Shown: in pieces, positions 1 through 64,000 of the stretch
How positions within the stretch are numbered: position 1 is the first letter of the stretch
Layout: every line of letters begins with the position of its first letter
Origin: Bifidobacterium breve
Lineage (GTDB): Bacteria > Actinomycetota > Actinomycetes > Nanopelagicales > Nanopelagicaceae
Direction of reading: 5' to 3'
DNA: 64,000 nt
Assembly (NCBI GenBank): GCA_945898065.1
Contig: CAMDHH010000003.1
Location: 1 to 64,000 of the forward strand
Program-made: the position numbers and the translations under genes
The notes under the pieces: model-generated
The model's input: the letters and a program-made list of their open reading frames with translations, nothing else
Told to the model about the DNA's origin: nothing
Databases searched by the model: none

Positions 1-69
1 TTCATCCGTAATCGACGGTGTGGGTTCAACTCCTGCTGGGACTTCACTACAACAACAGGAGAATAAAAA

Positions 70-693
70 ATGGCTGAGATTTCAATCAACGGTGTACGTC
101 GTACCGAATTTGGTAAGGGTGCATCACGTCGCGCACGTCGCGAAGGCCAAGTTCCTGCTGTTATCTACGGTCATGGTGAGAAGCCATCACATATCAATCT
201 TCCTGCACGCGAACTCGGCGTTGCACTCAAGACATCAAACGTTTTGCTCGACATTGTTGTAGATGGAAAGACTGAACTCACACTTCCTAAGTCAATTGTT
301 CGCCACCCAATCAAACTTACAATCGATCACATCGACCTTGTCATTGTTCGCCGTGGTGAAAAAGTTACTGTTGCTGTTCCAGTTCATACTTTTGGAGAGC
401 ACGATCGCGATGGAATCCTTGAGCACGTCCACCACACAATTGAAGTTGAGACAGAAGCAACAGCGATTCCAAGCTTCTTTGAACTCGACCTCACAGGTCT
501 TGCTGCCGGTCTCTCACTCTATGCAGCGGATGTAAAACTTCCTGCTGGCGTAGTTCTTATCTCTGATCCAAAGATGATTGTTGTTCACCTCTCTGAGCGT
601 TCAACTGCAGTTGAAGAAGTTGCTGTTGTTGCTCCTGCTGCAGATGCAGATGCAGCCGCTCCTGCTACAGATGCAGAGAAGAAGGACGCGTAA
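70..693 (+). CDS. rplY: 50S ribosomal protein L25/Ctc (general stress form)
   Basis: L25/CTC family protein, which binds 5S rRNA in the large subunit. The N-terminal L25 domain (about residues 1-90) starts MAEISINGVRRTEFGKG and has the basic stretch ASRRARREGQVPAVIYGHGE, which is family-typical. It is followed by the C-terminal TL5/CTC beta domain (about 95-185) and an Ala/Asp-rich acidic tail. Length 207 aa matches the long CTC form of actinobacteria. The start is supported by AGGAG at about 56-60. It is followed after 16 nt by pth, the usual actinobacterial rplY-pth pair. Confidence 0.95.
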   Translation: MAEISINGVRRTEFGKGASRRARREGQVPAVIYGHGEKPSHINLPARELGVALKTSNVLLDIVVDGKTELTLPKSIVRHPIKLTIDHIDLVIVRRGEKVTVAVPVHTFGEHDRDGILEHVHHTIEVETEATAIPSFFELDLTGLAAGLSLYAADVKLPAGVVLISDPKMIVVHLSERSTAVEEVAVVAPAADADAAAPATDAEKKDA

Positions 694-709
694 CACTTAC
701 TCTTAAGCC

Positions 710-1285
710 ATGACGTGGTTAGTTGTAGGACTCGGTAATCCCGGGGATCAATATGTCGCTACTCGACACAATGTCGGGCAGATGGTTGTTGAAGAACTTG
801 CAAAGCGCCATAGCATCAAATTTTCATCTCATAAATCACGTACCGATGTTGCTGCCTACAAATTAGGCGTTGGCATTGACGCGCATTCAATAATTCTTGC
901 GAAGTCAAAGAGTTATATGAATGAAAGTGGCGGGCCAATAAAGGCACTTGCATCTTTTTATTCTGTTGAACCTGCCAAAATTATTATTCTCCACGATGAA
1001 TTAGATATTGGCTTTGCAGCAATTCGAAGCAAACTCGCTGGTGGCGACAATGGTCATAATGGTTTGAAATCTCTGACTTCCTCATTTGGAACAGCGGAAT
1101 ATTACAGAGTTCGTTTAGGTATTGGACGCCCCATGGGTCAGCAAGATCCTGCTGACTTTGTACTCAAGCAATTTAGTAAAGAAGAGAAGAAAGATTTAGG
1201 GGAGTTCCTAGATCGCGGTGCAGATGTTGTCGAGTTTCTCATCAATGAAGGTTTAGAGAAGACTCAGACTAAATTCAATAGCTAA
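710..1285 (+). CDS. pth: Peptidyl-tRNA hydrolase
   Basis: Hydrolyses peptidyl-tRNA released from stalled ribosomes to recycle tRNA. The N-terminus has GLGNPGDQYVATRHNVG with the catalytic His, and HDELDIGFAAIRSKLAGGD and GHNGLKSL carry the conserved Asp and Asn/Gly residues. Length 191 aa is normal for the family. It follows rplY closely on the same strand and converges with ppc, with only 2 nt between the stop codons, so no room is left for a separate terminator. Confidence 0.96.
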   Translation: MTWLVVGLGNPGDQYVATRHNVGQMVVEELAKRHSIKFSSHKSRTDVAAYKLGVGIDAHSIILAKSKSYMNESGGPIKALASFYSVEPAKIIILHDELDIGFAAIRSKLAGGDNGHNGLKSLTSSFGTAEYYRVRLGIGRPMGQQDPADFVLKQFSKEEKKDLGEFLDRGADVVEFLINEGLEKTQTKFNS

Positions 1286-1287
1286 AA

Positions 1288-4020
1288 TCAACCTGTATTT
1301 CTAAGGCCTGCTGCAACACCATTGATAGTAAGTAATAGGGCTCGATTCAGTACTGACTCAGGGGTTCCCCCAGCATCACGCACTCGCTTGAGCAAATTGA
1401 TTTGCAATAAATGTATTGGTGACAAGTAAGCATCACGTACCTGCAGTGTTCGCGCCAGGATTGGTTGATCGCCAAGTAATGATGTCTTCTTTGTCAGAAG
1501 CAAAATTTCAGAGACAGTGAGTGCGAATTCCTCTTCGATAATTGTAAGGAAATGATGAAGCTCTTTAGGAACGAGTGTTTCAACATAACGCTTAGCAAGG
1601 GCTAGGTCAGTCTTTGCAAGTGTCATCTCAACATTGCTAATAAATGTATTGAAGAAGTGCCACTCCTTGAGCATTGTTATAAGAACTTCGCTATTACCTG
1701 CTTCGCGAGCAGCTTTGAGACCAGTTCCAACTCCAAACCAACCAGGAACAATCTGACGTGATTGAGTCCATCCAAATACCCATGGAATCGCACGCAAACT
1801 TCCAAGGCCACTCGTTGCATCTGGTCTGCGTGATGGACGCGAACCTAAGAAAAGATTTCCTAATTGTTCAACAGGAGTAGATGCGTAGAAATATGCAGGC
1901 AAGTCTGGATGCTCAACGAGTGAGCGATATTGCTTGAAAGAACTATCGCTAATGAGTTGCATGCAATCATTCCACTGAGCTAAATCTTGCGGTGCTTGTC
2001 GTGGTGCGCGATTCAATACCGTTGCCTCAAGGGCAGCAGCAAGTGTGAGTTCAACATTCTCGCGAGCAAGAGCTGGAAGTGAATATTTATCACTAATTAC
2101 TTCGCCTTGTTCAGTCATTTTTATTTGACCATCAACGGAGCCCCAAGGAAGTGCGATGAGCGCTTCATATGTTGGGCCGCCACCGCGACCAACAGAGCCA
2201 CCGCGACCATGGAATAAACGAAGTGTTACTCCGTATTTCATTGCAACATCGCGCAGTTTTCGTTGCGCTCTATGAATTTCCCATTGACTTGTTGCAATTC
2301 CTGCATCCTTGTTGGAATCGCTGTAGCCAAGCATTACTTCTTGTAGATCTCCGCGAAGTGCTACGACCGCGCGATATGTTGGATTAGAGAGTAGTTTTTC
2401 TAGAATTTCACCTGATGAGCGGAGCTCTGCAACTGTTTCAAGAAGTGGTGCAAAGCCAATAGTCGCTTTCTTCCCTGCGATATCGACAAGGCCTGCTTGT
2501 TGAGCGATGACAACTGCTGCAACAAGGTCATCGGCGCCCTTGGTCATCGAAACTATGTATGTCTCGATTGCTTGGGTACCAAAGGTATCTATGAGGTCTG
2601 CAATGGCTGCAAAGGTATCGAAAGTTTTTTGAGCGTTTTCATCAAGAGAGTTCACCTTGAGAGAAGCGCCTTTTTGAAGTACCTCAGTAAGAATTTCGAA
2701 GCGTTCTTCATGTGAGCGCTTTGAATATCCATCATCGCCGAGTGCTTGAGTAAGTAAGTGGTGATGCGCATCGGAATGTTCGCGAATATCCATCGTTGCA
2801 TGAGTCAGGCCGAAGGCTGCAACAGTGCGGATTGTGCGCTCTAGAAGACCTGTAGCAATCATTTCGCCTTTGTGGGCAAATAATGAATCGCGCATCAATG
2901 TCAGGTCAGCAAGTAGTTCATTCATATCGTTGTAGTCACGATGTGGAATGTGAGGGGCACCTTGTGCATGTCGATCACGAGTCATTGCTAAGCGATGCAC
3001 AATCGCAGTTGCTTTCAAACGATATGGCTCTTCAATATTGAGGCGCTTGAAACGTGATTCAAATTCTGGAATATGTTTGAGATCTTCTGCAACGGAAGCG
3101 ATGAGTTCAGGAGTTGCTCCGACAATCTTTGTTGAAACTGAGAGCATCTGGCGTAACTGATCCATTGCAGCAATTGTTACGCGGATAGCATGACCAACTT
3201 GTAGCACCATTGCATCGCGAGTTACTTGCGCGGTCACATTTGGATTTCCATCGCGATCTCCACCGATCCAGCTACCAAATGAGAGTGGGCGAGCGGTTAC
3301 CGGAATTTCAATATCTAATCGTTTCATCTCACGCGCAAAGTCATTGAGAACTTCTGGAACAGTCTGGCGGAACAAGTCATCTAAGTAATAGAGAGCATTC
3401 ATCGCTTCATCGAGTGGCTCTGGGCGATCTAAGCGAAGTTCATCCGTCTGCCACAAAAGATCAATAGTTTCTGCAAGGCGGTCGCTTTGATTTGGATCTT
3501 TTCCTTGATCAAGAAGATCTGCAACTCGTCCTAATTTATTGAGAATTGAACGACGCGCTGCCTCTGTTGGGTGGGCAGTAAATACTGGACGAACCATAAG
3601 TTCGCCAACCCATTGCTCAATATCGCTGCGAGTTAATTCATGCCCAGGTGTTTGCTCTTGTTGCGCTGAAATAATTTTGTTGACTGCGCGTGTTAGCCAT
3701 GAGCCACCCTCAGAGCGCGCATCAGCTAAAACGCGTGAGCGGTGAACTTGTTCTGCAACATTTGCTAAATGAAAATATGTACTAAACGCACGTACCAGTT
3801 GAACGGAATCTTCAACGGATAACGATGCTAATAAATCTGCACCACCACCCTCACGAACCGCTTTTCGTACTGCTTCAACAAGTGCTAAAAGTTCTGGACC
3901 TTCTTGTCTAACGAGAGTTTCACCTAATAAATCTCCGAGGCGGCGAACATCACTGCGTAGTCCGGCATCATCGGATGCCGATACTGAGCCAGTAATTGCG
4001 CGATCGCCCATGCTCTCCAT
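1288..4020 (-). CDS. ppc: Phosphoenolpyruvate carboxylase
   Basis: Anaplerotic enzyme converting PEP and bicarbonate to oxaloacetate, feeding the TCA cycle together with the kgd and fumarase genes in this window. Visible signatures are VFTAHPTEAARRS (catalytic His), GSWIGGDRDGNPNVT, LGYSDSNKDAGI and the glycine loop FHGRGGSVGRGGGP. The C-terminus ends with RNTG, as is typical. Length 910 aa is full. Two ATG codons (4020 and 4011) could start it; the first is kept. Monocistronic, divergent from mfd across about 120 nt that must hold both promoters. Confidence 0.96.
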   Translation of the reverse strand: MESMGDRAITGSVSASDDAGLRSDVRRLGDLLGETLVRQEGPELLALVEAVRKAVREGGGADLLASLSVEDSVQLVRAFSTYFHLANVAEQVHRSRVLADARSEGGSWLTRAVNKIISAQQEQTPGHELTRSDIEQWVGELMVRPVFTAHPTEAARRSILNKLGRVADLLDQGKDPNQSDRLAETIDLLWQTDELRLDRPEPLDEAMNALYYLDDLFRQTVPEVLNDFAREMKRLDIEIPVTARPLSFGSWIGGDRDGNPNVTAQVTRDAMVLQVGHAIRVTIAAMDQLRQMLSVSTKIVGATPELIASVAEDLKHIPEFESRFKRLNIEEPYRLKATAIVHRLAMTRDRHAQGAPHIPHRDYNDMNELLADLTLMRDSLFAHKGEMIATGLLERTIRTVAAFGLTHATMDIREHSDAHHHLLTQALGDDGYSKRSHEERFEILTEVLQKGASLKVNSLDENAQKTFDTFAAIADLIDTFGTQAIETYIVSMTKGADDLVAAVVIAQQAGLVDIAGKKATIGFAPLLETVAELRSSGEILEKLLSNPTYRAVVALRGDLQEVMLGYSDSNKDAGIATSQWEIHRAQRKLRDVAMKYGVTLRLFHGRGGSVGRGGGPTYEALIALPWGSVDGQIKMTEQGEVISDKYSLPALARENVELTLAAALEATVLNRAPRQAPQDLAQWNDCMQLISDSSFKQYRSLVEHPDLPAYFYASTPVEQLGNLFLGSRPSRRPDATSGLGSLRAIPWVFGWTQSRQIVPGWFGVGTGLKAAREAGNSEVLITMLKEWHFFNTFISNVEMTLAKTDLALAKRYVETLVPKELHHFLTIIEEEFALTVSEILLLTKKTSLLGDQPILARTLQVRDAYLSPIHLLQINLLKRVRDAGGTPESVLNRALLLTINGVAAGLRNTG

Positions 4021-4144
4021 GGCTCAATAATGACAGGTTTAGCGCTCTTCTCACTACGACAATAGAATTGCCAACCTTAGCCCCCTCCCATTCCGCGGAG
4101 TTGGGGCATTAAGTCATTTCATGACGAGATTAGGAGCAATGAAA

Positions 4145-7100
4145 ATGCGCGGCATACTCGCACACCTTGCCCAATCTCAATATGTGAATAATCAACTCGA
4201 TGAGAATGCAACGATTGTTGCGCCATCACCTATCTATCCATTCCTTGTTGCACTCCGCGCAAAGAATGCACCGGTGCTACTTGTTACTAGCTCGAGTCGA
4301 AGTGCAGAAGATTTGGCAAGTGAACTACGCGATCTACACTCCAATGTTTGGGAATTTCCGGCATGGGAAACTCTGCCTCACGAAAAATTGAGCCCTCGAA
4401 GTGACACTGTTGCACAACGTGTTCGCACTCTCTATGCCCTAACAAATGCCACAAAGATGAGCACGCATCCCATTGTTATTACCCCTGTGCGAGGAATGAT
4501 TCATCGAATTATCAAAGATCTCACTGATCGCGAACTGGTATCACTTGAAATTGGCCAAGAGAGATCACTAGAAGAATTAGTGAGACATCTTTCAGATCTG
4601 TCATATTCTCGAACAGATTTAGTAGAACGCCGTGGTGAATTCGCAGTGCGCGGTGGCATTGTCGATCTCTTCTTGCCACTGAGTAATCACCCTATTCGAA
4701 TCGATTTCTTTGGTGATGAAATTGAAGATATTAGTTATTTTGAAGTCGCTGATCAGCGCACATTCAAAGCGGTAGTTGGAGCGGTAGAGATTTTTCCATG
4801 TCGCGAGCTATTGCTTACGGATTCAATAAAGATACGGGCAAAAGATATAGCCGAAAAGTACCCAGCAGCTCAAGAGCTATTAGTAAAAATTGGTGAAGGC
4901 ATGACTCCTGAAGGAATGGAATCACTCATCCCGCTATTAGTGGATGAGACTTCTTCACTTGTTGAAAAAATGCCAAAAGGCACACAAGTTATTTATATCG
5001 ATTATGAGAGAATAAAATCACGAGCGGCAGATCTCATCGCTACTAACGATGAATTCCTTGCAGCCTCTTGGTCTAATGCCTCTTATGGCGGCAATGTTCC
5101 AATTCATGATGGATCACAGACATATATGTCATGGGAAGACCTTGCTGAAAATATTTCTCAAACGGGTTTTGAGATTCAAAGTTTGAACCCATTTGGAAAT
5201 GATTTAGATGCGGGCACAACCTTTCTTGATTGCACTCCCATTGATCCACTACGAGGAGATATTGAGCGCGCTATTGCAGAGCTATCTAGCGCACTTGAGG
5301 CAGGAAACTGTGTTGTATTTGCAACACACGGCCATGGAATGGTCGAGCGATACGCAGGAATCTTTAGAGGCGCTGATTTACCTGTCTATATTGTTGAAAA
5401 ACTAGATGCCATTCCAACGCGCGGTTCAATTCATCTAACAACAACATCACTCACACATGGCTTTGCAATGAGCGGTGAAGATCTTTTCATCATGACGGAG
5501 CGCGATCTAACTGGAAGTAAGGGCAGCATCAAGGATGGAGAAAGACTTCCGTCTAAGCGAAAGCAGAGCATTGATCCACTAGAACTCAAAGCGGGTGACT
5601 TTATTGTTCACGAACAACATGGAATTGGTAGATATATAGAATTACTCGAGAGAACTGTCGCTGGCATTACTCGGGAATATTTAGTTATTGAGTACGCATC
5701 TGCAAAGCGAGGACAACCAGGGGATCGAATATTTGTTCCCACGGATTCACTCGAGCAGGTAAGTAAATATGTAGGTGGGGAATCACCAACAGTGCACCGC
5801 ATTGGCAGTGGTGAATGGCAGAAAGCAAAGGGGCGAGCTCGCAAAGCCGTACGGCAAATAGCCGGCGAACTCATCAGACTTTATGCAGCGCGTACAAGTT
5901 CACCAGGTTTTGCATTCTCACCTGATACGCCATGGCAGCGCGAACTCGAAGATTCATTTTCATATATTGAAACTCCAGATCAACTCTCATCTATCAATGA
6001 CGTCAAGGCAGATATGGAGCGTCCATATCCAATGGATCGAATCATTTGTGGTGATGTTGGCTATGGAAAAACTGAAATCGCAATTCGCGCCGCCTTCAAA
6101 GCAGTGCAAGATGGTAAACAAGTAGCGGTGTTAGTTCCGACAACGCTTCTGGTGCAACAGCACTCAAAGACTTTTGCGGAGCGCTATGCAGGCTTTCCGA
6201 TAAGGGTGGGTGGCTTATCTCGCTTCAATTCTGCAAAAGAGAGCAAAGAGATATTGAGTGAACTTGAGAAAGGGGGAATCGATGTTGTCGTCGGTACTCA
6301 CCGAATCCTCTCTGCCGATGTTGTATTCAAAGATTTAGGGCTTGTCATTGTCGATGAAGAACAACGCTTTGGTGTTGAGCAGAAAGAATCACTGAAGAAA
6401 TTGCGCACAAGTGTCGATGTATTAGCTATGTCGGCCACACCGATTCCTCGAACACTAGAGATGGCGATTACAGGAATTCGTGAAATGTCCACGATTACAA
6501 CGCCACCGGAGGAGCGCCATCCAATCCTCACTTACGTTGGCCCAGCCGATGATGCACAAATAACTGCTGCAATTCATCGCGAACTTTTGCGTGATGGTCA
6601 AATTTTCTATATTCACAACAGAGTCGAATCCATTGATCGAAGAGCATCGCAAATTCAAGAGTTAGTACCCGAGGCTCGAATCAGAGTTGCACATGGTCAG
6701 ATGAGTGAAGGTGCACTTGAAGATGTAATCCTTGCATTCTGGAATCGTGACTTTGATGTATTGGTCTGTACAACAATTGTAGAAAGCGGTTTAGATATTG
6801 CCAACGCAAATACTTTGATTGTCGAGCGCGCAGATAACTTTGGGCTCTCTCAATTACATCAATTACGCGGACGAGTCGGCCGTGGTCGCGAACGAGCTTA
6901 TGCATATTTCTTATACCCAGCAGATCAACCGCTTTCAGAAGTTGCACATGAGCGACTCACAACAATCGCTGCAAACACTGATTTAGGTTCTGGAATGCGC
7001 GTTGCTCTCAAAGATCTAGAGATCCGAGGCGCAGGAAACTTATTGGGTGGCGAACAATCAGGACACATTGCAGATGTTGGTTTTGATCTTTATATGCGCA

Positions 7101-7645
7101 TGGTTGGAGAAGCAGTACAAGATTATAAAACTGGAATTATTGAAACAGAAGAAGTGCATCATGAATGCAAAGTTGAACTTCCAATCAATGCGCACCTCTC
7201 TAGTGATTACGTCCCTGGTGAACGTTTGCGCCTCGATCTCTATCGCCGATTAGCTGATGTTCGAAATAGTGATGATGTCGAAGCGATTCGCGCAGAATTA
7301 GTTGATCGATTTGGCGAATTACCAACAGAGGCACAAGCACTTCTGGGCGTTGCATCACTTCGAGCTCTCGCAAAATCAGTTGGATTGCGTGAAGTCGTAG
7401 CGGCTGGAAAATTCCTACGTTTATCACCCATCACCCTTGCTGAATCTCGTCAGTTGCGATTGACGCGGATGTATCCCGGTTCGCTCTATAAATCAGCCAT
7501 GAATACGGCGATGATTGCCTTTCCTGTGAGTAAATCTTGGAGCCCGTCACAAAGTGGTCTGGAGATAGTGGATACTTCTCTTCTGGCCTGGGTAATTGAG
7601 GCCGTCGACCAACTGACCGCCACTTCGAAAGCGAGCACCACGTGA
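4145..7645 (+). CDS. mfd: Transcription-repair coupling factor Mfd
   Basis: DNA translocase that removes stalled RNA polymerase and recruits UvrA. Visible parts in order: an N-terminal UvrB-like region, the RNAP-interacting domain (start of the GDFIVHEQHGIGRY block), RecG-like helicase motifs including GDVGYGKTEIA (Walker A) and DEEQRFGVEQKE (DEEQ box), the TRG-like region near ATPIPRTLEMA, HQLRGRVGRG (motif VI), and a C-terminal TRCF domain. About 1166 aa, full length. I prefer ATG 4145 because AGGAG at 4132-4136 is 8 nt upstream of it. ATG 4121 in the same frame would add 8 residues but has no good ribosome binding site. Its stop overlaps the next start (GTGA). Confidence 0.96.
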   Translation: MRGILAHLAQSQYVNNQLDENATIVAPSPIYPFLVALRAKNAPVLLVTSSSRSAEDLASELRDLHSNVWEFPAWETLPHEKLSPRSDTVAQRVRTLYALTNATKMSTHPIVITPVRGMIHRIIKDLTDRELVSLEIGQERSLEELVRHLSDLSYSRTDLVERRGEFAVRGGIVDLFLPLSNHPIRIDFFGDEIEDISYFEVADQRTFKAVVGAVEIFPCRELLLTDSIKIRAKDIAEKYPAAQELLVKIGEGMTPEGMESLIPLLVDETSSLVEKMPKGTQVIYIDYERIKSRAADLIATNDEFLAASWSNASYGGNVPIHDGSQTYMSWEDLAENISQTGFEIQSLNPFGNDLDAGTTFLDCTPIDPLRGDIERAIAELSSALEAGNCVVFATHGHGMVERYAGIFRGADLPVYIVEKLDAIPTRGSIHLTTTSLTHGFAMSGEDLFIMTERDLTGSKGSIKDGERLPSKRKQSIDPLELKAGDFIVHEQHGIGRYIELLERTVAGITREYLVIEYASAKRGQPGDRIFVPTDSLEQVSKYVGGESPTVHRIGSGEWQKAKGRARKAVRQIAGELIRLYAARTSSPGFAFSPDTPWQRELEDSFSYIETPDQLSSINDVKADMERPYPMDRIICGDVGYGKTEIAIRAAFKAVQDGKQVAVLVPTTLLVQQHSKTFAERYAGFPIRVGGLSRFNSAKESKEILSELEKGGIDVVVGTHRILSADVVFKDLGLVIVDEEQRFGVEQKESLKKLRTSVDVLAMSATPIPRTLEMAITGIREMSTITTPPEERHPILTYVGPADDAQITAAIHRELLRDGQIFYIHNRVESIDRRASQIQELVPEARIRVAHGQMSEGALEDVILAFWNRDFDVLVCTTIVESGLDIANANTLIVERADNFGLSQLHQLRGRVGRGRERAYAYFLYPADQPLSEVAHERLTTIAANTDLGSGMRVALKDLEIRGAGNLLGGEQSGHIADVGFDLYMRMVGEAVQDYKTGIIETEEVHHECKVELPINAHLSSDYVPGERLRLDLYRRLADVRNSDDVEAIRAELVDRFGELPTEAQALLGVASLRALAKSVGLREVVAAGKFLRLSPITLAESRQLRLTRMYPGSLYKSAMNTAMIAFPVSKSWSPSQSGLEIVDTSLLAWVIEAVDQLTATSKASTT

Positions 7646-8247
7646 AAAAGTTCCTTGCCATGAGCGCAATTGCAGCAGCACTTCTCCTTAGCGGATGCTC
7701 ACAAGTTGGCGCAGCAGCAACAATTGGCGATACAAAGATTACTCAAGAAGTAGTTCAGACAAGCATTGATTCAATTCTTGCAGAGCGCGGAAAAATTGAT
7801 ATTTCGCAGATGGAACTTCAAACTGGCGCAGATCTCAATCTTTCACAATTGCGTTTCCAGGTTCTCACTGTCCTTATTCGCGAAGTTGGAAAAGATTTCA
7901 AAGTTGAAGCATCAAAGGCTGAAATCGATACACGTCGCGACGGAATCCTTGAACAAGTTGGTGGAGAAGCTGGACTTCCTAAAGCACTCGTTGGCGCAGG
8001 AATTGCCCCAGCAAATCTAGATCTCTATCTTGAAGCAGTGATTGTTTCTGGAAAAATCAGCGATGCAATTGTCGCTTCAGGAGTTACTGAAGATTTACTC
8101 GGTGGCGAAATCACACGCTTAGTTGCAGCAAAGGCAGCCCAACTCAAAGTTGAAGTAAACCCACGCTACGGTAAGTGGGATCCAATCAGTGCCGATGTAG
8201 TCCCTGTTGATTCTGCCGGCGATGCCGTCACGTCAAATACTCCATAA
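7642..8247 (+). CDS. SurA-N-like lipoprotein
   Basis: Predicted lipoprotein of 201 aa: MKKFLAMSAIAAALLLSGC gives a signal sequence with lipobox LSGC. The body resembles SurA N-terminal/peptidyl-prolyl isomerase-associated chaperone domains (TITQEVVQTSIDSIL...), with no PPIase catalytic domain. In actinobacteria a SurA_N-type lipoprotein commonly lies between mfd and mazG, so the context fits. The GTG start overlaps the mfd stop, suggesting translational coupling. The molecular role is not known to me; folding help for exported proteins is an inference. Confidence 0.8.
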   Translation: MKKFLAMSAIAAALLLSGCSQVGAAATIGDTKITQEVVQTSIDSILAERGKIDISQMELQTGADLNLSQLRFQVLTVLIREVGKDFKVEASKAEIDTRRDGILEQVGGEAGLPKALVGAGIAPANLDLYLEAVIVSGKISDAIVASGVTEDLLGGEITRLVAAKAAQLKVEVNPRYGKWDPISADVVPVDSAGDAVTSNTP

Positions 8248-8257
8248 GTAAAAAAGT

Positions 8258-8911
8258 ATGAGCACTTCCTATCTTCAGCGTCTCGTTGAAGTGATGGATA
8301 CCTTGCGCTCTCCTGGCGGTTGTCCGTGGGATGGCGAACAGACGCATGAATCACTCGTGAAATATTTACTTGAAGAGTCTTACGAATTTGTTGATTCACT
8401 TGAAAGCGGTGACCGTGCAGGAATGCGCGAAGAACTCGGCGATATCTTGCTTCAGGTCTATTTCCACGCACGTATTGCTCAAGATAGCGTTGATGATCCA
8501 TTTACCATCGAAGATGTTGCGCAATCAATAACCGAAAAACTTATTCGTCGACACCCACATGTTTTTGGTGATGCGAAAGTTTCAGGTTCGGGCGAAGTCC
8601 TAGAAAATTGGGAGAAAATTAAGGCTGCCGAAAAAGGGCGAACTTCTGCACTCGATGGAATTGCGATGGCTCAACCAGCATTGCCACTTGTTGAAAAATT
8701 GCTCTATCGCGCAGAGAAAAATGAACTGGAATTATCACTTCCGAATGCGCCACACCTTGAAGCCAGCGCCACCGAAGATTCTGTAGGAAAAGCTCTTCTA
8801 GAAGTAATTGCCTGGGCTAATCGCAATGGAATTGATGCAGAACGCGCACTTCGAAGCCAAGCCCATCAAATAATTGCACGTATAAATAAGGCTGAAGGCA
8901 AGGCCACATAA
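8258..8911 (+). CDS. mazG: Nucleoside triphosphate pyrophosphohydrolase MazG
   Basis: House-cleaning NTP pyrophosphohydrolase. The MazG fold is clear: CPWDGEQTHESLVKYLLEE, then the metal-binding EELGDILLQVYFHA with the ExxE...ExxD pattern. The second MazG-like repeat is shorter than in E. coli MazG, so 217 aa corresponds to a one-and-a-half-domain actinobacterial form. Lies 10 nt after the lipoprotein gene, in a mfd-lipoprotein-mazG-eno run. Confidence 0.93.
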   Translation: MSTSYLQRLVEVMDTLRSPGGCPWDGEQTHESLVKYLLEESYEFVDSLESGDRAGMREELGDILLQVYFHARIAQDSVDDPFTIEDVAQSITEKLIRRHPHVFGDAKVSGSGEVLENWEKIKAAEKGRTSALDGIAMAQPALPLVEKLLYRAEKNELELSLPNAPHLEASATEDSVGKALLEVIAWANRNGIDAERALRSQAHQIIARINKAEGKAT

Positions 8912-8976
8912 GCACGGTAGACTTGCCTCACTCAGCCGTTTCAACGCAGACACGATTGCAGAGACACATTAGATAA

Positions 8977-10275
<1,299 letters not shown>

Positions 10276-10282
10276 TTACACA

Positions 10283-10696
10283 ATGGCCAGACGCCGCGGC
10301 AAACTAAATTTCACACCACGTCGCCGCGGTTCTGGTCGCACCCTTGCACTCTCTGCAATCTTCTTTGTTTTAGCCCTCACAATTGCGCCACCAATTCAGC
10401 ATTACTTCACACAACGCGCACAAATCAATTCATTGCGCGCACAAGTAAGTTCAGATACGAAGGCACTACAAGAGGCAGAAAAAGAATTACAGCTCTGGCG
10501 CGATCCTGAATATATAAAGTCACAAGCACCCGAACGCCTGCATTATGTATTGCCAGTGGAGCGTCAATACATGGTTACTGATTCGACATCACGAAGCGCC
10601 CAAGAGCAAAGCACTCTTGTTGCCGATAATGTCCCCGATAATCAACCTTGGTACACACGCCTTATTGCATCAATCACTGAAACCGGTAGCAAGTGA
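10283..10696 (+). CDS. FtsB/DivIC-type septum formation initiator
   Basis: Bitopic cell-division protein, 137 aa: basic cytoplasmic N-terminus (MARRRGKLNFTPRRRGSGR), one membrane segment (LALSAIFFVLALTIAPPI), then a coiled coil (YFTQRAQINSLRAQVSSDTKALQEAEKEL) and the typical LWRDPEYIKSQAPERLHYV block of actinobacterial FtsB/DivIC. Position after eno is conserved. I chose ATG 10283, 7 nt after the eno stop. An in-frame upstream ATG would overlap eno by 68 nt. The stop overlaps the next gene's GTG. Confidence 0.9.
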   Translation: MARRRGKLNFTPRRRGSGRTLALSAIFFVLALTIAPPIQHYFTQRAQINSLRAQVSSDTKALQEAEKELQLWRDPEYIKSQAPERLHYVLPVERQYMVTDSTSRSAQEQSTLVADNVPDNQPWYTRLIASITETGSK

Positions 10697-11181
10697 ACCC
10701 TGTTCCACAAGAAGATTTAGATTGCATTGAAAGACAATTAGGTCGCACGCCTCGTAATGTTCACGGGATTGCATACCGTTGTCCTTGCGGAAAACCTGCA
10801 GTTGTTGAAACAAATCCCCGGCTAGCCGATGGCACACCATTTCCAACTTTTTACTATGCCACATGCCCAAAGCTCACCGGTGCTATTTCAACACTAGAAA
10901 CAACAGGAATGATGGGCGAAATGAATGCGCGCCTTGCAATAGATCCAGAATTATCTGGGGCATATAGCGCAGCCCACGAAGATTATTTAGCTGCTCGCGC
11001 CGTACTCAAAGTAGATGTTCCTGAGATTGAAGGCATCACCGCGGGTGGAATGCCAGATCGCGTCAAATGTTTGCACTCACTCGTTGCGCATTCACTCTCT
11101 GCTGGCCCTGATGTAAACCCATTAGGTGATGAAGCACTAGCAGCGCTGCCTCAATGGTGGAAGAACGAACCATGCGAGTAG
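10693..11181 (+). CDS. DUF501 domain-containing protein
   Basis: 162-aa conserved actinobacterial protein of unknown function. DUF501 features are visible: LGRTPRNVHGIAYRCPCGKPAVVETNPRL, FPTFYYATCPKL and the DRVKCLHSLVAHSL segment near the end. Cysteines in CPCG, TCPK and KCLH could bind metal, which is an inference. The GTG start overlaps the ftsB-like stop (GTGA) and its end overlaps the ppx/gppA start by 10 nt, so these genes are probably cotranscribed. Confidence 0.9.
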   Translation: MNPVPQEDLDCIERQLGRTPRNVHGIAYRCPCGKPAVVETNPRLADGTPFPTFYYATCPKLTGAISTLETTGMMGEMNARLAIDPELSGAYSAAHEDYLAARAVLKVDVPEIEGITAGGMPDRVKCLHSLVAHSLSAGPDVNPLGDEALAALPQWWKNEPCE

Positions 11182-12092
11182 CAGCAATTGATTGTGGAAC
11201 AAATTCAATTCGTTTACTGATTGCAGATATAGAAGGAAATAGTTTTCGAGAAGTTCTTCGTACAATGGAGATTGTCCGACTTGGTCAAGGCGTAGATAAA
11301 ACCGGAGAATTTCACCCTGATGCAATCACTCGCACACTTGCAGCCGTTGATCTATTTGCAGTAGAAATCGCTCGCAAAGGTGTTCAAAAGATTCGCTTCT
11401 GTGCAACCAGTGCCACACGCGATGCAACTAATCGCCACCTCTTCATTGATGGAGTCAAAGAGCGCCTAAGTATTGAGCCAGAAGTTATTTCAGGTGAAGA
11501 AGAAGCAGCGCTTTCATTTGCTGGCGCAATTCAAGATCTTCCTCAAGAAGATGGACCCTTTCTTGTTGTAGATATCGGCGGGGGATCTACTGAGTTTGTT
11601 TATGGGCAATCAAGTGTTGAATTTGCAAAGAGCGTCAACATTGGTTGCGTGCGCATGACTGAGCGCCACTTCACGCAAGACCCAACAGGTGCACAAGAGA
11701 TAGAAGATGCACGCAGAGATATCCAAGAAGCAATCAAAGTTGCGGCCTCCATCGTTCCAATCACCAAAGCAAAAACACTTATTGCTGTTGCAGGAACTGC
11801 CACAACAGTTGCAGCCGCCGCCCTTGACCTTGGCGAATATGACCGTCATTCAATTCATTTATCGCGAATCAGTTCAGAAAAAACCCACATTGCATCACAA
11901 CGTTTTCTCTCGATGACCCGTGAAGAACGCTCAGCCCTTGGCTATATGCACCCAGGCCGAGTCGAGGTAATTGCTGCAGGATCTCTAGTTCTCTCTGAAA
12001 TTATGAAAGCAACAGGAGCAAAAGAATTTATTGCATCAGAGTCCGATATCCTCGATGGAATGGCGTGGTCAATAGTAGGGCGGGATACATAA
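11172..12092 (+). CDS. Ppx/GppA family phosphatase
   Basis: Exopolyphosphatase / guanosine pentaphosphate phosphohydrolase family, an ASKHA-fold enzyme acting on polyphosphate or pppGpp. Key signs: AAIDCGTNSIRLLIAD (phosphate loop 1), SATRDATN, ISGEEEAALSFAGA, VVDIGGGSTEFVYG (phosphate loop 2) and AGTATTVAAAAL. About 306 aa, the short actinobacterial form with no C-terminal HD-like extension. ATG 11172 starts exactly at MRVAAIDCGTNS; the in-frame GTG-like extension upstream is not needed. Its TAA overlaps the next ATG (TAATG). Confidence 0.92.
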   Translation: MRVAAIDCGTNSIRLLIADIEGNSFREVLRTMEIVRLGQGVDKTGEFHPDAITRTLAAVDLFAVEIARKGVQKIRFCATSATRDATNRHLFIDGVKERLSIEPEVISGEEEAALSFAGAIQDLPQEDGPFLVVDIGGGSTEFVYGQSSVEFAKSVNIGCVRMTERHFTQDPTGAQEIEDARRDIQEAIKVAASIVPITKAKTLIAVAGTATTVAAAALDLGEYDRHSIHLSRISSEKTHIASQRFLSMTREERSALGYMHPGRVEVIAAGSLVLSEIMKATGAKEFIASESDILDGMAWSIVGRDT

Positions 12093-13165
12093 TGACAAAG
12101 ATTGCAATTATCGGGGCAGGTTGGCGATCAGGTTTCTATTTCCGGATTGCACAAATGATGCCCGAACATTTTGAGATCGTTGGCGCCGTAGCTCGAAAAG
12201 CAGATGTTCGAAAGCAATTAGAAGAGAAATATGGTGTCACTACTTATTCTTCAACTTCTGAATTACTTTCACATCAAAAACCTGATTACGCAATTAGTTC
12301 AGTCTCATGGGCGTCAAACCCATCTGTTGTAACTGAATTAGTAAAGGCTGGAGTACACGTGCTGTGTGAAACTCCACCAGCACCAGATGTTCAAGGACTC
12401 CGTGATTTATGGGCCGCAGTTGGTTCATCGGATATGGTGCAAGTTGCTGAACAATATTTATATTTACCAGGACACGCCGCTCGCTTAGCGGTGACCAAGA
12501 TAGGGACAATCGGTGAGATTACTTCCGTAGAGGTCTCTTCAACACATGGTTATCACGTAATTTCGATGATGCGCGGTTTTATGCAATCTGGTTATGAACC
12601 AACAACTGTTACTGCCAAACAATTTGAAGCACCACTAGTGGATCCGCTCAATCGTGATTCATGGAATAAAGATCTAACCCCCATGAGCTTCAAAACCACA
12701 ATTGCACTTATTGATTTTGGTGGTGGAAAATCAGGAATCTATAACTTCGTCGATAATCAGTGGCATAACCAATTACGCCATCGTCGAATCGTTATTCGCG
12801 GTAGCAAGGGCGAAATCGTTGACGACAAAGTCATTCGTCTTGCTGAAGGTCCTGCCCTCACAACCTCTCGCTTTGAGCGATACCAATCAGGCCATGATCT
12901 GAATCTAGATGGTCACGACACAGAACATATTTCATTTGATGGCACCGTAGTTTTCAAGAATCCATTTGTCGGACAACGAATGATGGATGAGGAGATTGCA
13001 ATTGCTCAGATGATGGTGCGAATGGCCGACTGGATTGCGGGAAATGCTTCCGCACCATATCCATTGCGAGCAGGGTGCCAAGATCATTTGGTCTCGCTAG
13101 CGATGGATGAATCAATTGCAACAGGAAAAAGCGTTACTACGCCGATTGAAAAGTGGAGTATCTAA
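12092..13165 (+). CDS. Gfo/Idh/MocA family oxidoreductase
   Basis: NAD(P)-dependent sugar-type oxidoreductase, 357 aa. The N-terminal Rossmann fold begins IAIIGAGWRSGFYFRIAQM, followed by the CETPPAPD segment that corresponds to the family's EKP motif region with Lys replaced by Thr, which may alter catalysis. The C-terminal alpha/beta domain follows. Start ATG 12092 overlaps the ppx/gppA stop. Substrate cannot be told from the sequence. Confidence 0.85.
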   Translation: MTKIAIIGAGWRSGFYFRIAQMMPEHFEIVGAVARKADVRKQLEEKYGVTTYSSTSELLSHQKPDYAISSVSWASNPSVVTELVKAGVHVLCETPPAPDVQGLRDLWAAVGSSDMVQVAEQYLYLPGHAARLAVTKIGTIGEITSVEVSSTHGYHVISMMRGFMQSGYEPTTVTAKQFEAPLVDPLNRDSWNKDLTPMSFKTTIALIDFGGGKSGIYNFVDNQWHNQLRHRRIVIRGSKGEIVDDKVIRLAEGPALTTSRFERYQSGHDLNLDGHDTEHISFDGTVVFKNPFVGQRMMDEEIAIAQMMVRMADWIAGNASAPYPLRAGCQDHLVSLAMDESIATGKSVTTPIEKWSI

Positions 13166-13172
13166 ATACTAT

Positions 13173-13955
13173 TTAGTTCTTATCCCAAAATTTTATAAGA
13201 ACATCAGTGAGTAACTCTGGAGTATCTTCATTAGGACAATGCCCAGCACCAGGGATTACATCTAATGGTGCTTCTAGGTCTATAGCCATTTGATCTTGCA
13301 ATGCCAGTGGCCATGCATCATCGTTTTCACCGTAGAGAACATGAGCTGAAATTCCTGTCTCATGTATCTCTTTCACAATTGATGGTTCATCCATTAGATG
13401 ATCTATATGAGTTGCAACTGAGCGAGGATCACTCATTGCCCATCGTCTCTTCTTCATCTCATACGTTGGCTTTCCTAAATCATTTGTATCCATGTAGTCA
13501 TCCCAAATCTTTTCCATGGGTACAGACCTCAACACTTCATGGCTCAGCATTTCTTCTCTAAAACCAATCCCTGCCGGACCAGTACACATCAGTGTGAGTG
13601 ACTTCCAATAATTTGGCGCCATAAGAACTGCGCGCTGTGCAACTAAACCACCAAATGAATGACCGAGTAAATGAGGATTTGTCATCCCAAGTAATTGCGC
13701 CATATCAATTGCATCACGTGCAAGTGATTTGATTGTGTATGCATCTTCTCGTTTGCTATGTGGAGACTCATGTTGTCCGCGATTATCTAGAGTCAATACG
13801 CGATAACCATGATCGGCAATCATTGGACCACAATCTGTAAAATCTTCTTTACTTCCAGTAAAGCCATGAACTAATACGACATCACCGCGATGAACCTTTG
13901 GCTCAAATACAACGGTTGCAATTGGTTCGCCTTGGACAACTATTAGTTTGGTCAT
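13173..13955 (-). CDS. Alpha/beta hydrolase
   Basis: 260-aa alpha/beta-hydrolase-fold enzyme. The triad is visible: nucleophile Ser in GHSFGG, Asp in GENDDAWPL, His in GAGHCPNED; the oxyanion-hole region is VHGFTGSKEDF. No signal peptide, so cytoplasmic. Convergent with the oxidoreductase (8 nt apart). Substrate unknown; 2-hydroxymuconate-semialdehyde-type or esterase activity would be a guess. Confidence 0.88.
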   Translation of the reverse strand: MTKLIVVQGEPIATVVFEPKVHRGDVVLVHGFTGSKEDFTDCGPMIADHGYRVLTLDNRGQHESPHSKREDAYTIKSLARDAIDMAQLLGMTNPHLLGHSFGGLVAQRAVLMAPNYWKSLTLMCTGPAGIGFREEMLSHEVLRSVPMEKIWDDYMDTNDLGKPTYEMKKRRWAMSDPRSVATHIDHLMDEPSIVKEIHETGISAHVLYGENDDAWPLALQDQMAIDLEAPLDVIPGAGHCPNEDTPELLTDVLIKFWDKN

Positions 13956-14045
13956 GAGGTGACTTTATTAGTAATCGCCATTTTCTCTGCAATTTGAGTT
14001 GGTAAATAGAGCATTTAGCGCCTAGTAGACTCTCTTTTTCACGTG

Positions 14046-14118
14046 GCCCCGATAGCCCAATGGCAGAGGCAGAGGACTTAAAATCCTCCCAGTGTGGGTT
14101 CGACCCCCACTCGGGGCA
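14046..14118 (+). tRNA. tRNA with anticodon UAA (Leu?), short variable loop
   Basis: Folds by hand as a complete cloverleaf: acceptor GCCCCGA/TCGGGGC (14046-14052 with 14111-14117), D arm, anticodon stem GAGGA/TCCTC with loop CTTAAAA (anticodon TAA, 14079-14081), a 5-nt variable loop, T arm GTGGG-TTCGACC-CCCAC, discriminator A and no encoded CCA. UAA reads leucine UUA codons, but canonical tRNA-Leu has a long variable arm and this one does not. Fragments of its 3' half recur downstream (17335, 18725, 20010, 21170), so it acts or acted as an attachment site. Confidence 0.9.
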
Positions 14119-14256
14119 CTATCTGTGTGTAATTTATGACATTTACCTAACCGCTACACAAATATCCTATTAACAATGCATGGACAAAGGTCATGGAATC
14201 CCTAGAAATCTCAAGTTGCTCAAGGCGTGTAGCTAACTTAGGGTACGACTCAGTGG

Positions 14257-14293
14257 AGTCTCGAATCTGAGGTTTTGCCTTTACTTCGAGACT
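14257..14293. promoter_or_regulatory. 9-bp inverted repeat upstream of LRR gene
   Basis: Perfect inverted repeat AGTCTCGAA (14257-14265) and TTCGAGACT (14285-14293) with a 19-nt spacer, ending 15 nt before the ATG at 14309. It could be a leader hairpin or an operator. The rest of 14119-14308 holds no gene that I can see. Confidence 0.45.
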
Positions 14294-14308
14294 GAAAGAT
14301 TCATATAA

Positions 14309-16144
14309 ATGCTCAAGAGAATCATTAAAATATTCTTAGTAACAATTTTGGCACTCCCACAATTAGCAATTGTAAATCCTGCATGGGCTACAGACACCAC
14401 TTTCACTTGTGGAGACGGCGGCTATACATATACTGTAAACGCTACGGGCCATCTAACTCATGGGTCCTGTTCAGCCCCGTCATTAGTGCTTGATTCAAGT
14501 GTTGTATTCATCGATTATGCGAGCCTGAATGGCTGGCAAATAGAATCTTTAACTATTCCAGCGAGCGTTACAACAATCTCGGACGGTGCGTTCTATGGTC
14601 TTCCGAAATTAGAAACCATAACTGTCGATGCATCAAATACTAATTTCAAAACAGTCGGTGGCGTTCTAATGAATATTTCAGAAGATCGTATTATCTATTA
14701 TCCGAGTAAATTACCCTCACAAAATTACAATGTACCCAAAACTATTCTGAAGATAGATAATCGTGCATTTAGTTGTCTAACTTATCTTGAGGTAGTACAG
14801 ATAAACACTTATACAACGAATATCGACCCAGCATCTTTTATATCTTGTCCATACATTGCTTCCTCCTTACAAGAAATAAATGTTTTGACAGGAAACTCTT
14901 CCTATATTTCAATTGATCACGTACTTTATTCTGCAGATGGAAAAAATTTGTTGAATTTTCCAGCTAATTACCAGCAAAGAGATTATGTGGTGCCAAACGG
15001 AACGCTAACCATTGCAGGTAGTGCATTTGAGTACTCAAATATTCGAAGTATTACATTCCCAAGCTCTCTTACCACCATCGGTTCATATGCTTTCCAAAGT
15101 GCCAGAAGCCTTGAATCAGTCGGAGAATTTCCTGCCAGTTACACATATTCTGGAGCATCCTCACCTTTCTTTAATGCAGACAAAGTTACGAGTTTTACTG
15201 TCTCGGGCGATAACCTCTCATTCAAAAGTGTTGGGGGAGTTTTATTCTCGAAAAACGGAAGTAATCTTCGTGAATACCCGGGAGGAAAAGAGAGCACCGA
15301 ATACCGTATTCCAGATAGCGTGATTACGGTCGATGGTCAGGCCTTTGTAAATAATTATATAAAAACCCTCGTTGTGCCAAGTACTCTTACAACTCTTGGA
15401 TACTCCTATATTTCACTAGATTATTTGGTATTTAGTGGTACTAGTTCAGTATCTCAGATCGATGGTTACAATTTAGTTGATCGTTTCGTCTATTGTGGAA
15501 CCACAAACTCAGTTATAAATAGTTTTGCAACTGGCAGTGGTAAAATCGTAGAGTGCATAGATAGCTATTTTGTGGACGAGGCGGAAGTTGTGGCTGCAAG
15601 AGTGGCTGCGGCTGCAAGAGTGGCTGCGGAAGCTGCGGCTGCAAGAGTGGCTGTCGAGCTAGCTGCGGCAAAAGCGGCTAAAGAAAGACGTGAGGCAGAG
15701 AAGAAATCAGCGCGTAGTGAGATTTCAAGTAACGCTATCGTTGTGGAGAAATTATCTGTTGAAACATTTGATAAGGCAGAGATTCCAGGTATTACGGCTA
15801 AGAATATCGATGCAGTACAGGCAGAAATTCTGGCACTTCCTGCAGAGGCTCGAGCAGATATATCTCAAGTTCTAATGATTGCCCGCAAGTTTGAAGTAGT
15901 GGAGATTATTGCTTCGGATCGAATCAACTCCATTTCCTCGGCTCCTTTAGTTGAGATTGGTCTGATTCCAGAAGATAGCAAGTACAAGTCAACACTTGTT
16001 GCTGCACTGAGAAAATTGCCAGTAACGCAGCGCTCTGATCTCTCCTCTATCAAGACAGCGATTAATACAAAGTTGAAAGAGATTCAAGAAAGATTGGATC
16101 GCACGGCTGCAATAAGGGCGCGAATCCCTACACGTTTATCGTGA
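14309..16144 (+). CDS. Secreted BspA-like leucine-rich repeat protein
   Basis: 611-aa exported protein. Signal peptide MLKRIIKIFLVTILALPQ... with cleavage expected after AWA. Residues about 50-400 are LRR_5/BspA-type repeats (LTIPASVTTISDGAFYGLPKL, LTIAGSAFEYSNIRSITFP, FPSSLTTIGSYAFQ). Residues about 427-470 form a long Ala/Arg/Glu-rich helix with repeated AARVAAxAA units, followed by a helical C-terminal region. LRR_5 repeats often mediate surface binding; ligand unknown. Unlike its neighbours it lacks the CPxGYKKK tail and is not followed by a tRNA fragment. First cargo gene after the tRNA. Confidence 0.85.
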   Translation: MLKRIIKIFLVTILALPQLAIVNPAWATDTTFTCGDGGYTYTVNATGHLTHGSCSAPSLVLDSSVVFIDYASLNGWQIESLTIPASVTTISDGAFYGLPKLETITVDASNTNFKTVGGVLMNISEDRIIYYPSKLPSQNYNVPKTILKIDNRAFSCLTYLEVVQINTYTTNIDPASFISCPYIASSLQEINVLTGNSSYISIDHVLYSADGKNLLNFPANYQQRDYVVPNGTLTIAGSAFEYSNIRSITFPSSLTTIGSYAFQSARSLESVGEFPASYTYSGASSPFFNADKVTSFTVSGDNLSFKSVGGVLFSKNGSNLREYPGGKESTEYRIPDSVITVDGQAFVNNYIKTLVVPSTLTTLGYSYISLDYLVFSGTSSVSQIDGYNLVDRFVYCGTTNSVINSFATGSGKIVECIDSYFVDEAEVVAARVAAAARVAAEAAAARVAVELAAAKAAKERREAEKKSARSEISSNAIVVEKLSVETFDKAEIPGITAKNIDAVQAEILALPAEARADISQVLMIARKFEVVEIIASDRINSISSAPLVEIGLIPEDSKYKSTLVAALRKLPVTQRSDLSSIKTAINTKLKEIQERLDRTAAIRARIPTRLS

Positions 16145-16293
16145 GGCTCGAGCGAAGCTCGCACCCCCCTGCCTTTGCCATGAGGCAAGAGCAGATTCCC
16201 CGTTGTTATTTTTAGGTTATACGCCGGTGCTATAGCGCTAGAGATATTTTCAGAGGCATAAGATTCATTAGAAAGGTATTGCTCTAATCTCCT

Positions 16294-16322
16294 ACGTCTC
16301 ATACCCTCAAGTTGTGAGACGT
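16294..16322. promoter_or_regulatory. 8-bp inverted repeat across protease start codon
   Basis: ACGTCTCA (16294-16301) and TGAGACGT (16315-16322), spacer 13 nt, straddle the GTG start at 16314. As RNA this hairpin would bury the start codon; as DNA it could be an operator. The 169-nt gap 16145-16313 also has a small hairpin CGAGC-GAA-GCTCG near 16149-16161 without a T tract. Confidence 0.4.
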
Positions 16323-17336
16323 AAATTTATAACAACTGTTCTTTTATCAATACTTTTTATCCCTTCAATCTCTCCTGCCAATGCTGGCTTAGATGCACCG
16401 ATAAATCTTGATAATCCAAGAGTGGTGCCGATATATGGTGGCCCTTTTGATGCGGCCAGTTGGTCCGGTTATTTATACTCATCACGAATTGTATTTTCTG
16501 CTGCACACTCTACTTACAAATTTGATAGCAACGGTAATCGAATATTAAATGAACCAGATCAGATCACGGTGGGTAGACCAAATTCATCTGCCAAAGACTT
16601 TACTGGCAGAGTTAGGGTAATCAAAACATTTGTAGGCGACTACAAAATGTCAAAAGTGGGTGGTTTAAATGATTTTATTGTTTATGTCCTCGAAAAAGAC
16701 TTAGTTTCAATATCTAATGGAAAATTACTAACTGTAGATATCGAAAAAGAACTAGTAGCAGCTCAAACAGAGGTAAGTGCGCACGGATATGGCGAGTATC
16801 GAGGTCGTTGCGCCCCTGAAGAAACTCTTCCTTGCAAGAAAGATTGGAATAATCCAAATCAAAGGACTAGTGAACTTCCTCGATCACCAACGGGAAGTAT
16901 GAAATTAGTTGCACCATCTTATTTCCCTTGGCTGTATTCGGATCAAAAAGAAGCTTTATCAAATGAGACACTATTGTCAGATAACCTCGTTTGCTCAGGA
17001 GATTCCGGTGGTCCTATCACAGCGTTGCATGAGGGAGAATCAATTTATTTAGGTACAACACCTCTTGGATTTACTGAGGGCTATTTCTGTGGAGCAGGCA
17101 CCTCCAGGACTGCTTCTAGACCTTCGGGATATTTTTCACCTGTTCATAAACATTTAGATTTACTCAAAGAGGCAGAGGCGTTTGTGGCACAACAGAGTGC
17201 GTCTAGTGCCTCGAATAAAGAAACCGTCGTGACTCCTAATCTTAAGAAAACCGCCATTACCTGCATCAAAGGTAAGGTAACCAAAAAAGTAACCGCCGTT
17301 CGCCCTAAATGCCCTGCTGGTTATAAGAAGAAATAA
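16314..17336 (+). CDS. Secreted trypsin-like serine protease with CPxGYKKK tail
   Basis: 340-aa S1-family serine peptidase. Signal peptide MRRKFITTVLLSILFIPSIS, cleavage after ANA. Catalytic His in FSAAHS (residue 65), a candidate Asp in LNDFIVYVLEKDL, and Ser in VCSGDSGGPITAL (about residue 231), so all triad members appear present. Cysteines at RGRCAPE/LPCKK and VCSGD/YFCGAG could form disulfides. The last 30 residues are the shared tail with CIKGK, KKVTAV and CPAGYKKK. Start is GTG. Its stop codon TAA runs directly into a near-perfect copy of the tRNA 3' half. Confidence 0.85.
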   Translation: MRRKFITTVLLSILFIPSISPANAGLDAPINLDNPRVVPIYGGPFDAASWSGYLYSSRIVFSAAHSTYKFDSNGNRILNEPDQITVGRPNSSAKDFTGRVRVIKTFVGDYKMSKVGGLNDFIVYVLEKDLVSISNGKLLTVDIEKELVAAQTEVSAHGYGEYRGRCAPEETLPCKKDWNNPNQRTSELPRSPTGSMKLVAPSYFPWLYSDQKEALSNETLLSDNLVCSGDSGGPITALHEGESIYLGTTPLGFTEGYFCGAGTSRTASRPSGYFSPVHKHLDLLKEAEAFVAQQSASSASNKETVVTPNLKKTAITCIKGKVTKKVTAVRPKCPAGYKKK

Positions 17337-17372
17337 ATCCTCCCAGTGTGGGTTGGACCCCCACTCGGGGCA
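17335..17372 (+). repeat. tRNA 3'-half copy 1 (att-like)
   Basis: 38 nt matching tRNA positions 14081-14118 with one difference (C to G in the T loop, 17355). Starts within the stop codon of the protease gene and runs to the tRNA 3' end, including GGGGCA. The best preserved of the copies and the one nearest the intact tRNA. Confidence 0.92.
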
Positions 17373-17454
17373 TGACTTCATACCTTGAGTCTGCGCGCAG
17401 AATTCTTTGCGAATATCTGTTGCCGTCGGCATAAATAACCCCGAGAATCTCGGT

Positions 17455-18726
17455 ATGAAAGCAATGGGAAAAAGGGAACTTCTTAGCCGTCTAATTCTTG
17501 TTGCCGCATTAGCTATTTCTCCAATAGCGCCGGCCAGCGCCGCCGATCCTTTTCCAATGCCACCAGAACCAAAGTGGTGGAAACAGACTGGTCTAACCGA
17601 TATCCGTTATGGTCAATGGCTGCCTTGTCGCGATGAATGGCAGATTACAAACGATTGCATATCAGCGATTCACCTTTATAAATCAGATGGAACAGATGCA
17701 GGGGCCCTTACTTATCAGGTTCCGAAGGATTTCAAACCTAGTGAGGCTGTGCAATATTGGTTGATCTCAAATACTCCTCAAGGCGAACCTATTGAAAACT
17801 CTGCTTACGTAAAAGATGAAGTGGTCTCCATCTCCCATTGGAAATTACCAGCAGGAATAACAAATAGCGATGGCACGGATGTAGTCCATTCATATGTTCA
17901 CCTTATGAATGGTAGTTTGCAGATCAACACCATCGCATTCAGTCAAACTCAAGGCTCTCTTCCTGAAGGCTATTATTTTGAGTTTAAATTAAAAAGCAGT
18001 GGCTTTGCAAAAAAAATCAAGTGGGTGCTTTCTAATGTGCGCGATCCAGAGGTGAGTGTTGCTGGCGACATAATCACGGTAAAGGGACTTCCTGAAAATA
18101 GCCCGTCTGCAAACACTGGCGATCAAGTCTGCGAACAGAACTTACTTAAGGCCAGGTCTACCCAAAGAAATATCGCAGTAAATATGATTTATTACGATGC
18201 AGGTAATAAAACCGGTGAAACTCGCCCTGATGATGTGGTTCTCGGAACTAATGGTTGGTGGTGCCTGAGTGATTTCCGCTTTGATCGCGAGAGCCAGCAG
18301 ATCATTGTGAAAGTAGGCAATGTTCACTTTGATGAATTCGGTAACGAAATTCAAGGTTGGATGGAGTTAAAAGTTAAGGGCAATCGCGCTCGCGAATGGT
18401 GGGGAATCGATCCAGCTATTGCTGCCGGCTATGCCAAAGTAGAAGTTTCTTATCCAGATGGCACCAAAAAAGTGGCCACAGTCACCGCTAAATATGATTC
18501 GAAAAATGACTGGATCAATCTGCGCGCCTATGGCTTTACCTATTCGACGCCACAGTTGGCGATTAGCTTTAAACCTCCCGCTGAGGCTAACAAAGTGGTT
18601 CCGGCTGCTGAGGCTAAGAAGTTGGCTCCAGCTAAAAAAATGACGATTATCTGTGTGAAAGGTAAAGCAATTAAGAAAGTCAGTGCAGTGAAGCCAACAT
18701 GTCCTACTGGGTATAAAAAGAAATAA
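17455..18726 (+). CDS. Secreted protein of unknown function with CPxGYKKK tail
   Basis: 423 aa. Signal peptide with LILVAALAISPIAPASA, cleavage after ASA. No family recognised. Mature part is beta-rich with many Trp/Tyr (PPEPKWWKQTGLTDIRYGQWLPC), and residues about 335-375 (YPDGTKKVATVTA...LRAYGFTYSTPQL) match a segment of the next cassette protein, so the two are paralogs. The C-terminal 28 residues are the shared tail ending CPTGYKKK. An inverted repeat CCGAG-AAT-CTCGG (17441-17453) lies just before ATG 17455; ATG 17464 is an alternative start. Cargo of the tRNA array. Confidence 0.75.
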   Translation: MKAMGKRELLSRLILVAALAISPIAPASAADPFPMPPEPKWWKQTGLTDIRYGQWLPCRDEWQITNDCISAIHLYKSDGTDAGALTYQVPKDFKPSEAVQYWLISNTPQGEPIENSAYVKDEVVSISHWKLPAGITNSDGTDVVHSYVHLMNGSLQINTIAFSQTQGSLPEGYYFEFKLKSSGFAKKIKWVLSNVRDPEVSVAGDIITVKGLPENSPSANTGDQVCEQNLLKARSTQRNIAVNMIYYDAGNKTGETRPDDVVLGTNGWWCLSDFRFDRESQQIIVKVGNVHFDEFGNEIQGWMELKVKGNRAREWWGIDPAIAAGYAKVEVSYPDGTKKVATVTAKYDSKNDWINLRAYGFTYSTPQLAISFKPPAEANKVVPAAEAKKLAPAKKMTIICVKGKAIKKVSAVKPTCPTGYKKK

Positions 18727-18761
18727 ACCTCCGAGTGTGAGTTCGACCCCCACGCAGGGCA
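18725..18761 (+). repeat. tRNA 3'-half copy 2 (att-like)
   Basis: 37 nt aligned with tRNA 14081-14118: one single-base deletion (the T of AAATCC) and four substitutions by hand alignment. Begins inside the stop codon of the preceding tail-bearing gene. The T-base deletion is shared with copy 3. Confidence 0.85.
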
Positions 18762-18814
18762 GCATTACGGACTGTTTAGATATTTTAGACTGAATATGGA
18801 GCAGAATAGAAATC

Positions 18815-20011
18815 ATGAAGGCAATACTCATTAGCTTGCTTTGTGCAACCCTTACGTGCGCGTCTATTACCGAAGCTATCGCGAGTAAAGTTGAAATAGA
18901 TACTCCGGGGCAGTTTACGCTGCTCCCATGTGTCAACAAGTCTGACATAGACTGCATTGAGAGTTTTACTTATTCATATCCAAAAGTGGAAAGCACACCA
19001 GTCCAATTAGTCAAAAAAGCTTCAGGATCCACTCAAGATAAATTTGGACAGGATATTGAGAATTCCATGTCGGGCTGGTCTTTCATAGACAATCTTGGTT
19101 CAAGCAGAAGTTTCTCCACTGTGGCAACACTTAGTTCTGAAAAATACATGTCCCCGGCATACAATAAATTTTATCCAAGTTTATGGTTCTACATTTATGA
19201 TATGAAGCGCTTCGATGTCGAAGCGGGACTGAAGTTCCAAGTTATTTTTCGAACTTCTTGGTTGAAGCCAGTAAATGCGGCTGCATATGGTCGAAATGCG
19301 GACTTGGTTCAAAAAACAATTCAAGGTGGAAATACATTCACATTCACTGGCAGCCCCTTTCTATCAACTAGTTTTTTGGATTCAACCAAATACGGGCAAT
19401 TAGGCGAATCTGGATCTACTATGAAATCGGATTCGGAACATCCGACACTTTATTTTCTAATAGATCATGCAAGCAGTATTCCAAATGGTTCGATGTATGA
19501 CGCAAGGTGCGCGTATGCCGGGTACACCTTTGAATCAAGTAATGGAATCGCAGCGGGGCAACCCACCATGGATTCTCCAAATTCCCTAAATTTTGTCATT
19601 TACGCGCCACACTTTTTTTCAGACGGAACTCTTAATACTGGATTTTTTTCCGCTAATATCCACAAGGATTATTTGGACTGTATGTTTCCCGGAAATACCT
19701 TGACTAAATATCCAGAAATTGCAGTCTCAATTACCGATTCGGATGGAAGCAAGCAGGTCGCAACTACTAGCTCAACCATTCAAAACGGAATATATAAGAT
19801 CCGTGCTTCAGGATTTCATTTCAGTGCACCACGAATTGTTGTTACTGGAGTTGCTAGCAGTACACCCGCACCAGCACCGAGCGCATCAGCGAAATCAGAT
19901 TCGGCTCCCATGCTGGCCACTAAGAAAACTATCTCCTGTGTAAAGGGAAAAGTCGTCAAGAAGGTCACTGGTGCTAGCCCTAAATGTCCTACTGGATATA
20001 AAAAGAAATAA
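18815..20011 (+). CDS. Secreted protein of unknown function with CPxGYKKK tail (paralog)
   Basis: 398 aa. Signal peptide MKAILISLLCATLTCASITEA, cleavage after AIA. No known family seen. Residues about 300-345 (SITDSDGSKQVATTSS...IRASGFHFSAPRI) match the preceding cassette protein, preceded by a comparable acidic/aromatic region. A short Pro/Ala/Ser linker (STPAPAPSASAKS) precedes the tail ISCVKGK...CPTGYKKK. GGAG at about 18798 precedes ATG 18815. The stop codon again opens a tRNA fragment. Codon choice looks more AT-rich than the housekeeping genes, judged by eye. Confidence 0.75.
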   Translation: MKAILISLLCATLTCASITEAIASKVEIDTPGQFTLLPCVNKSDIDCIESFTYSYPKVESTPVQLVKKASGSTQDKFGQDIENSMSGWSFIDNLGSSRSFSTVATLSSEKYMSPAYNKFYPSLWFYIYDMKRFDVEAGLKFQVIFRTSWLKPVNAAAYGRNADLVQKTIQGGNTFTFTGSPFLSTSFLDSTKYGQLGESGSTMKSDSEHPTLYFLIDHASSIPNGSMYDARCAYAGYTFESSNGIAAGQPTMDSPNSLNFVIYAPHFFSDGTLNTGFFSANIHKDYLDCMFPGNTLTKYPEIAVSITDSDGSKQVATTSSTIQNGIYKIRASGFHFSAPRIVVTGVASSTPAPAPSASAKSDSAPMLATKKTISCVKGKVVKKVTGASPKCPTGYKKK

Positions 20012-20041
20012 ACCTCCCAGTCTGGGTTACCACTCGGGGCA
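20010..20041 (+). repeat. tRNA 3'-half copy 3 (att-like, eroded)
   Basis: 32 nt matching the tRNA 3' half with the same T deletion as copy 2, a 5-nt deletion in the T loop and stem region, and one substitution. Begins in the stop codon of the preceding gene and ends ACTCGGGGCA, like the tRNA 3' end. Confidence 0.82.
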
Positions 20042-20070
20042 CAACTGAACACCGACTTAGTTGATTTTAA

Positions 20071-21087
20071 TTAAAGAATAGAAGGATTAACTAAAATCTT
20101 TGGACCAACTCCTGCGCCTGCAGGTCGCTTGCCAAGGAAGACATCCCCAACTTCATCTAGTCCGATGGTTGCGCCAACAACGATTCGAGGATCGACACGA
20201 CCTGATTTAATAAAGTCAATTGAGTGTGGCAACCCAGGTGAACCAGAGAGAATTCCGATCGTTGTTATATCTTTGAAAACCAATTTTCGGGAATCAATAA
20301 GTGCAGAATTATTATCAAGACCGATCAATACAATTCGCCCACCCGGTTCGACTAGATCGACTAACTTTGCTGGAACTTCACGATCAAAAGTTGCATCAAT
20401 GACTACGTCATAGCCACCATCGACCTCGATCATCTTTTCACCAGCAGATTTGGCGCCAACTTCAATTGCCAACTTGATTGTCACGGGATCTTTTCCAACC
20501 ATGTGAACGGTAGCGCCCATTGCAATGCAAAATTGGGCACACATTAAGCCAATGGTTCCAGTGCCCCAAATTAAAATCTGCTTACCCGGCCCCGCTTGAG
20601 CGGCATCAGCCACTCGCCAAGCATTAGCTGCTGGTTCAACAAGTGCACCGATAGTGTCATCAAAAGATTCAGGGATCTCGTGTAAGAAGCGAGCAGGAAT
20701 TGCTAACTGTTCGGCGAGTGCACCACTCCAGCCATTTCGAATTCCAACTTCAAAGCGGGTAGCGCAAGTATGTTGGCGTCCAGTTGTGCAACGTTTGCAT
20801 TTACCGCAACCGAGCATGACATCACCAATAAAGCGACGTCCGATTAATTTGGCATCCACCCCTGCGCCAACACTGATAACTGCCCCAGTCCATTCGTGGC
20901 CAAGGCGCATCGGATACTTTGCTTGACCATCATGGAGGTAAGGCATCGAACCATTGAAGATTTCTACATCAGTTCCACATATACCGACGCGATTTACTCT
21001 AACTATCACTTCACCCGCTGAAGCAATGGGTGGCGCTACATCTTGTAATTCAAAGGTTTTTGGCGCCGTTACAACAAAGGCTTTCAT
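20071..21087 (-). CDS. Zinc-binding alcohol dehydrogenase family protein
   Basis: 338-aa medium-chain dehydrogenase, sorbitol/threonine-dehydrogenase-like. Catalytic zinc ligands in GICGTDVEIF and GHEWTG; structural-zinc cysteines in CGKCKRCTTGRQHTC; Rossmann nucleotide site GTGTIGLMCAQF. Substrate probably a polyol or sugar-derived alcohol, not decided by sequence. It sits between tRNA copy 3 and the pseudo-tRNA but on the opposite strand to the other cargo, so it may be cargo or an older resident gene. Confidence 0.88.
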   Translation of the reverse strand: MKAFVVTAPKTFELQDVAPPIASAGEVIVRVNRVGICGTDVEIFNGSMPYLHDGQAKYPMRLGHEWTGAVISVGAGVDAKLIGRRFIGDVMLGCGKCKRCTTGRQHTCATRFEVGIRNGWSGALAEQLAIPARFLHEIPESFDDTIGALVEPAANAWRVADAAQAGPGKQILIWGTGTIGLMCAQFCIAMGATVHMVGKDPVTIKLAIEVGAKSAGEKMIEVDGGYDVVIDATFDREVPAKLVDLVEPGGRIVLIGLDNNSALIDSRKLVFKDITTIGILSGSPGLPHSIDFIKSGRVDPRIVVGATIGLDEVGDVFLGKRPAGAGVGPKILVNPSIL

Positions 21088-21169
21088 AGTGCTGCAATCT
21101 TATTTGATAGTAATTGCAAAATGGAAGTACTACGGATTAGTTATAAATCCTTTGTGATAGATGGAAACG

Positions 21170-21242
21170 GCCTGCATAGTCCAATAGCAGTGGCAGAAGA
21201 GTCAAAATCCTCCCAGTGTTGATTTGACCCCTACTCAAGGTG
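21170..21242 (+). pseudogene. Degenerate full-length copy of the UAA tRNA
   Basis: Aligns end to end with 14046-14118; about three quarters of positions match by hand, with the AAAATCCTCCCAGTGT block intact. The acceptor stem has lost pairing near positions 5-6 and the anticodon loop has changed to GTCAAAA, so a working tRNA is unlikely. Marks the distal edge of the array. Nothing else is visible in 21088-21272. Confidence 0.8.
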
Positions 21243-21272
21243 CCTATATTTACAAAGTAGACTATTTCAATC

Positions 21273-22823
21273 ATGAGTCAAAAATATGATGTTGTAATTA
21301 TTGGCGGTGGCCATAACGGTCTTGTTGCTGCATGCTATTTAGCGATGGCAAAGAAGAAAGTAATTATTCTCGAAGCCAACGCCGAACTTGGTGGAGCAAC
21401 AGCAAGTATTCAAGCCTTTGATGGCATGGATGTGCGAATCTCTCGATACTCATATTTAGTCTCACTTTTACCTGATCAAATCCTTGAGGATCTCTCTATA
21501 GATTTCGAAACAATAAGTCGCAAGGTTTCATCCTTTACACCAGCTAAACGTAACGGCCTCGATGTTGGACTCATGGTCAATCGCCAATTAGATACAGATA
21601 CCAAATATTCATTTGTCGCACTTACGGGAAATGATGCCGAATATAAGGCCTGGGATTCTTTTTATTCGCAGCTTTACGAACTTGCCCAAGTGATGGCACC
21701 AACAATGCTCAAGCCTTTGTTGACTAAGGCGCAGATGAAGAAGATTGCAGTAGATAAGGGTTTATCTCATATTTGGGATGCAATTATGGAAAGACCTTTG
21801 AGTGAAGTAATCGAGAGCACTTTCGCCGATGATTTGGTGCAGGGCGTTGTTCTTACCGATGGACTTATTGGAACCTTTACTCCATCCAATCACATGATGG
21901 CAAATATTTGTTTTCTCTATCACCTCATCGGAAACGGTACTGGTGAGTGGAAAGTACCAGTGGGTGGAATGGGGGCATTCGTAAAGAAACTAACTACGCG
22001 TGCTACCGAATTAGGTGTTGAGATTAGAACTGATGCCAAGGTTATAAAGATTGGTGATGATTCGGTAGGAAAAACTATTCAGATTGAGAGTGGAGAGGTT
22101 TTCCATTCGGAATTTATTGCCGCAAATTGTGCCCCTCAAGTACTTGCAAAGATTCTTGGAAGGCCAGCGCCACAGAATGTAAAGGGCTCACAGCTGAAGG
22201 TAAATATGCTGCTCAAGAAATTACCAAGACTAAAAAGTGGTGCAGATCCTGTATCAGCCTTTGCGGGAACTTTCCATATTGATGAGAGCTACGCACAATG
22301 TGAGACTGCTTATCAAGAAGCTGCAGCAGGCAAGATTCCAACTGTTATCCCAGCAGAGATGTATTGCCACACGCTTACCGATCAGAGCATTCTTGGTGAA
22401 TCTCTACGGGAGCAGGGATATCAAACCCTGACACTCTTTGCACTCCACACTCCTGCAGATTTATTTGAAAAAGATAATGAGGGAGTCAAGGCTGAGATGC
22501 TTCGTCGAATATTGAAACAACTCAATGAGTATTTGGTTGATCCAATTGAGGATTGTTTAGCAGTTGATATTCATGGAGAACTTTGTGTTGAAGTGAAGTC
22601 ACCACAAGATTTAGAAAAAGATGTTGCACTTCCTGGTGGAAACATTTTCCATACCGACTTGCACTTTCCTTTTAGCGATGATGCGCAGGTCACCTCGGCT
22701 AATCGCTGGGGGGTTGAAACGGGGGATGCCAAGATCTTTATCTGTGGTGCAGGTGCGCTCCGAGGCGGTGGCGTCAGCGGTATAGGTGGGCACAACGCTG
22801 CAATGGCCATTCTGGGCCGCTAG
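21273..22823 (+). CDS. Phytoene-dehydrogenase-like FAD oxidoreductase
   Basis: 516-aa flavoprotein of the CrtI/amine-oxidase superfamily. N-terminal dinucleotide site YDVVIIGGGHNGLVAACYLA with VIILEANAELGGA; C-terminal FAD signature FICGAGALRGGGVSGIGGHNAAMA. No other carotenoid genes lie nearby, so a role in carotenoid desaturation is not supported by context; members of the COG1233 group have varied or unknown substrates. ATG 21273, just after the array edge. Confidence 0.85.
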   Translation: MSQKYDVVIIGGGHNGLVAACYLAMAKKKVIILEANAELGGATASIQAFDGMDVRISRYSYLVSLLPDQILEDLSIDFETISRKVSSFTPAKRNGLDVGLMVNRQLDTDTKYSFVALTGNDAEYKAWDSFYSQLYELAQVMAPTMLKPLLTKAQMKKIAVDKGLSHIWDAIMERPLSEVIESTFADDLVQGVVLTDGLIGTFTPSNHMMANICFLYHLIGNGTGEWKVPVGGMGAFVKKLTTRATELGVEIRTDAKVIKIGDDSVGKTIQIESGEVFHSEFIAANCAPQVLAKILGRPAPQNVKGSQLKVNMLLKKLPRLKSGADPVSAFAGTFHIDESYAQCETAYQEAAAGKIPTVIPAEMYCHTLTDQSILGESLREQGYQTLTLFALHTPADLFEKDNEGVKAEMLRRILKQLNEYLVDPIEDCLAVDIHGELCVEVKSPQDLEKDVALPGGNIFHTDLHFPFSDDAQVTSANRWGVETGDAKIFICGAGALRGGGVSGIGGHNAAMAILGR

Positions 22824-22906
22824 GGCGTGCGCGGGAAGATTTCGAGCCCTAGTATTGTTCTTACTACGAACGCTAGAAGTGCTAGCGGAGGTATAAAAGG
22901 AGAGAA

Positions 22907-23683
22907 ATGCAAAGTTCGAACCCGGTCCTAGGACGCGCTTTCGGAAACGGTAAGCGCGGATATGCCGCTTTTGATCCAAGCTCAACAACTCAAGCAGATT
23001 CTTCGCAGTTAGAAGATCTCTATAACGCCCCAGCAGCATCATCGCTGCGTATGGGACGTATGACTATTGACGATGTAGTCACTCGCACTGGAATTTTATT
23101 TGCAGTACTTGTTGTAACAGGTGCTGGCGCATGGACACTCAATTTTGGTGGCGGCGCACTCATGGTTGGTCTGCTTGGCGGATTTGTACTCGCCATGGTC
23201 AACTCATTTAGTAAAACTGTTCGCCCAGCACTCATCATTGCCTACGCTGCATTCCAAGGTGTTGCACTCGGTACTTTGAGTCATATTTACAACGATGCAT
23301 ATCCAGGAATTGTTAGCCAAGCAGTAATCGCAACGCTATGTGCATTTGCAGGAATGCTCTTTGCATATCGCAGCGGACGAATTCGTGTAACTCCTAAGTT
23401 CACACGCGTGATGCTCGGTTCACTCATTGGTTACCTAATCCTTTCAGTTGTAACAATCTTTACCGGCTTCCCAGCTGGTGGATTAGGACTCTTGATTGCT
23501 GTCGCAGGAGTTGGACTTGCATCATTTTTCCTAGTACTTGATTTCGATCAAATCGAAAAGGGAATTGCCGCAGGAGCACCAGAACAAGAATCATGGAGAG
23601 CTTCATTTGGCCTCATGGTCACTGTTGTATGGCTCTACCTAGAAGTTCTACGTCTGCTATCTATTCTTCGTAGCAACGACTAA
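22907..23683 (+). CDS. Bax inhibitor-1/YccA family membrane protein
   Basis: 258-aa integral membrane protein with about seven segments after a hydrophilic N-terminus that starts MQSSNPVLGRAFGNGKRGYAAF, typical of actinobacterial BI-1/YccA proteins. Family members are linked to calcium leak and membrane-protease regulation; the bacterial role is not settled. GGAG at about 22898-22903 precedes the ATG. Ends in a strong terminator shared with the convergent MFS gene. Confidence 0.9.
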   Translation: MQSSNPVLGRAFGNGKRGYAAFDPSSTTQADSSQLEDLYNAPAASSLRMGRMTIDDVVTRTGILFAVLVVTGAGAWTLNFGGGALMVGLLGGFVLAMVNSFSKTVRPALIIAYAAFQGVALGTLSHIYNDAYPGIVSQAVIATLCAFAGMLFAYRSGRIRVTPKFTRVMLGSLIGYLILSVVTIFTGFPAGGLGLLIAVAGVGLASFFLVLDFDQIEKGIAAGAPEQESWRASFGLMVTVVWLYLEVLRLLSILRSND

Positions 23684-23695
23684 TTTCACAATAAG

Positions 23696-23731
23696 AACCC
23701 GCTCTAGCCAATGGCTGGGGCGGGTTTTTTT
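23696..23731 (+). terminator. Intrinsic terminator after Bax inhibitor gene
   Basis: 14-bp stem (AACCCGCTCTAGCC with GGCTGGGGCGGGTT, two G-U pairs), AAT loop, then a run of seven T. Lies between two convergent genes. On the minus strand the A tract precedes the stem, so it may act in both directions. Confidence 0.92.
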
Positions 23732-24935
23732 ATTTGGAAAGGTAAGAACTCCTTGTTTCAGGCAATCTATAGGAGAGTACAACTGCTATGAGAAAAATAA
23801 TTCCTGTTGCAGCAAATGCTGTGCGATAAGAATAAGCATCGCAAATTGCGCCAACAACAATGGGGCCAACCATCATTCCAGCATCACCTGCCATTTGGAA
23901 TAAGCCAATTACTTGACCGCCTTTGCCTCCAATAACATCACCAACAACAGTTGCTGGAACTGTTGAAAGATAGGCTCCACCGATTCCAAGGATTACCATA
24001 GATAGTAAATACATCCACGGATGAATAGTGAAGACCATAACTAAGACGCCAAGTGCCACGATAGATGTGCCAACAAGTGCTGCAAATCGTCGACCCTTTA
24101 TATCTGAAATCTTTCCAGCGCGAAGTAGTAGAAATCCTTGAAAAATAGCTGAAAGAGTAAATCCATAACCGACAACGGCGGTAGTTGAATTCAAGTTTTC
24201 GATAACAAAGATTGGCAAAACGGAGGATCGAAGACCAAAGAGAACCCAGGTTGATAGAAAAGCTATGATGAGCGCGTATCGATATGGTCGAAGTGCTAGC
24301 GCTTGACGAATTGTTGTATGAGCATCTGCACCTGAATCCTTTGTTCTTTTTCCAAGATTGGCACCGGTAAGGAAAAAGAATGCAATAAGACCTGAGATTG
24401 CTAATGTGAATGAATATGCAAAAAATGGAGCACGAAGTGAGATTAGGCTGAGTATTCCACCTATTGCAGGGCCGGTGATTCCACCAACCAAGAAAGCGCC
24501 GTTATACAAAGACTGCGCTCGCCCTCGATGCTCGTCACTAACGGATCGCATAATGACAGAGCCTGCAGCAACAGAGAACATTGAAGAACCAAGGCCACCA
24601 GCAGAGCGAAAAATTAGTAGTTGCTGGTAGCTATTTGATAATCCAACGAGCAATGTAAAGAGTGCAACCATGGCAACCCCACTTGAGAAAATTGCGCGCT
24701 CACCAAAGTGATCTACTAATTTGCCTGAGATGAGCCCAGAAGAAAAGCGTGCAACCGCAAATGCGGAGATGATCAATCCAACAGCGGCATTATTGACACC
24801 AAAGGAGCGCGCAAAGACTGGAATGGCGGGCAGAACAATTCCAAAACCTAGTGCAACAAAGAATGATGCAAAGATTAATATCTTTACTTCAGAGGGAAAT
24901 AGCGCAAATGGTGAGGTGAACTTAGATTTAATCAA
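23730..24935 (-). CDS. MFS transporter (multidrug-efflux type)
   Basis: 401-aa major facilitator protein with about 12 membrane segments. Motif A-like loop GKLVDHFGERAIF between TM2 and TM3, a second copy GKISDIKGRRFAAL in the C-half, and motif C-like GGITGPAIGG. Best matched to drug:proton antiporter 1-type carriers, though sugar or siderophore export cannot be excluded. Divergent from the ABC exporter genes across 217 nt. Confidence 0.87.
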   Translation of the reverse strand: MIKSKFTSPFALFPSEVKILIFASFFVALGFGIVLPAIPVFARSFGVNNAAVGLIISAFAVARFSSGLISGKLVDHFGERAIFSSGVAMVALFTLLVGLSNSYQQLLIFRSAGGLGSSMFSVAAGSVIMRSVSDEHRGRAQSLYNGAFLVGGITGPAIGGILSLISLRAPFFAYSFTLAISGLIAFFFLTGANLGKRTKDSGADAHTTIRQALALRPYRYALIIAFLSTWVLFGLRSSVLPIFVIENLNSTTAVVGYGFTLSAIFQGFLLLRAGKISDIKGRRFAALVGTSIVALGVLVMVFTIHPWMYLLSMVILGIGGAYLSTVPATVVGDVIGGKGGQVIGLFQMAGDAGMMVGPIVVGAICDAYSYRTAFAATGIIFLIAVVLSYRLPETRSSYLSK

Positions 24936-25106
24936 CCAATGGCCTCGCCAGATGCTTCCTCACGAGCGGCTGCATAGAAAACTATGCGAAAAGAATTCAC
25001 GAAAGCCTCTAGGGTAGTAGTTTGGATTGCAGACGGAAGAGTCTCGAGTATTGCCGTGTTCCTTAACGGGGGCAGAATTCGACATGGTGGCCTTTCAAAA
25101 ATGGGC

Positions 25107-25123
25107 TCGCGAAATATTCGCGA
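25107..25123. promoter_or_regulatory. Perfect palindrome, candidate operator
   Basis: TCGCGAA-ATA-TTCGCGA, 7-bp arms with 3-nt centre, 29 nt before the GTG start of the ABC exporter. Size and symmetry fit a TetR/MarR-type operator; no regulator gene is adjacent. The remainder of 24936-25152 shows no gene. Confidence 0.6.
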
Positions 25124-25152
25124 AGATTATGCAATAGATGTAAGTTTACTCT

Positions 25153-26139
25153 GTGAAATCAGTGGTTGCGCAACATCTCATCAAAACCTATCGCAATGGC
25201 GAGGTGAGAGCCCTAGACGATTTATCTCTCGATGTTGAAGAGGGCACGGTTCTAAGTGTTTTAGGCCCTAATGGCGCCGGTAAGACGACAACAGTAAGAA
25301 TTCTTGCAACACTTCTTGCACCAGATTCTGGTCATGCAACAGTGGGTGGAATTGATGTAATAAAGAGTCCCGAGAAAGTTCGCGAAATCATTGGTTTATC
25401 TGGTCAATATGCAGCTGTTGATGAAACTCTGACAGGCTGGGATAACTTAGTGATGTTTGGTCGCTTGTATCACCTTGGAAAACAAGCATCAATCAATCGT
25501 GCAAATGAATTACTCGAAAGATTCTCACTCACCGATAGCGCGCGTCGTCCCATCAAGACATATTCAGGTGGAATGCGCAGACGTTTAGATTTAGCAGCAT
25601 CCCTCATTGTTAGACCAAAAGTTCTTTTCTTAGATGAGCCAACAACTGGGCTTGATCCACGCGGTCGTCAAGAGATGTGGGGAGTAATTGAGGAGTTAGT
25701 AAAAGATGGAGTAACTCTCTTGCTCACAACTCAATATCTCGAAGAGGCAGACCAATTAGCCGATGAGATTGCAGTAATTGATCATGGAAAAGTTATTGCT
25801 CGAGGAACATCTGATGTACTCAAGAAGCAAGTGGGTGGAGAGCGCTTAGAAGTAGTAGTGGAAAGTGCGCATATCAAGACAACAATGGAAATTGTCGCAA
25901 AGGTAAGTGGAGATAAAGTCTCACTCGATGAAGCGCTTCGCCAGATAAGTGCACCTGTCTCTACTGGCGCAACAGCGCTCATTGAAGTCCTAAGAGCGCT
26001 AGATGCTGCCGGCATTCACCCATTAGATGTGGGCCTGAAGCGCCCTTCACTCGACGATGTGTTTATGTCACTGACCGGCCACGTTGCAGAAGAAATTGTT
26101 GCTGCCCCAGTTGATAAAAAGAAGAAAGGTAGAAAGTAA
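25153..26139 (+). CDS. ABC exporter ATP-binding protein (DrrA-like)
   Basis: 328-aa ATPase of the daunorubicin-resistance (DrrA) type. Walker A GPNGAGKTTTVRIL, Q loop near GLSGQYAAVDETLTG, signature YSGGMRRRLDLA, Walker B VLFLDEPTTGLDPRG, H loop TTQYLEEAD, and the C-terminal DrrA extension (LKRPSLDDVFMSLTGH). Works with the permease whose ATG overlaps its stop codon (TAATG). Start GTG 25153. Likely exports a hydrophobic compound; the palindrome just upstream suggests regulation. Confidence 0.93.
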   Translation: MKSVVAQHLIKTYRNGEVRALDDLSLDVEEGTVLSVLGPNGAGKTTTVRILATLLAPDSGHATVGGIDVIKSPEKVREIIGLSGQYAAVDETLTGWDNLVMFGRLYHLGKQASINRANELLERFSLTDSARRPIKTYSGGMRRRLDLAASLIVRPKVLFLDEPTTGLDPRGRQEMWGVIEELVKDGVTLLLTTQYLEEADQLADEIAVIDHGKVIARGTSDVLKKQVGGERLEVVVESAHIKTTMEIVAKVSGDKVSLDEALRQISAPVSTGATALIEVLRALDAAGIHPLDVGLKRPSLDDVFMSLTGHVAEEIVAAPVDKKKKGRK

Positions 26140-26933
26140 TGAAAAATGCGATCTCTGATGCGCTAGTTATTACTAAACGCCAGCTACTCCAATTGGCTCG
26201 AGTTCCAGAAGTACTTATTTTTTCAACTATTCAGCCTGTGATGTTTGTACTTCTCTTTAGATATGTCTTCGGGGGCTCAATATCTACTGACCAACCTGGT
26301 GGTTATGTACAACTCTTGATGCCTGGCATCTTTGTGCAAACAGTTGCATTTACATTAGCTGCGACTGCATCAGGTCTTGCAGAAGATATGGGTAAGGGTT
26401 TGATTGATCGCTTTAGATCACTTCCGATCTCTCGCTCTGCCCTCGTCGTTGGTAGAACCCTTGGGGATTCATTGCTCAATATTCTTGTCTTAGCCGTGAT
26501 GGGTATTGCGGGATTTGTAGTGGGCTGGCGTCCAACATCTGGTCTGCCACAAGTCATGCTCGGATTTCTATTCTTACTTCTCTTTGGGTACGCGCTTTCA
26601 TGGACAGGTATCTTTGTCGGGCTCTCAGCACGAGATGCACGAGTTGTCCAAAATGTAAGTTTCATAATCACATTTCCAATGACTTTTCTCTCTAATGCAT
26701 TCGCACCAACAACTGGTATGCCGCGACCATTGCAATATGTCGCCGAATGGAATCCTGTATCAACAATGGTGGCCGCATGTCGCCAGCTCTTTGGATTAGA
26801 AAATCAATTTGGCGCAACTGCTGGATCATTTCCCAGTGAGCACCCACTTGTCATGTCATTGATTTATATGGTTGTCATTATGGCGATATTTGTACCGCTA
26901 AGCGTTCGAAAGTATAAAAATTCAAGTAAGTAG
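26139..26933 (+). CDS. ABC-2 type exporter permease (DrrB-like)
   Basis: 264-aa ABC-2 permease with about six membrane segments: FLLLFGYALSWTGIFVGLSARDA, NVSFIITFPMTFLSNAFAPTTGMP and LQYVAEWNPVSTMVAACRQLFG are typical DrrB landmarks. Partner of the preceding ATPase. Converges with greA, 2 nt apart. Confidence 0.92.
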   Translation: MKNAISDALVITKRQLLQLARVPEVLIFSTIQPVMFVLLFRYVFGGSISTDQPGGYVQLLMPGIFVQTVAFTLAATASGLAEDMGKGLIDRFRSLPISRSALVVGRTLGDSLLNILVLAVMGIAGFVVGWRPTSGLPQVMLGFLFLLLFGYALSWTGIFVGLSARDARVVQNVSFIITFPMTFLSNAFAPTTGMPRPLQYVAEWNPVSTMVAACRQLFGLENQFGATAGSFPSEHPLVMSLIYMVVIMAIFVPLSVRKYKNSSK

Positions 26934-26935
26934 TA

Positions 26936-27409
26936 CTAGTAATTCTCCACTGATTTGATAAGAACGGTAATTTCTTTACCACTAGGTGCTTTGAATGAAA
27001 CGGTATCGCCAATCTTTGCACCCAGGACAGCGGCTCCTAGTGGAGACTTTTCACTGTAAACATCGAGGTCGCCGCTAGAAATTTCGCGCGAACCAAGTAA
27101 GAATTTAGATTCATCTCCTGCAATATCTGCCGTAACAATCATGCCCGCACCCACCAAACCGTCGGCACTAGCTGGTGGAGTACCGATGTGTGCGTTATCG
27201 AGCATATGAATGAGTTGCTTTATTCGCGCTTCCATCTTGCCTTGCTCTTCGCGCGCTGCGTGATAGCCGCCATTTTCTTTTAGATCACCTTCGGCGCGTG
27301 CTGCTTCAATTTTGCGCACGACATCGACTCTCGCCTCATTTGTTAAATGATCGAGCTCGCTGCGTAAACGATCAGCAGCTTCTTGTGTTAGCCATGTCTG
27401 TGAACTCAT
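26936..27409 (-). CDS. greA: Transcription elongation factor GreA
   Basis: Stimulates cleavage of backtracked RNA by RNA polymerase. N-terminal coiled coil (TWLTQEAADRLRSELDHL...KIEAARAEGDLKENGGYHAAREEQG) carries the acidic tip DLKEN; the C-terminal FKBP-like domain includes SPLGAAVLGAKIGDTVSFKAPSG. I take MSSQTWLTQ (ATG 27409) as the start, 157 aa as usual. An in-frame ATG at 27436 would add nine residues. Lies just downstream of the DUF4307 gene, a common actinobacterial pair. Confidence 0.93.
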   Translation of the reverse strand: MSSQTWLTQEAADRLRSELDHLTNEARVDVVRKIEAARAEGDLKENGGYHAAREEQGKMEARIKQLIHMLDNAHIGTPPASADGLVGAGMIVTADIAGDESKFLLGSREISSGDLDVYSEKSPLGAAVLGAKIGDTVSFKAPSGKEITVLIKSVENY

Positions 27410-27428
27410 AAGGGATAAAGGTACCTGA

Positions 27429-27821
27429 TTAGTCACTTTCGCGACATCGGACTACATCTGCATTTACCGCTGGACCACGCGTAGGAATGGGTGTGATGAG
27501 CTCTTTCTTAGAGTTTCCTGCAGGTATTACTTCATCAATTTGGCCAATGACATTCTTATCGATATCTCGAGCAACTAATGTGCAGGTATACGAAGTATTT
27601 ATTGAGCGACGCTCTAGTGAATATCTAATCGATATCTCTTTTTCATTAGTAACTGAAAATGAAATCAATGTAGTTCGATAGGGCGGATTGGAATGATGTA
27701 GTCCCGCCCACACCAACCAGGAAATACCAAGGAGTGCACAAAGAATTGCTGGAATCTGCCATTTACTAGGCGGGCGCACCCCATAGCGATCGTTGTAGGA
27801 AAACGGCGCCTCGGATTGCAT
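27429..27821 (-). CDS. DUF4307 family membrane protein
   Basis: 130 aa. Cytoplasmic N-terminus with YNDRYGVRPPSKW, one membrane segment (IPAILCALLGISWLVWAGL), then an extracytoplasmic beta-rich domain with two Cys (SYTCTLVARD and VVRCRES) that may pair. The YGVRPP...W pattern and position before greA fit DUF4307. Function unknown. Confidence 0.85.
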   Translation of the reverse strand: MQSEAPFSYNDRYGVRPPSKWQIPAILCALLGISWLVWAGLHHSNPPYRTTLISFSVTNEKEISIRYSLERRSINTSYTCTLVARDIDKNVIGQIDEVIPAGNSKKELITPIPTRGPAVNADVVRCRESD

Positions 27822-27835
27822 GGCATGATTATGTC

Positions 27836-27973
27836 ATGCAAAAAGATGTCGATATGGGCTCAGCTGGATCACTCACCGTAGCCATATTGTGTATTGCTGT
27901 TGTATTCCTGCTTCGTAGTTTCTATAAGCGCTATAACCGTATGACTGAGCGCGAGAATGAATCTAACGACTAA
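27836..27973 (+). CDS. Small single-pass membrane protein
   Basis: 45-codon ORF starting ATG 27836: a short acidic start (MQKDVDMGSAG), one hydrophobic helix (SLTVAILCIAVVFLLRSFY), then a basic/acidic tail (KRYNRMTERENESND). Its last 17 nt overlap the SURF1 start, which suggests translational coupling. Small membrane ORFs at this site occur in actinobacteria, but I cannot name this family. Start could also be ATG 27854 (MGSAGSL). Confidence 0.6.
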   Translation: MQKDVDMGSAGSLTVAILCIAVVFLLRSFYKRYNRMTERENESND

Positions 27974-28673
27974 TCGTTTCTTCAAATTATTAGCTCAGAC
28001 TGTTGCAGTACTTTCACTTGTAACAATATTTATAAGCCTTGGTTTATGGCAATTAGATAGAGCGCGCGATCTCAAGAGTTCACTCACTGTAAGTAAGCCA
28101 GAGTTGGTAGCACCTGTTGCTTTAGCAACTGTTGCAAAGCCTCTGGAATCCTTAGGAGAAAAAGGGCTAAATACAAATGTGATAGCAATAGGAAATTATG
28201 TGGCTAATTACAAAGTACCCAATCAAAGAGATTCCAATGGAAGCATTTCAGATTGGGAGGGTGCGCTACTTCAAATAAATCCAACAGATGCAATATTGGT
28301 TTTACGCGGTCTTTGGTCAGATCGTTTGAAGAATCCTGAAATCGCAATGTCAACTAAAGTTAGCGTCAGTGGGATTTTGACCCCTGCCCAATACGATGAT
28401 CGCGCCATCAATGCCCCGGGGGTTATCTCTCGATTAGATAGTTCGGTTCTAGTTTCTACAACTGATTTGAATCTCTACGATGGATTTATCAATGCCCTAG
28501 ATGAAATAGCTAACTCATCTCAAGTAGATAGGCAACGGATACCATTTACCCCCACCATCAATGCGCGCATCCCAGGTTTATATTGGCAACATCTTTCGTA
28601 TGTGGTGATTTGGTGGCTCATGGCAGGGGTGGTGCTTTACCTTCCGCTATATCAACGTAGAGTTAGAGCATGA
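27957..28673 (+). CDS. SURF1-family cytochrome oxidase assembly protein
   Basis: 238 aa with the SURF1 layout: N-terminal membrane helix (LLAQTVAVLSLVTIFISLGLWQL) followed by the WQLDRARDLKSSL signature, an extracytoplasmic domain containing VLRGLWSD, and a C-terminal helix preceded by GLYWQHLSYVVIWWLMA. Family members help assemble heme-copper oxidases. Overlaps the downstream DUF3817 gene by ATGA. Confidence 0.87.
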   Translation: MNLTTNRFFKLLAQTVAVLSLVTIFISLGLWQLDRARDLKSSLTVSKPELVAPVALATVAKPLESLGEKGLNTNVIAIGNYVANYKVPNQRDSNGSISDWEGALLQINPTDAILVLRGLWSDRLKNPEIAMSTKVSVSGILTPAQYDDRAINAPGVISRLDSSVLVSTTDLNLYDGFINALDEIANSSQVDRQRIPFTPTINARIPGLYWQHLSYVVIWWLMAGVVLYLPLYQRRVRA

Positions 28674-28969
28674 AGAACGAAATTCTGCGCTTTCGCGTCA
28701 TGGCACTCATTGCCGGAGTGATGTCCCTACTCCTTTGGTTTCTTTATCTGCCAGTGAAGTGCCTTTTTGATAATCCAGATTTACTCTCCAATGTCATGTG
28801 GATTCCTATGGCTCACGGGTATCTCTACCTCGTTTATGTGCTCACAGCTATCCAATTTGCCGTCAAAGCCAAGTGGCCATTGATGAAGATGCTTGGTCTT
28901 ATTTTGGCTGGAACATTGCCCGTTGCATCTATTGTTGCGGAGCGCCGCGTTGTTCGTACATATTCGTAA
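28670..28969 (+). CDS. DUF3817 family integral membrane protein
   Basis: 99 aa, three hydrophobic segments with the family's NP-x-MWIPMAHGYLYLVYVLTA stretch. DUF3817 proteins commonly accompany transport or respiration genes in actinobacteria; no function is established. Start ATG overlaps the SURF1 stop, and the prenyltransferase ORF begins inside its end. Confidence 0.88.
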   Translation: MKNEILRFRVMALIAGVMSLLLWFLYLPVKCLFDNPDLLSNVMWIPMAHGYLYLVYVLTAIQFAVKAKWPLMKMLGLILAGTLPVASIVAERRVVRTYS

Positions 28970-29753
28970 ATTTATAAAATCACTCTTCTATCCATTTTAT
29001 GAATGGCGCATAGTTCGAGATCTTGATTTCACAAAGACCCCACATCACGTTGGTGTAATCCTCGATGGTAATAGGCGCTGGGCTAAAGCCAATCGGATTG
29101 AAGATGATCCAACTGATATCGGAATTCGCAATAGCGCTCGCGGTCACAAAGCTGGCGCAAATAAGATTATTGAATTTCTTGGATGGTGTGATGAGGCCGA
29201 AGTCCGCGTAGTTACCTTGTGGCTTCTCTCCACAGATAATTTCAAGCGCTCTCCAGAAGAGCTCAATGCACTCCTTGAAATTATTGGCCAGACGGTAGAT
29301 GAATTAGCAGCCACAGGACGCTGGAATATCAAGGCAGTGGGCGCCCTAGATTTATTACCCGAATGGTTATCTACAAAACTTCAAGAACTCAAGCCGGTTC
29401 GAAATGATGGAGTTGAGGTCAATGTTGCAATTGGTTATGGGGGCAGGCGAGAAATTGTGGATGCGGTCAAGAGTTATTTAGCCGATGAGCAATCACAAGG
29501 TCGATCCATTAGTCAGGCACAAGAAAAACTATCGACGGAGGAGATTTCTAAATTTCTCTACACCGCCGGCCAGCCAGATCCCGAACTCCTTATCCGCACA
29601 TCGGGGGAGCAACGCCTTGGTGGATTCTTATTGTGGCAGAGCGCTTTATCAGAGTTCTATTTCTGCGAGGCATACTGGCCAGACTTTAGAAGAGTTGATT
29701 TTTTGCGTGCCCTACGTGCATATTCTTTGCGACAGAGACGAATGGGAAACTAA
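28950..29753 (+). CDS. uppS: Isoprenyl (cis-prenyl/undecaprenyl) diphosphate synthase
   Basis: Condenses isopentenyl diphosphate units in cis to make the lipid carrier for cell-wall synthesis; ispH elsewhere in the window supplies precursors. Motifs: VGVILDGNRRWAK (catalytic Asp), LWLLSTDNFKRSPEEL, ELLIRTSGEQRLGGFLLWQ and SEFYFCEAYWPDF. The usual NF of RISNFLLWQ reads GGF here. No ATG exists in a sensible place: I chose TTG 28950 (then FVHIRKFIKSLFYPFYEWR); TTG 28935 and an ATG at 28893 deep in the DUF3817 gene are alternatives. Confidence 0.88.
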   Translation: MFVHIRKFIKSLFYPFYEWRIVRDLDFTKTPHHVGVILDGNRRWAKANRIEDDPTDIGIRNSARGHKAGANKIIEFLGWCDEAEVRVVTLWLLSTDNFKRSPEELNALLEIIGQTVDELAATGRWNIKAVGALDLLPEWLSTKLQELKPVRNDGVEVNVAIGYGGRREIVDAVKSYLADEQSQGRSISQAQEKLSTEEISKFLYTAGQPDPELLIRTSGEQRLGGFLLWQSALSEFYFCEAYWPDFRRVDFLRALRAYSLRQRRMGN

Positions 29754-29906
29754 AGAGTTTACTTAGAATTTCTTTTTTGAATCTGCGTGTCGTGTTGGGT
29801 GTCAGCCCTAGTAGTTCTACCTTTTTCCTATCAGAAGCACCTCCCGACGAGAACAATTACATTCGCTATCTGATTATGGATAGTCGAGGAATGAGAGAAA
29901 AGGCCT

Positions 29907-31223
29907 TTGGCTTCTCACGCTCACTCAAATAGGAAGACTTTTGTTCTCGACACGAGCGTTCTGCTCGCAGATCCAGGCGCGCTCTACAAATTTGCAGAGC
30001 ATGAAGTCATCATTCCAATCGCCGTTATCGGTGAATTAGAGACTAAACGCGATCACCCAGAACTTGGCTATTTTGCCCGCGCCGCCCTTCGAGCACTCGA
30101 TGATCTACGAATTACACATGGCCGCCTTGATCAGCCATTAGTTGTTACCGATGAAGGTGGCACACTTTCAGTAGAGCTCAACCACACAGATTTGAGCACT
30201 CTGCCCCATGGCTTCTTGCGCGATGGTACAAATGATTCACGTATTTTAGCTATCGCAAAAAATTTGATGGGCGATGGTAAAAATGTTGTTCTGGTAACTA
30301 AAGATTTGCCACTTCGAGTCAAAGCCTCATCTGTTGGTGTTGAGGCACAGGAGTACTTGGCCGAACTTGTCTCCAATAGTGGGTGGACAGGTATCGTCGA
30401 AGTAAATGTTGGCTCTGGAACTATTGATGATCTCTACTCAAGTGATCGCGCCGATCATGAATGTGCACATGAGCAACCTGTTCACACTGGAGTTGTTCTT
30501 CACTCAGAACGTGGAAGTGCCTTGGCCCGCGTTACTCCCGATAAACAATTGCAATTAGTGCGCGGAGATCGCAGCGCTTTTGGCCTTCATGGCAGAAGCG
30601 CCGAACAGAGAATTGCACTCGACCTTTTACTCGATAACGACATTGGCATCGTCTCACTGGGTGGCCGAGCCGGAACAGGTAAGAGCGCACTTGCTCTCTG
30701 TGCCGGACTCGAAGCAGTGATGGAAAAACGTCTCCATAAAAAAGTTGTGATCTTCCGTCCTCTCTATCCAGTGGGTGGGCAAGAACTTGGATACCTGCCA
30801 GGTAGTGAAGGCGAAAAAATGTCGCCATGGGCACAGGCAGTCTTTGACACATTGGGCGCCCTCGTTAGCCAAGCGGTCATCGATGAAATCATTGACCGCG
30901 GACTTATTGAAGTTCTGCCCCTAACTCATATCCGTGGTCGCTCACTTCATGACTCTTATGTCATTGTTGATGAGGCACAATCGCTAGAACGCGGCGTCTT
31001 GCTCACCGTTCTTTCCAGAATTGGCCAAGGCTCTCGCGTCATCATGACCCACGATGTTGCCCAACGCGATAACTTGCGAGTCGGCCGACACGATGGCGTG
31101 GTCGCCGTTGTCGAAACCCTCAAAGGCCACCCACTCTTTGCCCACATCACCTTGACCCGAAGTGAGCGATCGCCGATCGCCGCCCTTGTCACCGAATTGT
31201 TGGAGGGGCCAAGCCCCGTTTAG
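29907..31223 (+). CDS. PIN-PhoH family RNA helicase/ribonuclease
   Basis: 438-aa PhoH2-type protein. N-terminal PIN nuclease domain begins [15 protein letters not shown] with later acidic residues in [12 protein letters not shown] and [11 protein letters not shown]-terminal PhoH ATPase has [16 protein letters not shown] (Walker A) and [20 protein letters not shown] (Walker B). PhoH2 proteins unwind and cut RNA. TTG 29907 is the likely start with a purine-rich stretch before it. The gap 29754-29906 shows nothing clear. The gene end forms GGGGC-CAA-GCCCC (31205-31217), followed by GTTT, a weak terminator-like hairpin. Confidence 0.9.
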
Positions 31224-31469
31224 CCCGAAGAGAAATGTCACAGCGACAAATCGGACATTTTCCATTTCATAAGAGCTGACCTGCACTTTTACCTATCCAC
31301 AGGTGCTCTCAATCTATAAAAAAAGTGACTCGCGCCTATTTAGATTTGCCCGAGAGCCCCCCTTTTGCCACTCTAAAGACCTTCCCCCGTGCTCTGCGCC
31401 TCTATCCACCCGGAAAAGAGGCGATGGCGCAATGGGGAAATGACGTGGGTGAGAGGAAAGGAGGAGGCC

Positions 31470-32057
31470 ATGAAGAAGATTAGCTACAAGTACACCGCAC
31501 CATGGATCGTTATCGCCTCCATGCTTTTCTTGGCAGCGGCTCAACCAAGTGCTTACGGCCTTGAGTTCCCAATGACCACACACCTAGCCCTGCCCGACCA
31601 ACTTGAAGAGCGCGCACTAGCGATTAGACCCGAGAGCACCGATGCGGTCTATGGCGGATTTAGTTTGAAGGCATCGTCCAAGAAGTCACTCTTTTCTAGC
31701 GAGTTAGCACTTGTCTCAACTATGAGCAGACAAGTTGAATTGGCTAGAACTCCATGGGGTGCCAAAAAAGTTGCCAAGGCAATTCTTATCGATGAATATG
31801 GCTATGAGGAAAAAGAATATTCCTGCCTCAATCGTCTTTGGACGAAGGAGAGCCACTGGAATTACAAGGCTCACAATTATCGCTCCGGTGCCCACGGAAT
31901 TCCTCAAGCGCTACCAGCGATCAGGATGGAAGTTATTGCCAGTGATTGGCGCACCAACCCTGTTACACAGATTCGATGGGGACTTCGCTATATCGATATT
32001 CGCTATGACACACCATGTAAAGCATGGGCAAAATTCAAGCGCAGCCGTTATTACTAA
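31470..32057 (+). CDS. Secreted lytic-transglycosylase-like (APF C-terminal-like) protein
   Basis: 195 aa. Signal peptide MKKISYKYTAPWIVIASMLF, cleavage near AYG. The C-terminal lysozyme-like domain has SCLNRLWTKESHWNYKAHN with the probable catalytic Glu, then SGAHGIPQALP and PVTQIRWGLRYID, typical of aggregation-promoting-factor/Rpf-like muralytic proteins of actinobacteria. Very strong RBS (AAGGAGGAGG, about 31458-31467). The 246-nt leader 31224-31469 is long; I looked for a c-di-AMP (ydaO-type) riboswitch, common before such genes, and could not recognise one. Confidence 0.85.
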   Translation: MKKISYKYTAPWIVIASMLFLAAAQPSAYGLEFPMTTHLALPDQLEERALAIRPESTDAVYGGFSLKASSKKSLFSSELALVSTMSRQVELARTPWGAKKVAKAILIDEYGYEEKEYSCLNRLWTKESHWNYKAHNYRSGAHGIPQALPAIRMEVIASDWRTNPVTQIRWGLRYIDIRYDTPCKAWAKFKRSRYY

Positions 32058-32060
32058 AGC

Positions 32061-33725
32061 TTAAACTTCCGGCTTATTTCCAATAGAGATCATTGTGGAA
32101 GTCTCGGCAAAGAAATCATTTCCTTTATCGTCGACAACAATAAATGCTGGAAAATCTACAACATCAATTTTCCAGATTGCCTCCATTCCTAAATCTTCGA
32201 AATCTAAGACTTCAACTTTCTTGATGCAATCTTGTGCAAGGCGGGCAGCTGGCCCACCGATAGAACCCAGATAAAAACCTCCATGTGCCTTGCACGCATC
32301 GGTTACAGCCTTTGAACGATTTCCTTTTGCGAGCATGACAAATGAGCCACCTGCACTTTGAAATTGTTCTACATATGAATCCATACGACCAGCCGTTGTT
32401 GGACCAAATGAACCAGAGGCATAGCCCGCAGGAGTCTTTGCAGGTCCTGCGTAATACACGGCATATTTCTTCAAATACTCAGGCATAGGCTTACCAGCAT
32501 CGAGCATCTCTTTGATTCGAGCATGAGCAAGATCTCGCGCGACAACGATGGTGCCGGTAAGTGAGAGACGAGTTTTGATTGGATGCTTTGAAAGCTCGGC
32601 GCGAATTTTTTCCATTGATTCATTGAGATCAATCTTTACAACTTCTACAGAATCACCTAAATGTTGCTCAGTTGTATCGGGTAAGAAGTGAGCTGGATCG
32701 CGCTCTAATTCTTCAATGAATATGCCCTCTTTAGTAATCTTTGCCTTTGCCTGGCGATCTGCCGAACATGAGACTGCAATGGCAATAGGAAGAGATGCGC
32801 CGTGGCGAGGAAGTCTGACTACTCGAACATCGTGACAGAAATACTTTCCACCAAATTGTGCGCCAATACCTAGTGTGCGCGTGAGTTCTAGGACTTTTTC
32901 CTCAAGTTCAATATCGCGAAAACCATGGCCAGTTGCCGCATCACCCGATGTTGGAAGTGAGTCTAAATATTTTGTCGATGCCAATTTTGAAGTCTTTACT
33001 GTGTGCTCAGCACTAGTGCCACCGATAACAATTGCTAAGTGGTAGGGAGGACAAGCCGCTGTACCAATTGAGCGCAACTTTTCATCAAGCCATTTCATCA
33101 ATGATGTTGGATTAAGCACCGCTTTTGTCTCTTGGTATAAAAATGACTTATTTGCGCTACCGCCACCTTTAGCAATAAATAGAAAGTTATATTCATCGGC
33201 GTGATCTGAATCGGCGTAAATTTCTACCTGGGCAGGCAAGTTATTGCCTGTGTTCTTCTCTTCCCAAGTGGTGATTGGCGCCATTTGTGAATAGCGAAGA
33301 TTGAGTTTTGTGAAAGCGTCATAAATACCTTGGGAGATTGCGATTTCATCTTTTCCGGTGGTCAGTACATATTGACCTTTCTTGCCCATGACAATTGCAG
33401 TTCCTGTGTCTTGGCACATTGGCAAAATTCCTCCAGCAGAGATATTTGCATTCTTGAGAAGGTCAATTGCTACAAAGCGATCGTTAGGCGATGCCTCTGG
33501 ATCACTAATGATATTTGCCAATTGTTGAAGATGCGCTGGGCGTAAGTAATGTGAAATATCATGAATTGCAGTCTCAGTAAGCTTTTCAAGTGCAATCGGT
33601 TCTATCTGTAAAAACTCTTTATCACCGAGTTTGATTGTGCTAACACCCTCATTGCCGATCTTTCGATACTTAGTTGTATCGGCGCCTATCGGTAGAAGAT
33701 CTGAGTAAGAAAATGTTGGCGACAT
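32061..33725 (-). CDS. Fumarate hydratase, class I
   Basis: 554-aa iron-sulfur fumarase converting fumarate and malate in the TCA cycle. N-terminal alpha domain with [20 protein letters not shown] (Fe-S cysteine), [44 protein letters not shown]-terminal beta domain with [15 protein letters not shown] and [28 protein letters not shown]. Alpha and beta are fused in one chain as in E. coli FumA/FumB. Starts 8 nt from the xseB stop on the same strand. Confidence 0.94.
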
Positions 33726-33732
33726 GAGCGCT

Positions 33733-33930
33733 TTACTTTGCTGGCTTTACTGCATCGAGTTTCTTGCGTGCACCATCGAGCCATTCCTGACAAATTTTTG
33801 CTAGTTCTTCACCGCGCTCCCAGAGTTTGAGTGACTCTTCTAGAGTCTCACTTCCCGATTCGAGTGCTTCAACTACTTCGGCCAATTCATCTCGGGCCGC
33901 TTCATATGACAGTTTTTTCTCTGCGCTCAT
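33733..33930 (-). CDS. xseB: Exodeoxyribonuclease VII small subunit
   Basis: 65 aa, helical. [19 protein letters not shown] and [22 protein letters not shown] are the family pattern. Works with XseA as exonuclease VII on single-stranded DNA. Follows xseA by 17 nt in the same operon. Several small subunits bind one large subunit. Confidence 0.94.
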
Positions 33931-33947
33931 GTGCTAAATCTACTCCT

Positions 33948-35153
33948 TTAGTGCGCTCCAGTTGCTGTGGCTTCAGTCTCACCCATTGCTAAACGAATTC
34001 GCAAGAGTTCACCCTCTGTGAGTTTCTTTGGATCTCGCACAATTTCGCCCGAGGCCAATTGCACGACTGAATATCCGCGATCCAGAGTTGCTTGTGGTGA
34101 GAGCGAGCGAACGCGTGCGCGAATCTGCTTGAGCTCCTCTTTTGCCAATTTTAAACTCTCTTTGAAACTGCGCCCAGAGCGATCACGTAGGGCAGTAATA
34201 ATTTCTGCACGTGAAGTAACGAGCAATGATGGATCTTTCATAACAGGTCGTTCATGAAGATTTTTAATGCGCGTACTTTCAAGTTCAACCATCGTCATGA
34301 TTCGACGACGAGTTCTATTTCGTAATTGTTCAATCAGTGCGAGTTCTTCAGCTAAATCAGGTACTACATGCTTGGCCGCATCCGTTGGTGTTGATGCACG
34401 AAAATCTGCAACGAGATCTAGAAGTGGCGCATCTTTTTCATGGCCTATTGCGCTAACAATCGGAGTCTCGCACGATGCCGCTAATCGAACTAAACCCTCA
34501 TCGCTAAAGGGAAGTAGATCTTCAAAGGAGCCACCACCGCGTGTAATGATGATGACATCGACATCTTTATCAGCCTCTAATTCACGCAGTGCTTGGGAAA
34601 CTTCGGAGACAGCGGCAGCGCCCTGAACAGTGACTTCACGTATTTCAAATTCGACCATCGGCCAACGACGCTTAGCATTTTCAACTACATCTTTCATTGC
34701 ATCGGTATTGCGTCCGCAAATGAGTCCGACCTTGCGTGGTAGCAGCGGGAGTGCGACTTTGCGATCAGAATCAAAGAGTCCTTCAGCGGCGAGCACGCTC
34801 TTGAGTTGTTCGAGCCGGGCAAGTAGTTCACCAACGCCGACTTGGCGAATCTCGCGCGCGGATAAAGTAAGTGAACCATTTTTTGTATACCAAGATGCTT
34901 TTGCAAATAGAACTACTCGGGCATTTTGTGGAAGTGGTTGTACTGATGCCAATACAGATTTATGACACATAACAGATAAAGACATATCAACACTGGTATC
35001 GCGAAGGCGAATAAATGCCATTGTGCCACTGCGTTCGTTGAGTTCAGAAATTTCGCCCTCTACCCAAATTGGACCTAAGCGATCTACATAATCCTTAATC
35101 GCTTCAGTGACCACGCGCACAGGGGCGGGAGCATCACTTGAAGTTTCGAACAT
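33948..35153 (-). CDS. xseA: Exodeoxyribonuclease VII large subunit
   Basis: 401 aa. N-terminal OB fold (IWVEGEISELNERSGTMAFIRLRD), catalytic domain with GLICGRNTDAMKDV, DVIIITRGGGSFEDLLPFSDE, and SAIGHEKDAPLLDLVADFRASTPTDAAK, then a coiled-coil region and the C-terminal LDRGYSVVQL. Divergent from ispH across about 25 nt, so promoters overlap coding ends or are leaderless. Confidence 0.95.
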   Translation of the reverse strand: MFETSSDAPAPVRVVTEAIKDYVDRLGPIWVEGEISELNERSGTMAFIRLRDTSVDMSLSVMCHKSVLASVQPLPQNARVVLFAKASWYTKNGSLTLSAREIRQVGVGELLARLEQLKSVLAAEGLFDSDRKVALPLLPRKVGLICGRNTDAMKDVVENAKRRWPMVEFEIREVTVQGAAAVSEVSQALRELEADKDVDVIIITRGGGSFEDLLPFSDEGLVRLAASCETPIVSAIGHEKDAPLLDLVADFRASTPTDAAKHVVPDLAEELALIEQLRNRTRRRIMTMVELESTRIKNLHERPVMKDPSLLVTSRAEIITALRDRSGRSFKESLKLAKEELKQIRARVRSLSPQATLDRGYSVVQLASGEIVRDPKKLTEGELLRIRLAMGETEATATGAH

Positions 35154-35178
35154 GAGATGAGCCTAATAGACTCACCCC

Positions 35179-36135
35179 ATGGCTAAGAGAGTTCTCCTTG
35201 CTGCGCCTCGCGGATATTGCGCTGGCGTTGACCGCGCTGTTATCACGGTGGAAAAAGCATTGGCTCTCTATGGCGCACCGGTCTATGTCCGTAAGCAAAT
35301 TGTTCATAACAAACATGTTGTAGCAACGCTAGAAGCACGCGGAGCAATCTTTGTCGATGAGACTGATGAAGTTCCAGAGGGTAAGACTGTAGTTTTTTCT
35401 GCTCACGGAGTTGCACCCATTGTTCACGAAGAGGCAGCGGCTCGTAATCTAAAAACAATCGATGCAACCTGTCCACTGGTTACAAAAGTTCATAATGAAG
35501 TAAAGAGATTCGCTGCAGAAGATGCTGAAATTTTATTGATTGGTCATCATGGCCACGAAGAAGTTGAGGGCACTGCAGGAGAGGCTGTTGGACAAGTTCG
35601 AGTAGTCGATGGACTCGACGGTGCGCGCAATGTAGTACCAACACCCGGTAAGAAACTTATCTGGTTATCTCAAACTACTTTGAGTGTCGATGAGACCCTT
35701 GATGCTGTTGCAATTCTCAAAGAGCGTTTTCCGCAGATTCAAGATCCACCCAGTGATGATATCTGTTATGCAACACAGAACCGTCAAGAGGCAATCAAAG
35801 CAATTGCTCCTCAAGCAGATCTCGTATTGGTTGTTGGCTCCACAAATTCATCAAACTCTGTTCGATTAGTTGAAGTTGCTAAAGAGTATGGAACACCACA
35901 GGCATATTTGCTCGACTTTGCAGCAGAGGCAAAAGAAGAATGGCTAGTAGGCGTTGAAACAATTGGTGTAACAAGTGGTGCCTCTGTTCCTGAAATTCTT
36001 GTCGATGATTTACTCGTATGGCTTGCAGAGCGTGGATTTGGTGATGTTCAAACAATTACTGCAATGGAGGAATCACTTCTTTTCTCATTGCCACCTGAAC
36101 TTCGCAAAGATATGAAAGCGGCAGGAGCTAAATAA
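35179..36135 (+). CDS. ispH: 4-hydroxy-3-methylbut-2-enyl diphosphate reductase
   Basis: Last MEP-pathway enzyme, makes IPP and DMAPP using a [4Fe-4S] cluster. Three cluster cysteines lie in [25 protein letters not shown] and [11 protein letters not shown]. Other conserved parts: [16 protein letters not shown], and [16 protein letters not shown]. 318 aa is full length. Provides building blocks for the prenyltransferase at 28950-29753. Confidence 0.96.
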
Positions 36136-36136
36136 T

Positions 36137-37306
36137 TTAGTGATCGCTGCTTCGGGCGTAACGCGCGCCATAAGCCATCATTAGCGCTAAGCCAGCAGGT
36201 ACAAAGAGCGCTAAACGTAGAGTAATTTGATCAGATAAGAATCCAATCAATGGTGGCGCTGCGATAAATGCAAAGTAGGAAATTCCAGCAATCATTGCAA
36301 CAGCCTCAGAGGGTGCAATTGTTTCGGGATAATCCTTTGATGCAATCTCACCGGCTGCGCTCATGAGTAGCGGAATTACTGCACTGACTCCAACGCCTAA
36401 GAAGAACCAACCAAGGAAGACTCCTTGAATATTATTCATCAACATTCCAGCCGATAATCCAATTCCTGCGATAAGGCCACCAGCAGTGAGTAAGCGCGAT
36501 GTTCCAAATCGACGCGAAAGTTTGTCACCCGATAGACGGCCAATAACCATTAGCGCTGAAAAGAGTGCGTAAGGCATTGCCGAAACAAATGGGGATGCAC
36601 CAAATGTGTCTCGGGCAAGCACGCCGCCCCAATCACTTGCGACACCTTCAGCAATTGCTGCGCATATTCCAAGTAGTCCAAGTATCCAAAAAATCTTTGG
36701 ACGCTTGCGATTTCGCTTATGTCCTTCAGGATTATGTTGATCCATGCTCGCAGGTAATAGAAGTGGATTGATAAGAAAAGCGCTGAGTACAAGCAGAACA
36801 CCGATTACTGATAAATGCGCAAGGGGAGTGATTTCTAGTTGTGCAATGACACCACCTGTAGAGACGCCAATAATTGAACCGAGTGAATACATAGCGTGCA
36901 TAGTGCTAAGCATCTTTTTTCCAGATTGTTGTTCAAGTGCAACACCATGCGCAGATAAAGAAATATCTTGAACACCTAATGTGATTCCCCATAAAAATAG
37001 AGCGATTGCAAGTGTGTAAACATTGAAGAGAAGTCCAAGGCCTGGAATGGTAATTCCAACCCCAATAGCAGAACCAACAATGAGTGGCTTGCTTCCATAT
37101 TTTGCGGAGTACCTACCCGCTGGTCCAAGAGATAGAACAACACCGATTGAACCAAAGATAAGTGCTGCACCTAAACCGCCGTCGGTAACACCAAGAGTTC
37201 TTTTAAAATCAGGGATACGAGCAATAAATGAGCCGAGTGCAATTCCATTTGAAATATAACCAATAAGAATTGCATTTCTAGCGCGTTTGATCTCAGGCGT
37301 TAGCAC
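36137..37306 (-). CDS. MFS transporter
   Basis: 389-aa major facilitator with about 12 membrane segments. It begins LTPEIKRARNAILIGYISNGIALGSFIARIPDFKRTLGV, typical of the YbjJ/Fucose-permease-like branch; contains GRYSAKYGSKPLIVGSAIG and GRLSGDKLSRRFGTSRLL motif-A loops. Substrate not predictable. Downstream of the DUF6542-like gene on the same strand with 16 nt spacing. Confidence 0.87.
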   Translation of the reverse strand: MLTPEIKRARNAILIGYISNGIALGSFIARIPDFKRTLGVTDGGLGAALIFGSIGVVLSLGPAGRYSAKYGSKPLIVGSAIGVGITIPGLGLLFNVYTLAIALFLWGITLGVQDISLSAHGVALEQQSGKKMLSTMHAMYSLGSIIGVSTGGVIAQLEITPLAHLSVIGVLLVLSAFLINPLLLPASMDQHNPEGHKRNRKRPKIFWILGLLGICAAIAEGVASDWGGVLARDTFGASPFVSAMPYALFSALMVIGRLSGDKLSRRFGTSRLLTAGGLIAGIGLSAGMLMNNIQGVFLGWFFLGVGVSAVIPLLMSAAGEIASKDYPETIAPSEAVAMIAGISYFAFIAAPPLIGFLSDQITLRLALFVPAGLALMMAYGARYARSSDH

Positions 37307-37322
37307 GCCCCTACTCTAAAGG

Positions 37323-37739
37323 TTATGAAGATTTTTTGCGTGAAGGGCGAGCTTTTGCCTTCTCGTTAAAATATACAAACCATCCATAGAGCGCACTAAT
37401 GATGAGAAATGGAGCCTGGCTTGCAAGGCCAGCAATAACATCGATACCAACTCGTGAGGGACGAAAGCCATCAAAGAGAATTGTCAGGAGTAAGAGCGAG
37501 AGTGCAAAGGCAATAGGAGGGGTGACAACGCTGACATATGTAGTGCCTTTTCTGCCAAAACGAAGTCCGCCATAGAGTGATGCACAGATAGCAATTCCAG
37601 TAATAATTCCAACACCACTTCTAAAAACTAATTCAATGAGAGTAAAGAGTGCGATACATAAAAATTGCATGACAACAATGCCAGGGGCTTTGAGGCCTGG
37701 GCCTTGAATGAGTGGCTTAGTTGTAGATGTTGTACTCAT
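37323..37739 (-). CDS. DUF6542-like membrane protein
   Basis: 138-aa protein with about four hydrophobic segments and a basic C-terminus (KARPSRKKSS). Layout and location beside rmuC, ychF and ispH fit the actinobacterial DUF6542 family; the assignment is by recall. Its ATG overlaps the rmuC stop (ATGA). Confidence 0.65.
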   Translation of the reverse strand: MSTTSTTKPLIQGPGLKAPGIVVMQFLCIALFTLIELVFRSGVGIITGIAICASLYGGLRFGRKGTTYVSVVTPPIAFALSLLLLTILFDGFRPSRVGIDVIAGLASQAPFLIISALYGWFVYFNEKAKARPSRKKSS

Positions 37740-38908
37740 TGCTTTTCATCCTCTTCAATTTCTTCAGCATCGATGTAATCAATCTCAAGATTGGAACCCT
37801 TGATTGCGCGCACCTCATCATCAATATTAGCAATGGGAGCAAGAGCGTTATTTCCACTGGAGACGCCAAGATCTTTCATCTTTCGCGCCGGAACCCACAC
37901 ATTCGTATCAGCGGTTGCAAGTACATCGTTATATGCGCGCTCAGTACTTTTGATGCGATCTCCAAGAGTCGTCAGTTTTGTGTGAAGTATGCCGATTCGC
38001 TTGAGAAATTCGGTTGCCATCCCTCTAATATCCTCAGCATTTTTTGCAAGATCATGGCGACCAAATGAGTAGAAGACAGTGCGCAAAAGTGCCAACATTG
38101 TTGTAGGCGTTGCAATTGTTACATTCTTGTCAAATGTCTTATTGAGAAATTGTGGATCTGCGCGAAGAGCTTCTGAAAGTATTGACTCAAAAGGAGCAAA
38201 GAGCACTACAAAGTCAGGAGAGTTTGAAACACCTTGGTATTCCTTCTTATAGAGATCATCGACATGCTTGAGTAAATCTTTTGCATGTAGCGCCATCAGG
38301 GCTGCGCGCTTCTCTTCATCTTTCTCATCGATTGCTTCGAGAAAGCGTTGGAATGGAAATTTAGAATCGATAAATATTCGTGAACCACCAGGTATTGAAA
38401 TAGTAATGTCGGGGCGAAGTCCATCGCCACTCTGGGAGCGAGAAGTATCTTGACGTTCAAAGTGAACGCCCTCAATCATTCCAGCGCTCTCTAAAATCAT
38501 TTCAAGATGGGCTTCTCCGTACTTTCCGCGTGATTGCGAATTAGAGAGAGCACCTTCTAACTTTGTTGCAATATTTACAAGTGATTCATTACCAGTACGC
38601 ATCGATTCAATCTGAGTTTTGATCGCCGAATCTGATGCAGCGCGTTTTACTTCGGCATCTTGTGTCTGCGTTGTCAGTGTTGCCATGCGCGCTTTGACAT
38701 CATTGAGCGCTTCATCAAAGCGCACTGATTCATTCTCGCGTTTGCGAAGTTCTTCTAATTGTTTAGAAAGAGATGCAATCTCGCCTTGGGCCATTGCATT
38801 AGCCGCTCCATCGCGCTGATTGCGAAGACGTGAAATCAGGATTCCAATGAGAATCCCGATAGATATACCTATTACTAGGGTTAGAAGGGTCACTCCCTGC
38901 GCGGACAT
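37736..38908 (-). CDS. rmuC: DNA recombination protein RmuC
   Basis: About 390 aa. N-terminal membrane segment (TLLTLVIGISIGILIGILI), a coiled coil (about residues 30-115), then the PD-(D/E)XK-like nuclease core with GKYGEAHLEMILESAGM, DGLRPDITISIPGGSRIFIDSKFPF, and KNVTIATPTTMLALLRTVFY. Start chosen at ATG 38908 (MSAQGVTLL); the ATG at 38941 adds 11 residues without sense. RmuC limits certain inversions; its biochemistry is little known. Confidence 0.92.
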   Translation of the reverse strand: MSAQGVTLLTLVIGISIGILIGILISRLRNQRDGAANAMAQGEIASLSKQLEELRKRENESVRFDEALNDVKARMATLTTQTQDAEVKRAASDSAIKTQIESMRTGNESLVNIATKLEGALSNSQSRGKYGEAHLEMILESAGMIEGVHFERQDTSRSQSGDGLRPDITISIPGGSRIFIDSKFPFQRFLEAIDEKDEEKRAALMALHAKDLLKHVDDLYKKEYQGVSNSPDFVVLFAPFESILSEALRADPQFLNKTFDKNVTIATPTTMLALLRTVFYSFGRHDLAKNAEDIRGMATEFLKRIGILHTKLTTLGDRIKSTERAYNDVLATADTNVWVPARKMKDLGVSSGNNALAPIANIDDEVRAIKGSNLEIDYIDAEEIEEDEKQ

Positions 38909-38959
38909 AGCGCTATCGTGGCAGGAACCACTGACAATCACGCGTAGGCTCTACCCCTT

Positions 38960-40033
38960 GTGAGCCTCTCAATTGGAATTGTCGGATTACCGAATGTCGG
39001 AAAGTCGACCCTTTTTAATGCTCTTACCAAGAACAATGTCTTGGCTGCCAACTACCCCTTTGCAACGATTGAACCCAATGTTGGCGTTGTTGGGGTACCA
39101 GATGAGCGCTTGGCCACACTGGCGACAATCTTTAGCTCTGAAAAACTTCTCCCAGCCGTTGTCTCTTTTGTAGATATTGCCGGAATTGTCAAAGGCGCAT
39201 CTGAGGGCGCTGGTCTAGGTAATAAATTCTTAGCAAATATTCGCGAGACTGATGCAATCTGTCAGGTAATTCGAGTCTTTACCGATAACGATGTTGTCCA
39301 TGTTGATGGTCGTATTGATCCGGCTAGCGATATGGAAACTATTAATACGGAATTAGCGCTCGCAGACCTTCAGACTTTAGAGAAGGCGCTACCTCGCATA
39401 GAAAAAGAGGCGCGCATTAGCAAAGATCGCCAACCAATTTTGGATGCGATGAAAGCGGCAGAGGCCCACTTGCAAAGCGGAAATCCGCTATCGACATCAA
39501 AGATTGATTTAGTAGATTTGAGCGAACTTCAATTACTAACAGCAAAACCATTTATTTATGTATTCAATGTCGATGCCGCAGAACTAGCCGATAATGAATT
39601 GCGTGCAAAATTAGCCGCACTCGTAGCACCGGCCGAGGCTATTTTCCTCGATGCAAAAACAGAATCCGAACTCGTTGAACTCAGCGATGAAGATGCACTT
39701 GAATTGTTGCAATCAATTGGTTTGGAAGAACCAGGTCTTGCAACTTTGGCACATGTTGGCTTTAGAACTTTAGGACTGCAGACATATCTAACTGCAGGTC
39801 CTAAAGAAACACGTGCTTGGACGATTCACAAAGGTGACACCGCACCCATGGCCGCTGGTGTTATTCATACAGATTTCCAAAAAGGATTTATCAAAGCAGA
39901 AATAGTCTCCTTTGAAGATCTAGTTGCCGCGGGCTCAATGACTGAAGCAAAAGCTAAAGGTAAAGTGCGCATGGAAGGCAAGGAATATGTAATGGCCGAC
40001 GGAGATGTAGTGGAGTTTCGATTCAATGTCTAA
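38960..40033 (+). CDS. ychF: Redox-regulated ATPase/GTPase YchF (Obg family)
   Basis: 357 aa. G1 [15 protein letters not shown], switch region [14 protein letters not shown]3 [12 protein letters not shown], a coiled-coil insertion and a C-terminal TGS domain ([29 protein letters not shown]). YchF prefers ATP and binds ribosomes. GTG start at 38960. Its 3' end overlaps the typA start by 8 nt. Confidence 0.95.
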
Positions 40034-41924
40034 AAAACAAGAGCACCTAAAAGGATTACCAGTAAAGAAGCGCGATGATTTGCGTAACGTTGCAATCATC
40101 GCTCACGTTGACCACGGCAAGACAACACTTGTCGATGCGATGCTGTGGCAATCAGGAGCTTTTGCTGCGTATAAGAAGCAAGACGAAGGCCAGGATCGCA
40201 TGATGGATTCAATGGATCTAGAACGCGAAAAGGGAATCACAATTTTGGCGAAGAACACCGCTGTAAAGCGCGGAAACAATATCGTCAACATTATTGATAC
40301 ACCGGGCCACGCAGATTTCGGCGGCGAAGTAGAGCGCGGACTTGAAATGGTTGATGGCGTTATTTTGCTCGTTGATGCATCTGAAGGTCCACTTCCACAA
40401 ACACGTTTCGTATTGCGTAAAGCACTTGAGAAGAATCTTCCAGTTATTTTGCTTATCAATAAGGTTGATCGTCCCGATTCACGTATTGCAGAAGTTGTCG
40501 ATGAAGCATACGAACTCTTCCTCGACCTTGATGCAAATGAAGAACAGATTGAATTTCCAGTTGTGTACGCATCCGCTAAAGCAGGTCGCGCATCACTGAC
40601 ACGCCCAGCCGATGGTGGAATGCCAGAGGAAGAGAACCTCGATGTTTTATTCGACACCATTTTCTCTGCAATTCCAGCACCTGAATATCACGAAGGTGCA
40701 CCATTGCAAGCACACGTTACTAACTTGGACTCATCACCATTCCTTGGTCGCCTAGCACTATGTCGCGTTCGCGAAGGTGTTATCAAAAAGGGTCAGCAAG
40801 TCACATGGATCAAAACTGATGGAACAACAGAGCGAGTAAAAGTGTCAGAACTTTTGATTACTGAAGCACTTGAGCGCGTACCTGCACTTGAAGCCCACCC
40901 TGGCGACATCATCGCTGTTGCAGGCATTGAAACAATTACATTGGGTGAAACACTTGCCGATAACGATAATCCAATTGCTCTGCCACTCATCATTGTCGAT
41001 GAACCATCAATTTCTATGACAATTGGTATCAATACATCACCACTTGCAGGAAAGAGTGGAACAAAGCTCACTGCGCGCCAAGTAAAGGGCCGCCTTGATG
41101 CAGAGTTAGTCGGTAACGTTTCATTGCGTGTTCTCAACACTGATCGCCCAGATACATGGGAAGTTCAAGGTCGCGGAGAACTTCAGCTCGCTGTTCTTGT
41201 TGAAATCATGAAGCGCGAAGGTTTCGAACTAACAGTCGGTAAGCCACAAGTAGTTATCAAAATTGTTGATGGAAAAACTCATGAACCAATGGAGCGTCTA
41301 ACAATTGATGCACCTGAAGAATATTTGGGTGTACTCACACAACTTATGGCACTACGCAAGGGCCGTATGGAGCAAATGGTTAACCATGGCACTGGCTGGA
41401 TTCGCCTTGATTACCGCGTTCCATCACGTGGTCTTATTGGTTTCCGTACTGAGTTTCTTACAGAAACTCGCGGAACAGGTTTGCTTCACCACGTATTCGA
41501 TGGCTATGAAGCATGGCATGGCGATATCCGTACACGTGGAACAGGTTCACTTGTTTCAGATCGTATGGGCGCAGTTACTTCATACGCACTGTATGGAACA
41601 CAAGATCGCGGAAGCATCTTCGTAGAACCGGGTGATGAAGTGTATGAAGGCATGGTTATTGGCGAGAACTCACGTTCTGAAGATATGGATGTGAACTGTG
41701 TTCGCGAAAAGAAACTTACAAATATGCGTGCTTCAGGAACTGATGAATCAGAACGTTTGATTCCACCAAAGAAGCTCAACATGGAAGGTGCACTTGAATT
41801 CTGCCGCGAAGATGAATGTGTGGAGGTCACACCAGCAGTGGTGCGTATCCGCAAGGTAATCCTCGATGGCGCAGAGCGTGGGCGACTTACTTCACGTGCG
41901 AAGAAAGCGAATCAGAACACCTAA
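40026..41924 (+). CDS. typA: Translational GTPase TypA/BipA
   Basis: 632 aa. G1 AHVDHGKTTLVDAM, EKGITI, G3 DTPGHADFGGEVER, G4 NKVDRPDSR, then the EF-G-like domains and the BipA-specific C-terminus with RGLIGFRTEFLTETRGTGLLHHVFDGYE and SDRMGAVTSYALYG. Ribosome-binding GTPase linked to stress and assembly. Overlaps ychF at its start and converges with the acyltransferase, sharing four bases. Confidence 0.96.
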   Translation: MSKKQEHLKGLPVKKRDDLRNVAIIAHVDHGKTTLVDAMLWQSGAFAAYKKQDEGQDRMMDSMDLEREKGITILAKNTAVKRGNNIVNIIDTPGHADFGGEVERGLEMVDGVILLVDASEGPLPQTRFVLRKALEKNLPVILLINKVDRPDSRIAEVVDEAYELFLDLDANEEQIEFPVVYASAKAGRASLTRPADGGMPEEENLDVLFDTIFSAIPAPEYHEGAPLQAHVTNLDSSPFLGRLALCRVREGVIKKGQQVTWIKTDGTTERVKVSELLITEALERVPALEAHPGDIIAVAGIETITLGETLADNDNPIALPLIIVDEPSISMTIGINTSPLAGKSGTKLTARQVKGRLDAELVGNVSLRVLNTDRPDTWEVQGRGELQLAVLVEIMKREGFELTVGKPQVVIKIVDGKTHEPMERLTIDAPEEYLGVLTQLMALRKGRMEQMVNHGTGWIRLDYRVPSRGLIGFRTEFLTETRGTGLLHHVFDGYEAWHGDIRTRGTGSLVSDRMGAVTSYALYGTQDRGSIFVEPGDEVYEGMVIGENSRSEDMDVNCVREKKLTNMRASGTDESERLIPPKKLNMEGALEFCREDECVEVTPAVVRIRKVILDGAERGRLTSRAKKANQNT

Positions 41925-43027
41925 TTATTAGGGGCGAATTTTCGCTTTATCAATGCGCGACCGCGTTGCTGCAATGGTTGATCTATTAGTTTTAGCGTTA
42001 GGAATGTAGCTAACGTTGAAACTAGCAAGACAACCACAGACTTAATCATGAGGTATTTCCACCATGCGCCCAGGCCGGCAAATGCATCAATTCTTACCAC
42101 GTTGTAGTCGTAGAACTCGAGAGCCAAAATATGGAAGGCATAAACGCCATAGGAATATCTACCGAGGAAGGTACATACCTTCGCTCTAGTACTTGAAATT
42201 GAAATATTGAAGCGCGAAAGTTGAAGAATTATTAAACCAAATAGTGGTGAAACCAAGTAAAGATGTGTAAAAGTGTATGAGTTCCACACAATGAAAGCCC
42301 ATAAAGTAAGTGCAATTGTTATTCGAAAGAAAAAATCATTTCTAATTGCTGAAAGCTTTTTGAGATTAGCTCGAACTAGTGATCCAATGCCAAATCCAAT
42401 AAGTGCTCTACCTAGAGCTTCCCAACCTCGAATGGGTCCCATATTTGAAATCCATTCGGTATCGCGACTCAATCCGTAATACATCATGCAATAGCCAGCA
42501 AGAATTCCTACAAACAATCCCAATTGCTTATAAATCATGGCCAAAGGTGTAAAGAGAATATTTGCTAACCATTCTGCTGAAAGTGACCAGAATGGGACGA
42601 CGATAAATATTGCTCCCGATAAAGGAATCAATATCTGCAACAGTGAGAATGCGCCGCCAAAAAGTAATGGCGAACGGTTAGGATCAATATCAAAGAAGGT
42701 ATTACTTTTTGATGCTGAATATTGTTTCCACCAGTAGAGCCCCATGCTTACAACTAGGGCGGCGATGAGTGTCGGCCATAAACGTACAATTCTTGTGAGA
42801 ATAAATCGAGTCGCATCCCGCGGAAATTTTTTTCTATTGTGGGGCATGCTTGGATAGAGAACAAAACCACTCAATACAAAAAAGAAATCAACGAGCACAT
42901 AGAGACCCATCATGTATCGCAAGGGTGTTGCGAAGAAGACATGAAAAAGCACAATCCCAATTGCCGCAATTCCTCGAGCGGCATCAAGAATATGGAAACG
43001 TTGCGCTGGTGATTGTTCATTAGTCAT
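41921..43027 (-). CDS. Acyltransferase 3 family membrane protein
   Basis: 368 aa with about ten membrane segments. The motif LDAARGIAAIGIVLFHVFF near the N-terminus (His in FHV) and FFVLSGFVLYPSM identify the acyltransferase-3/OafA-type family, which acetylates or succinylates surface polysaccharides or lipids. Ends with a basic tail. Specific target unknown. Confidence 0.88.
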   Translation of the reverse strand: MTNEQSPAQRFHILDAARGIAAIGIVLFHVFFATPLRYMMGLYVLVDFFFVLSGFVLYPSMPHNRKKFPRDATRFILTRIVRLWPTLIAALVVSMGLYWWKQYSASKSNTFFDIDPNRSPLLFGGAFSLLQILIPLSGAIFIVVPFWSLSAEWLANILFTPLAMIYKQLGLFVGILAGYCMMYYGLSRDTEWISNMGPIRGWEALGRALIGFGIGSLVRANLKKLSAIRNDFFFRITIALTLWAFIVWNSYTFTHLYLVSPLFGLIILQLSRFNISISSTRAKVCTFLGRYSYGVYAFHILALEFYDYNVVRIDAFAGLGAWWKYLMIKSVVVLLVSTLATFLTLKLIDQPLQQRGRALIKRKFAPNN

Positions 43028-43104
43028 TGGTGGATTCTGGATGAAAACAGGCTTGATTCATAGCACCTTGAGCGTTAATCTCGTTATATGTCAGAGCTTT
43101 ACGC

Positions 43105-46100
43105 TTGAATGTCACAGTGACTAGCAATAAAGGTAAAACCAAGTTCACGCTTCTACGACAAAGTGTAGATAGCGCTGGTTTTACCTTCCCAAAAGATGTT
43201 GTTGAGGCATATTCGCTCACCACTTCGCCTCTCGTCGTCCTCGGTGGCGCAGGCACGGGTAAGACTTCACTTTTAGTTGAAGCAGCACTTGCCCGTATTG
43301 CTGGTGGCCAAGATCCAAACTCAATTTTATTACTGACATATGGGCGCGAAAGTGCGAGTGATCTGCGTGATGCAATTGCACTTCGCACAACGCAGACAAT
43401 GTTTGAGCCATTGGCTCGAACATTTCACTCACTTGCATTTTCAATTCTAAAGAAGAGACCAAATGCACAAGATTTAGAACCAATTCTTTTCTCAGGGCCA
43501 GAACAAGAGAAATTCATAAAGGATTTACTTGCCGGCGATATAGCTGATGGAGATCGCGAATGGACTCCTGAATTACATGCAGCACTTACTACATCTGGAT
43601 TTGCTCGCGAATTACGAGACCTTATTTTGCGTGCCAATGAGCGAAAGTTTGGTCCAGATGAACTTGCCGAACTTGGAAATTCGAATGAAGAACCATTCTG
43701 GGAAGCCGCTGCAAAGTTTTGGCAGCGCTATCTCAAGAACTTGGCAATGCAAGAAGATTCTGCTGGAGATTCAAAGCGCCGACTTGATACTTCAGAGATT
43801 GTTTCATCGGCCGTACATCGCTTAGAGCAGCGCCCAGATATTTTGGACGATCTCCGCTCGCAATTTACGACAATTATGGTTGATGAATATCAAGAGAGTG
43901 ATCCACAGCAACGAGATTTATTACGCATACTTGCTTGCGATGACATGATTGTCTGCGCCGATGACCTCAGCACAGTTGGGCGATTCCGTGGCGCTGACCC
44001 TGAAGGTTTATCGCAAGAGCTAGATCATTACCGCGATAAGGGGCGTGTGCTTGCCTTAGATATCAATTACCGAAATTCGCCAGAAATTATGCGTCTTTCT
44101 AATGCATTTGCAACAGAGAAATTTTCTACTTCCGCTAACAACAAACGAGTTATAGCCCCAGCAATTGCTCAAGTAAATGAAGTAGTACAAACGCATCGTT
44201 TGCGCTCAAGTAGTGAAGAAGCAGCATTTATCGCACATCAATTCCGTAGTGCCCACCTCAATCATGGCATTGCATATAGCGATATGGCTGTTCTTTTTCG
44301 CAGTCCTGGCGTAGCGGCATCATCTCTGCGACGCGCATTTGCACAGGTGGGTATTCCTGTAACTTCCGAACTCGAAGCACTTGCAGGTAATCCATCCATT
44401 GCGCCCTTTTTATTACTTGCAGAAGTTGCGATTGGTAGCAAATCACTGAGCCTTGATACATGTGAGCGTTTATTGATGAGCGAATTTGGTGGCGCAGATT
44501 CAATCTCACTTCGTCGTATGCGCCGCGCTCTACTGAGTGCTCGAGAAGAGGGCGATGCCCGCACAGGCACTCAACTCATGATTGATGCAATTGATAAGGG
44601 CGATATCTTTATTGAAGAAGGCGCACCACTCAAGCGAGTATCTGACCTTTTACGTAAAGCACGCGCAGTCGCTAAGAAACCTGAATCGCGCGCAGAAGAT
44701 TTATTGTGGGCAATTTGGGATAACGCATTGACAAGTGAAGATCAAAAAGTCAGTGATGCTTGGCGAAATCAAGCACTGCGACCAAGTATTAGAGGAGCAA
44801 GTGCCGATCGCGACCTAGATGCGATGATGCAACTCTTTGACTCTGCTGCGCGCTATTCAGATCGTTTTCCAATGTCTGGTGCTGGCACATTTATCAAAGA
44901 GATTGTAAAAGAAGATATTGCCGGCGATGTTATTACTGCAAAGGGTGCACGACCTGATTTTGTCGAAATTCTCACTGTGCACTCTTCTAAGGGTCGGCAG
45001 TGGAAAATAGTTGCAATCGCTGGAGTACAAGATGGAGTCTGGCCAAACTTGCGCCAACGCAGTTCACTTTTAGGCTCTGAGCGCTTGGTGGAGATGGTTC
45101 GTTACCCCAATATTCCAAAGGGGGAGCTAGAGAGAATTTCAGCTAATGGGCTGCGCGATGATGAGAATCGCTTATTCCTTGTAGCTATGACTCGTGCGAA
45201 AACACATTTATATATAACTGCAATTCAACGCGAAGATGACGCACCTTCTGATCTCTTTGAAAGCGCCGAACAAATTCTGCAAGGCAAGAGTGCGAAGCCA
45301 TTGCTCACTGAGGTTCCGCGTCCTATTACTGTTCCAGCACTCGTTTCTGCGCTTCGCAGCCAGTTATCTGGAGATAAGAAGGATGAAGCTGCAGCGCTGT
45401 TGAAGAAATTATCTGATGAAGGAATTCATGTCGCTAATCCTGATAACTGGGTTGGCTCTGTTTCGCGCAGTACTGATCAACCCGTTGTTGATCCTAAAGA
45501 TTTAGTCTCTGTCTCACCGAGTGCGCTAGATACATATAAAGAGTGCGCGCTGAAGTGGTTCCTGCAAAGCAATGGTGGAACTAATGGCGATAGCACTGCT
45601 CAAATTTTAGGATCTGCTATTCACGCCTTTGCGGCGAAATTACACACTGATCCAAGCAAGAATGAAACTGATTTGGTTGATTTACTCAAATCGTCCTGGA
45701 AGTTGATTGATCCTGATGAGGGCTGGGTTGGCAAGACTTCACTCGAAGAAGCATCAAAGATGATTTCGCGCTTTGTTCACTATCACGCAGTATCACCGCG
45801 CACAGTTGTTGCAGTTGAAACCTCATTTACCGTTGAAATTGGTCGCGCGCGTCTTCACGGCAGCGCTGACAGAATTGAAATTGATTTAGATAACAATCTT
45901 TATGTCGTTGATTTCAAGACTGGTAATACGATGATTGCCGCAAGTACTTCTAATGAAAATATGCAATTAGCTGCATATCAATTAGGAGCAATCAAAGGTG
46001 GCTTTAGCAAAGTAACAGATAGCACTATTACTAATGGCGCCGAACTTGCCTATCTTGGCGCCCCTGCTTCAAAAGAACCAAGAATTACAACGCGCAAGCA

Positions 46101-46260
46101 AGGCCCTATAGATAGTGAAGTTTTTGTAGTTGAAATTGAGGGAATTGCACAAGGTATGGGTGCTGCAACATTTATCGCAACAGTAAATGAAAAGTGTAAG
46201 GGATGCCCAGTTCGCTCTTCTTGCCCAATTCAAAGTGATGGTAAGTCGGTAATCGAATGA
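43105..46260 (+). CDS. adnA: AdnA-type helicase-nuclease subunit
   Basis: About 1051 aa. UvrD-like helicase: Walker A LGGAGTGKTSLL, motif II VDEYQESDPQQRD, GRGDxx-like FRGADPEGLS, motif VI VAMTRAKTHLYI. C-terminal RecB-type nuclease: SALDTYKECALKWFLQ and CKGCPVRSSCP supply four Cys for an Fe-S cluster, with GSADRIEID and VVDFKTGN the catalytic Asp/Lys motifs. AdnAB resects double-strand breaks in place of RecBCD. TTG 43105 or GTG 43117 may start it; no good ATG exists. Overlaps adnB by ATGA. Confidence 0.87.
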   Translation: MNVTVTSNKGKTKFTLLRQSVDSAGFTFPKDVVEAYSLTTSPLVVLGGAGTGKTSLLVEAALARIAGGQDPNSILLLTYGRESASDLRDAIALRTTQTMFEPLARTFHSLAFSILKKRPNAQDLEPILFSGPEQEKFIKDLLAGDIADGDREWTPELHAALTTSGFARELRDLILRANERKFGPDELAELGNSNEEPFWEAAAKFWQRYLKNLAMQEDSAGDSKRRLDTSEIVSSAVHRLEQRPDILDDLRSQFTTIMVDEYQESDPQQRDLLRILACDDMIVCADDLSTVGRFRGADPEGLSQELDHYRDKGRVLALDINYRNSPEIMRLSNAFATEKFSTSANNKRVIAPAIAQVNEVVQTHRLRSSSEEAAFIAHQFRSAHLNHGIAYSDMAVLFRSPGVAASSLRRAFAQVGIPVTSELEALAGNPSIAPFLLLAEVAIGSKSLSLDTCERLLMSEFGGADSISLRRMRRALLSAREEGDARTGTQLMIDAIDKGDIFIEEGAPLKRVSDLLRKARAVAKKPESRAEDLLWAIWDNALTSEDQKVSDAWRNQALRPSIRGASADRDLDAMMQLFDSAARYSDRFPMSGAGTFIKEIVKEDIAGDVITAKGARPDFVEILTVHSSKGRQWKIVAIAGVQDGVWPNLRQRSSLLGSERLVEMVRYPNIPKGELERISANGLRDDENRLFLVAMTRAKTHLYITAIQREDDAPSDLFESAEQILQGKSAKPLLTEVPRPITVPALVSALRSQLSGDKKDEAAALLKKLSDEGIHVANPDNWVGSVSRSTDQPVVDPKDLVSVSPSALDTYKECALKWFLQSNGGTNGDSTAQILGSAIHAFAAKLHTDPSKNETDLVDLLKSSWKLIDPDEGWVGKTSLEEASKMISRFVHYHAVSPRTVVAVETSFTVEIGRARLHGSADRIEIDLDNNLYVVDFKTGNTMIAASTSNENMQLAAYQLGAIKGGFSKVTDSTITNGAELAYLGAPASKEPRITTRKQGPIDSEVFVVEIEGIAQGMGAATFIATVNEKCKGCPVRSSCPIQSDGKSVIE

Positions 46261-49200
46261 AAGAGAATCTAACTCCTGAGCAGATTATTGCAGCTCTACA
46301 AAAAGTCGATGATGGAATAAATCCGCTCACACCATTTCAGAGCAAGATTATTTCAATAGTTTCTAACCCACTCGAACCTGCTGTCATTATTGCTGGTGCA
46401 GGTTCTGGCAAGACAGAGACGATGAGCAACCGCGTTCTTTACTTAGTTGCAAATAAAATTGTTGCACCTGAAGAGATATTGGGACTAACTTTCACACGCA
46501 AAGCAGCTGGCGAATTATCACTTCGTGTACGAAGGCGTTTATCTCAATTAGAAGAGGCTGAACTATTTTCTCGAGAATCAATTTCTAATCCAACTATTAC
46601 TACCTATCACTCGTATGCTGGCAAATTATTGAGTGAACATTCCATTCGCCTTGGAATGGATACAGATGCTGATCCATTGGGTGAGGCAGAAATTTGGCAG
46701 ATTGCCTCCGATGTTGTGCGCAACTGGCATGATGACGAATTTAGAAGCACAAGTAAGGCAAGCACAATTATCAAAGATGTTATCGGCCTTGCTAAACAGA
46801 TATTGGAACATGAAGTGACTATCGAAGAAATACGCGCAGCCGATGATGAAATGCTTGAACAGTTACTTCCATTTGATTTTGCTCCAAGTAGTGTCGGAAG
46901 CAAAGTACGAACCATTTTGCATCAACGAAATTCAATATTGCCAATGGTTGAAGCTTTCTTGAAGCGCCGCAAAGCAGCGGGGGAACTCTCCTTTGATGAT
47001 CAAATGGCCATTGCTGCAGAGATCGCAACGCAATTTCCAGATGTGGGCGAGCTAGAACGTAAGAATTACAAAGTAGTTCTACTCGATGAATACCAAGATA
47101 CTTCGCAATCACAGCTGCGAATGCTCTCTGCACTCTTTGGAAATGGTCACCCAGTAATGGCAGTAGGAGATCCCAGCCAAGCGATTTATACATGGCGCGG
47201 TGCGTCTGCTGGCACTATGGATTCATTTGCAGAATATTTTCCAAAGATGCCTGATCAAAAAGGTGATTCAAAGTTTGTACTACCTACAACATTTAGAAAT
47301 GATGAAATCATTCTCAAAGCGGCCAACCTTATTTCAGAGAAAATAAAGGAAGATGGCGGACAAGAAGTATTGATGCTTGATGCACGCAAAGGTGCAGGCC
47401 CTGGCGAATTAGCAGTGGGCATATTTGAAAATATGGATCTAGAGGGAGAAGCAATTGCTGACTACTTTGAACCGCTCTGGAAAGATCCTGCTCGCGCTCT
47501 TGTCCCTGAGAAGAAGCGTTCAACTTTTGCTGTCTTAGTTAGAAACCGCAAACAGATTCCAGAGATTGAATCGGCGCTTCGCGCGCGAAAGATTCCAGTT
47601 GAAGTTATTGGTATCGGTGGCCTCATACATATCCCAGAAATCGCTGACATTGTTGCGCTGATGAAAGTTATCTCTGATCCTGATTCTGGTGCATCCTTGA
47701 TGCGCCACCTCACTGGCCCACGATTGAATTTAGGTGCTTTTGATATTGCAGGCCTTGGAAAATATGCAAAAGAGAGAAGCAAGGCATCAAAGAGCGGCTC
47801 GCGCTATTTAGTAAAGGTGATTGAAGAAGGAAATCAAGATCAAATCGATAGTGAAGATCAATTTGCCGGCTCAATTATCGACGCACTCGATGAAATCTCA
47901 AGTGCACCTCAAAAATACTTCTCTGCAATTGGTTATGAGCGCATGCTTCGTTTTGCAGCTGACTTACGGAGATTGCGTGGCCGCGCAGGTGGGCAGATAA
48001 CTGATTTGATTGTTGAAATTGAAGAATATTTGACGATTGAAAGTGAAGTTTCTCTTCGCGATGGTTCCCAAACTGGTCGTCGCCATTTAGATCGATTCCT
48101 TGATGAAGCATCAAAGTATGAGCGCGCTGGCGGAAATGCTCGCGAATTCCTTGAGTGGCTCGATGTTGCATCAAAGGAAGAGGGCGGGCTAAAAATTGGC
48201 GCACCTGATGTTCGAAGTGATGTCGTGCAAATACTTACTGTACATATGGCAAAAGGCGCTGAATGGAACGTAGTCGCTATTCCCGGACTTGCCACTGGAA
48301 ATTTTCCCTCCGTCAATACTCAAAATCCGGAGAATTGGCTCACCAGTGAGGCGCATATTCCTTTTACCTTGCGTGGCGATCGCGGCGAACTTCCACATTT
48401 TAGCGTTGCAGGTATGACAGAGAAGAAGCAAGCAGAAGATGCAATTGATGCATTCTCTAAAGCATGCGCAACTCAGATCAAACGCCGTGAAGAGATTCGA
48501 CTTGCATATGTTGCTGTAACTCGAGCAAAAACTCATTTACTATGTACGACATCTGTATGGCGCACCGGCAAGAATGCTGTAGCGCCAAGTGATGTATACA
48601 CATGGATTCATGAGATTGCACTTGCCAAAAATGCCAAAATTCTCAGTGATTTAGAAACACCAGCAAAGGGGGAGCGCAACCCTGCCGAAGTAGAAAGCCA
48701 CGAGTGGCCACACGATCGACTAGGGGAACGACGCCCACAATTTGAAGAAGAGATTGCAATCGTTCAATCTGCGAAGGCACATACACTTGGCGCAAGTGAT
48801 GATGAAGAGATTGCATCATGGATATCTGATGCTCAAGCACTCATTGCTGAAATCAGTGAAAAATCTAATTCGGAGCTCACTGTCTTGTTACCAACGAAAC
48901 TTTCAACTTCAGCACTCGTTGCATTGCATGCAAATCCTGAAGAATTAGCACTCAATATTCGCCGTCCTATGCCGCGCGGCCAAGATCAATATTCACGGCG
49001 TGGAACTGCATTTCACTTATGGGTGGAAAAACAATTTAGTGAAGCCCCAACGCTTATGGGCGATGATTACATGGATTACTTGGATCCACTCGATGATGAT
49101 TCGAAGCTAGAAGATCTCAAAAAAGCCTGGCTCACTAGCCATTGGGCAACAAAAGTTCCAACACATGTGGAAGTTCCATTTGAAACAGTTATTGCAGGAA

Positions 49201-49478
49201 TATTGATTCGCGGGCGCATTGATGCCATTTATCGAGATGGTGATGGTTACATAGTCGTTGACTGGAAGACAGGCTCCACTGAGCTTGGAGAATCAGCAGC
49301 TGTGCAGTTAGCAATGTATCGCCTTGCTTGGGCAAAGTTGAGCGGTACAGATATCTCAAAGGTAAAAGCAGCATTCCATTACGTTCCAACGGGCAGAGAT
49401 CACAGCCCTGCGAATCTTATGAGTCAGGAAGAACTTATTGCTTTGATTTCACGTATTGATTCTGATGCTGACAGGTAA
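46257..49478 (+). CDS. adnB: AdnB-type helicase-nuclease subunit
   Basis: 1073 aa. Helicase motifs: IAGAGSGKTETMSNRV (Walker A), LTFTRKAAGELSLRVR (Ia), LLDEYQDTSQSQLRML (II), VGDPSQAIYTWRGAS (III), LPTTFRN (IV), VTVHMAKGAEW-like LTVHMAKGAEWNVVAI (V), VAVTRAKTHLL (VI). C-terminal nuclease with GRIDAIYRDGDGYIVVDWKTGS. It lacks the Fe-S cysteines seen in AdnA, as expected for AdnB. The predicted motor is intact. Forms a heterodimer with AdnA. Confidence 0.88.
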   Translation: MKENLTPEQIIAALQKVDDGINPLTPFQSKIISIVSNPLEPAVIIAGAGSGKTETMSNRVLYLVANKIVAPEEILGLTFTRKAAGELSLRVRRRLSQLEEAELFSRESISNPTITTYHSYAGKLLSEHSIRLGMDTDADPLGEAEIWQIASDVVRNWHDDEFRSTSKASTIIKDVIGLAKQILEHEVTIEEIRAADDEMLEQLLPFDFAPSSVGSKVRTILHQRNSILPMVEAFLKRRKAAGELSFDDQMAIAAEIATQFPDVGELERKNYKVVLLDEYQDTSQSQLRMLSALFGNGHPVMAVGDPSQAIYTWRGASAGTMDSFAEYFPKMPDQKGDSKFVLPTTFRNDEIILKAANLISEKIKEDGGQEVLMLDARKGAGPGELAVGIFENMDLEGEAIADYFEPLWKDPARALVPEKKRSTFAVLVRNRKQIPEIESALRARKIPVEVIGIGGLIHIPEIADIVALMKVISDPDSGASLMRHLTGPRLNLGAFDIAGLGKYAKERSKASKSGSRYLVKVIEEGNQDQIDSEDQFAGSIIDALDEISSAPQKYFSAIGYERMLRFAADLRRLRGRAGGQITDLIVEIEEYLTIESEVSLRDGSQTGRRHLDRFLDEASKYERAGGNAREFLEWLDVASKEEGGLKIGAPDVRSDVVQILTVHMAKGAEWNVVAIPGLATGNFPSVNTQNPENWLTSEAHIPFTLRGDRGELPHFSVAGMTEKKQAEDAIDAFSKACATQIKRREEIRLAYVAVTRAKTHLLCTTSVWRTGKNAVAPSDVYTWIHEIALAKNAKILSDLETPAKGERNPAEVESHEWPHDRLGERRPQFEEEIAIVQSAKAHTLGASDDEEIASWISDAQALIAEISEKSNSELTVLLPTKLSTSALVALHANPEELALNIRRPMPRGQDQYSRRGTAFHLWVEKQFSEAPTLMGDDYMDYLDPLDDDSKLEDLKKAWLTSHWATKVPTHVEVPFETVIAGILIRGRIDAIYRDGDGYIVVDWKTGSTELGESAAVQLAMYRLAWAKLSGTDISKVKAAFHYVPTGRDHSPANLMSQEELIALISRIDSDADR

Positions 49479-50231
49479 GTGATCACTTACACCTGTAACA
49501 ATTGTTGGTAGGACTTCAATCTGATTTGCGGTCAAGGTGTTGGAGAGAATGTAATCGAATTGCACCTTTGCACCCCATGATGGGTAACTCTTTTGAGTAA
49601 CAAGTGAATTCCATCCAGAGAAATTCTTAGGTAGATTCAAATCTCCGATTATTAGAACCTTGAATTTCCCACCTTGGCTCAATGTATGGGCCCAGCGCTT
49701 TATTTTGCCGAGTTGGTAGAGATTTACAAATGGTACAAAAGATAGATGCGTATTGATAACAATCCATCCATTATCCAAGTGCGCGGCGAGTGCTACTCGT
49801 TCTTCATCGCTTACATAAATTGCTCGCACGCCTTTTTCAGCAGGAATAAGAAGTGGAAGACCTACTACTGATCTACCAAGTTCTAAACGCTCCCACTTAA
49901 TTACGGGGATTCGTGAAACTATTCCGATTCCATAACTACCAACTCTATTTATACTGCCATTGGAAATAATTCTTTCATCAGAACTATTGAGATTGCGACG
50001 AACTTCACCCGGTGTTCCAATAACAGATGGTGCAAAAGCCCAATGCGTTGCGCCTAAAGATTGCGCCGCTATCTGCATCTGTGGCTCATGACCAGAGCGC
50101 GCAAGATGGTGATCTACTTCTTGAAAACCAGCCACATCGCTACCAAGGCGCTTGAGCGCATCGCCAAAATTGCCACTTCCTGATGGCGGAATAGGCATTG
50201 CATGCAAGATATTCCACGAGGTTACGAGCAT
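49449..50231 (-). CDS. Endonuclease/exonuclease/phosphatase family protein
   Basis: 260-aa EEP-fold hydrolase. VTSWNILHAM (metal Asn region), GFQEVDHHLARSGHE (catalytic Glu), WIVINTHLSF, LIIGDLNLPKNF (Asp-x-Asn) and VSDHLPVSI (terminal Asp-His) are the family motifs. No signal peptide is evident. Targets can be nucleic acid, sphingomyelin or inositol phosphates; not decided here. Its end overlaps adnB by 30 nt on the opposite strand. In mycobacteria this position, as I recall, holds an ion-channel gene. Confidence 0.85.
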   Translation of the reverse strand: MLVTSWNILHAMPIPPSGSGNFGDALKRLGSDVAGFQEVDHHLARSGHEPQMQIAAQSLGATHWAFAPSVIGTPGEVRRNLNSSDERIISNGSINRVGSYGIGIVSRIPVIKWERLELGRSVVGLPLLIPAEKGVRAIYVSDEERVALAAHLDNGWIVINTHLSFVPFVNLYQLGKIKRWAHTLSQGGKFKVLIIGDLNLPKNFSGWNSLVTQKSYPSWGAKVQFDYILSNTLTANQIEVLPTIVTGVSDHLPVSIRINT

Positions 50232-50258
50232 GGGTAGAGGTTAGTAGTGTTGCCCCCC

Positions 50259-51215
50259 ATGAGCGCGTTAAAGAACCTTGTCAGCGAAATCGACCGCGCC
50301 AGCGAACTGCGTACATCGCAAAGTGAGCTAGATGCACATTGGGCTAAAGCAAAGATCTTGCACATTGTCGATGCGCGCCTTGCCGTTGCGGGCGGGGAGC
50401 TACATCTACTTAGTAGCAGCGAAATAAGTGCACTTATTTCATCTGGAAAGTTCTTAGAAGGTGAGCGATATTTCCTTGGGCTAGATCGCGCCGATGGAAC
50501 TTCATATTTTGCTTGGCATACCGCGTGGACAAATGAGCCAGGAAGTGATGAAGAGAAATATTCTGGCTTTGAAACTCTTCGAGAAATCGGCGCAGCCCTT
50601 GCTCCAAAATTTCTCTCACTCGCTTTCCATGCAATTGGATTAGCTAATTGGCATGAAGTCCATCCTCGATGCGCGCGCTGCGGTGCACCAACCGTTGTTG
50701 GTCTTGGTGGCTCTGTCCGCATTTGCACAGTAGATGAGAGCCAACATCATCCCCGCACAGATTCTGCCGTAATCGTTTTAGTAAAAGATAAAGATGATCG
50801 CCTCTTACTTGGGCATAATCCAATTTGGCCAGAGAAGAGATTTTCTAATTTTGCAGGTTTTCTAGAACCAGGTGAGACATTCGAGCAATGTGTGGCGCGC
50901 GAAGTATTTGAAGAATCTGGAATTACCGTAGATGAAATTTCTTATATGACCTCACAGCCTTGGCCATTTCCTGCCTCCATCATGATTGCTTTTTCTGCTC
51001 TTACAAATAAGCCAGAAGAGGCAAAAGGCGATGGTGTTGAAATCACAGAAGTACGTTGGTTCTCTCGCGATGAGATGAAAGATGCAATCAAGACTGGTGA
51101 GCTATTGCTACCTCCTTCAATTAGCGTTGCACGTCGCATGATTGAATCTTGGTACGGGGCGCAAAGCGGGCGTGCACTTACAGATTTAGTAGGCGGCGAG
51201 AGCTGGCGTCCGTAA
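50259..51215 (+). CDS. nudC: NAD(+) diphosphatase NudC
   Basis: About 318 aa. Zinc ribbon begins HPRCARCGAPT with a further Cys in VRICTVDE; Nudix box GFLEPGETFEQCVAREVFEESGI; and the NADH-pyrophosphatase signature SQPWPFPASIM directly after it. Hydrolyses NAD(H) and removes NAD caps from RNA. I chose ATG 50259 (MSALKNL); GTG 50247 is an alternative. The stop overlaps the next ATG (TAATG), so it is cotranscribed with the helicase gene. Confidence 0.92.
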   Translation: MSALKNLVSEIDRASELRTSQSELDAHWAKAKILHIVDARLAVAGGELHLLSSSEISALISSGKFLEGERYFLGLDRADGTSYFAWHTAWTNEPGSDEEKYSGFETLREIGAALAPKFLSLAFHAIGLANWHEVHPRCARCGAPTVVGLGGSVRICTVDESQHHPRTDSAVIVLVKDKDDRLLLGHNPIWPEKRFSNFAGFLEPGETFEQCVAREVFEESGITVDEISYMTSQPWPFPASIMIAFSALTNKPEEAKGDGVEITEVRWFSRDEMKDAIKTGELLLPPSISVARRMIESWYGAQSGRALTDLVGGESWRP

Positions 51216-52912
51216 TGTCAGAATTTGAAACGGGAAATAGCCAAAGCGATCTTCGCGCAGAAGAAATACTTGCAGCACTCGATAATGAACAACGCGCAGT
51301 TGCACTTGCAACACGTGGCCCTGTCTGTGTAATTGCAGGTGCAGGTACTGGAAAAACACGTGCGATCACACACCGAATTGCTTATGGCGCAGCAATTGGA
51401 GTAATGGATCCACATAAAGTTTTGGCAATTACCTTCACAGCGCGAGCAGCGGGTGAAATGCGCATGCGCCTTCGCTCCCTTGGTGTTCCAACTGTTGCAG
51501 CGCGCACGATTCACTCGGCAGCGCTCAAGCAATTGCTCTATTTCTGGCCTCAAGTATTTGGTGGCAGAACTCCAGATTTACTTACCTCTAAGTCAGGTTT
51601 TCTAGGAGAGGCAATCAAGCGCGCAGATTTATCGAGTGCAATTTCTGTTACATCGCGAGATATGTTGCGTGATCTTTCATCAGAGATTGAATGGGCAAAG
51701 ACGCAAGAGATTGGTCCAAGTGATTACTTAGCCGAATCATCAAAGCGCATCAATAAGCCTCGAATTAATGCAGAACAGATTGCAAAGGTTTATGCCTCAT
51801 ATATGAGCATTCTCAAACAAGAGCATGCTATGGATTTTGAAGATGTTCTCTTGCTTACAACTGCCATGATTGAAGAAGAGCGCGAAGTTCGCGAACGCGT
51901 TCAAGATCAATACCGTTTCTTTACAGTGGATGAATACCAGGATATTTCTCCGCTGCAACAACGCCTTATCAATGCGTGGCTTGGAAATCGAAAAGAGTTA
52001 TGCGTTGTTGGAGATCCAGCCCAGACAATTTATTCATTTGCTGGCGCGACGCCAGTTTTTCTCAATAGTTTTACTCAACGCTTTCCTGAAGCAGAAGTTA
52101 TTCGCCTCACCACGGGATATCGCTCGACTCCTGAAATTGTCTTTACTGCCAATGCAATCTTGCGCAGTGCTGAAATGGGGCAAGAACTCGTTGCTATCAA
52201 CTCACATGGTGATAAACCAGAGGTGAATGCATATAAGGACGAAGCAGCCGAAGTTGCAGGCGTGGTTGCATCGATTACGCAATTGATGAGTGAGGGAACG
52301 CCAGCCCAAGAGATTGCAGTACTAGCGCGCACCAATAGCCAACTCAATGCAATTGAAAAAGCAATGAATGTTTCGAAGATTCCATATCAAGTTCGCAATA
52401 GTGATCGCTTCTTTGATCGCTCTGATGTAAAAGAATTTCTGCGCGTTGTTCGCAACGCCTCCGTTATCCCAACAGAGGGTGTGAATTGGCTCGATGAACT
52501 GCGTACATTGGCCCAACCATTTCTAACAGGTGCAAGCATTGATGGAATAGCAGCACTGCTTCATTTAGGTCGCGAAGTAGATGCAGATAGCGGATTTTCA
52601 CCAAAGACATTGCGCGGATATTTACGCGAGGTAGAAGATCGCGTTCAACAAAATAATCCACCAACAATGCCGGTAACAACACTTGCAACATTGCATGCTG
52701 CTAAAGGTTTGGAATGGGAACGCGTATTTCTCATCGGTGTAAGCGAGGGCTTATTACCCCTTGAAAATGGCGCTATAGGCGCAGATCAGGCCACTATTGA
52801 TGAAGAGCGTCGTCTTTTCTATGTTGGAATCACGCGTGCTAAACAAGATTTACATTTGAGTTATCGCCAAAGCCCCAGCCGTTTCTTGCGTGAAGCTGGC
52901 CTCATTTCTTAG
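51215..52912 (+). CDS. UvrD2-like superfamily I DNA helicase, short form
   Basis: 565 aa. Walker A VIAGAGTGKTRAITHRI, Ia ITFTARAAGEMRMRL, II VDEYQDISPLQQRL, III VGDPAQTIYSFAGA, IV GYRSTPEIV, V LATLHAAKGLEWERVFLIG, VI YVGITRAKQDL. It ends about 25 residues after motif VI, so the C-terminal tetra-Cys and HRDC regions known from mycobacterial UvrD2 are missing. Neighbours (adnAB, nudC, whiB7-like) follow the order I recall around mycobacterial uvrD2. Start ATG 51215; the longer ORF reaching 51149 lies inside nudC. Confidence 0.9.
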   Translation: MSEFETGNSQSDLRAEEILAALDNEQRAVALATRGPVCVIAGAGTGKTRAITHRIAYGAAIGVMDPHKVLAITFTARAAGEMRMRLRSLGVPTVAARTIHSAALKQLLYFWPQVFGGRTPDLLTSKSGFLGEAIKRADLSSAISVTSRDMLRDLSSEIEWAKTQEIGPSDYLAESSKRINKPRINAEQIAKVYASYMSILKQEHAMDFEDVLLLTTAMIEEEREVRERVQDQYRFFTVDEYQDISPLQQRLINAWLGNRKELCVVGDPAQTIYSFAGATPVFLNSFTQRFPEAEVIRLTTGYRSTPEIVFTANAILRSAEMGQELVAINSHGDKPEVNAYKDEAAEVAGVVASITQLMSEGTPAQEIAVLARTNSQLNAIEKAMNVSKIPYQVRNSDRFFDRSDVKEFLRVVRNASVIPTEGVNWLDELRTLAQPFLTGASIDGIAALLHLGREVDADSGFSPKTLRGYLREVEDRVQQNNPPTMPVTTLATLHAAKGLEWERVFLIGVSEGLLPLENGAIGADQATIDEERRLFYVGITRAKQDLHLSYRQSPSRFLREAGLIS

Positions 52913-52945
52913 TTACTCCTGCGTATTCGTGTGTAAATAATTGAT

Positions 52946-52975
52946 TTGCACGAACCTCTATCCATGCTTTACCCT
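52946..52975 (+). promoter_or_regulatory. Candidate whiB7-like promoter
   Basis: TTGCAC (52946-52951), 18-nt spacer, TACCCT (52970-52975, fits the actinobacterial TAnnnT). It is preceded by an AT-rich stretch GTAAATAATTGAT, as in known whiB7 promoters where the WhiB7 AT-hook binds next to the -35. Not proven; picked by eye. Confidence 0.5.
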
Positions 52976-53020
52976 TACATCTTCACTAGATCAGTGGATA
53001 TGAGTCAAAGGAGTCGGATC

Positions 53021-53173
53021 GTGCGTAACAACACTTCCGTAACAGCAAACGCAATGCCTTCTGCTGTAATTCCGTCTGCTCATAAGCATTACACATGGCC
53101 TACCGCATCAAAGCCAGCGTTTTACGCCGCTTTTTATGCAGTGGATTCAGCCACTTGGAGTTCTTCTCGATAA
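53021..53173 (+). CDS. whiB7 leader peptide (uORF), 50 aa
   Basis: GTG 53021 is preceded by AAAGGAG (about 53008-53013) at good spacing. Encodes 50 residues: a Thr/Asn/Ala start, then HKHYTWPTAS, KPAFYAAFYA and VDSATWSSSR, so rich in aromatic and Ala residues late in the peptide. Ends 20 nt before a strong terminator. By analogy with whiB7/wblC leaders, translation state probably controls read-through; the peptide need not have a function of its own. A longer TTG-started frame (52946) is less likely because that TTG sits in the promoter. Confidence 0.65.
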   Translation: MRNNTSVTANAMPSAVIPSAHKHYTWPTASKPAFYAAFYAVDSATWSSSR

Positions 53174-53196
53174 TACGAAAAGAACTAGAAGCCAAG
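53154..53196 (+). promoter_or_regulatory. Candidate antiterminator hairpin
   Basis: AGTTCTT (53159-53165) pairs with AAGAACT (53180-53186), and CTTGG (53154-53158) can extend by pairing with CCAAG (53192-53196) across a bulge. Its 5' arm lies in the last uORF codons and its 3' arm takes the first three bases of the terminator stem, so a ribosome at the uORF end would prevent it. Hand-folded only. Confidence 0.45.
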
Positions 53197-53231
53197 GGCC
53201 TCGAATCCACAAAGGATTCGGGCCCTTTTTG
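53194..53231 (+). terminator. Intrinsic terminator in whiB7 leader (attenuator)
   Basis: AAGGGCC-t-CGAATCC, loop ACAAA, GGATTCG-GGCCCTT, then TTTTTG: 14 paired bases with one bulged T. It stands between the uORF stop (53173) and the whiB7-like start (53293), so it would stop transcription before the regulator gene unless prevented. The rest of 53232-53292 is an A/G-rich leader. Confidence 0.85.
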
Positions 53232-53292
53232 TTTACCCCGATAACCCACAAACAAAAAGAAAGAACTAGAGAGAAGAAAGAAGGTGAGAACG

Positions 53293-53694
53293 ATGAGCGT
53301 TCTCTTCAGCGAACTACTAATGCCAGGTTGGGCCGAGAGCGGCGAAAAGATTGGTCTTGGAGATGTCACAGGTACATATGACAGCGCCATCGCCTTTACC
53401 TTGCCATGCCACAGTGCAGATCCTGAACTCTTCTTCTCCGATGATGAAATTAAAGTTGCAGAAGCAAAGTCTCTCTGCGGTGGATGCCCTGTCCGCAAGC
53501 AATGTCTTGAGGGCGCTCTTTCACGTCAAGAACCAGTTGGCGTATGGGGCGGAGAACTATTCGAAGATGGCAAAGTCATTGCACGCAAGCGCAAAGCTGG
53601 CCGCCCTCGCATAGATCAGGTTGCAACTACTGTAGTACTTGAAAGCGTTTCCTCTACTGAATTAGAGAGCGAACGCGAAGAGAGCGCTGCTTAG
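53293..53694 (+). CDS. whiB7: WhiB7-like transcriptional regulator
   Basis: 133 aa. Four Fe-S cysteines: LPCHSADPE, then CGGCPVRKQC; beta turn GVWGGE; C-terminal AT-hook-like KRKAGRPRID, the feature that separates WhiB7 from other Wbl proteins. WhiB7 with the vegetative sigma factor activates antibiotic-resistance genes. The uvrD2-like gene directly upstream and the attenuator leader match known whiB7 loci. ATG 53293 with AAGGTGAG upstream. The acidic Ser/Glu tail (VSSTELESEREESAA) is longer than in mycobacterial WhiB7 as I recall it. Confidence 0.85.
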   Translation: MSVLFSELLMPGWAESGEKIGLGDVTGTYDSAIAFTLPCHSADPELFFSDDEIKVAEAKSLCGGCPVRKQCLEGALSRQEPVGVWGGELFEDGKVIARKRKAGRPRIDQVATTVVLESVSSTELESEREESAA

Positions 53695-53777
53695 CTTCAA
53701 TTTAGGTAAATTGCGCTAACGTATTGAAATAGAGCAATTCTACTGACTACGAACTGCAACATTTATTAGGAGCAATT

Positions 53778-54974
53778 ATGAGAGTTATCAAGAAGTACCT
53801 AATTGTGATACTCACGTTTAGTTTAATTTCCTTGAACCTACCATCTGCTTTTGCTGCTGAGACTGTTTCTAATATCCAGATAAGTAAAGCAGATGCTGTT
53901 CCTGGAGAATTATTAATAATAACTGCTGATATTTCATCTCCAAGTGGTGTTGATTATGTAAATATGCTCATATATCCGCCAAGTGGTGGAAGCAAAGGAT
54001 TCAGCACCTATTTTCGACTGATTTCAGGAACAGAACAGCAAGGAACATGGAGTATGAATTTCAATATTCCCTCTACGGCAGAAAATGGAACTTGGAAAGT
54101 AGTTGTTGGTCTGGGCACAAAAGATCAAACATCTAAAATTGGTTATGGCCCTTCAATAAATGTCTCCGGATCTACCGTTGTTGAAACTAAAGTTTCGAAT
54201 GTGAGACTTTCTAAAACCAATGCTAGAGCGGGAGAAGAACTGACAGCGTTTGCAGATATTTCGTCTCCTACTGGTGTTGAATATGTAAATATGATCATAT
54301 ATCCGCCAAGTGGTGGAAGCAAAGGTTTTAGTACTTATTTTCAATTGATATCTGGAACTGAACAGCAGGGAACGTGGAGTATGAAATTTAGTATTCCGCT
54401 ATCTGGCGAAAATGGTGATTGGAAGTTTGTTGTTGGCCTGGGCACAAAAGATCAAACATCTAAAATTGGTTATGGCCCCTCAATAAAAGTAAGTACTGCA
54501 GCATCTGAAGCAGCAGATAAAGCCGCAGCAGATAAAGCTGCAGCAGATAAAGCTGCAGCAGATAAAGCCGCAGCAGATAAAGCCGCAGCAGATACGTTCA
54601 ATGGCTTAGTCAGTACAATAAATAAATACAAAAGTGAAATCTCGAATCTTTTTATGGGCTTTCCAGGATATTTCCAACAAAATCCAGAAATTAAGTCTTC
54701 ACTTCAGCAAGCGCTGGATTATGTTATTCCTACTACTCCCTCCATTGCTGACATTGAATTTATGAATGACCTAATTGCAGGAGGGATTGGCAAGAAAGCA
54801 TTAGCTTCGGATGTCTTGTTAGCACAACTTGGTATCACTAAATATCAAGCATTAGAAAAAATAAAATCTAAGACTGTGAAAAAAATTACGACAGTAACCT
54901 GCGCTAGAGGAAAGACAGTCAAAAAAGTCTCTGCCGTGAATCCCAGGTGTCCTACTGGATATAAGAAAAGGTAG
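53778..54974 (+). CDS. Secreted two-repeat protein with CPxGYKKR tail
   Basis: 398 aa. Signal peptide with LIVILTFSLISLNLPSAFA, cleavage after AFA. Two near-identical repeats of about 95-110 residues (VSNIQISKADAVPGELL... and VSNVRLSKTNARAGEEL..., both with SGTEQQGTWSM and VVGLGTKDQTSKIGYGPSI), Ig- or invasin-like in pattern. Then a (AADKA)n helix of about 5-6 units, a helical domain, and the same cationic tail as the tRNA-array proteins (CARGK, KKVSAV, CPTGYKKR). No tRNA fragment follows it. RBS AGGAG before ATG 53778. Binding or surface role is inferred. Confidence 0.78.
   Translation: MRVIKKYLIVILTFSLISLNLPSAFAAETVSNIQISKADAVPGELLIITADISSPSGVDYVNMLIYPPSGGSKGFSTYFRLISGTEQQGTWSMNFNIPSTAENGTWKVVVGLGTKDQTSKIGYGPSINVSGSTVVETKVSNVRLSKTNARAGEELTAFADISSPTGVEYVNMIIYPPSGGSKGFSTYFQLISGTEQQGTWSMKFSIPLSGENGDWKFVVGLGTKDQTSKIGYGPSIKVSTAASEAADKAAADKAAADKAAADKAAADKAAADTFNGLVSTINKYKSEISNLFMGFPGYFQQNPEIKSSLQQALDYVIPTTPSIADIEFMNDLIAGGIGKKALASDVLLAQLGITKYQALEKIKSKTVKKITTVTCARGKTVKKVSAVNPRCPTGYKKR
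54510..54594 (+). repeat. 15-bp tandem repeat encoding ADKAA
   Basis: About 5-6 tandem 15-bp units of GCAGATAAAGC(T/C)GCA type inside the secreted protein gene, nearly identical at DNA level, differing mainly by C/T at one wobble site. Length variation by slippage would keep the frame. Confidence 0.85.
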
Positions 54975-54978
54975 TTTT

Positions 54979-55797
54979 CTACCCTGCAAACAAGTTCAAG
55001 TTTGCAAGTGATGGCCACAATGCGAAGAGAATTGAGATCGGCAGGATAAGAAATACAACAGGAATCATCATTGAGATTTCCGCTTTTCCTGCCGCACTCA
55101 AGACTCTATTGCGCTGAACGGAACGTGCTTCACTTGCATGACGAGTAAGGACTTCAACAAGTGGTGCACCGCGCATGGTTGCTGTAACTAAGGCATCAAC
55201 AAAGCGTCGAATGAGAACCGATTTGATACGACGGCCCATTGAATCGAGTGCTTCGTGAAGGGAAGTGCCATTACGAACTTCAGTGACTACTCGCTCGAAT
55301 TCCTTTGGAAGTTGGCCTGTAGCGCTATGTGAAATACGCATGATTGCACTGAGCGGAGTTTCACCAGCAGATATTGCGAGAGTGAGCATCTCTATGACAG
55401 CTGGAAATTCTGATTCAAGGCTTGAGCGATATTTCTTCACTTGGTTTGTTAGTTCGCGATCGATATAGACGTACATAGTCATAGCAATTAGTAGTGAAAG
55501 AATGATTGAAAGCGCGAAACCCTTTCCTAAAAATAGAAAAAGAAAGATTGAAAAGACAGCAGATCCTGTGCAATAAAGTGCTTGTCGAATTCGAAAGTTC
55601 TCATAATCGCCTTCGCTCATCTTCCCGAGCTCTTGAAGACGTAGGCGAACGCCACTTCTATCGTGTGTTCTGCTTGCATATTTCGATGCACTCGTTTGGA
55701 GCTCAGAAGAAGTATGAACGCCGCTATTACCCCGAGCAATCAAATAGGCACCGGGGATTACGAAGATAAGCGCTGCGCAGATAATCGTGAGAGTCAT
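54979..55797 (-). CDS. tadC: TadC-like type II/IV secretion inner-membrane protein
   Basis: 272-aa T2SSF-domain protein. N-terminal membrane segment (IICAALIFVIPGAYLIA), two central segments (VFSIFLFLFLGKGFALSIILSLL), the T2SSF region (FPAVIEMLTLAISAGETPLSAIMRI..., RGAPLVEVLTRHASEARSVQRNR) and a C-terminal helix. Platform protein of a Tad/Flp-type pilus or secretion system. Overlaps tadB by ATGA. Nothing pilin-like follows it. Confidence 0.83.
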   Translation of the reverse strand: MTLTIICAALIFVIPGAYLIARGNSGVHTSSELQTSASKYASRTHDRSGVRLRLQELGKMSEGDYENFRIRQALYCTGSAVFSIFLFLFLGKGFALSIILSLLIAMTMYVYIDRELTNQVKKYRSSLESEFPAVIEMLTLAISAGETPLSAIMRISHSATGQLPKEFERVVTEVRNGTSLHEALDSMGRRIKSVLIRRFVDALVTATMRGAPLVEVLTRHASEARSVQRNRVLSAAGKAEISMMIPVVFLILPISILFALWPSLANLNLFAG

Positions 55798-56510
55798 TTG
55801 AATACCCGTGGAGTTTGGGGGAGTTGACCCAATTTATTCATCCAAAGATAGGCAATTGCTGTCATAACTAATCCACTCGCAAGAATGAGGATGCCGGTAG
55901 GTGTTGCATATGCAGCCGCAGTTGTTGGTTGTGTTGAAAGTAGAAGTAAAAGAAGCCACGGAGCAGCAGCTGATAAGTGTGCAGAATTCTTGATCCATCC
56001 ATGTTTGACTTCAATTTCGCGACGTAGAACTAAATCTTGACGAAGGAAATCACCTAGCGTGCGAAGAATTTGAAGAAGCTCGCTACCTCCTAATTCTTTT
56101 GCAATAAGGAGTGCTTCAAATATTTGATCACTCGAATGATGAGAGAACTCTGACTTGAGTTTTGTGAGAGCAATGGTGAAATCTCCACTTCTATATAACT
56201 CGTTACGGAATGTGGAAAAAGTGGGTCTAAGAATTTCTGGGCCTCGCAGGGCAAGTCCAGAAAGAGATTCAGTAAGAGATAAGCCAGATGAGATGCCTGA
56301 CATCAAATGATCGATAACTTCTGGCCAAGCCTCAATGAGTTCTGACTCATTCTTTACTCTTCTGCTTCGAAGAATTGACCATGTAATAGCTCCACCAAGA
56401 ATTGCAAAAGCGCTAGCAATAATTATGGAATGAGTGAGTAGGAATACGAGAGAAAATGTTGATAGGGATGAAGCGAGTGAAGTGATAGTGAGCTTTTGCG
56501 AATCTTTCAC
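55794..56510 (-). CDS. tadB: TadB-like type II/IV secretion inner-membrane protein
   Basis: About 238 aa from GTG 56510, which overlaps the cpaF stop (GTGA); the longer ORF from 56612 lies in cpaF. T2SSF domain: WPEVIDHLMSGISSGLSLTESLSGLALRGPE and ELGGSELLQILRTLGDFLRQD, with membrane segments near both ends. Pairs with TadC in the inner-membrane platform. Confidence 0.82.
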   Translation of the reverse strand: MKDSQKLTITSLASSLSTFSLVFLLTHSIIIASAFAILGGAITWSILRSRRVKNESELIEAWPEVIDHLMSGISSGLSLTESLSGLALRGPEILRPTFSTFRNELYRSGDFTIALTKLKSEFSHHSSDQIFEALLIAKELGGSELLQILRTLGDFLRQDLVLRREIEVKHGWIKNSAHLSAAAPWLLLLLLSTQPTTAAAYATPTGILILASGLVMTAIAYLWMNKLGQLPQTPRVFK

Positions 56511-57547
56511 TTGTGCCACCACGTAGCGATTGGTGCACCAATCTGTGCAAATTTTTCGGGGTGTGGGAGTGAGCCCAAGCCCGCTTCGTACTCCTTGCCA
56601 TTCCAAATCCACAGACGTTCTATTTCTGCTCTATCGTTTTCATATCGGCCAGTGAGCGCACATATTTCTTGCACGCGGCGCATTCCTGTTGAGTCAAGGC
56701 TTACATGAACGATGAGATCGATAGCAGAAGCAACAGTTGGAGCAATGAATTTGTGTGAGATATTTTCACCAGCGAGTAAAGGTAGTGTCTGTAACTTAGT
56801 AATTGCATCTCGTGGAGAATTCGCATGCAAAGTCCCCATTCCGGGTAACCCAGAGTTGAGTGCAATCAATAAGTCGAGGGCTTCAGCTTCGCGAACTTCA
56901 CCAACAACGATTCGCGATGGACGCATACGCAGAGCTTCTTTGATAAGTCGACGAAGTGGGATCTCACCTTCACCTTGTAAATTGGCACTTCGTGTTTGCA
57001 TCTGTACAACATCAGGTAATTGCGGATTTAGTTCAAAGACTTCTTCAATTGTCACGAGTCGTTCCGTGAGTGGAATCGCACCAGTGAGGGCATTGAGGAG
57101 AGTAGTTTTTCCAGATTGAGTTCCGCCGCTGACCAATATGTTGAGCCCAGCCTGAACGCAATATTTGAGTGTTGTTGCAATAGAAGGCGTCATAACACCA
57201 AGGTTCGCTAATTCATCAACAGATAAATGGCGCAACAAATGTTTGCGAATATTTACCGCCCAATGTGCGGCAGTAATTTCTGGTATTGCGACATGCAGGC
57301 GGCTGCCATCAGGTAAGCGAGCATCGACAAATGGATGAGATAAATCTAAACGTCGCCCACTCCACATAAGTGCGCGTTCCACAATATTTCGTACTTCATC
57401 AGATGTAAGCAGTAGATTTGTGAGTTCACTTCTTCCAGCGCGTGCAATAAATATTCTTTCGGGAGAGTTAATCCAAATTTCTTCAATAGTTGGATCGGTC
57501 ATGAAGGGTGCTAGTGGACCAAAAGTTATATCGAGGTCAAGATTCAT
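56507..57547 (-). CDS. cpaF: CpaF/TadA family secretion ATPase
   Basis: 346 aa. Walker A LVSGGTQSGKTTLLNAL, Asp box near VTIEEVFELNPQLPDVVQMQTR, Walker B-like SRIVVGEVREAEALDLLIALNSGLPGMGTLHAN with the His box. This is the hexameric ATPase powering Tad pilus assembly or DNA/protein export. First of cpaF-tadB-tadC; the usual CpaE-like ATPase, prepilin peptidase and pilin genes are not in view. Confidence 0.9.
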   Translation of the reverse strand: MNLDLDITFGPLAPFMTDPTIEEIWINSPERIFIARAGRSELTNLLLTSDEVRNIVERALMWSGRRLDLSHPFVDARLPDGSRLHVAIPEITAAHWAVNIRKHLLRHLSVDELANLGVMTPSIATTLKYCVQAGLNILVSGGTQSGKTTLLNALTGAIPLTERLVTIEEVFELNPQLPDVVQMQTRSANLQGEGEIPLRRLIKEALRMRPSRIVVGEVREAEALDLLIALNSGLPGMGTLHANSPRDAITKLQTLPLLAGENISHKFIAPTVASAIDLIVHVSLDSTGMRRVQEICALTGRYENDRAEIERLWIWNGKEYEAGLGSLPHPEKFAQIGAPIATWWHK

Positions 57548-57595
57548 GCATGGAAGGTAAAGCCGGCACCGACAAGGCGCGCCTATCTCAGGCGA

Positions 57596-58024
57596 CTAGG
57601 TGGATAAAGGGGTCTTATCTAGACGATTGAGTAGTTCAAGTGAGCTTTCTTTGTCCTGATGCTCAATTATTGAAGTTGAGAGAATTGCCATGGCGCTTTC
57701 ACTTGAATTGTGTGCTCGTACAATTCTGGAGAGTGCAACTACAGCATTGAATTCAGGCTCGGGTACGAGGATTACATATTCATTCTCTGCCATCCTGGCA
57801 ACACATTCATTCTTTCGTGTCAGTGAACTTAGTAAGTGAGAAAAATTGATTGCCTCAAAGTCTTGCTCACTAGTGTTTTTTACACGAAGCACACATCTAA
57901 TTATTGTGAACTTACTGCTGGTTCGTTCACTTAGTGCTATCTGACGATCTAATTCTTCATAGAAATAAGGTGCTGAAAAAAGCTGAGTTAACGAGTCATG
58001 GATTCCATCGTGCGAAAAAGTCAT
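57596..58024 (-). CDS. Degenerate GGDEF-domain protein
   Basis: About 142 aa from ATG 58024 (MTFSHDG); an in-frame ATG at 58072 is longer but overlaps the divergent gene. HDSLTQLFSAPYFYEELDRQIALSE matches the start of GGDEF domains (D-x-LT-x-L-x-N/S), and CVARMAENEYVILVPE sits where (R)-GGDEF-F would be, so the catalytic motif is gone and cyclase activity is unlikely. It lies 48 nt before cpaF on the same strand and may belong to that operon as a sensor or scaffold. Confidence 0.6.
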   Translation of the reverse strand: MTFSHDGIHDSLTQLFSAPYFYEELDRQIALSERTSSKFTIIRCVLRVKNTSEQDFEAINFSHLLSSLTRKNECVARMAENEYVILVPEPEFNAVVALSRIVRAHNSSESAMAILSTSIIEHQDKESSLELLNRLDKTPLST

Positions 58025-58048
58025 GAAGCCACTGATAATCTTCGCTTC

Positions 58049-58420
58049 ATGACAAGAGATCCTGCCAAGCAAGCACGTGGTCGGGCTATGGTGTCAGCCC
58101 TACTTTATGTAGAGGTGGCAATCATTGCTGCGCTAGCAATGTGGCTTGTGGGACTCACTTTCATTTCTGGAACTCGTGATCCATTGCCACTTATTGGTGT
58201 TCTTCTATTTGCTGTTGTAGGTGGAGGCGGTTTAGCCGTGTGTGCGCGTGGATATAGAAATAAGAAGAATTTTGGTCGTGCACCGACAGTGCTTGCTAAT
58301 TTGATTGCAATCGGTGTTGCAAAATATCAATTTGATGCAGGACTTTGGTTTACCGCGATACCAATAGTTATTTTGGCAGTTGCAACACTCTATTTTGCGC
58401 TGACAACAATTCCAGAATAA
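58049..58420 (+). CDS. Small actinobacterial membrane protein
   Basis: 123 aa with four hydrophobic segments (LLYVEVAIIAALAMWLVGLTF, LPLIGVLLFAVVGGGGLAVCA, LANLIAIGVAKYQF, FTAIPIVILAVATLYFAL) and a basic start MTRDPAKQARGRAM. Family not recognised. ATG 58049 chosen; an upstream in-frame ATG at 57998 would overlap the divergent GGDEF-like gene. Confidence 0.7.
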   Translation: MTRDPAKQARGRAMVSALLYVEVAIIAALAMWLVGLTFISGTRDPLPLIGVLLFAVVGGGGLAVCARGYRNKKNFGRAPTVLANLIAIGVAKYQFDAGLWFTAIPIVILAVATLYFALTTIPE

Positions 58421-59152
58421 TTACCAAGGAACAATATTTCTATCTTCCCAAAGAACACCAGTTGTATCTCCTGGTTGAAAATCTCTTGTTGCTAGCCAGA
58501 TTGCACACTCGGCGCCTTCTGCAACTGTGCGCGGAGCATCGGGTCCACCCATATCTGTTTGCGTGTGATTAGGGCAAACGGCATCAACGAGTAATCCACG
58601 TGCACCTAATCCAGTTTCGTGTGCAAGATTTCTAACAAATGCATTTACTCCCGCTTTACTAATTCTGTATGGTGCAAGTCCACCAGCATTACCTGGTCCA
58701 GACATTCGTCCCAAACATGCGCTAAAGACAATAATTCTTCCATTGCGCACTTCAGCCATTGCAGGTGCAATTGCGTTAGTGATTGTGAAAACAGAATCGA
58801 GATTTATGGAGAGAACTCTGCGCCATTCTTCATCAGTTGTGCGCAAAGTCTTTGACATTTTTTCACTCATAACACCGTGCGCTAGTACTAATACATTCGG
58901 AGTTGGTAATTGCGAACTTATCTGATTCGCAGTCTCGCGAGTTGCTGATATGTCGGCTAGATCAACTGGAAAAAGCGTGACGTTGATACCTGGAAAGAGA
59001 TTTGATAATTTGCTTGCTGCACCATCTAGGCGATCTTTATCTTTTGCAATCAGAGCAAGGTCAAAGCCCTGTGCACCAAGGGCTTGAGCCACTTCAAAGC
59101 CCAAGCCTCGACTGCCCCCTGAGATAACGGCTAATTGCCTCTGTGATTCCAT
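58421..59152 (-). CDS. Short-chain dehydrogenase/reductase
   Basis: About 243 aa. NAD(P) site AVISGGSRGLGFEVAQAL, NNAG-equivalent VLAHGVM, catalytic Ser (VFSACLGRMSG region), and YRISK (Tyr-x3-Lys), then the PG-like VDAVCPNHTQTDM segment. Substrate unknown; FabG-like oxoacyl reduction is one option. ATG 59152 preferred over 59179. Divergent from kgd. Confidence 0.87.
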   Translation of the reverse strand: MESQRQLAVISGGSRGLGFEVAQALGAQGFDLALIAKDKDRLDGAASKLSNLFPGINVTLFPVDLADISATRETANQISSQLPTPNVLVLAHGVMSEKMSKTLRTTDEEWRRVLSINLDSVFTITNAIAPAMAEVRNGRIIVFSACLGRMSGPGNAGGLAPYRISKAGVNAFVRNLAHETGLGARGLLVDAVCPNHTQTDMGGPDAPRTVAEGAECAIWLATRDFQPGDTTGVLWEDRNIVPW

Positions 59153-59281
59153 GGGCAAACTCTGCCCTGATGTGCTCAATCTCGCCTGTTGGAGGTTGGC
59201 TGGAATTTATCTGCATGCGTATGTGCGAGATAGGCTAGGCATTGTTACAACGAGATTTGAGTTAGAACTGAAGGAGGGCCA

Positions 59282-62200
59282 GTGTCGGCATCAGATTCCA
59301 ACCCACACGTAAATTCAATTGTTGGCAATGTGGTTGGTAGCGACGCAGCTAAAGAGTTTGGCGCCAATGAATGGCTCGTTGATGAAATGTATGAAAGATT
59401 TTTGGTAGATCCACAATCAGTTGATAAAGCATGGTGGGATTTCTTCTCTGACTTCACACCTGCTCCTGGTGGATCTGGTTCGGCACCGAAAGTGAATGCT
59501 CCTCGTGCCGGAACACCACCTGTTCCGAAGTCTGTACAAAAAACTGCACCAGTTGCTCCAGTAGCTGCTGCTCCCGTAATTGCTGTACCAGTTGCACCTG
59601 TCGTTGCTACACCCGCTGCACCAGTTGTTGCATCACAACCAGTTGTGCGCGAAGTAAAGCAACAAACTCCAACTCCAGCAGATCCAGTCGTAAAGCCCGT
59701 TCCAGTATTAGTAACACCGAGTGCGTCAACACTTGAACCAATTCGTGGAGTAGCGGCTCGCGTTGTGCAGAGCATGGAAGCATCACTGAGCGTTCCAACA
59801 GCAACAAGTGTTCGCGCAATTCCTGCAAAACTCATGATTGATAATCGAATTGTTATCAATAATCACTTAAAGCGCGCACGTGGTGGAAAAGTTTCTTTCA
59901 CTCACATCATTGGCTATGCGATGATCAAGGCGTTGCGATTGATGCCAGAAATGAATGCATACTTTGGTGAACTAGATGGAAAGCCAGCGGTTGGCCACCC
60001 GGAACATATCAATCTTGGAATTGCTATTGATTTGCCTAAAGCAGATGGATCACGCCAATTATTAGTGCCATCAATCAAGGGCTGTGAAGAATTAGATTTT
60101 GCTCAATTCTGGAGTGCTTATGAAGATGTAGTACGTAAAGCGCGCAATGGAAATCTCGCAGTTGAAGATTTTGCAGGAACCACTGTCTCACTTACAAATC
60201 CAGGCACAATCGGAACAGTTCACTCAGTTCCACGACTGGTGCAAGGACAAGGACTCATCATTGGTGTTGGAGCCTTGGATTACCCGGCAGAATTTCAAGG
60301 AGCAAGTGAAGAAACGCTTGTTCGTTTAGCGATTAGCAAAGTTGTAACTCTTACAAGTACATATGATCACCGCGTAATTCAAGGTGCACAATCTGGAGAT
60401 TATTTGCGCCGAGTGCATGAAATTTTGCTTGGCGCCGAAAACTTCTACGATGAAATCTTTGCAGCCCTTCGTATTCCTTACGTTCCAATTCGTTGGGCTC
60501 AAGATTTTGATTTCTCTAAGGAAGATGAAATTAGTAAGACAGCGCGTGTACAGCAACTCATTGCTGCATATCGCAAACATGGCCATTTGATGGCTGACAT
60601 CGATCCTTTGGAATATCGTCAACGTATTCACCCTGATCTCGATGTAGTAACACACGGTCTTACTTTGTGGGATCTTGATCGCGAATTTGCAACAGGTGGA
60701 TTTGGTGGCAAGAAGTTCATGAAGCTTCGCGATGTTTTGGGCATTCTTCGCAATTCATACTGCCGCACTATTGGTGTGGAATATATGTATATCGAAAGCC
60801 CGCAAGAGCGTGAATGGATTCAAGAGCATGTAGAAGTTGGGGCACCGCAATTTCCACGTGAAGAGCAGTTACGTATTTTGTACGAACTCAATGGTGCTGA
60901 AGCCTTCGAATCATTCTTGCAAACAAAATTTGTGGGACAAAAGCGCTTCTCTCTCGAAGGTGGAGAATCTGTTATTCCAATTTTGGATGCAGTTATTTCA
61001 AGTGCAGCAGATCGTGGACTTGATGAAGTATGTATTGGTATGCCACACCGTGGGCGCCTCAATGTTCTAGCCAATATTGCGGGTAAGTCTCACGGACAAA
61101 TCTTCCAAGAGTTCGAAGGACATTACGCCGAGAACCAAGTGCAGGGCAGTGGCGATGTGAAGTATCACTTGGGTACCGAAGGTGTGTTTACTGCCGAATC
61201 GGGTGCAACTACAAAGATTTATTTGGCAGCAAACCCTTCCCACTTGGAAGCTGCAAATCCAGTGCTGGAAGGCATTGTTCGCGCCAAGCAAGACAAACTC
61301 AATATTAAGAATGCTTATTCGGTAATGCCTATTTTGCTTCACGGTGATGCAGCATTTGCTGGTCAAGGCGTCGTGGCAGAAACGTTGCAACTCTCCCAAT
61401 TAGCGGGATACCGAACCGGTGGAACCGTTCATATTGTTATAAATAACCAAGTGGGCTTTACGACCTCACCACATGCAGCGCGTACTGCAACATACTCAAC
61501 AGATATTGCTAAGTTAATTCAAGCACCTGTATTCCATGTCAACGGTGATGATCCAGAAGCATGTGTACGCGTTGCTCGCCTAGCTTTCGAATACCGCCAA
61601 GCATTCAATAAGGATGTTGTTATTGACATGGTTTGCTACCGCCGTCGCGGACACAATGAAGGTGACGAGCCAAGCTTCACACAGCCACTTATGTATAAGT
61701 TGATTGATGCAAAGCGCTCAACTCGAAAGCTGTATACAGAGGCCCTCATTGGCCGCGGAGATATCTCTGTTGAAGAAGCAGAAGAAGTTTTGCGCGACTA
61801 CCAATCAAAACTTGAAGCAGTCTTTGAAGCAGTTCATAATCACGTTCCGGATAGCGATGCCAACTTCAAGGTTCCAGTTGCACCAGATGCAGATCGCATT
61901 GAAACTAGCATTCCTGAGGCAACAGTACGAGCAATTGCTGCTACGCAATTAGCAATTCCAGATGGATTCAATGTTCATCCGAAACTTCTCCCACAATTAG
62001 CGAAGCGTGTTGAATCACTCAATGATGCAACAATTGACTGGTCGATGGGTGAAACACTTGCCTTTGGTTCAATTTTGCTCGATGGCCATCCAATTCGTTT
62101 GGCTGGTCAAGATTCACGCCGTGGAACATTTAGTAGTCGCCACGCAGTTGTTATCGACAAAGAAAATGGCAACGAGTGGACACCACTGCGCGGCTTGATT

Positions 62201-63061
62201 AGCGATGAAAATCAATTCTTCGCAATCGACTCGCTGCTTAGCGAATATGCAGCAATGGGCTTTGAATATGGTTATAGCGTTGTGCGCGATGATGCACTTG
62301 TCGTATGGGAAGGCCAGTTTGGTGATTTTGCTAATGGTGCACAAACAATTATCGATGAATTTATCTCATCTGCACTGCAAAAGTGGGGCGAGCGTTCTTC
62401 ACTAGTTCTTCTGCTGCCACACGGATATGAAGGCCAAGGCCCTGATCATTCATCTGCACGAATTGAACGCTATTTAGCTATGTGTGCAGAGTTGAATATG
62501 ACTGTTGCCCAACCTTCTAATCCTGCTTCTTATTTCCACTTATTGCGTTGGCACATCAAGAATCCAACTCGTAGACCAATGATTGTCTTTACTCCAAAGT
62601 CAATGTTGCGACTACGCGCGGCAGCATCGGCAATTACTGATTTTACAAGCGGACATTTCCAGCCGCTTATATCTGATCCTAAAGTTACAAATGCAACGCG
62701 ACTTATCTTCTGTTCTGGAAAGGTTTATCACGACCTTGTTGCAGAGCGTGAAAAACTAGGAGAGAACACAACTGCAATTGTTCGTCTAGAACTTCTTTAT
62801 CCACTTCCTGCTGCAGAGATGGCAGCAGAGGCTGCAAAACATCCCAATGCAAATCTTTTGTGGGTTCAAGATGAACCTGCAAACCAAGGGCCATGGCCAT
62901 TTGTTGCACTTCGTACTGCAGAGCAATTCGGTGGTGAAGGATTCGGTGGACGTAATCTTCGTCGAGTTTCACGTCGCGCTACTGCAGCTCCTGCAACTGG
63001 TAATCATCATTTGCATGAAGAAGAGCAGAAAGCACTTCTAATGGAAGCCTTTACTCGCTAA
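59282..63061 (+). CDS. kgd: Multifunctional 2-oxoglutarate dehydrogenase/decarboxylase (Kgd/SucA)
   Basis: 1259 aa, actinobacterial fusion of an E2o-type acyltransferase domain to the ThDP-dependent E1o. Order: short N-terminal E1-docking segment (YERFLVDPQSVDKAWWDFF), Pro/Ala/Val linker (about 60-140), E2 catalytic domain with TSTYDHRVIQGAQSGDYLRRVHEIL, then E1o with GMPHRGRLNVLANI, HGDAAFAGQGVVAETLQLSQL, and VCYRRRGHNEGDEPSFTQP. Converts 2-oxoglutarate in the TCA cycle. The lipoyl-binding E2 domain is absent, as in mycobacterial Kgd. GTG 59282 with AAGGAGG upstream. Confidence 0.95.
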   Translation: MSASDSNPHVNSIVGNVVGSDAAKEFGANEWLVDEMYERFLVDPQSVDKAWWDFFSDFTPAPGGSGSAPKVNAPRAGTPPVPKSVQKTAPVAPVAAAPVIAVPVAPVVATPAAPVVASQPVVREVKQQTPTPADPVVKPVPVLVTPSASTLEPIRGVAARVVQSMEASLSVPTATSVRAIPAKLMIDNRIVINNHLKRARGGKVSFTHIIGYAMIKALRLMPEMNAYFGELDGKPAVGHPEHINLGIAIDLPKADGSRQLLVPSIKGCEELDFAQFWSAYEDVVRKARNGNLAVEDFAGTTVSLTNPGTIGTVHSVPRLVQGQGLIIGVGALDYPAEFQGASEETLVRLAISKVVTLTSTYDHRVIQGAQSGDYLRRVHEILLGAENFYDEIFAALRIPYVPIRWAQDFDFSKEDEISKTARVQQLIAAYRKHGHLMADIDPLEYRQRIHPDLDVVTHGLTLWDLDREFATGGFGGKKFMKLRDVLGILRNSYCRTIGVEYMYIESPQEREWIQEHVEVGAPQFPREEQLRILYELNGAEAFESFLQTKFVGQKRFSLEGGESVIPILDAVISSAADRGLDEVCIGMPHRGRLNVLANIAGKSHGQIFQEFEGHYAENQVQGSGDVKYHLGTEGVFTAESGATTKIYLAANPSHLEAANPVLEGIVRAKQDKLNIKNAYSVMPILLHGDAAFAGQGVVAETLQLSQLAGYRTGGTVHIVINNQVGFTTSPHAARTATYSTDIAKLIQAPVFHVNGDDPEACVRVARLAFEYRQAFNKDVVIDMVCYRRRGHNEGDEPSFTQPLMYKLIDAKRSTRKLYTEALIGRGDISVEEAEEVLRDYQSKLEAVFEAVHNHVPDSDANFKVPVAPDADRIETSIPEATVRAIAATQLAIPDGFNVHPKLLPQLAKRVESLNDATIDWSMGETLAFGSILLDGHPIRLAGQDSRRGTFSSRHAVVIDKENGNEWTPLRGLISDENQFFAIDSLLSEYAAMGFEYGYSVVRDDALVVWEGQFGDFANGAQTIIDEFISSALQKWGERSSLVLLLPHGYEGQGPDHSSARIERYLAMCAELNMTVAQPSNPASYFHLLRWHIKNPTRRPMIVFTPKSMLRLRAAASAITDFTSGHFQPLISDPKVTNATRLIFCSGKVYHDLVAEREKLGENTTAIVRLELLYPLPAAEMAAEAAKHPNANLLWVQDEPANQGPWPFVALRTAEQFGGEGFGGRNLRRVSRRATAAPATGNHHLHEEEQKALLMEAFTR

Positions 63062-63062
63062 A

Positions 63063-63371
63063 TTATTTCTTACTTCTCCAGTAACGAAAAAGAACTTTTC
63101 CGCGAATTTCATGTGGAGAGATCCATCCCCACTGGCGAGAATCTGTACTTTCAGTTGAGTCGCCTTCCACCCAATAGCGTCCGCTATGAAATTTCTGAAT
63201 CCGCTTCACTAGGTAAATTCCAGGACGCTCTTCTCGTTCGATAACAACAATGGCTCCGCGTTCAAGAGCACTTGTTTGGCCATGGAGCCAGCGCACAAAT
63301 AGCCAGTCACCGTCGCTAAATGTGGGCTGCATGGATTGACCACTGACACCGACTGTGCCGAATTTGCTCAT
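63063..63371 (-). CDS. sodX: Nickel-SOD maturation protease (SodX, S26-like)
   Basis: About 102 aa. VSGQSMQPTFSDGDWLFVRW has the catalytic Ser of S24/S26 peptidases; IYLVKRIQK holds the Lys partner; VEGDSTESTDSRQWGWI is the C-terminal conserved block. Such small proteases sit beside sodN and cleave its N-terminal extension to free the His1 nickel ligand. ATG 63371 used; the ORF's upstream part to 63437 covers the divergent promoter and sodN start region. No clear signal peptide or membrane helix. Confidence 0.87.
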   Translation of the reverse strand: MSKFGTVGVSGQSMQPTFSDGDWLFVRWLHGQTSALERGAIVVIEREERPGIYLVKRIQKFHSGRYWVEGDSTESTDSRQWGWISPHEIRGKVLFRYWRSKK

Positions 63372-63440
63372 AGGCGGTAGTCTCGCATCTGTAGGGAAAA
63401 TTTTGTATTGATAAAGATTGAAATAGGAGAGGCACACACT

Positions 63441-63827
63441 ATGTTTTCACCAAAGATAACCGTTCACGCACACTGCGATCTTCCATGTGGCGTTTATGAC
63501 CCAGCTCAAGCACGCATCGAAGCGCTTTCTGTGAAGGCCTGCATGGAAAAATATGCAGCAAACACAGATGCAGATTTCCGATCACGCTCTGTAGCAATCA
63601 AAGAAGAGCGCTCACACCAAGTCAAAGAGCACCTCTGGGTTCTCTGGACTGATTATTTCAAGCCAAACCACTTTGAAGCACATCCACAACTTCACACACT
63701 TTTCAACGAAGCAACAAAACTTGCAGGCGCTGCTGGCACAAAGGGCACCCAAGATGTTGCTGTTGCAGATAAGTTGATCTCAAAGATTGATGAGATTGCT
63801 GAAATTTTCTGGGCAACTAAGAAATAA
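63441..63827 (+). CDS. sodN: Nickel superoxide dismutase
   Basis: 128 aa. The nickel hook HCDLPCGVYDPAQARIEAL appears after a 10-residue leader (MFSPKITVHA), so processing at A/H exposes His1 with Cys2 and Cys6. The rest is the helical NiSOD bundle. Detoxifies superoxide. Divergent from sodX with about 70 nt between starts; AGGAGAGG precedes ATG 63441. Confidence 0.95.
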   Translation: MFSPKITVHAHCDLPCGVYDPAQARIEALSVKACMEKYAANTDADFRSRSVAIKEERSHQVKEHLWVLWTDYFKPNHFEAHPQLHTLFNEATKLAGAAGTKGTQDVAVADKLISKIDEIAEIFWATKK

Positions 63828-64000
63828 GGTTTTGTGCGGCAGTGCGAGCGAGGAAAGATACTCGCTCCACTGTCGTTCTTTTTATGATGGCAGTTGCAAT
63901 CTGACGCTCACCATCAAAGACATCGCATTCGAAAGTTAGATTACGTCCAACAACTTCCACACATCTAGCATTACCGCGTAGTTCGGCGCCAATACCTGCC
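63817..64000 (-). CDS. Hotdog thioesterase-like protein, C-terminal part
   Basis: Partial gene leaving the window. The minus-strand frame ends at TAG 63817-63819, overlapping the sodN end by 11 nt. About 61 residues are visible: GIGAELRGNARCVEVVGRNLTFECDVFDGERQIATAII then ERVSFLARTAAQNLIS. The FECDVFDGERQI...G pattern resembles the C-terminus of fluoroacetyl-CoA-thioesterase/PaaI-like hotdog proteins. Start not available. Confidence 0.65.
   Translation of the reverse strand, partial: AGIGAELRGNARCVEVVGRNLTFECDVFDGERQIATAIIKRTTVERVSFLARTAAQNLIS

Follow-up and report, generated by a model that had tools for sequence, protein, structure and literature searches.

The window, a 64,000-nucleotide stretch from the genome of a freshwater "Ca. 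Planktophila" (acI), carries genes for secreted proteins and an alcohol dehydrogenase between an intact tRNA-Leu(UAA) gene and a degenerate copy of it. The features of the locus are as follows.

13173..13955, minus strand: left flank, alpha/beta hydrolase gene adjoining the tRNA, conserved so in the relatives G003 and G005
14046..14119, plus strand: intact tRNA-Leu(UAA) found by ARAGORN, the integration target
14309..16144, plus strand: secreted BspA-type leucine-rich-repeat (LRR) protein, cargo
16082..16254, plus strand: remnant of the structured block found at the left end of tRNA-Leu elements; lies upstream of the protease gene
16314..17336, plus strand: secreted trypsin-like serine protease, cargo
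17334..17372, plus strand: tRNA-Leu 3' half no. 1, youngest insert
17455..18726, plus strand: secreted protein of family F21, cargo
18724..18761, plus strand: tRNA-Leu 3' half no. 2
18815..20011, plus strand: secreted beta-rich protein, cargo
20009..20042, plus strand: tRNA-Leu 3' half no. 3, internally deleted
20071..21087, minus strand: zinc alcohol dehydrogenase, cargo, part of the oldest insert
21169..21243, plus strand: degenerate full-length tRNA-Leu copy, where relatives have the intact tRNA; right boundary of the island
21273..22823, plus strand: right flank, FAD-dependent desaturase-like gene, immediately 3' of the tRNA in G003 and G005

The intact gene is the sole full-length tRNA-Leu(UAA) match in its own genome, and relatives carry an orthologous tRNA-Leu(UAA) in the same position. 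An earlier note on this DNA had described the copies downstream of it, three 3' halves and a degenerate full one; ARAGORN confirms the intact gene, and alignment scores against shuffled sequence bear out the copies. By local alignment to the intact tRNA, half no. 1 (aligned over 17326-17372) is identical at 43 of 47 positions with one gap, and at 36/37 in its core (score 37), half no. 2 at 34/38 with two gap columns (score 27.7), half no. 3 at 33/34 with seven gap columns (score 24.8) and the degenerate copy, recognisable from 21169, at 55/66 over 21176-21243 (score 41.7). The tRNA 3' half reached a maximum of 16.7 in 200 shuffles of the insert, and all four copies score far above this chance level. 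When 33 distinct tRNA sequences from this genome and the relatives' loci were scanned against the 64-kb window, partial copies came only from tRNA-Leu(UAA), all on one strand and within 7.1 kb. Divergence of the copies grows with distance from the intact tRNA; the order of insertion can be read from this decay, the 3' half of the intact tRNA having been restored by the youngest insert.

As the earlier note had also stated, the partial copies start at the stop codons of secreted-protein genes on the same strand (16314-17336, 17455-18726 and 18815-20011). In copies 2 and 3 the gene's stop TAA aligns with the tRNA anticodon TAA, a coincidence that is exact in the relative G102 (AAG CCT TAA AAT). 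The distance from gene end to core is 0-11 nt three times in the window, and likewise in G102, G103, G074, G002, G127 and G022.

The first cargo gene encodes the LRR protein (Pfam LRR_5, 1.5e-26), which is without the C-terminal tail of its F27 family members in G104, G079, G090 and G131 and is not itself followed by a tRNA fragment. The left-end block remnant that follows was detected by nhmmer at 16146-16254 (E=4e-7) and by covariance model R1 at 16082-16212 (E=2e-7). The protease, whose Pfam Trypsin match (5e-4) falls just under the cut-off, belongs to a family (F34) present at the same locus in G001, G125 and G127; its tail, ending in ...CIKGKVTKKVTAVRPKCPAGYKKK, is shared by the F21 protein and the beta-rich protein. 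The family of the latter consists of genus-wide paralogues found in 36/135 genomes, with up to 13 per genome; the structure model of the window's member (pLDDT 77) gave no usable PDB match for its fold (TM <0.2), and neither of the two beta-rich cargo proteins matched an NCBIfam, Pfam or PHROGs family above any cut-off. The alcohol dehydrogenase gene (Pfam ADH_N, 2.5e-23) lies beyond copy 3, ahead of the degenerate full copy. In G036 and G126, too, a member of its family, F24, stands directly before a tRNA-Leu fragment.

The units of the window measure ~1-3.3 kb and carry no recombinase. The earlier description needs correction in that unit 1 consists of two genes (LRR and protease), of which the LRR gene lacks a fragment of its own. 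The proposal that gene tail and tRNA fragment form a dedicated unit did not hold: the tail occurs on proteins throughout the genus, with 15 matches in this genome, and a tRNA-Leu fragment follows only 7 of the 98 tail genes sampled. Since the remaining 91 carry no such fragment, tail-coding DNA was also rejected as the att site.

Comparison with relatives revealed that the locus is variably occupied. The nearest relatives by flanking genes, G003 and G005, have both flanks and lack the whole insert, and their empty sites match the flank downstream of the degenerate copy. We took a census of the interval from tRNA-Leu to a conserved Bax-inhibitor-like gene in the relatives with both flanks on one contig (n=51). 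This interval was empty in 20 and filled with differing genes in 31; 14 of the 51 closed loci held 3' fragments and one an integrase. Like the units of the window, 13 of the 14 fragment-bearing loci correspond to non-autonomous islands in being att-bounded and devoid of integrase and transfer genes. Single-gene inserts with repeats could be paired with matched empty sites (G086 versus G072, G092 versus G112), and for the element in G087 the exact empty site is present in a sister genome, G157, with 99.7% identity across the 1,639 bp that begin at the fragment. The order in G127 is tRNA, left-end block, protease-tail gene, 4 nt, core 32-74 and the next block. Relatives therefore differ in the number and kind of cargo genes, with breakpoints that coincide with the tRNA fragments, so neither outcome named beforehand as telling against a cassette reading (identical gene order in all relatives, or breakpoints away from the fragments) was seen. 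Taken together, the empty sites, the differing fillings and the absence of the insert from G003 and G005 point to an additive tRNA island formed by serial site-specific integration.

A tyrosine recombinase next to the same tRNA, which the earlier note had suggested looking for, was found in relatives. Elements of 7-13 kb in P. versatilis MMS-IA-79, IMCC26103 and MAGs carry such an integrase, of family F43 (PF00589, 3e-25; phrog_1, 9e-62), beside the tRNA-Leu fragment; in G087, G094, G146 and L284 the F43 integrase adjoins the fragment and the repeat starts at tRNA nt 26-27, in the anticodon stem. The elements of G087, G146, G094 and G126 at this tRNA encode their own integrase next to att. The window array, as had been noted, encodes no integrase or recombinase, and the single PF00589 match in its genome lies away from the array; with this genome 85% complete, an integrase might be among its unassembled parts. 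The complete occupied genomes G120 and G090 each encode no more than two tyrosine recombinases, both of the length of XerC/XerD.

The ends of these elements link them to the smaller inserts. A left-end profile built from two integrase elements matched the tRNA 3' end of nine others (E 2e-28 to 8e-66), seven of which have no integrase in the available sequence and two of which are cut by contig ends; the left ends are common to integrase elements and to the integrase-less one- to three-gene cassettes of relatives. In 1.01 Mb of sequence an arm-like repeat was listed at 13 places (one of them entered twice), each next to a tRNA-Leu end or the integrase. The unit starts of the window have no clear arm repeats, and the left-end block is present there only as a remnant; the block matched no known RNA family. 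The right-arm profile of the integrase elements found no match in tail-gene cassettes and a weak trace in G086 only (E=0.008). No movement, circular form or attP came to light. Viral contigs gave 0 matches to the exact 42-nt attP pattern and 0 to the left-end arm pattern, while a degenerate attP pattern hit 112 contigs, 79 of the 80 checked being full tRNA-Leu genes and one lying at a contig end; a viral carrier with this attP was accordingly rejected.

We consider it probable that the locus is an additive island at tRNA-Leu(UAA), built by serial tyrosine-recombinase insertions, in which units without an integrase were integrated through that of a related element. In this reading the anticodon stem-loop of the tRNA would have received, through a tyrosine recombinase, a succession of at least four small DNA units. 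With its own 3' half each would rebuild the tRNA and displace the previous half downstream, so that every unit ends in a half-tRNA. The target, the precise junctions, the empty sites, the order read from fragment decay and a cognate integrase at this tRNA in relatives are demonstrated. The integrase for the window units may have come from another element of the F43 family, supplied in trans or while lying next to the unit, and the secreted surface proteins would be cargo kept by selection. The cassette system with a tRNA acceptor, mobilised in trans, that the earlier note had proposed is supported in part: the variable cargo at this exact site and the cognate integrase in relatives bear it out, and integrase-less cassettes have the left end of the integrase element. 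Mobilisation in trans is plausible, and decay of larger elements would yield much of this picture too.

A possible but distinctly less likely account is that the units are decayed remnants: full integrase elements entered at the tRNA, and streamlining deletions spared a surface-protein gene and the scars, with no mobilisation in trans. In G146 a tail gene directly follows the left end and the integrase lies at the right end, so one internal deletion would give a cassette like that of G127; G086 retains its right-end trace without an integrase; and in the window both the tail of the LRR gene and the start of the block behind it have been lost, which indicates that deletions do occur at the locus. 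However, random deletions would often leave arm sequence or gene debris, whereas several unrelated cases have the gene end 0-11 nt from the core, and the integrase is absent from 13 of the 14 loci with fragments. Somewhat less likely again is a true single-gene cassette system on an essential tRNA gene, whose integrase-less cassettes share a left end (a covarying hairpin and a 24-nt antisense copy of the host tRNA-Leu D-arm), owe their movement in trans to a satellite's integrase and accumulate as a surface-protein array, the left end perhaps acting in target recognition, regulation or tRNA sensing. Tandem duplication with homologous recombination of tails and tRNA pieces after one initial event would fit the 93-nt stretch of tail and tRNA fragment that occurs three times in the array, and the large paralogous family of tail genes. 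Yet the proteins (LRR, protease and two beta-rich proteins) are unlike one another upstream of the tail, fragment divergence increases away from the tRNA, and relatives have single inserts, exact empty sites and other cargo; as an explanation of the whole locus, duplication is very improbable and largely refuted. That the halves are kept as mRNA 3' ends (a hairpin or processing signal) rather than as integration scars would suit their position directly at stop codons on the coding strand, but is scarcely credible given the deletions in copy 3, the 91/98 tail genes without a fragment and the fragments that follow an opposite-strand gene in G092 and G036.

The preferred reading, serial insertion with a borrowed integrase, bears on a wider question. 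The actinobacteria in question, with their very small genomes, rank among the most abundant cells in fresh water, which makes it of interest how they maintain diverse surface genes. The locus offers an answer that can be put to the test: its attB is defined, there are arm sites, exact empty sites and a candidate integrase, and some of the genomes, P. versatilis MMS-IA-79 and IMCC26103 among them, come from cultures or isolates. Because tRNA scars make recombinase-free inserts of one to three genes readable as site-specific events, such inserts become countable in other streamlined genomes.

Insertion events that leave tRNA scars are already known; the tiny enzyme-free packets, together with the matching enzyme in relatives, make this locus a good model of gene exchange in streamlined bacteria. 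The earlier note had thought a one- or two-gene spacing without a recombinase unusual, and two accounts of non-autonomous or additive tandem islands already describe it (PMC3146451, PMC10872708). In Dehalococcoides, several islands follow one another downstream of a single RNA gene, ssrA, each bounded by a repeat of its 3' end; 16 have an integration module and 15, suggested to be cis-mobilizable elements, have none. That system uses tmRNA, serine recombinases and larger islands, whereas ours uses tRNA-Leu, a tyrosine integrase, inserts of one to three genes and a structured left end (PMC3146451). The fGI-2 of Ca. Methylopumilus similarly has a recurring last 20 nt of tRNA-Lys and inserts from 330 bp, one gene upward, but belongs to Proteobacteria and has shorter repeats and, in the available text, no assigned integrase (PMC10872708). 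The fGI1 of Ca. Actinomarinales is close in that streamlined planktonic actinobacteria carry small tRNA-targeted cassettes, each ending in a repeat of part of the tRNA; it differs in its envelope sugar cargo and its other tRNAs, and the accessible part of the account describes no integrase or att arms (PMC7771536). Tycheposons are described as cargo elements of 4-200 kb that sit at a tRNA and have a tyrosine recombinase (PMC10872708); the window units, ~1-3.3 kb and recombinase-free, fall outside this description, and the elements of G087 and G146 come closer to it. Like integron cassettes, the units are arrayed, single-gene and have a recombination site at the gene's 3' end; unlike them, they have no integron integrase beside the array, are bounded by tRNA-Leu 3' halves left as scars in an essential gene, and accrete from the tRNA. 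With an intact tRNA at one end, a displaced 3' fragment at the other and a precise empty site in G003 and G005, the window's island resembles a tRNA-borne integrative island of the tyrosine integrase type, except that it encodes no integrase of its own.

To assess whether cargo varies at this site with junctions at the tRNA fragment, the check proposed in the earlier note, the locus was compared across relatives of the genus (genomes numbered G; fetched regions or records, with their own coordinates, numbered L). The conserved order is eno, two small genes, a ppx/gppA-like gene, tRNA-Leu and a Bax-inhibitor-like gene, the gene names being putative and assigned by sequence recognition. Both flanks lay on a single contig in 51 distinct genomes. 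The tRNA was 37–161 bp from the Bax-inhibitor-like gene in 20 of them and 0.8–9.9 kb from it in 31, and tRNA 3' fragments were present at 14 of these 31 filled loci. The 31 include G003 and G005, in which the interval holds just a desaturase-like gene, also present in the window; both flanks are shared with the window and there is no insert. In G086, the tRNA is separated by a single gene from a fragment that begins at nt 23, and beyond this fragment comes the sequence of the empty site in G072; G092 has the same arrangement, with G112 as the matching empty site. These pairs, together with the census, show that relatives carry different cargo at tRNA-Leu, that the junctions are exact and that empty sites exist. 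Some contigs end only a few bases away from the tRNA, as would be expected of variable sites.

A search for a tyrosine recombinase beside the same tRNA was likewise successful. PF00589 proteins were found in nearly all of 101 genomes, mostly two each and of XerC/XerD length. G120 and G090, both complete and both with genes at the tRNA for secreted proteins that share a C-terminal tail (tail genes), have exactly two. A tyrosine integrase family, F43 (PF00589, 3e-25; phrog_1, 9e-62), occurred at >40% identity in five genomes and in further named records; same-genus matches include Candidatus Planktophila versatilis MMS-IA-79 (G087, NZ_CP016774.1) and Actinobacteria bacterium IMCC26103 (G126, CP015604.1). 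Judged by these names and the genus label, the window probably belongs to genus Planktophila, in the acI or Nanopelagicales group. F43 stands directly before a tRNA-Leu fragment in G087, G146, G094 and L284, and the fragments that follow it start at nt 26–27, where the anticodon stem begins. For integrases of this type, crossover in the anticodon loop is a usual pattern. The 7.9-kb G087 element has its exact empty site in G157, where identity is 100% over tRNA positions 1–74 and 99.7% over the 1,639 bp that begin with the fragment. Since this element also encodes replication-initiator-like and HNH-like proteins, it appears to resemble a phage satellite.

F43 relatives adjoin tRNA-Tyr, tRNA-Arg and tRNA-Lys genes or fragments (L188, L276, L279, L282, L200, L201, L488), and the family has therefore switched targets. 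A similar second tRNA hotspot is suggested in G005 by a 58-nt stretch near tail genes that copies nt 18–75 of tRNA-Val(AAC) at 91% (L049:10516-10573). tRNA-Leu(UAA)-like sequence was also found on 112 viral contigs in IMG/VR (L345–L424); 79 of the 80 checked were complete tRNA genes.

Alignment to the intact tRNA-Leu(UAA) placed its copies in the window as follows:

14046-14119, intact tRNA-Leu(UAA), the single intact copy
17334-17372, first tRNA-Leu 3'-half piece
18724-18761, second tRNA-Leu 3'-half piece
20009-20042, third tRNA-Leu 3'-half piece
21169-21243, degenerate full-length tRNA-Leu copy

The four copies scored 24.8 to 41.7, whereas shuffling the insert 200 times never brought the tRNA 3' half above 16.7. 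When 33 distinct tRNA sequences were scanned, partial copies in the window were of tRNA-Leu(UAA) only, on one strand and within a 7.1-kb span. Genes do end inside the fragments, as had been claimed: at copies 2 and 3 the gene's stop TAA lines up with the anticodon TAA, and the anticodon in the relative G102 provides the stop codon exactly. Divergence from the intact gene grows with distance from it, the nearest copy matching at 43/47 with one gap, the second at 34/38 plus 2 gap columns, the third with 7 gap columns and the farthest, the degenerate full copy, at 55/66. This gradient fits insertion always beside the tRNA, with older scars pushed outward. The degenerate copy occupies the place of the tRNA in G003 and G005, and has the same T as the AGTCC allele of G126, a different allele borne by a complete second tRNA-Leu that lies after an integrase element. 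The G126 element (12.9 kb; L189:6247-19249, reverse complement) has a full tRNA-Leu(UAA) gene on either side, the two being different alleles; carrying a whole tRNA, it illustrates how a full copy can arise.

Elements at this site share a structured left-end block:

L101:3106-3398, left-end block
L169:116-403, left-end block
L120:3113-3390, left-end block
window 16082-16254, left-end block remnant, upstream of the protease gene

A 330-nt profile built from the G087 and G146 left ends matched nine other elements at their tRNA 3' ends (E 8e-66 to 2e-28); seven have no integrase in the available sequence, several with incomplete contigs, and G029 and G083 are cut soon after the block. The block contains a hairpin with compensatory changes (21 cells, reached by 0 of 500 shuffles; 84.7% versus 43.2% paired at best in a sliding control) and an antisense copy of tRNA-Leu nt 8–31 (24 nt, the D-arm of the host tRNA). 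The antisense copy matched at 18–24 of its 24 positions in 16 elements, and at 13 (ungapped) in another, versus at most 17 in random sequence. It fitted its own host's allele better in 12 of 16 cases, equally in 3 and worse in 1, which shared ancestry within clades could explain. Most strong genus-wide matches to the block's covariance model adjoin tRNA-Leu, and further ones stand upstream of tail genes, in G104 at tRNA-Arg and in G119 at tRNA-Lys, the latter with an integrase; no Rfam family matched the block. Direct repeats of type GCATACACAATGCATACAC are listed at 13 places, one of which is counted twice, across 1.01 Mb. Each sits shortly downstream of a tRNA-Leu, apart from one that lies in the same orientation between the G087 integrase and its core (the tRNA segment repeated as the 3' fragment). 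These repeats look like arm-type integrase sites.

The simplest array, in G127, reads tRNA, left block, protease-tail gene, 4 nt, core 32–74, next left block. A profile search did not find the integrase-adjoining right end in tail-gene cassettes, and the single-gene insert of G086 has only a weak trace of it (E=0.008); the small cassettes may thus have been moved in trans or be deletion products.

The window's cargo comprises an LRR_5 protein, a trypsin-like protease, two beta-rich or unclassified secreted proteins and an alcohol dehydrogenase. The first of these genes, for the LRR protein, has neither a tRNA fragment at its end nor the tail, which its relatives carry, and a deletion has therefore probably fused two units here. 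The tail, CxKGKxxKKVTxxxPxCPxGYKKK, closes many secreted proteins and is possibly a cell-surface sorting or anchoring signal; in the window's proteins it fell under no Pfam model. An example is:

window 54891-54974, tail

The earlier note had treated gene and tRNA fragment as one unit, but gene tail and fragment do not form a dedicated one. The tail has 15 matches in its own genome and >100 in the genus, and a tRNA-Leu fragment followed just 7 of 98 sampled tail genes; the join thus belongs to compact cassette ends at the tRNA-Leu site and not to the tail itself. A second cargo class at the locus consists of genes ending in codons for RPIRAF or a variant (L105 in G115, L121 in G103, L180 in G074, L177 in G118), directly before the tRNA fragment in G115, G103 and G074.

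No description of the Planktophila tRNA-Leu system was found in the open-access literature searched. The array is the same in kind as the Dehalococcoides ssrA islands, which occur in tandem with and without integration modules (PMC3146451), and as the tRNA-targeted cassettes of Actinomarinales (PMC7771536) and the recurring tRNA-Lys ends of Methylopumilus, where inserts can be as small as 330 bp and a single gene (PMC10872708). The principle, tRNA integration with accretion, is ordinary; unusual in detail are the tiny integrase-less units, the identifiable cognate integrase and the structured, tRNA-complementary left end.

Follow-up and report, generated by a model that had tools for sequence, protein, structure and literature searches.

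Additive flexible genomic islands located at tRNA genes have been described in streamlined aquatic bacteria, such as the Actinomarinales (PMC7771536) and Methylopumilus (PMC10872708). According to the part of the latter account considered here, the repeats of Methylopumilus fGI-2 are the last 20 nt of tRNA-Lys, with sizes from 330 bp to 42 kb and 1 to 63 genes, and Tycheposons are tRNA-bordered cargo islands of 4-200 kb with a tyrosine recombinase (PMC10872708). The endpoints of Islander-type tDNA islands, in the part of their description considered, are an intact tRNA and a displaced fragment (PMC4383910).

The locus presented here lies next to an intact tRNA-Leu(UAA) of Planktophila, within a window of 64,000 nt (the whole stretch of DNA analyzed). 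With its serial partial direct repeats of the tRNA, small gene units and variable content it is a tRNA-repeat flexible island of the additive type, and we think that it is probably one targeted to the tRNA in which gene ends double as recombination homology. Integron cassette arrays have one gene per unit, the gene end beside the recombination site and a fixed polarity, and work with IntI and attC. The locus is like them in these three features and differs in that its sites are tRNA-derived, the recombinase being compared by PF00589 only.

With the islands of Actinomarinales and Methylopumilus, as far as the parts of the two descriptions considered go (PMC7771536; PMC10872708), it shares the small cassettes, the partial tRNA direct repeats at the ends and the apparent growth by repeated insertion; unlike what is described there, stop codons here touch the repeat or fall within it, a protein tail is common to the cargo, and the repeat made of tail end and fragment would mark gain or loss. 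Measured against the same partial sources, it has the endpoints of Islander-type islands (PMC4383910) but several internal fragments and no integrase, and its cargo is bordered by tRNA as in Tycheposons (PMC10872708) but in single-gene units without a recombinase. Islands beside tRNA genes are common; the version that involves gene ends seems to be new, and in the portion of the Nanopelagicales literature consulted we found no description of this tRNA-Leu site.

Layout of the array beside tRNA-Leu

The intact tRNA-Leu(UAA) that is the insertion target (14046..14119; ARAGORN, RF00005) is followed by the inserted island (14120..21168). Like these two, all features mentioned below are on the + strand, with the exception of one cargo gene. 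The island contains a gene for a secreted BspA-type leucine-rich-repeat protein (14309..16144; PF13306, E 1.5e-26) without the tail, and a conserved cassette leader (16145..16242) in which the 5' half of tRNA-Leu is present, inverted and decayed, and which was recognized by alignment and by model R1, of which its own sequence is also a part (66.1 bits). Tail gene 1 (16314..17336, tail codons 17241-17333) is trypsin-like by a weak match that falls just below the cut-off of 20.6 bits (PF00089, E 5e-4, 20.4 bits), and its stop codon is overlapped by tRNA-Leu 3'-half fragment 1 (17335..17372). Tail gene 2 (17455..18726, tail codons 18631-18723; in a longer reading the start is TTG at 17407) is followed by 3'-half fragment 2 (18725..18761), whose junction has a T deletion. 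Tail gene 3 (18815..20011, tail codons 19916-20008), a unit missing in the relative G106, ends in tRNA-Leu fragment 3 (20010..20042), with the T deletion of fragment 2 and a 5-nt deletion also found in G106. The structure model of gene 3 (mean pLDDT 67.8) had no useful match when compared with the PDB by Foldseek, the best TM by query length being 0.17.

On the - strand there is a cargo gene, presumably zinc-type alcohol dehydrogenase-like (20071..21087), in a stretch that is 91.5% identical in G106. A decayed, nearly whole copy of tRNA-Leu (21169..21242) stands at the far end of the island, and the conserved right-hand flank gene (22907..23683), which we take to be Bax inhibitor-like, anchors the hotspot. 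A fourth tail gene, at 53778..54974, is without tRNA fragment and served as control. This gene, the nearly whole tRNA copy and the inverted 5' half in the leader had been missed by the original prediction.

At the stops at 17336, 18726 and 20011 the sequence is TATAAGAAGAAATAAATCCTCC, TATAAAAAGAAATAAACCTCC and TATAAAAAGAAATAAACCTCC, respectively, as had been predicted, and the 3' half of tRNA-Leu(UAA) comes directly after each of the three stops with no spacer. The protein tail common to the three genes (C-x-KGK...KKV...CPxGYKKK) is equally real, as is the single-T deletion in copies 2 and 3 but not in copy 1. The fragments match the tRNA from about position 36 to its 3' end, with one mismatch in copy 1, six in 37 nt in copy 2 and a 5-nt deletion in copy 3. 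Chance repeats were ruled out by shuffling: the window was shuffled 100 times without a single match to the 3'-half pattern, and the fragments reached local alignment scores of 71, 49 and 40, whereas three shuffled versions of the 64 kb never exceeded 23. Over a 93-nt repeat formed by the tail and the first bases of the fragment, copies 1 and 3 are 63% and 77% identical to copy 2. Stop codons within tRNA-derived sequence were found, besides the three of the window, at four more loci (L139, L060, L169 and L194). The exact 3'-half pattern gave no match in viral contigs, and a strict tail-plus-fragment pattern gave a single one among 296 genomes of the order; the window copies, on account of their mismatches, are not caught by it.

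An insertion hotspot in Planktophila

In Planktophila the tRNA-Leu site is a hotspot of insertion. Among 76 hotspot loci, 21 were occupied, 26 were empty (less than 300 nt between the tRNA and the flank gene) and 29 were not called either way. Two close relatives (L069 and L088) have the uninterrupted site and lack the entire 7-kb island, exactly positions 14120-21175; their flanks are collinear up to 14119 and from 21176, and 84-92% identical where aligned. Tyrosine integrases adjoin tRNA-Leu or its fragment in four genomes (G012, G072, G074 and G133), the one in G012 matching PF00589 with E 6.5e-23 and the one in G133 belonging to an island of Islander form at the same tRNA-Leu. Of cultured Planktophila, IMCC26103 has both an array and an integrase. 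In view of the empty sites, the missing island in relatives and the integrases beside the tRNA, integration scars are the best reading of the fragments.

Along these lines, the window island shows what is expected of an Islander at its two ends, the tRNA at one and displaced fragments plus the nearly whole copy at the other, and in the uninterrupted site of relatives, but not in its content, since no match to the integrase family PF00589 was found in the window. In the own genome, which is 85% complete, a single such match is present, on another contig. By genome, the family matched once in G000, twice each in G003, G004, G005 and G013, and three times in G012. At the other tRNAs of G012, one weak repeat was the only finding in the 30 loci, out of 38, that were covered with flanks of 1.5 kb.

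Elements would insert at tRNA-Leu(UAA), each with the displaced 3' half of the tRNA left behind at its far end. Growth of the array by repeated insertion is strongly supported. Decay of the fragments with distance from the tRNA, as expected for stacking, was seen in the three arrays that have at least two fragments; in the window the scores (71, 49, 40 and 46) are not strictly ordered. The usual cargo is a tail gene for a secreted protein, oriented along the tRNA, with its stop abutting or within tRNA-derived sequence. Hotspot tail genes run along the tRNA in 31 of 32 cases versus 53 of 96 for other genes (Fisher p 3.5e-6), and the tail is present in 32 of 128 hotspot genes versus 15 matches across the whole own genome.

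Tails, bodies and scars

The idea that tail codons, stop and fragment behave as one repeated module survived only in part. A common origin of modules 2 and 3 held up: in G106 gene 2 is joined directly to fragment 3, gene 3 being the sole unit missing, and this junction carries the same T deletion. The three tails with their fragments did not hold as a single unit, their tail DNA identities (0.67, 0.67 and 0.71) lying inside the spread of a background of 6903 tail pairs (mean 0.627, sd 0.112). Nor do tail and fragment usually travel together: in a collection of 130 tail genes in which the hotspot is overrepresented, 116 have no tRNA-Leu-derived sequence after the stop; the G107 ortholog of gene 1 has kept the tail and is missing the 3'-half fragment. 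Genes without tail adjoin tRNA fragments too, and the gap from stop to fragment was not clearly shorter for tail genes than for others (Mann-Whitney p 0.088; 9 vs 10). The histories of tail and tRNA scar are thus usually separate, and the two act jointly only where they happen to adjoin. No curated family covers the tail in Pfam (E up to 0.01) or NCBIfam (E up to 0.1).

All tails being homologous and the scar following immediately on the gene end, a gene has the same stretch of tail end plus fragment on both sides, a direct repeat roughly 45 nt long. Recombination between such repeats may add or remove whole genes, and gene 3 is the one case in which a unit was probably gained or lost at the repeat, judging from a single relative (G106) whose contig begins within gene 2. 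In their last 27 nt, genes 2 and 3 differ at one position, while gene 2 and its own G106 ortholog differ at six (counted by eye on the alignment). Among pairs of KKK tails, 27 of 1953 are within one mismatch over this length, so the likeness of the two gene ends is suggestive only.

It had further been predicted that the N-terminal part could be swapped while tail and fragment were kept. Exchange of bodies against tails did find support. The body of gene 2 is 84% identical at the DNA level to a gene of G004, the tails of the pair being only 62% identical; at L068 unrelated bodies have tails that are 93% identical, the likeness setting in abruptly where the tail begins, and the tails of G003 and G005 cross-match. 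Adjacent tails share more codons than those of different genomes (0.502 in 54 pairs vs 0.431 in 5047; p 2e-4), and tail identity is higher within arrays (0.726 in 14 pairs vs 0.648 in 482; permutation p 0.0022); one array, at L099, has two tails at 0.47 identity. In several cases elsewhere, tails thus appear to have been exchanged between genes that are unrelated or paralogous, and gene conversion among the tails would separate them from their bodies. The agent could be homologous recombination or else an integrase that acts in trans.

If each tail gene had instead been captured separately at the tRNA by plain stacking through integrases, with no recombination of modules, tails would abut scars only because streamlined genomes have short spacers; a median spacer of 11 bp is given for a related isolate in the part of the source considered (PMC7771536, Table 1). 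Occupied and empty sites, the integrases at tRNA-Leu and the tailless genes next to fragments all fit such stacking, but the G106 difference lies within the array and not at the tRNA, with the tail-end/fragment repeat at its borders, the T deletion is common to copies 2, 3 and G106, and tails are exchanged between genes, which makes stacking alone rather unlikely.

If a single unit of gene plus fragment had been duplicated in tandem and the copies had then diverged, this would account for the nearly identical ends of genes 2 and 3 and for their common C-terminal domain plus tail (37% over 142 columns, E 2e-11). Such a duplication is already difficult to maintain for gene 1, whose body is unrelated to the other two, and we regard it as very unlikely, the three tails being at background identity and the body of gene 2 having an 85% identical relative outside the hotspot. 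The presence of a fragment at three consecutive stops and the co-orientation of tail genes with the tRNA could also reflect selection keeping the fragment behind tail genes as an mRNA terminator or processing signal. Such a function is extremely improbable: most tail genes do without the fragment, fragments decay, and in the Rfam search only the tRNA itself reached the gathering score.

The cassette leader and the meaning of the array

Cassettes have a common leader that contains the inverted 5' half of tRNA-Leu. Rfam returned only the tRNA and sub-threshold matches for it, and no covariation was found, with changes on both sides in 0 of 9 pairs. A role of the leader as antisense regulator co-evolving with the tRNA was rejected: among three loci with variant tRNAs, only in G133 does it fit its own tRNA, the leaders at L046 and L173 being closer to the consensus.

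A cassette system like that of integrons, with the two halves of one tRNA as its sites, is unlikely in our opinion. Each unit would then begin with a core TCCTC, the 3' strand of the anticodon stem, followed by the 5' half of tRNA-Leu in inverted orientation, a promoter leader, a variable gene for a secreted protein, the common tail and the stop, after which comes the next TCCTC. The anticodon stem would be palindromic, its left arm CTCTCAC joining either the 3' half of the tRNA (as at L046) or the inverted 5' half (as at L347), and units might chain at the tRNA and also at a distant locus.

For the preferred reading, that of an additive island in which gene ends serve as recombination homology, a word of caution is that DNA conservation of a protein tail may reflect exchange and not function alone. 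The genomes of these bacteria, which rank with the most abundant ones of lakes, are very small, yet their secreted proteins are varied. If this reading is true, single genes for secreted proteins would come and go, with their own conserved end as the homology for exchange, and this would explain how the variety of secreted proteins is kept up with little mobile-element baggage.

Insertion at tRNA-Leu(UAA)

The window belongs to a Planktophila-type genome (order Nanopelagicales). In it, the intact tRNA-Leu(UAA) (14046-14119) is followed by a leucine-rich-repeat protein gene, three genes sharing a C-terminal tail (C-x-KGK, KKV, CPxGYKKK; genes 1 to 3, ending at 17336, 18726 and 20011) and a dehydrogenase-like gene. 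The 3' half of the tRNA lies at the stop of each tail gene (fragments 1 to 3), and a decayed, nearly whole tRNA-Leu copy occupies 21169-21242. Relatives L069 and L088 align to the left flank up to and including 14119 and again to the right flank beginning at 21176; they have only one tRNA and no intervening sequence, and the island is therefore an insertion. The 3'-half pattern (up to 3 mismatches) was present in 69 of 135 genomes of the genus and in named records, including Actinobacteria bacterium IMCC26103 (CP015604), IMCC19121 (CP015605) and several Candidatus Planktophila. Among the 76 loci taken from these, a non-random sample in which some named records duplicate genomes among the 69, 26 had an empty gap between tRNA and conserved right-hand flank gene and 21 an occupied one, the other 29 being undetermined.

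Tyrosine integrases adjoin the tRNA or its fragment in four genomes (G012, G072, G074 and G133). In G133, a closed, single-contig genome, an intact tRNA-Leu(UAA) bounds the integrase island (L348, 1840-9818) on one side; on the other stands a second, tRNA-Leu-like copy that consists of the 3' part and a foreign 5' part. Relatives of the G012 integrase (E 1e-10) were found in 14 of the 135 genomes, several of them adjoining other tRNAs; the genome of the window itself has a single PF00589 match.

Exchange of tails and the extent of the repeated unit

The original prediction, that tail codons, stop and tRNA fragment form one repeated module with exchangeable body and tail, had picked out something real. 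Conflicting histories of tails and bodies, which it proposed as the check, were indeed found, via pairwise identities rather than full trees. Two neighbouring genes in L068 (4351-7185, reverse-complement coordinates) have unrelated bodies and tails 93% identical over 84 nt; the similarity has sharp edges, starting at the tail codons and stopping three bases past the stop codon, which makes this pair a clean example of tail exchange. A tandem pair in G003, G004 and G005 shows crossed tails: tail identity is 0.95 for G003 gene A vs G005 gene B and 0.94 for G003 B vs G005 A, against 0.87 for B vs B, while the B bodies share 0.82 and A and B bodies about 0.66. Gene 2 has a counterpart in G004 away from the hotspot: the bodies are 84% identical, the tails 62%.

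That tail and fragment travel together held for copies 2 and 3 and was too broad for the rest. On contig C17 of G106, the end of gene 2 runs into a fragment that carries both deletions of window fragment 3, the single T and the 5 nt. The gene 2 bodies agree at 262 of 278 aligned bases (plus 27 gap columns), and beyond the junction the contig is collinear with the window at 91.5% as far as the tRNA copy. The last 27 nt of window gene 2 differ at one position from gene 3 and at six, read from the alignment, from the G106 ortholog. From this junction and this likeness it follows that either the window line acquired the unit flanked by the two repeats or G106 lost it. Against a single unit for all three copies stand their tail DNA identities of 0.67, 0.67 and 0.71 (45%, 45% and 23% of 6903 pairs, respectively, are at least as alike), their codon identities at shared residues (0.38, 0.24 and 0.53, against a mean of 0.425) and the finding of tRNA-Leu-derived sequence within 100 nt past the stop in only 14 of 130 nonredundant tail genes. 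Ten of the 14 are of the 3'-half type and four inverted; of the latter, the L098 match lies at the limit of noise, and one gene of L325 does no more than face a tRNA copy.

On the far side of the decayed tRNA copy, G106 has a further tail gene (L325, 1651-2919, minus strand) pointing towards it; at this place the window has what we take to be a phytoene-dehydrogenase-like gene. Considering 26 nonredundant fragments, the preceding gene was a tail gene in 9, a co-oriented tail-less gene in 10 and an opposite-strand gene in 7. The stop of a tail gene in L060 (3889-3929) is the TAA anticodon triplet of the tRNA itself, and that of an inserted non-tail gene in L194 (3138-3178) is likewise the TAA of the anticodon loop. 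Tail genes in two genomes (L014, 1501-1590; L258, 893-1801, minus strand) stop immediately at a convergent tRNA-Phe, meeting its 3' end.

A leader with the inverted 5' half

About 270 nt between the tRNA and the first gene are common to ten loci. This conserved leader precedes cassette genes (window 16145-16242; L053 2865-2969; L087 1561-1665) and contains an inverted copy of the tRNA-Leu 5' half; in L053 and L087 all 24 nt corresponding to tRNA positions 8-31 are matched exactly. The bodies behind it are mostly unrelated: L085 and L098 have leaders alike at 0.90 and a body score of 31 (shuffled maximum 47), and among 36 pairs L098-L086 are clearly related (score 157), with L053-L085, L087-L086 and L087-L046a just above shuffles (48 to 57). 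A sequence model found the leader in 11 of 24 chosen genomes; no Rfam family matched it and no covariation was found. It is also present after tail genes that lie at a distance from the tRNA (L346, L347). In this locus without tRNA-Leu, the tail-gene stops (L347, 2436-4190; L346, 4385-5275; both minus strand) are followed by the inverted 5' half, which in L347 sits behind CTCTCAC-TCCTC; an identical left arm joins the 3' half in L046.

The tail and its possible role

The tail model matched 15 places in the genome of the window and 1 to 23 in 8 of 10 single-contig genomes of the genus, with none in the other two. In the hotspot (37 loci, ORFs of at least 100 aa) 32 of 128 genes carry it, 31 of them oriented as the tRNA. 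No Pfam or NCBIfam family covered the tail. In the AlphaFold model of gene 3, which is largely beta-structured and has low confidence overall, the tail forms a two-stranded hairpin (pLDDT near 87). The island of the window is of a known kind with an unusual arrangement of gene ends, and for the tail itself a role in surface retention may be guessed.
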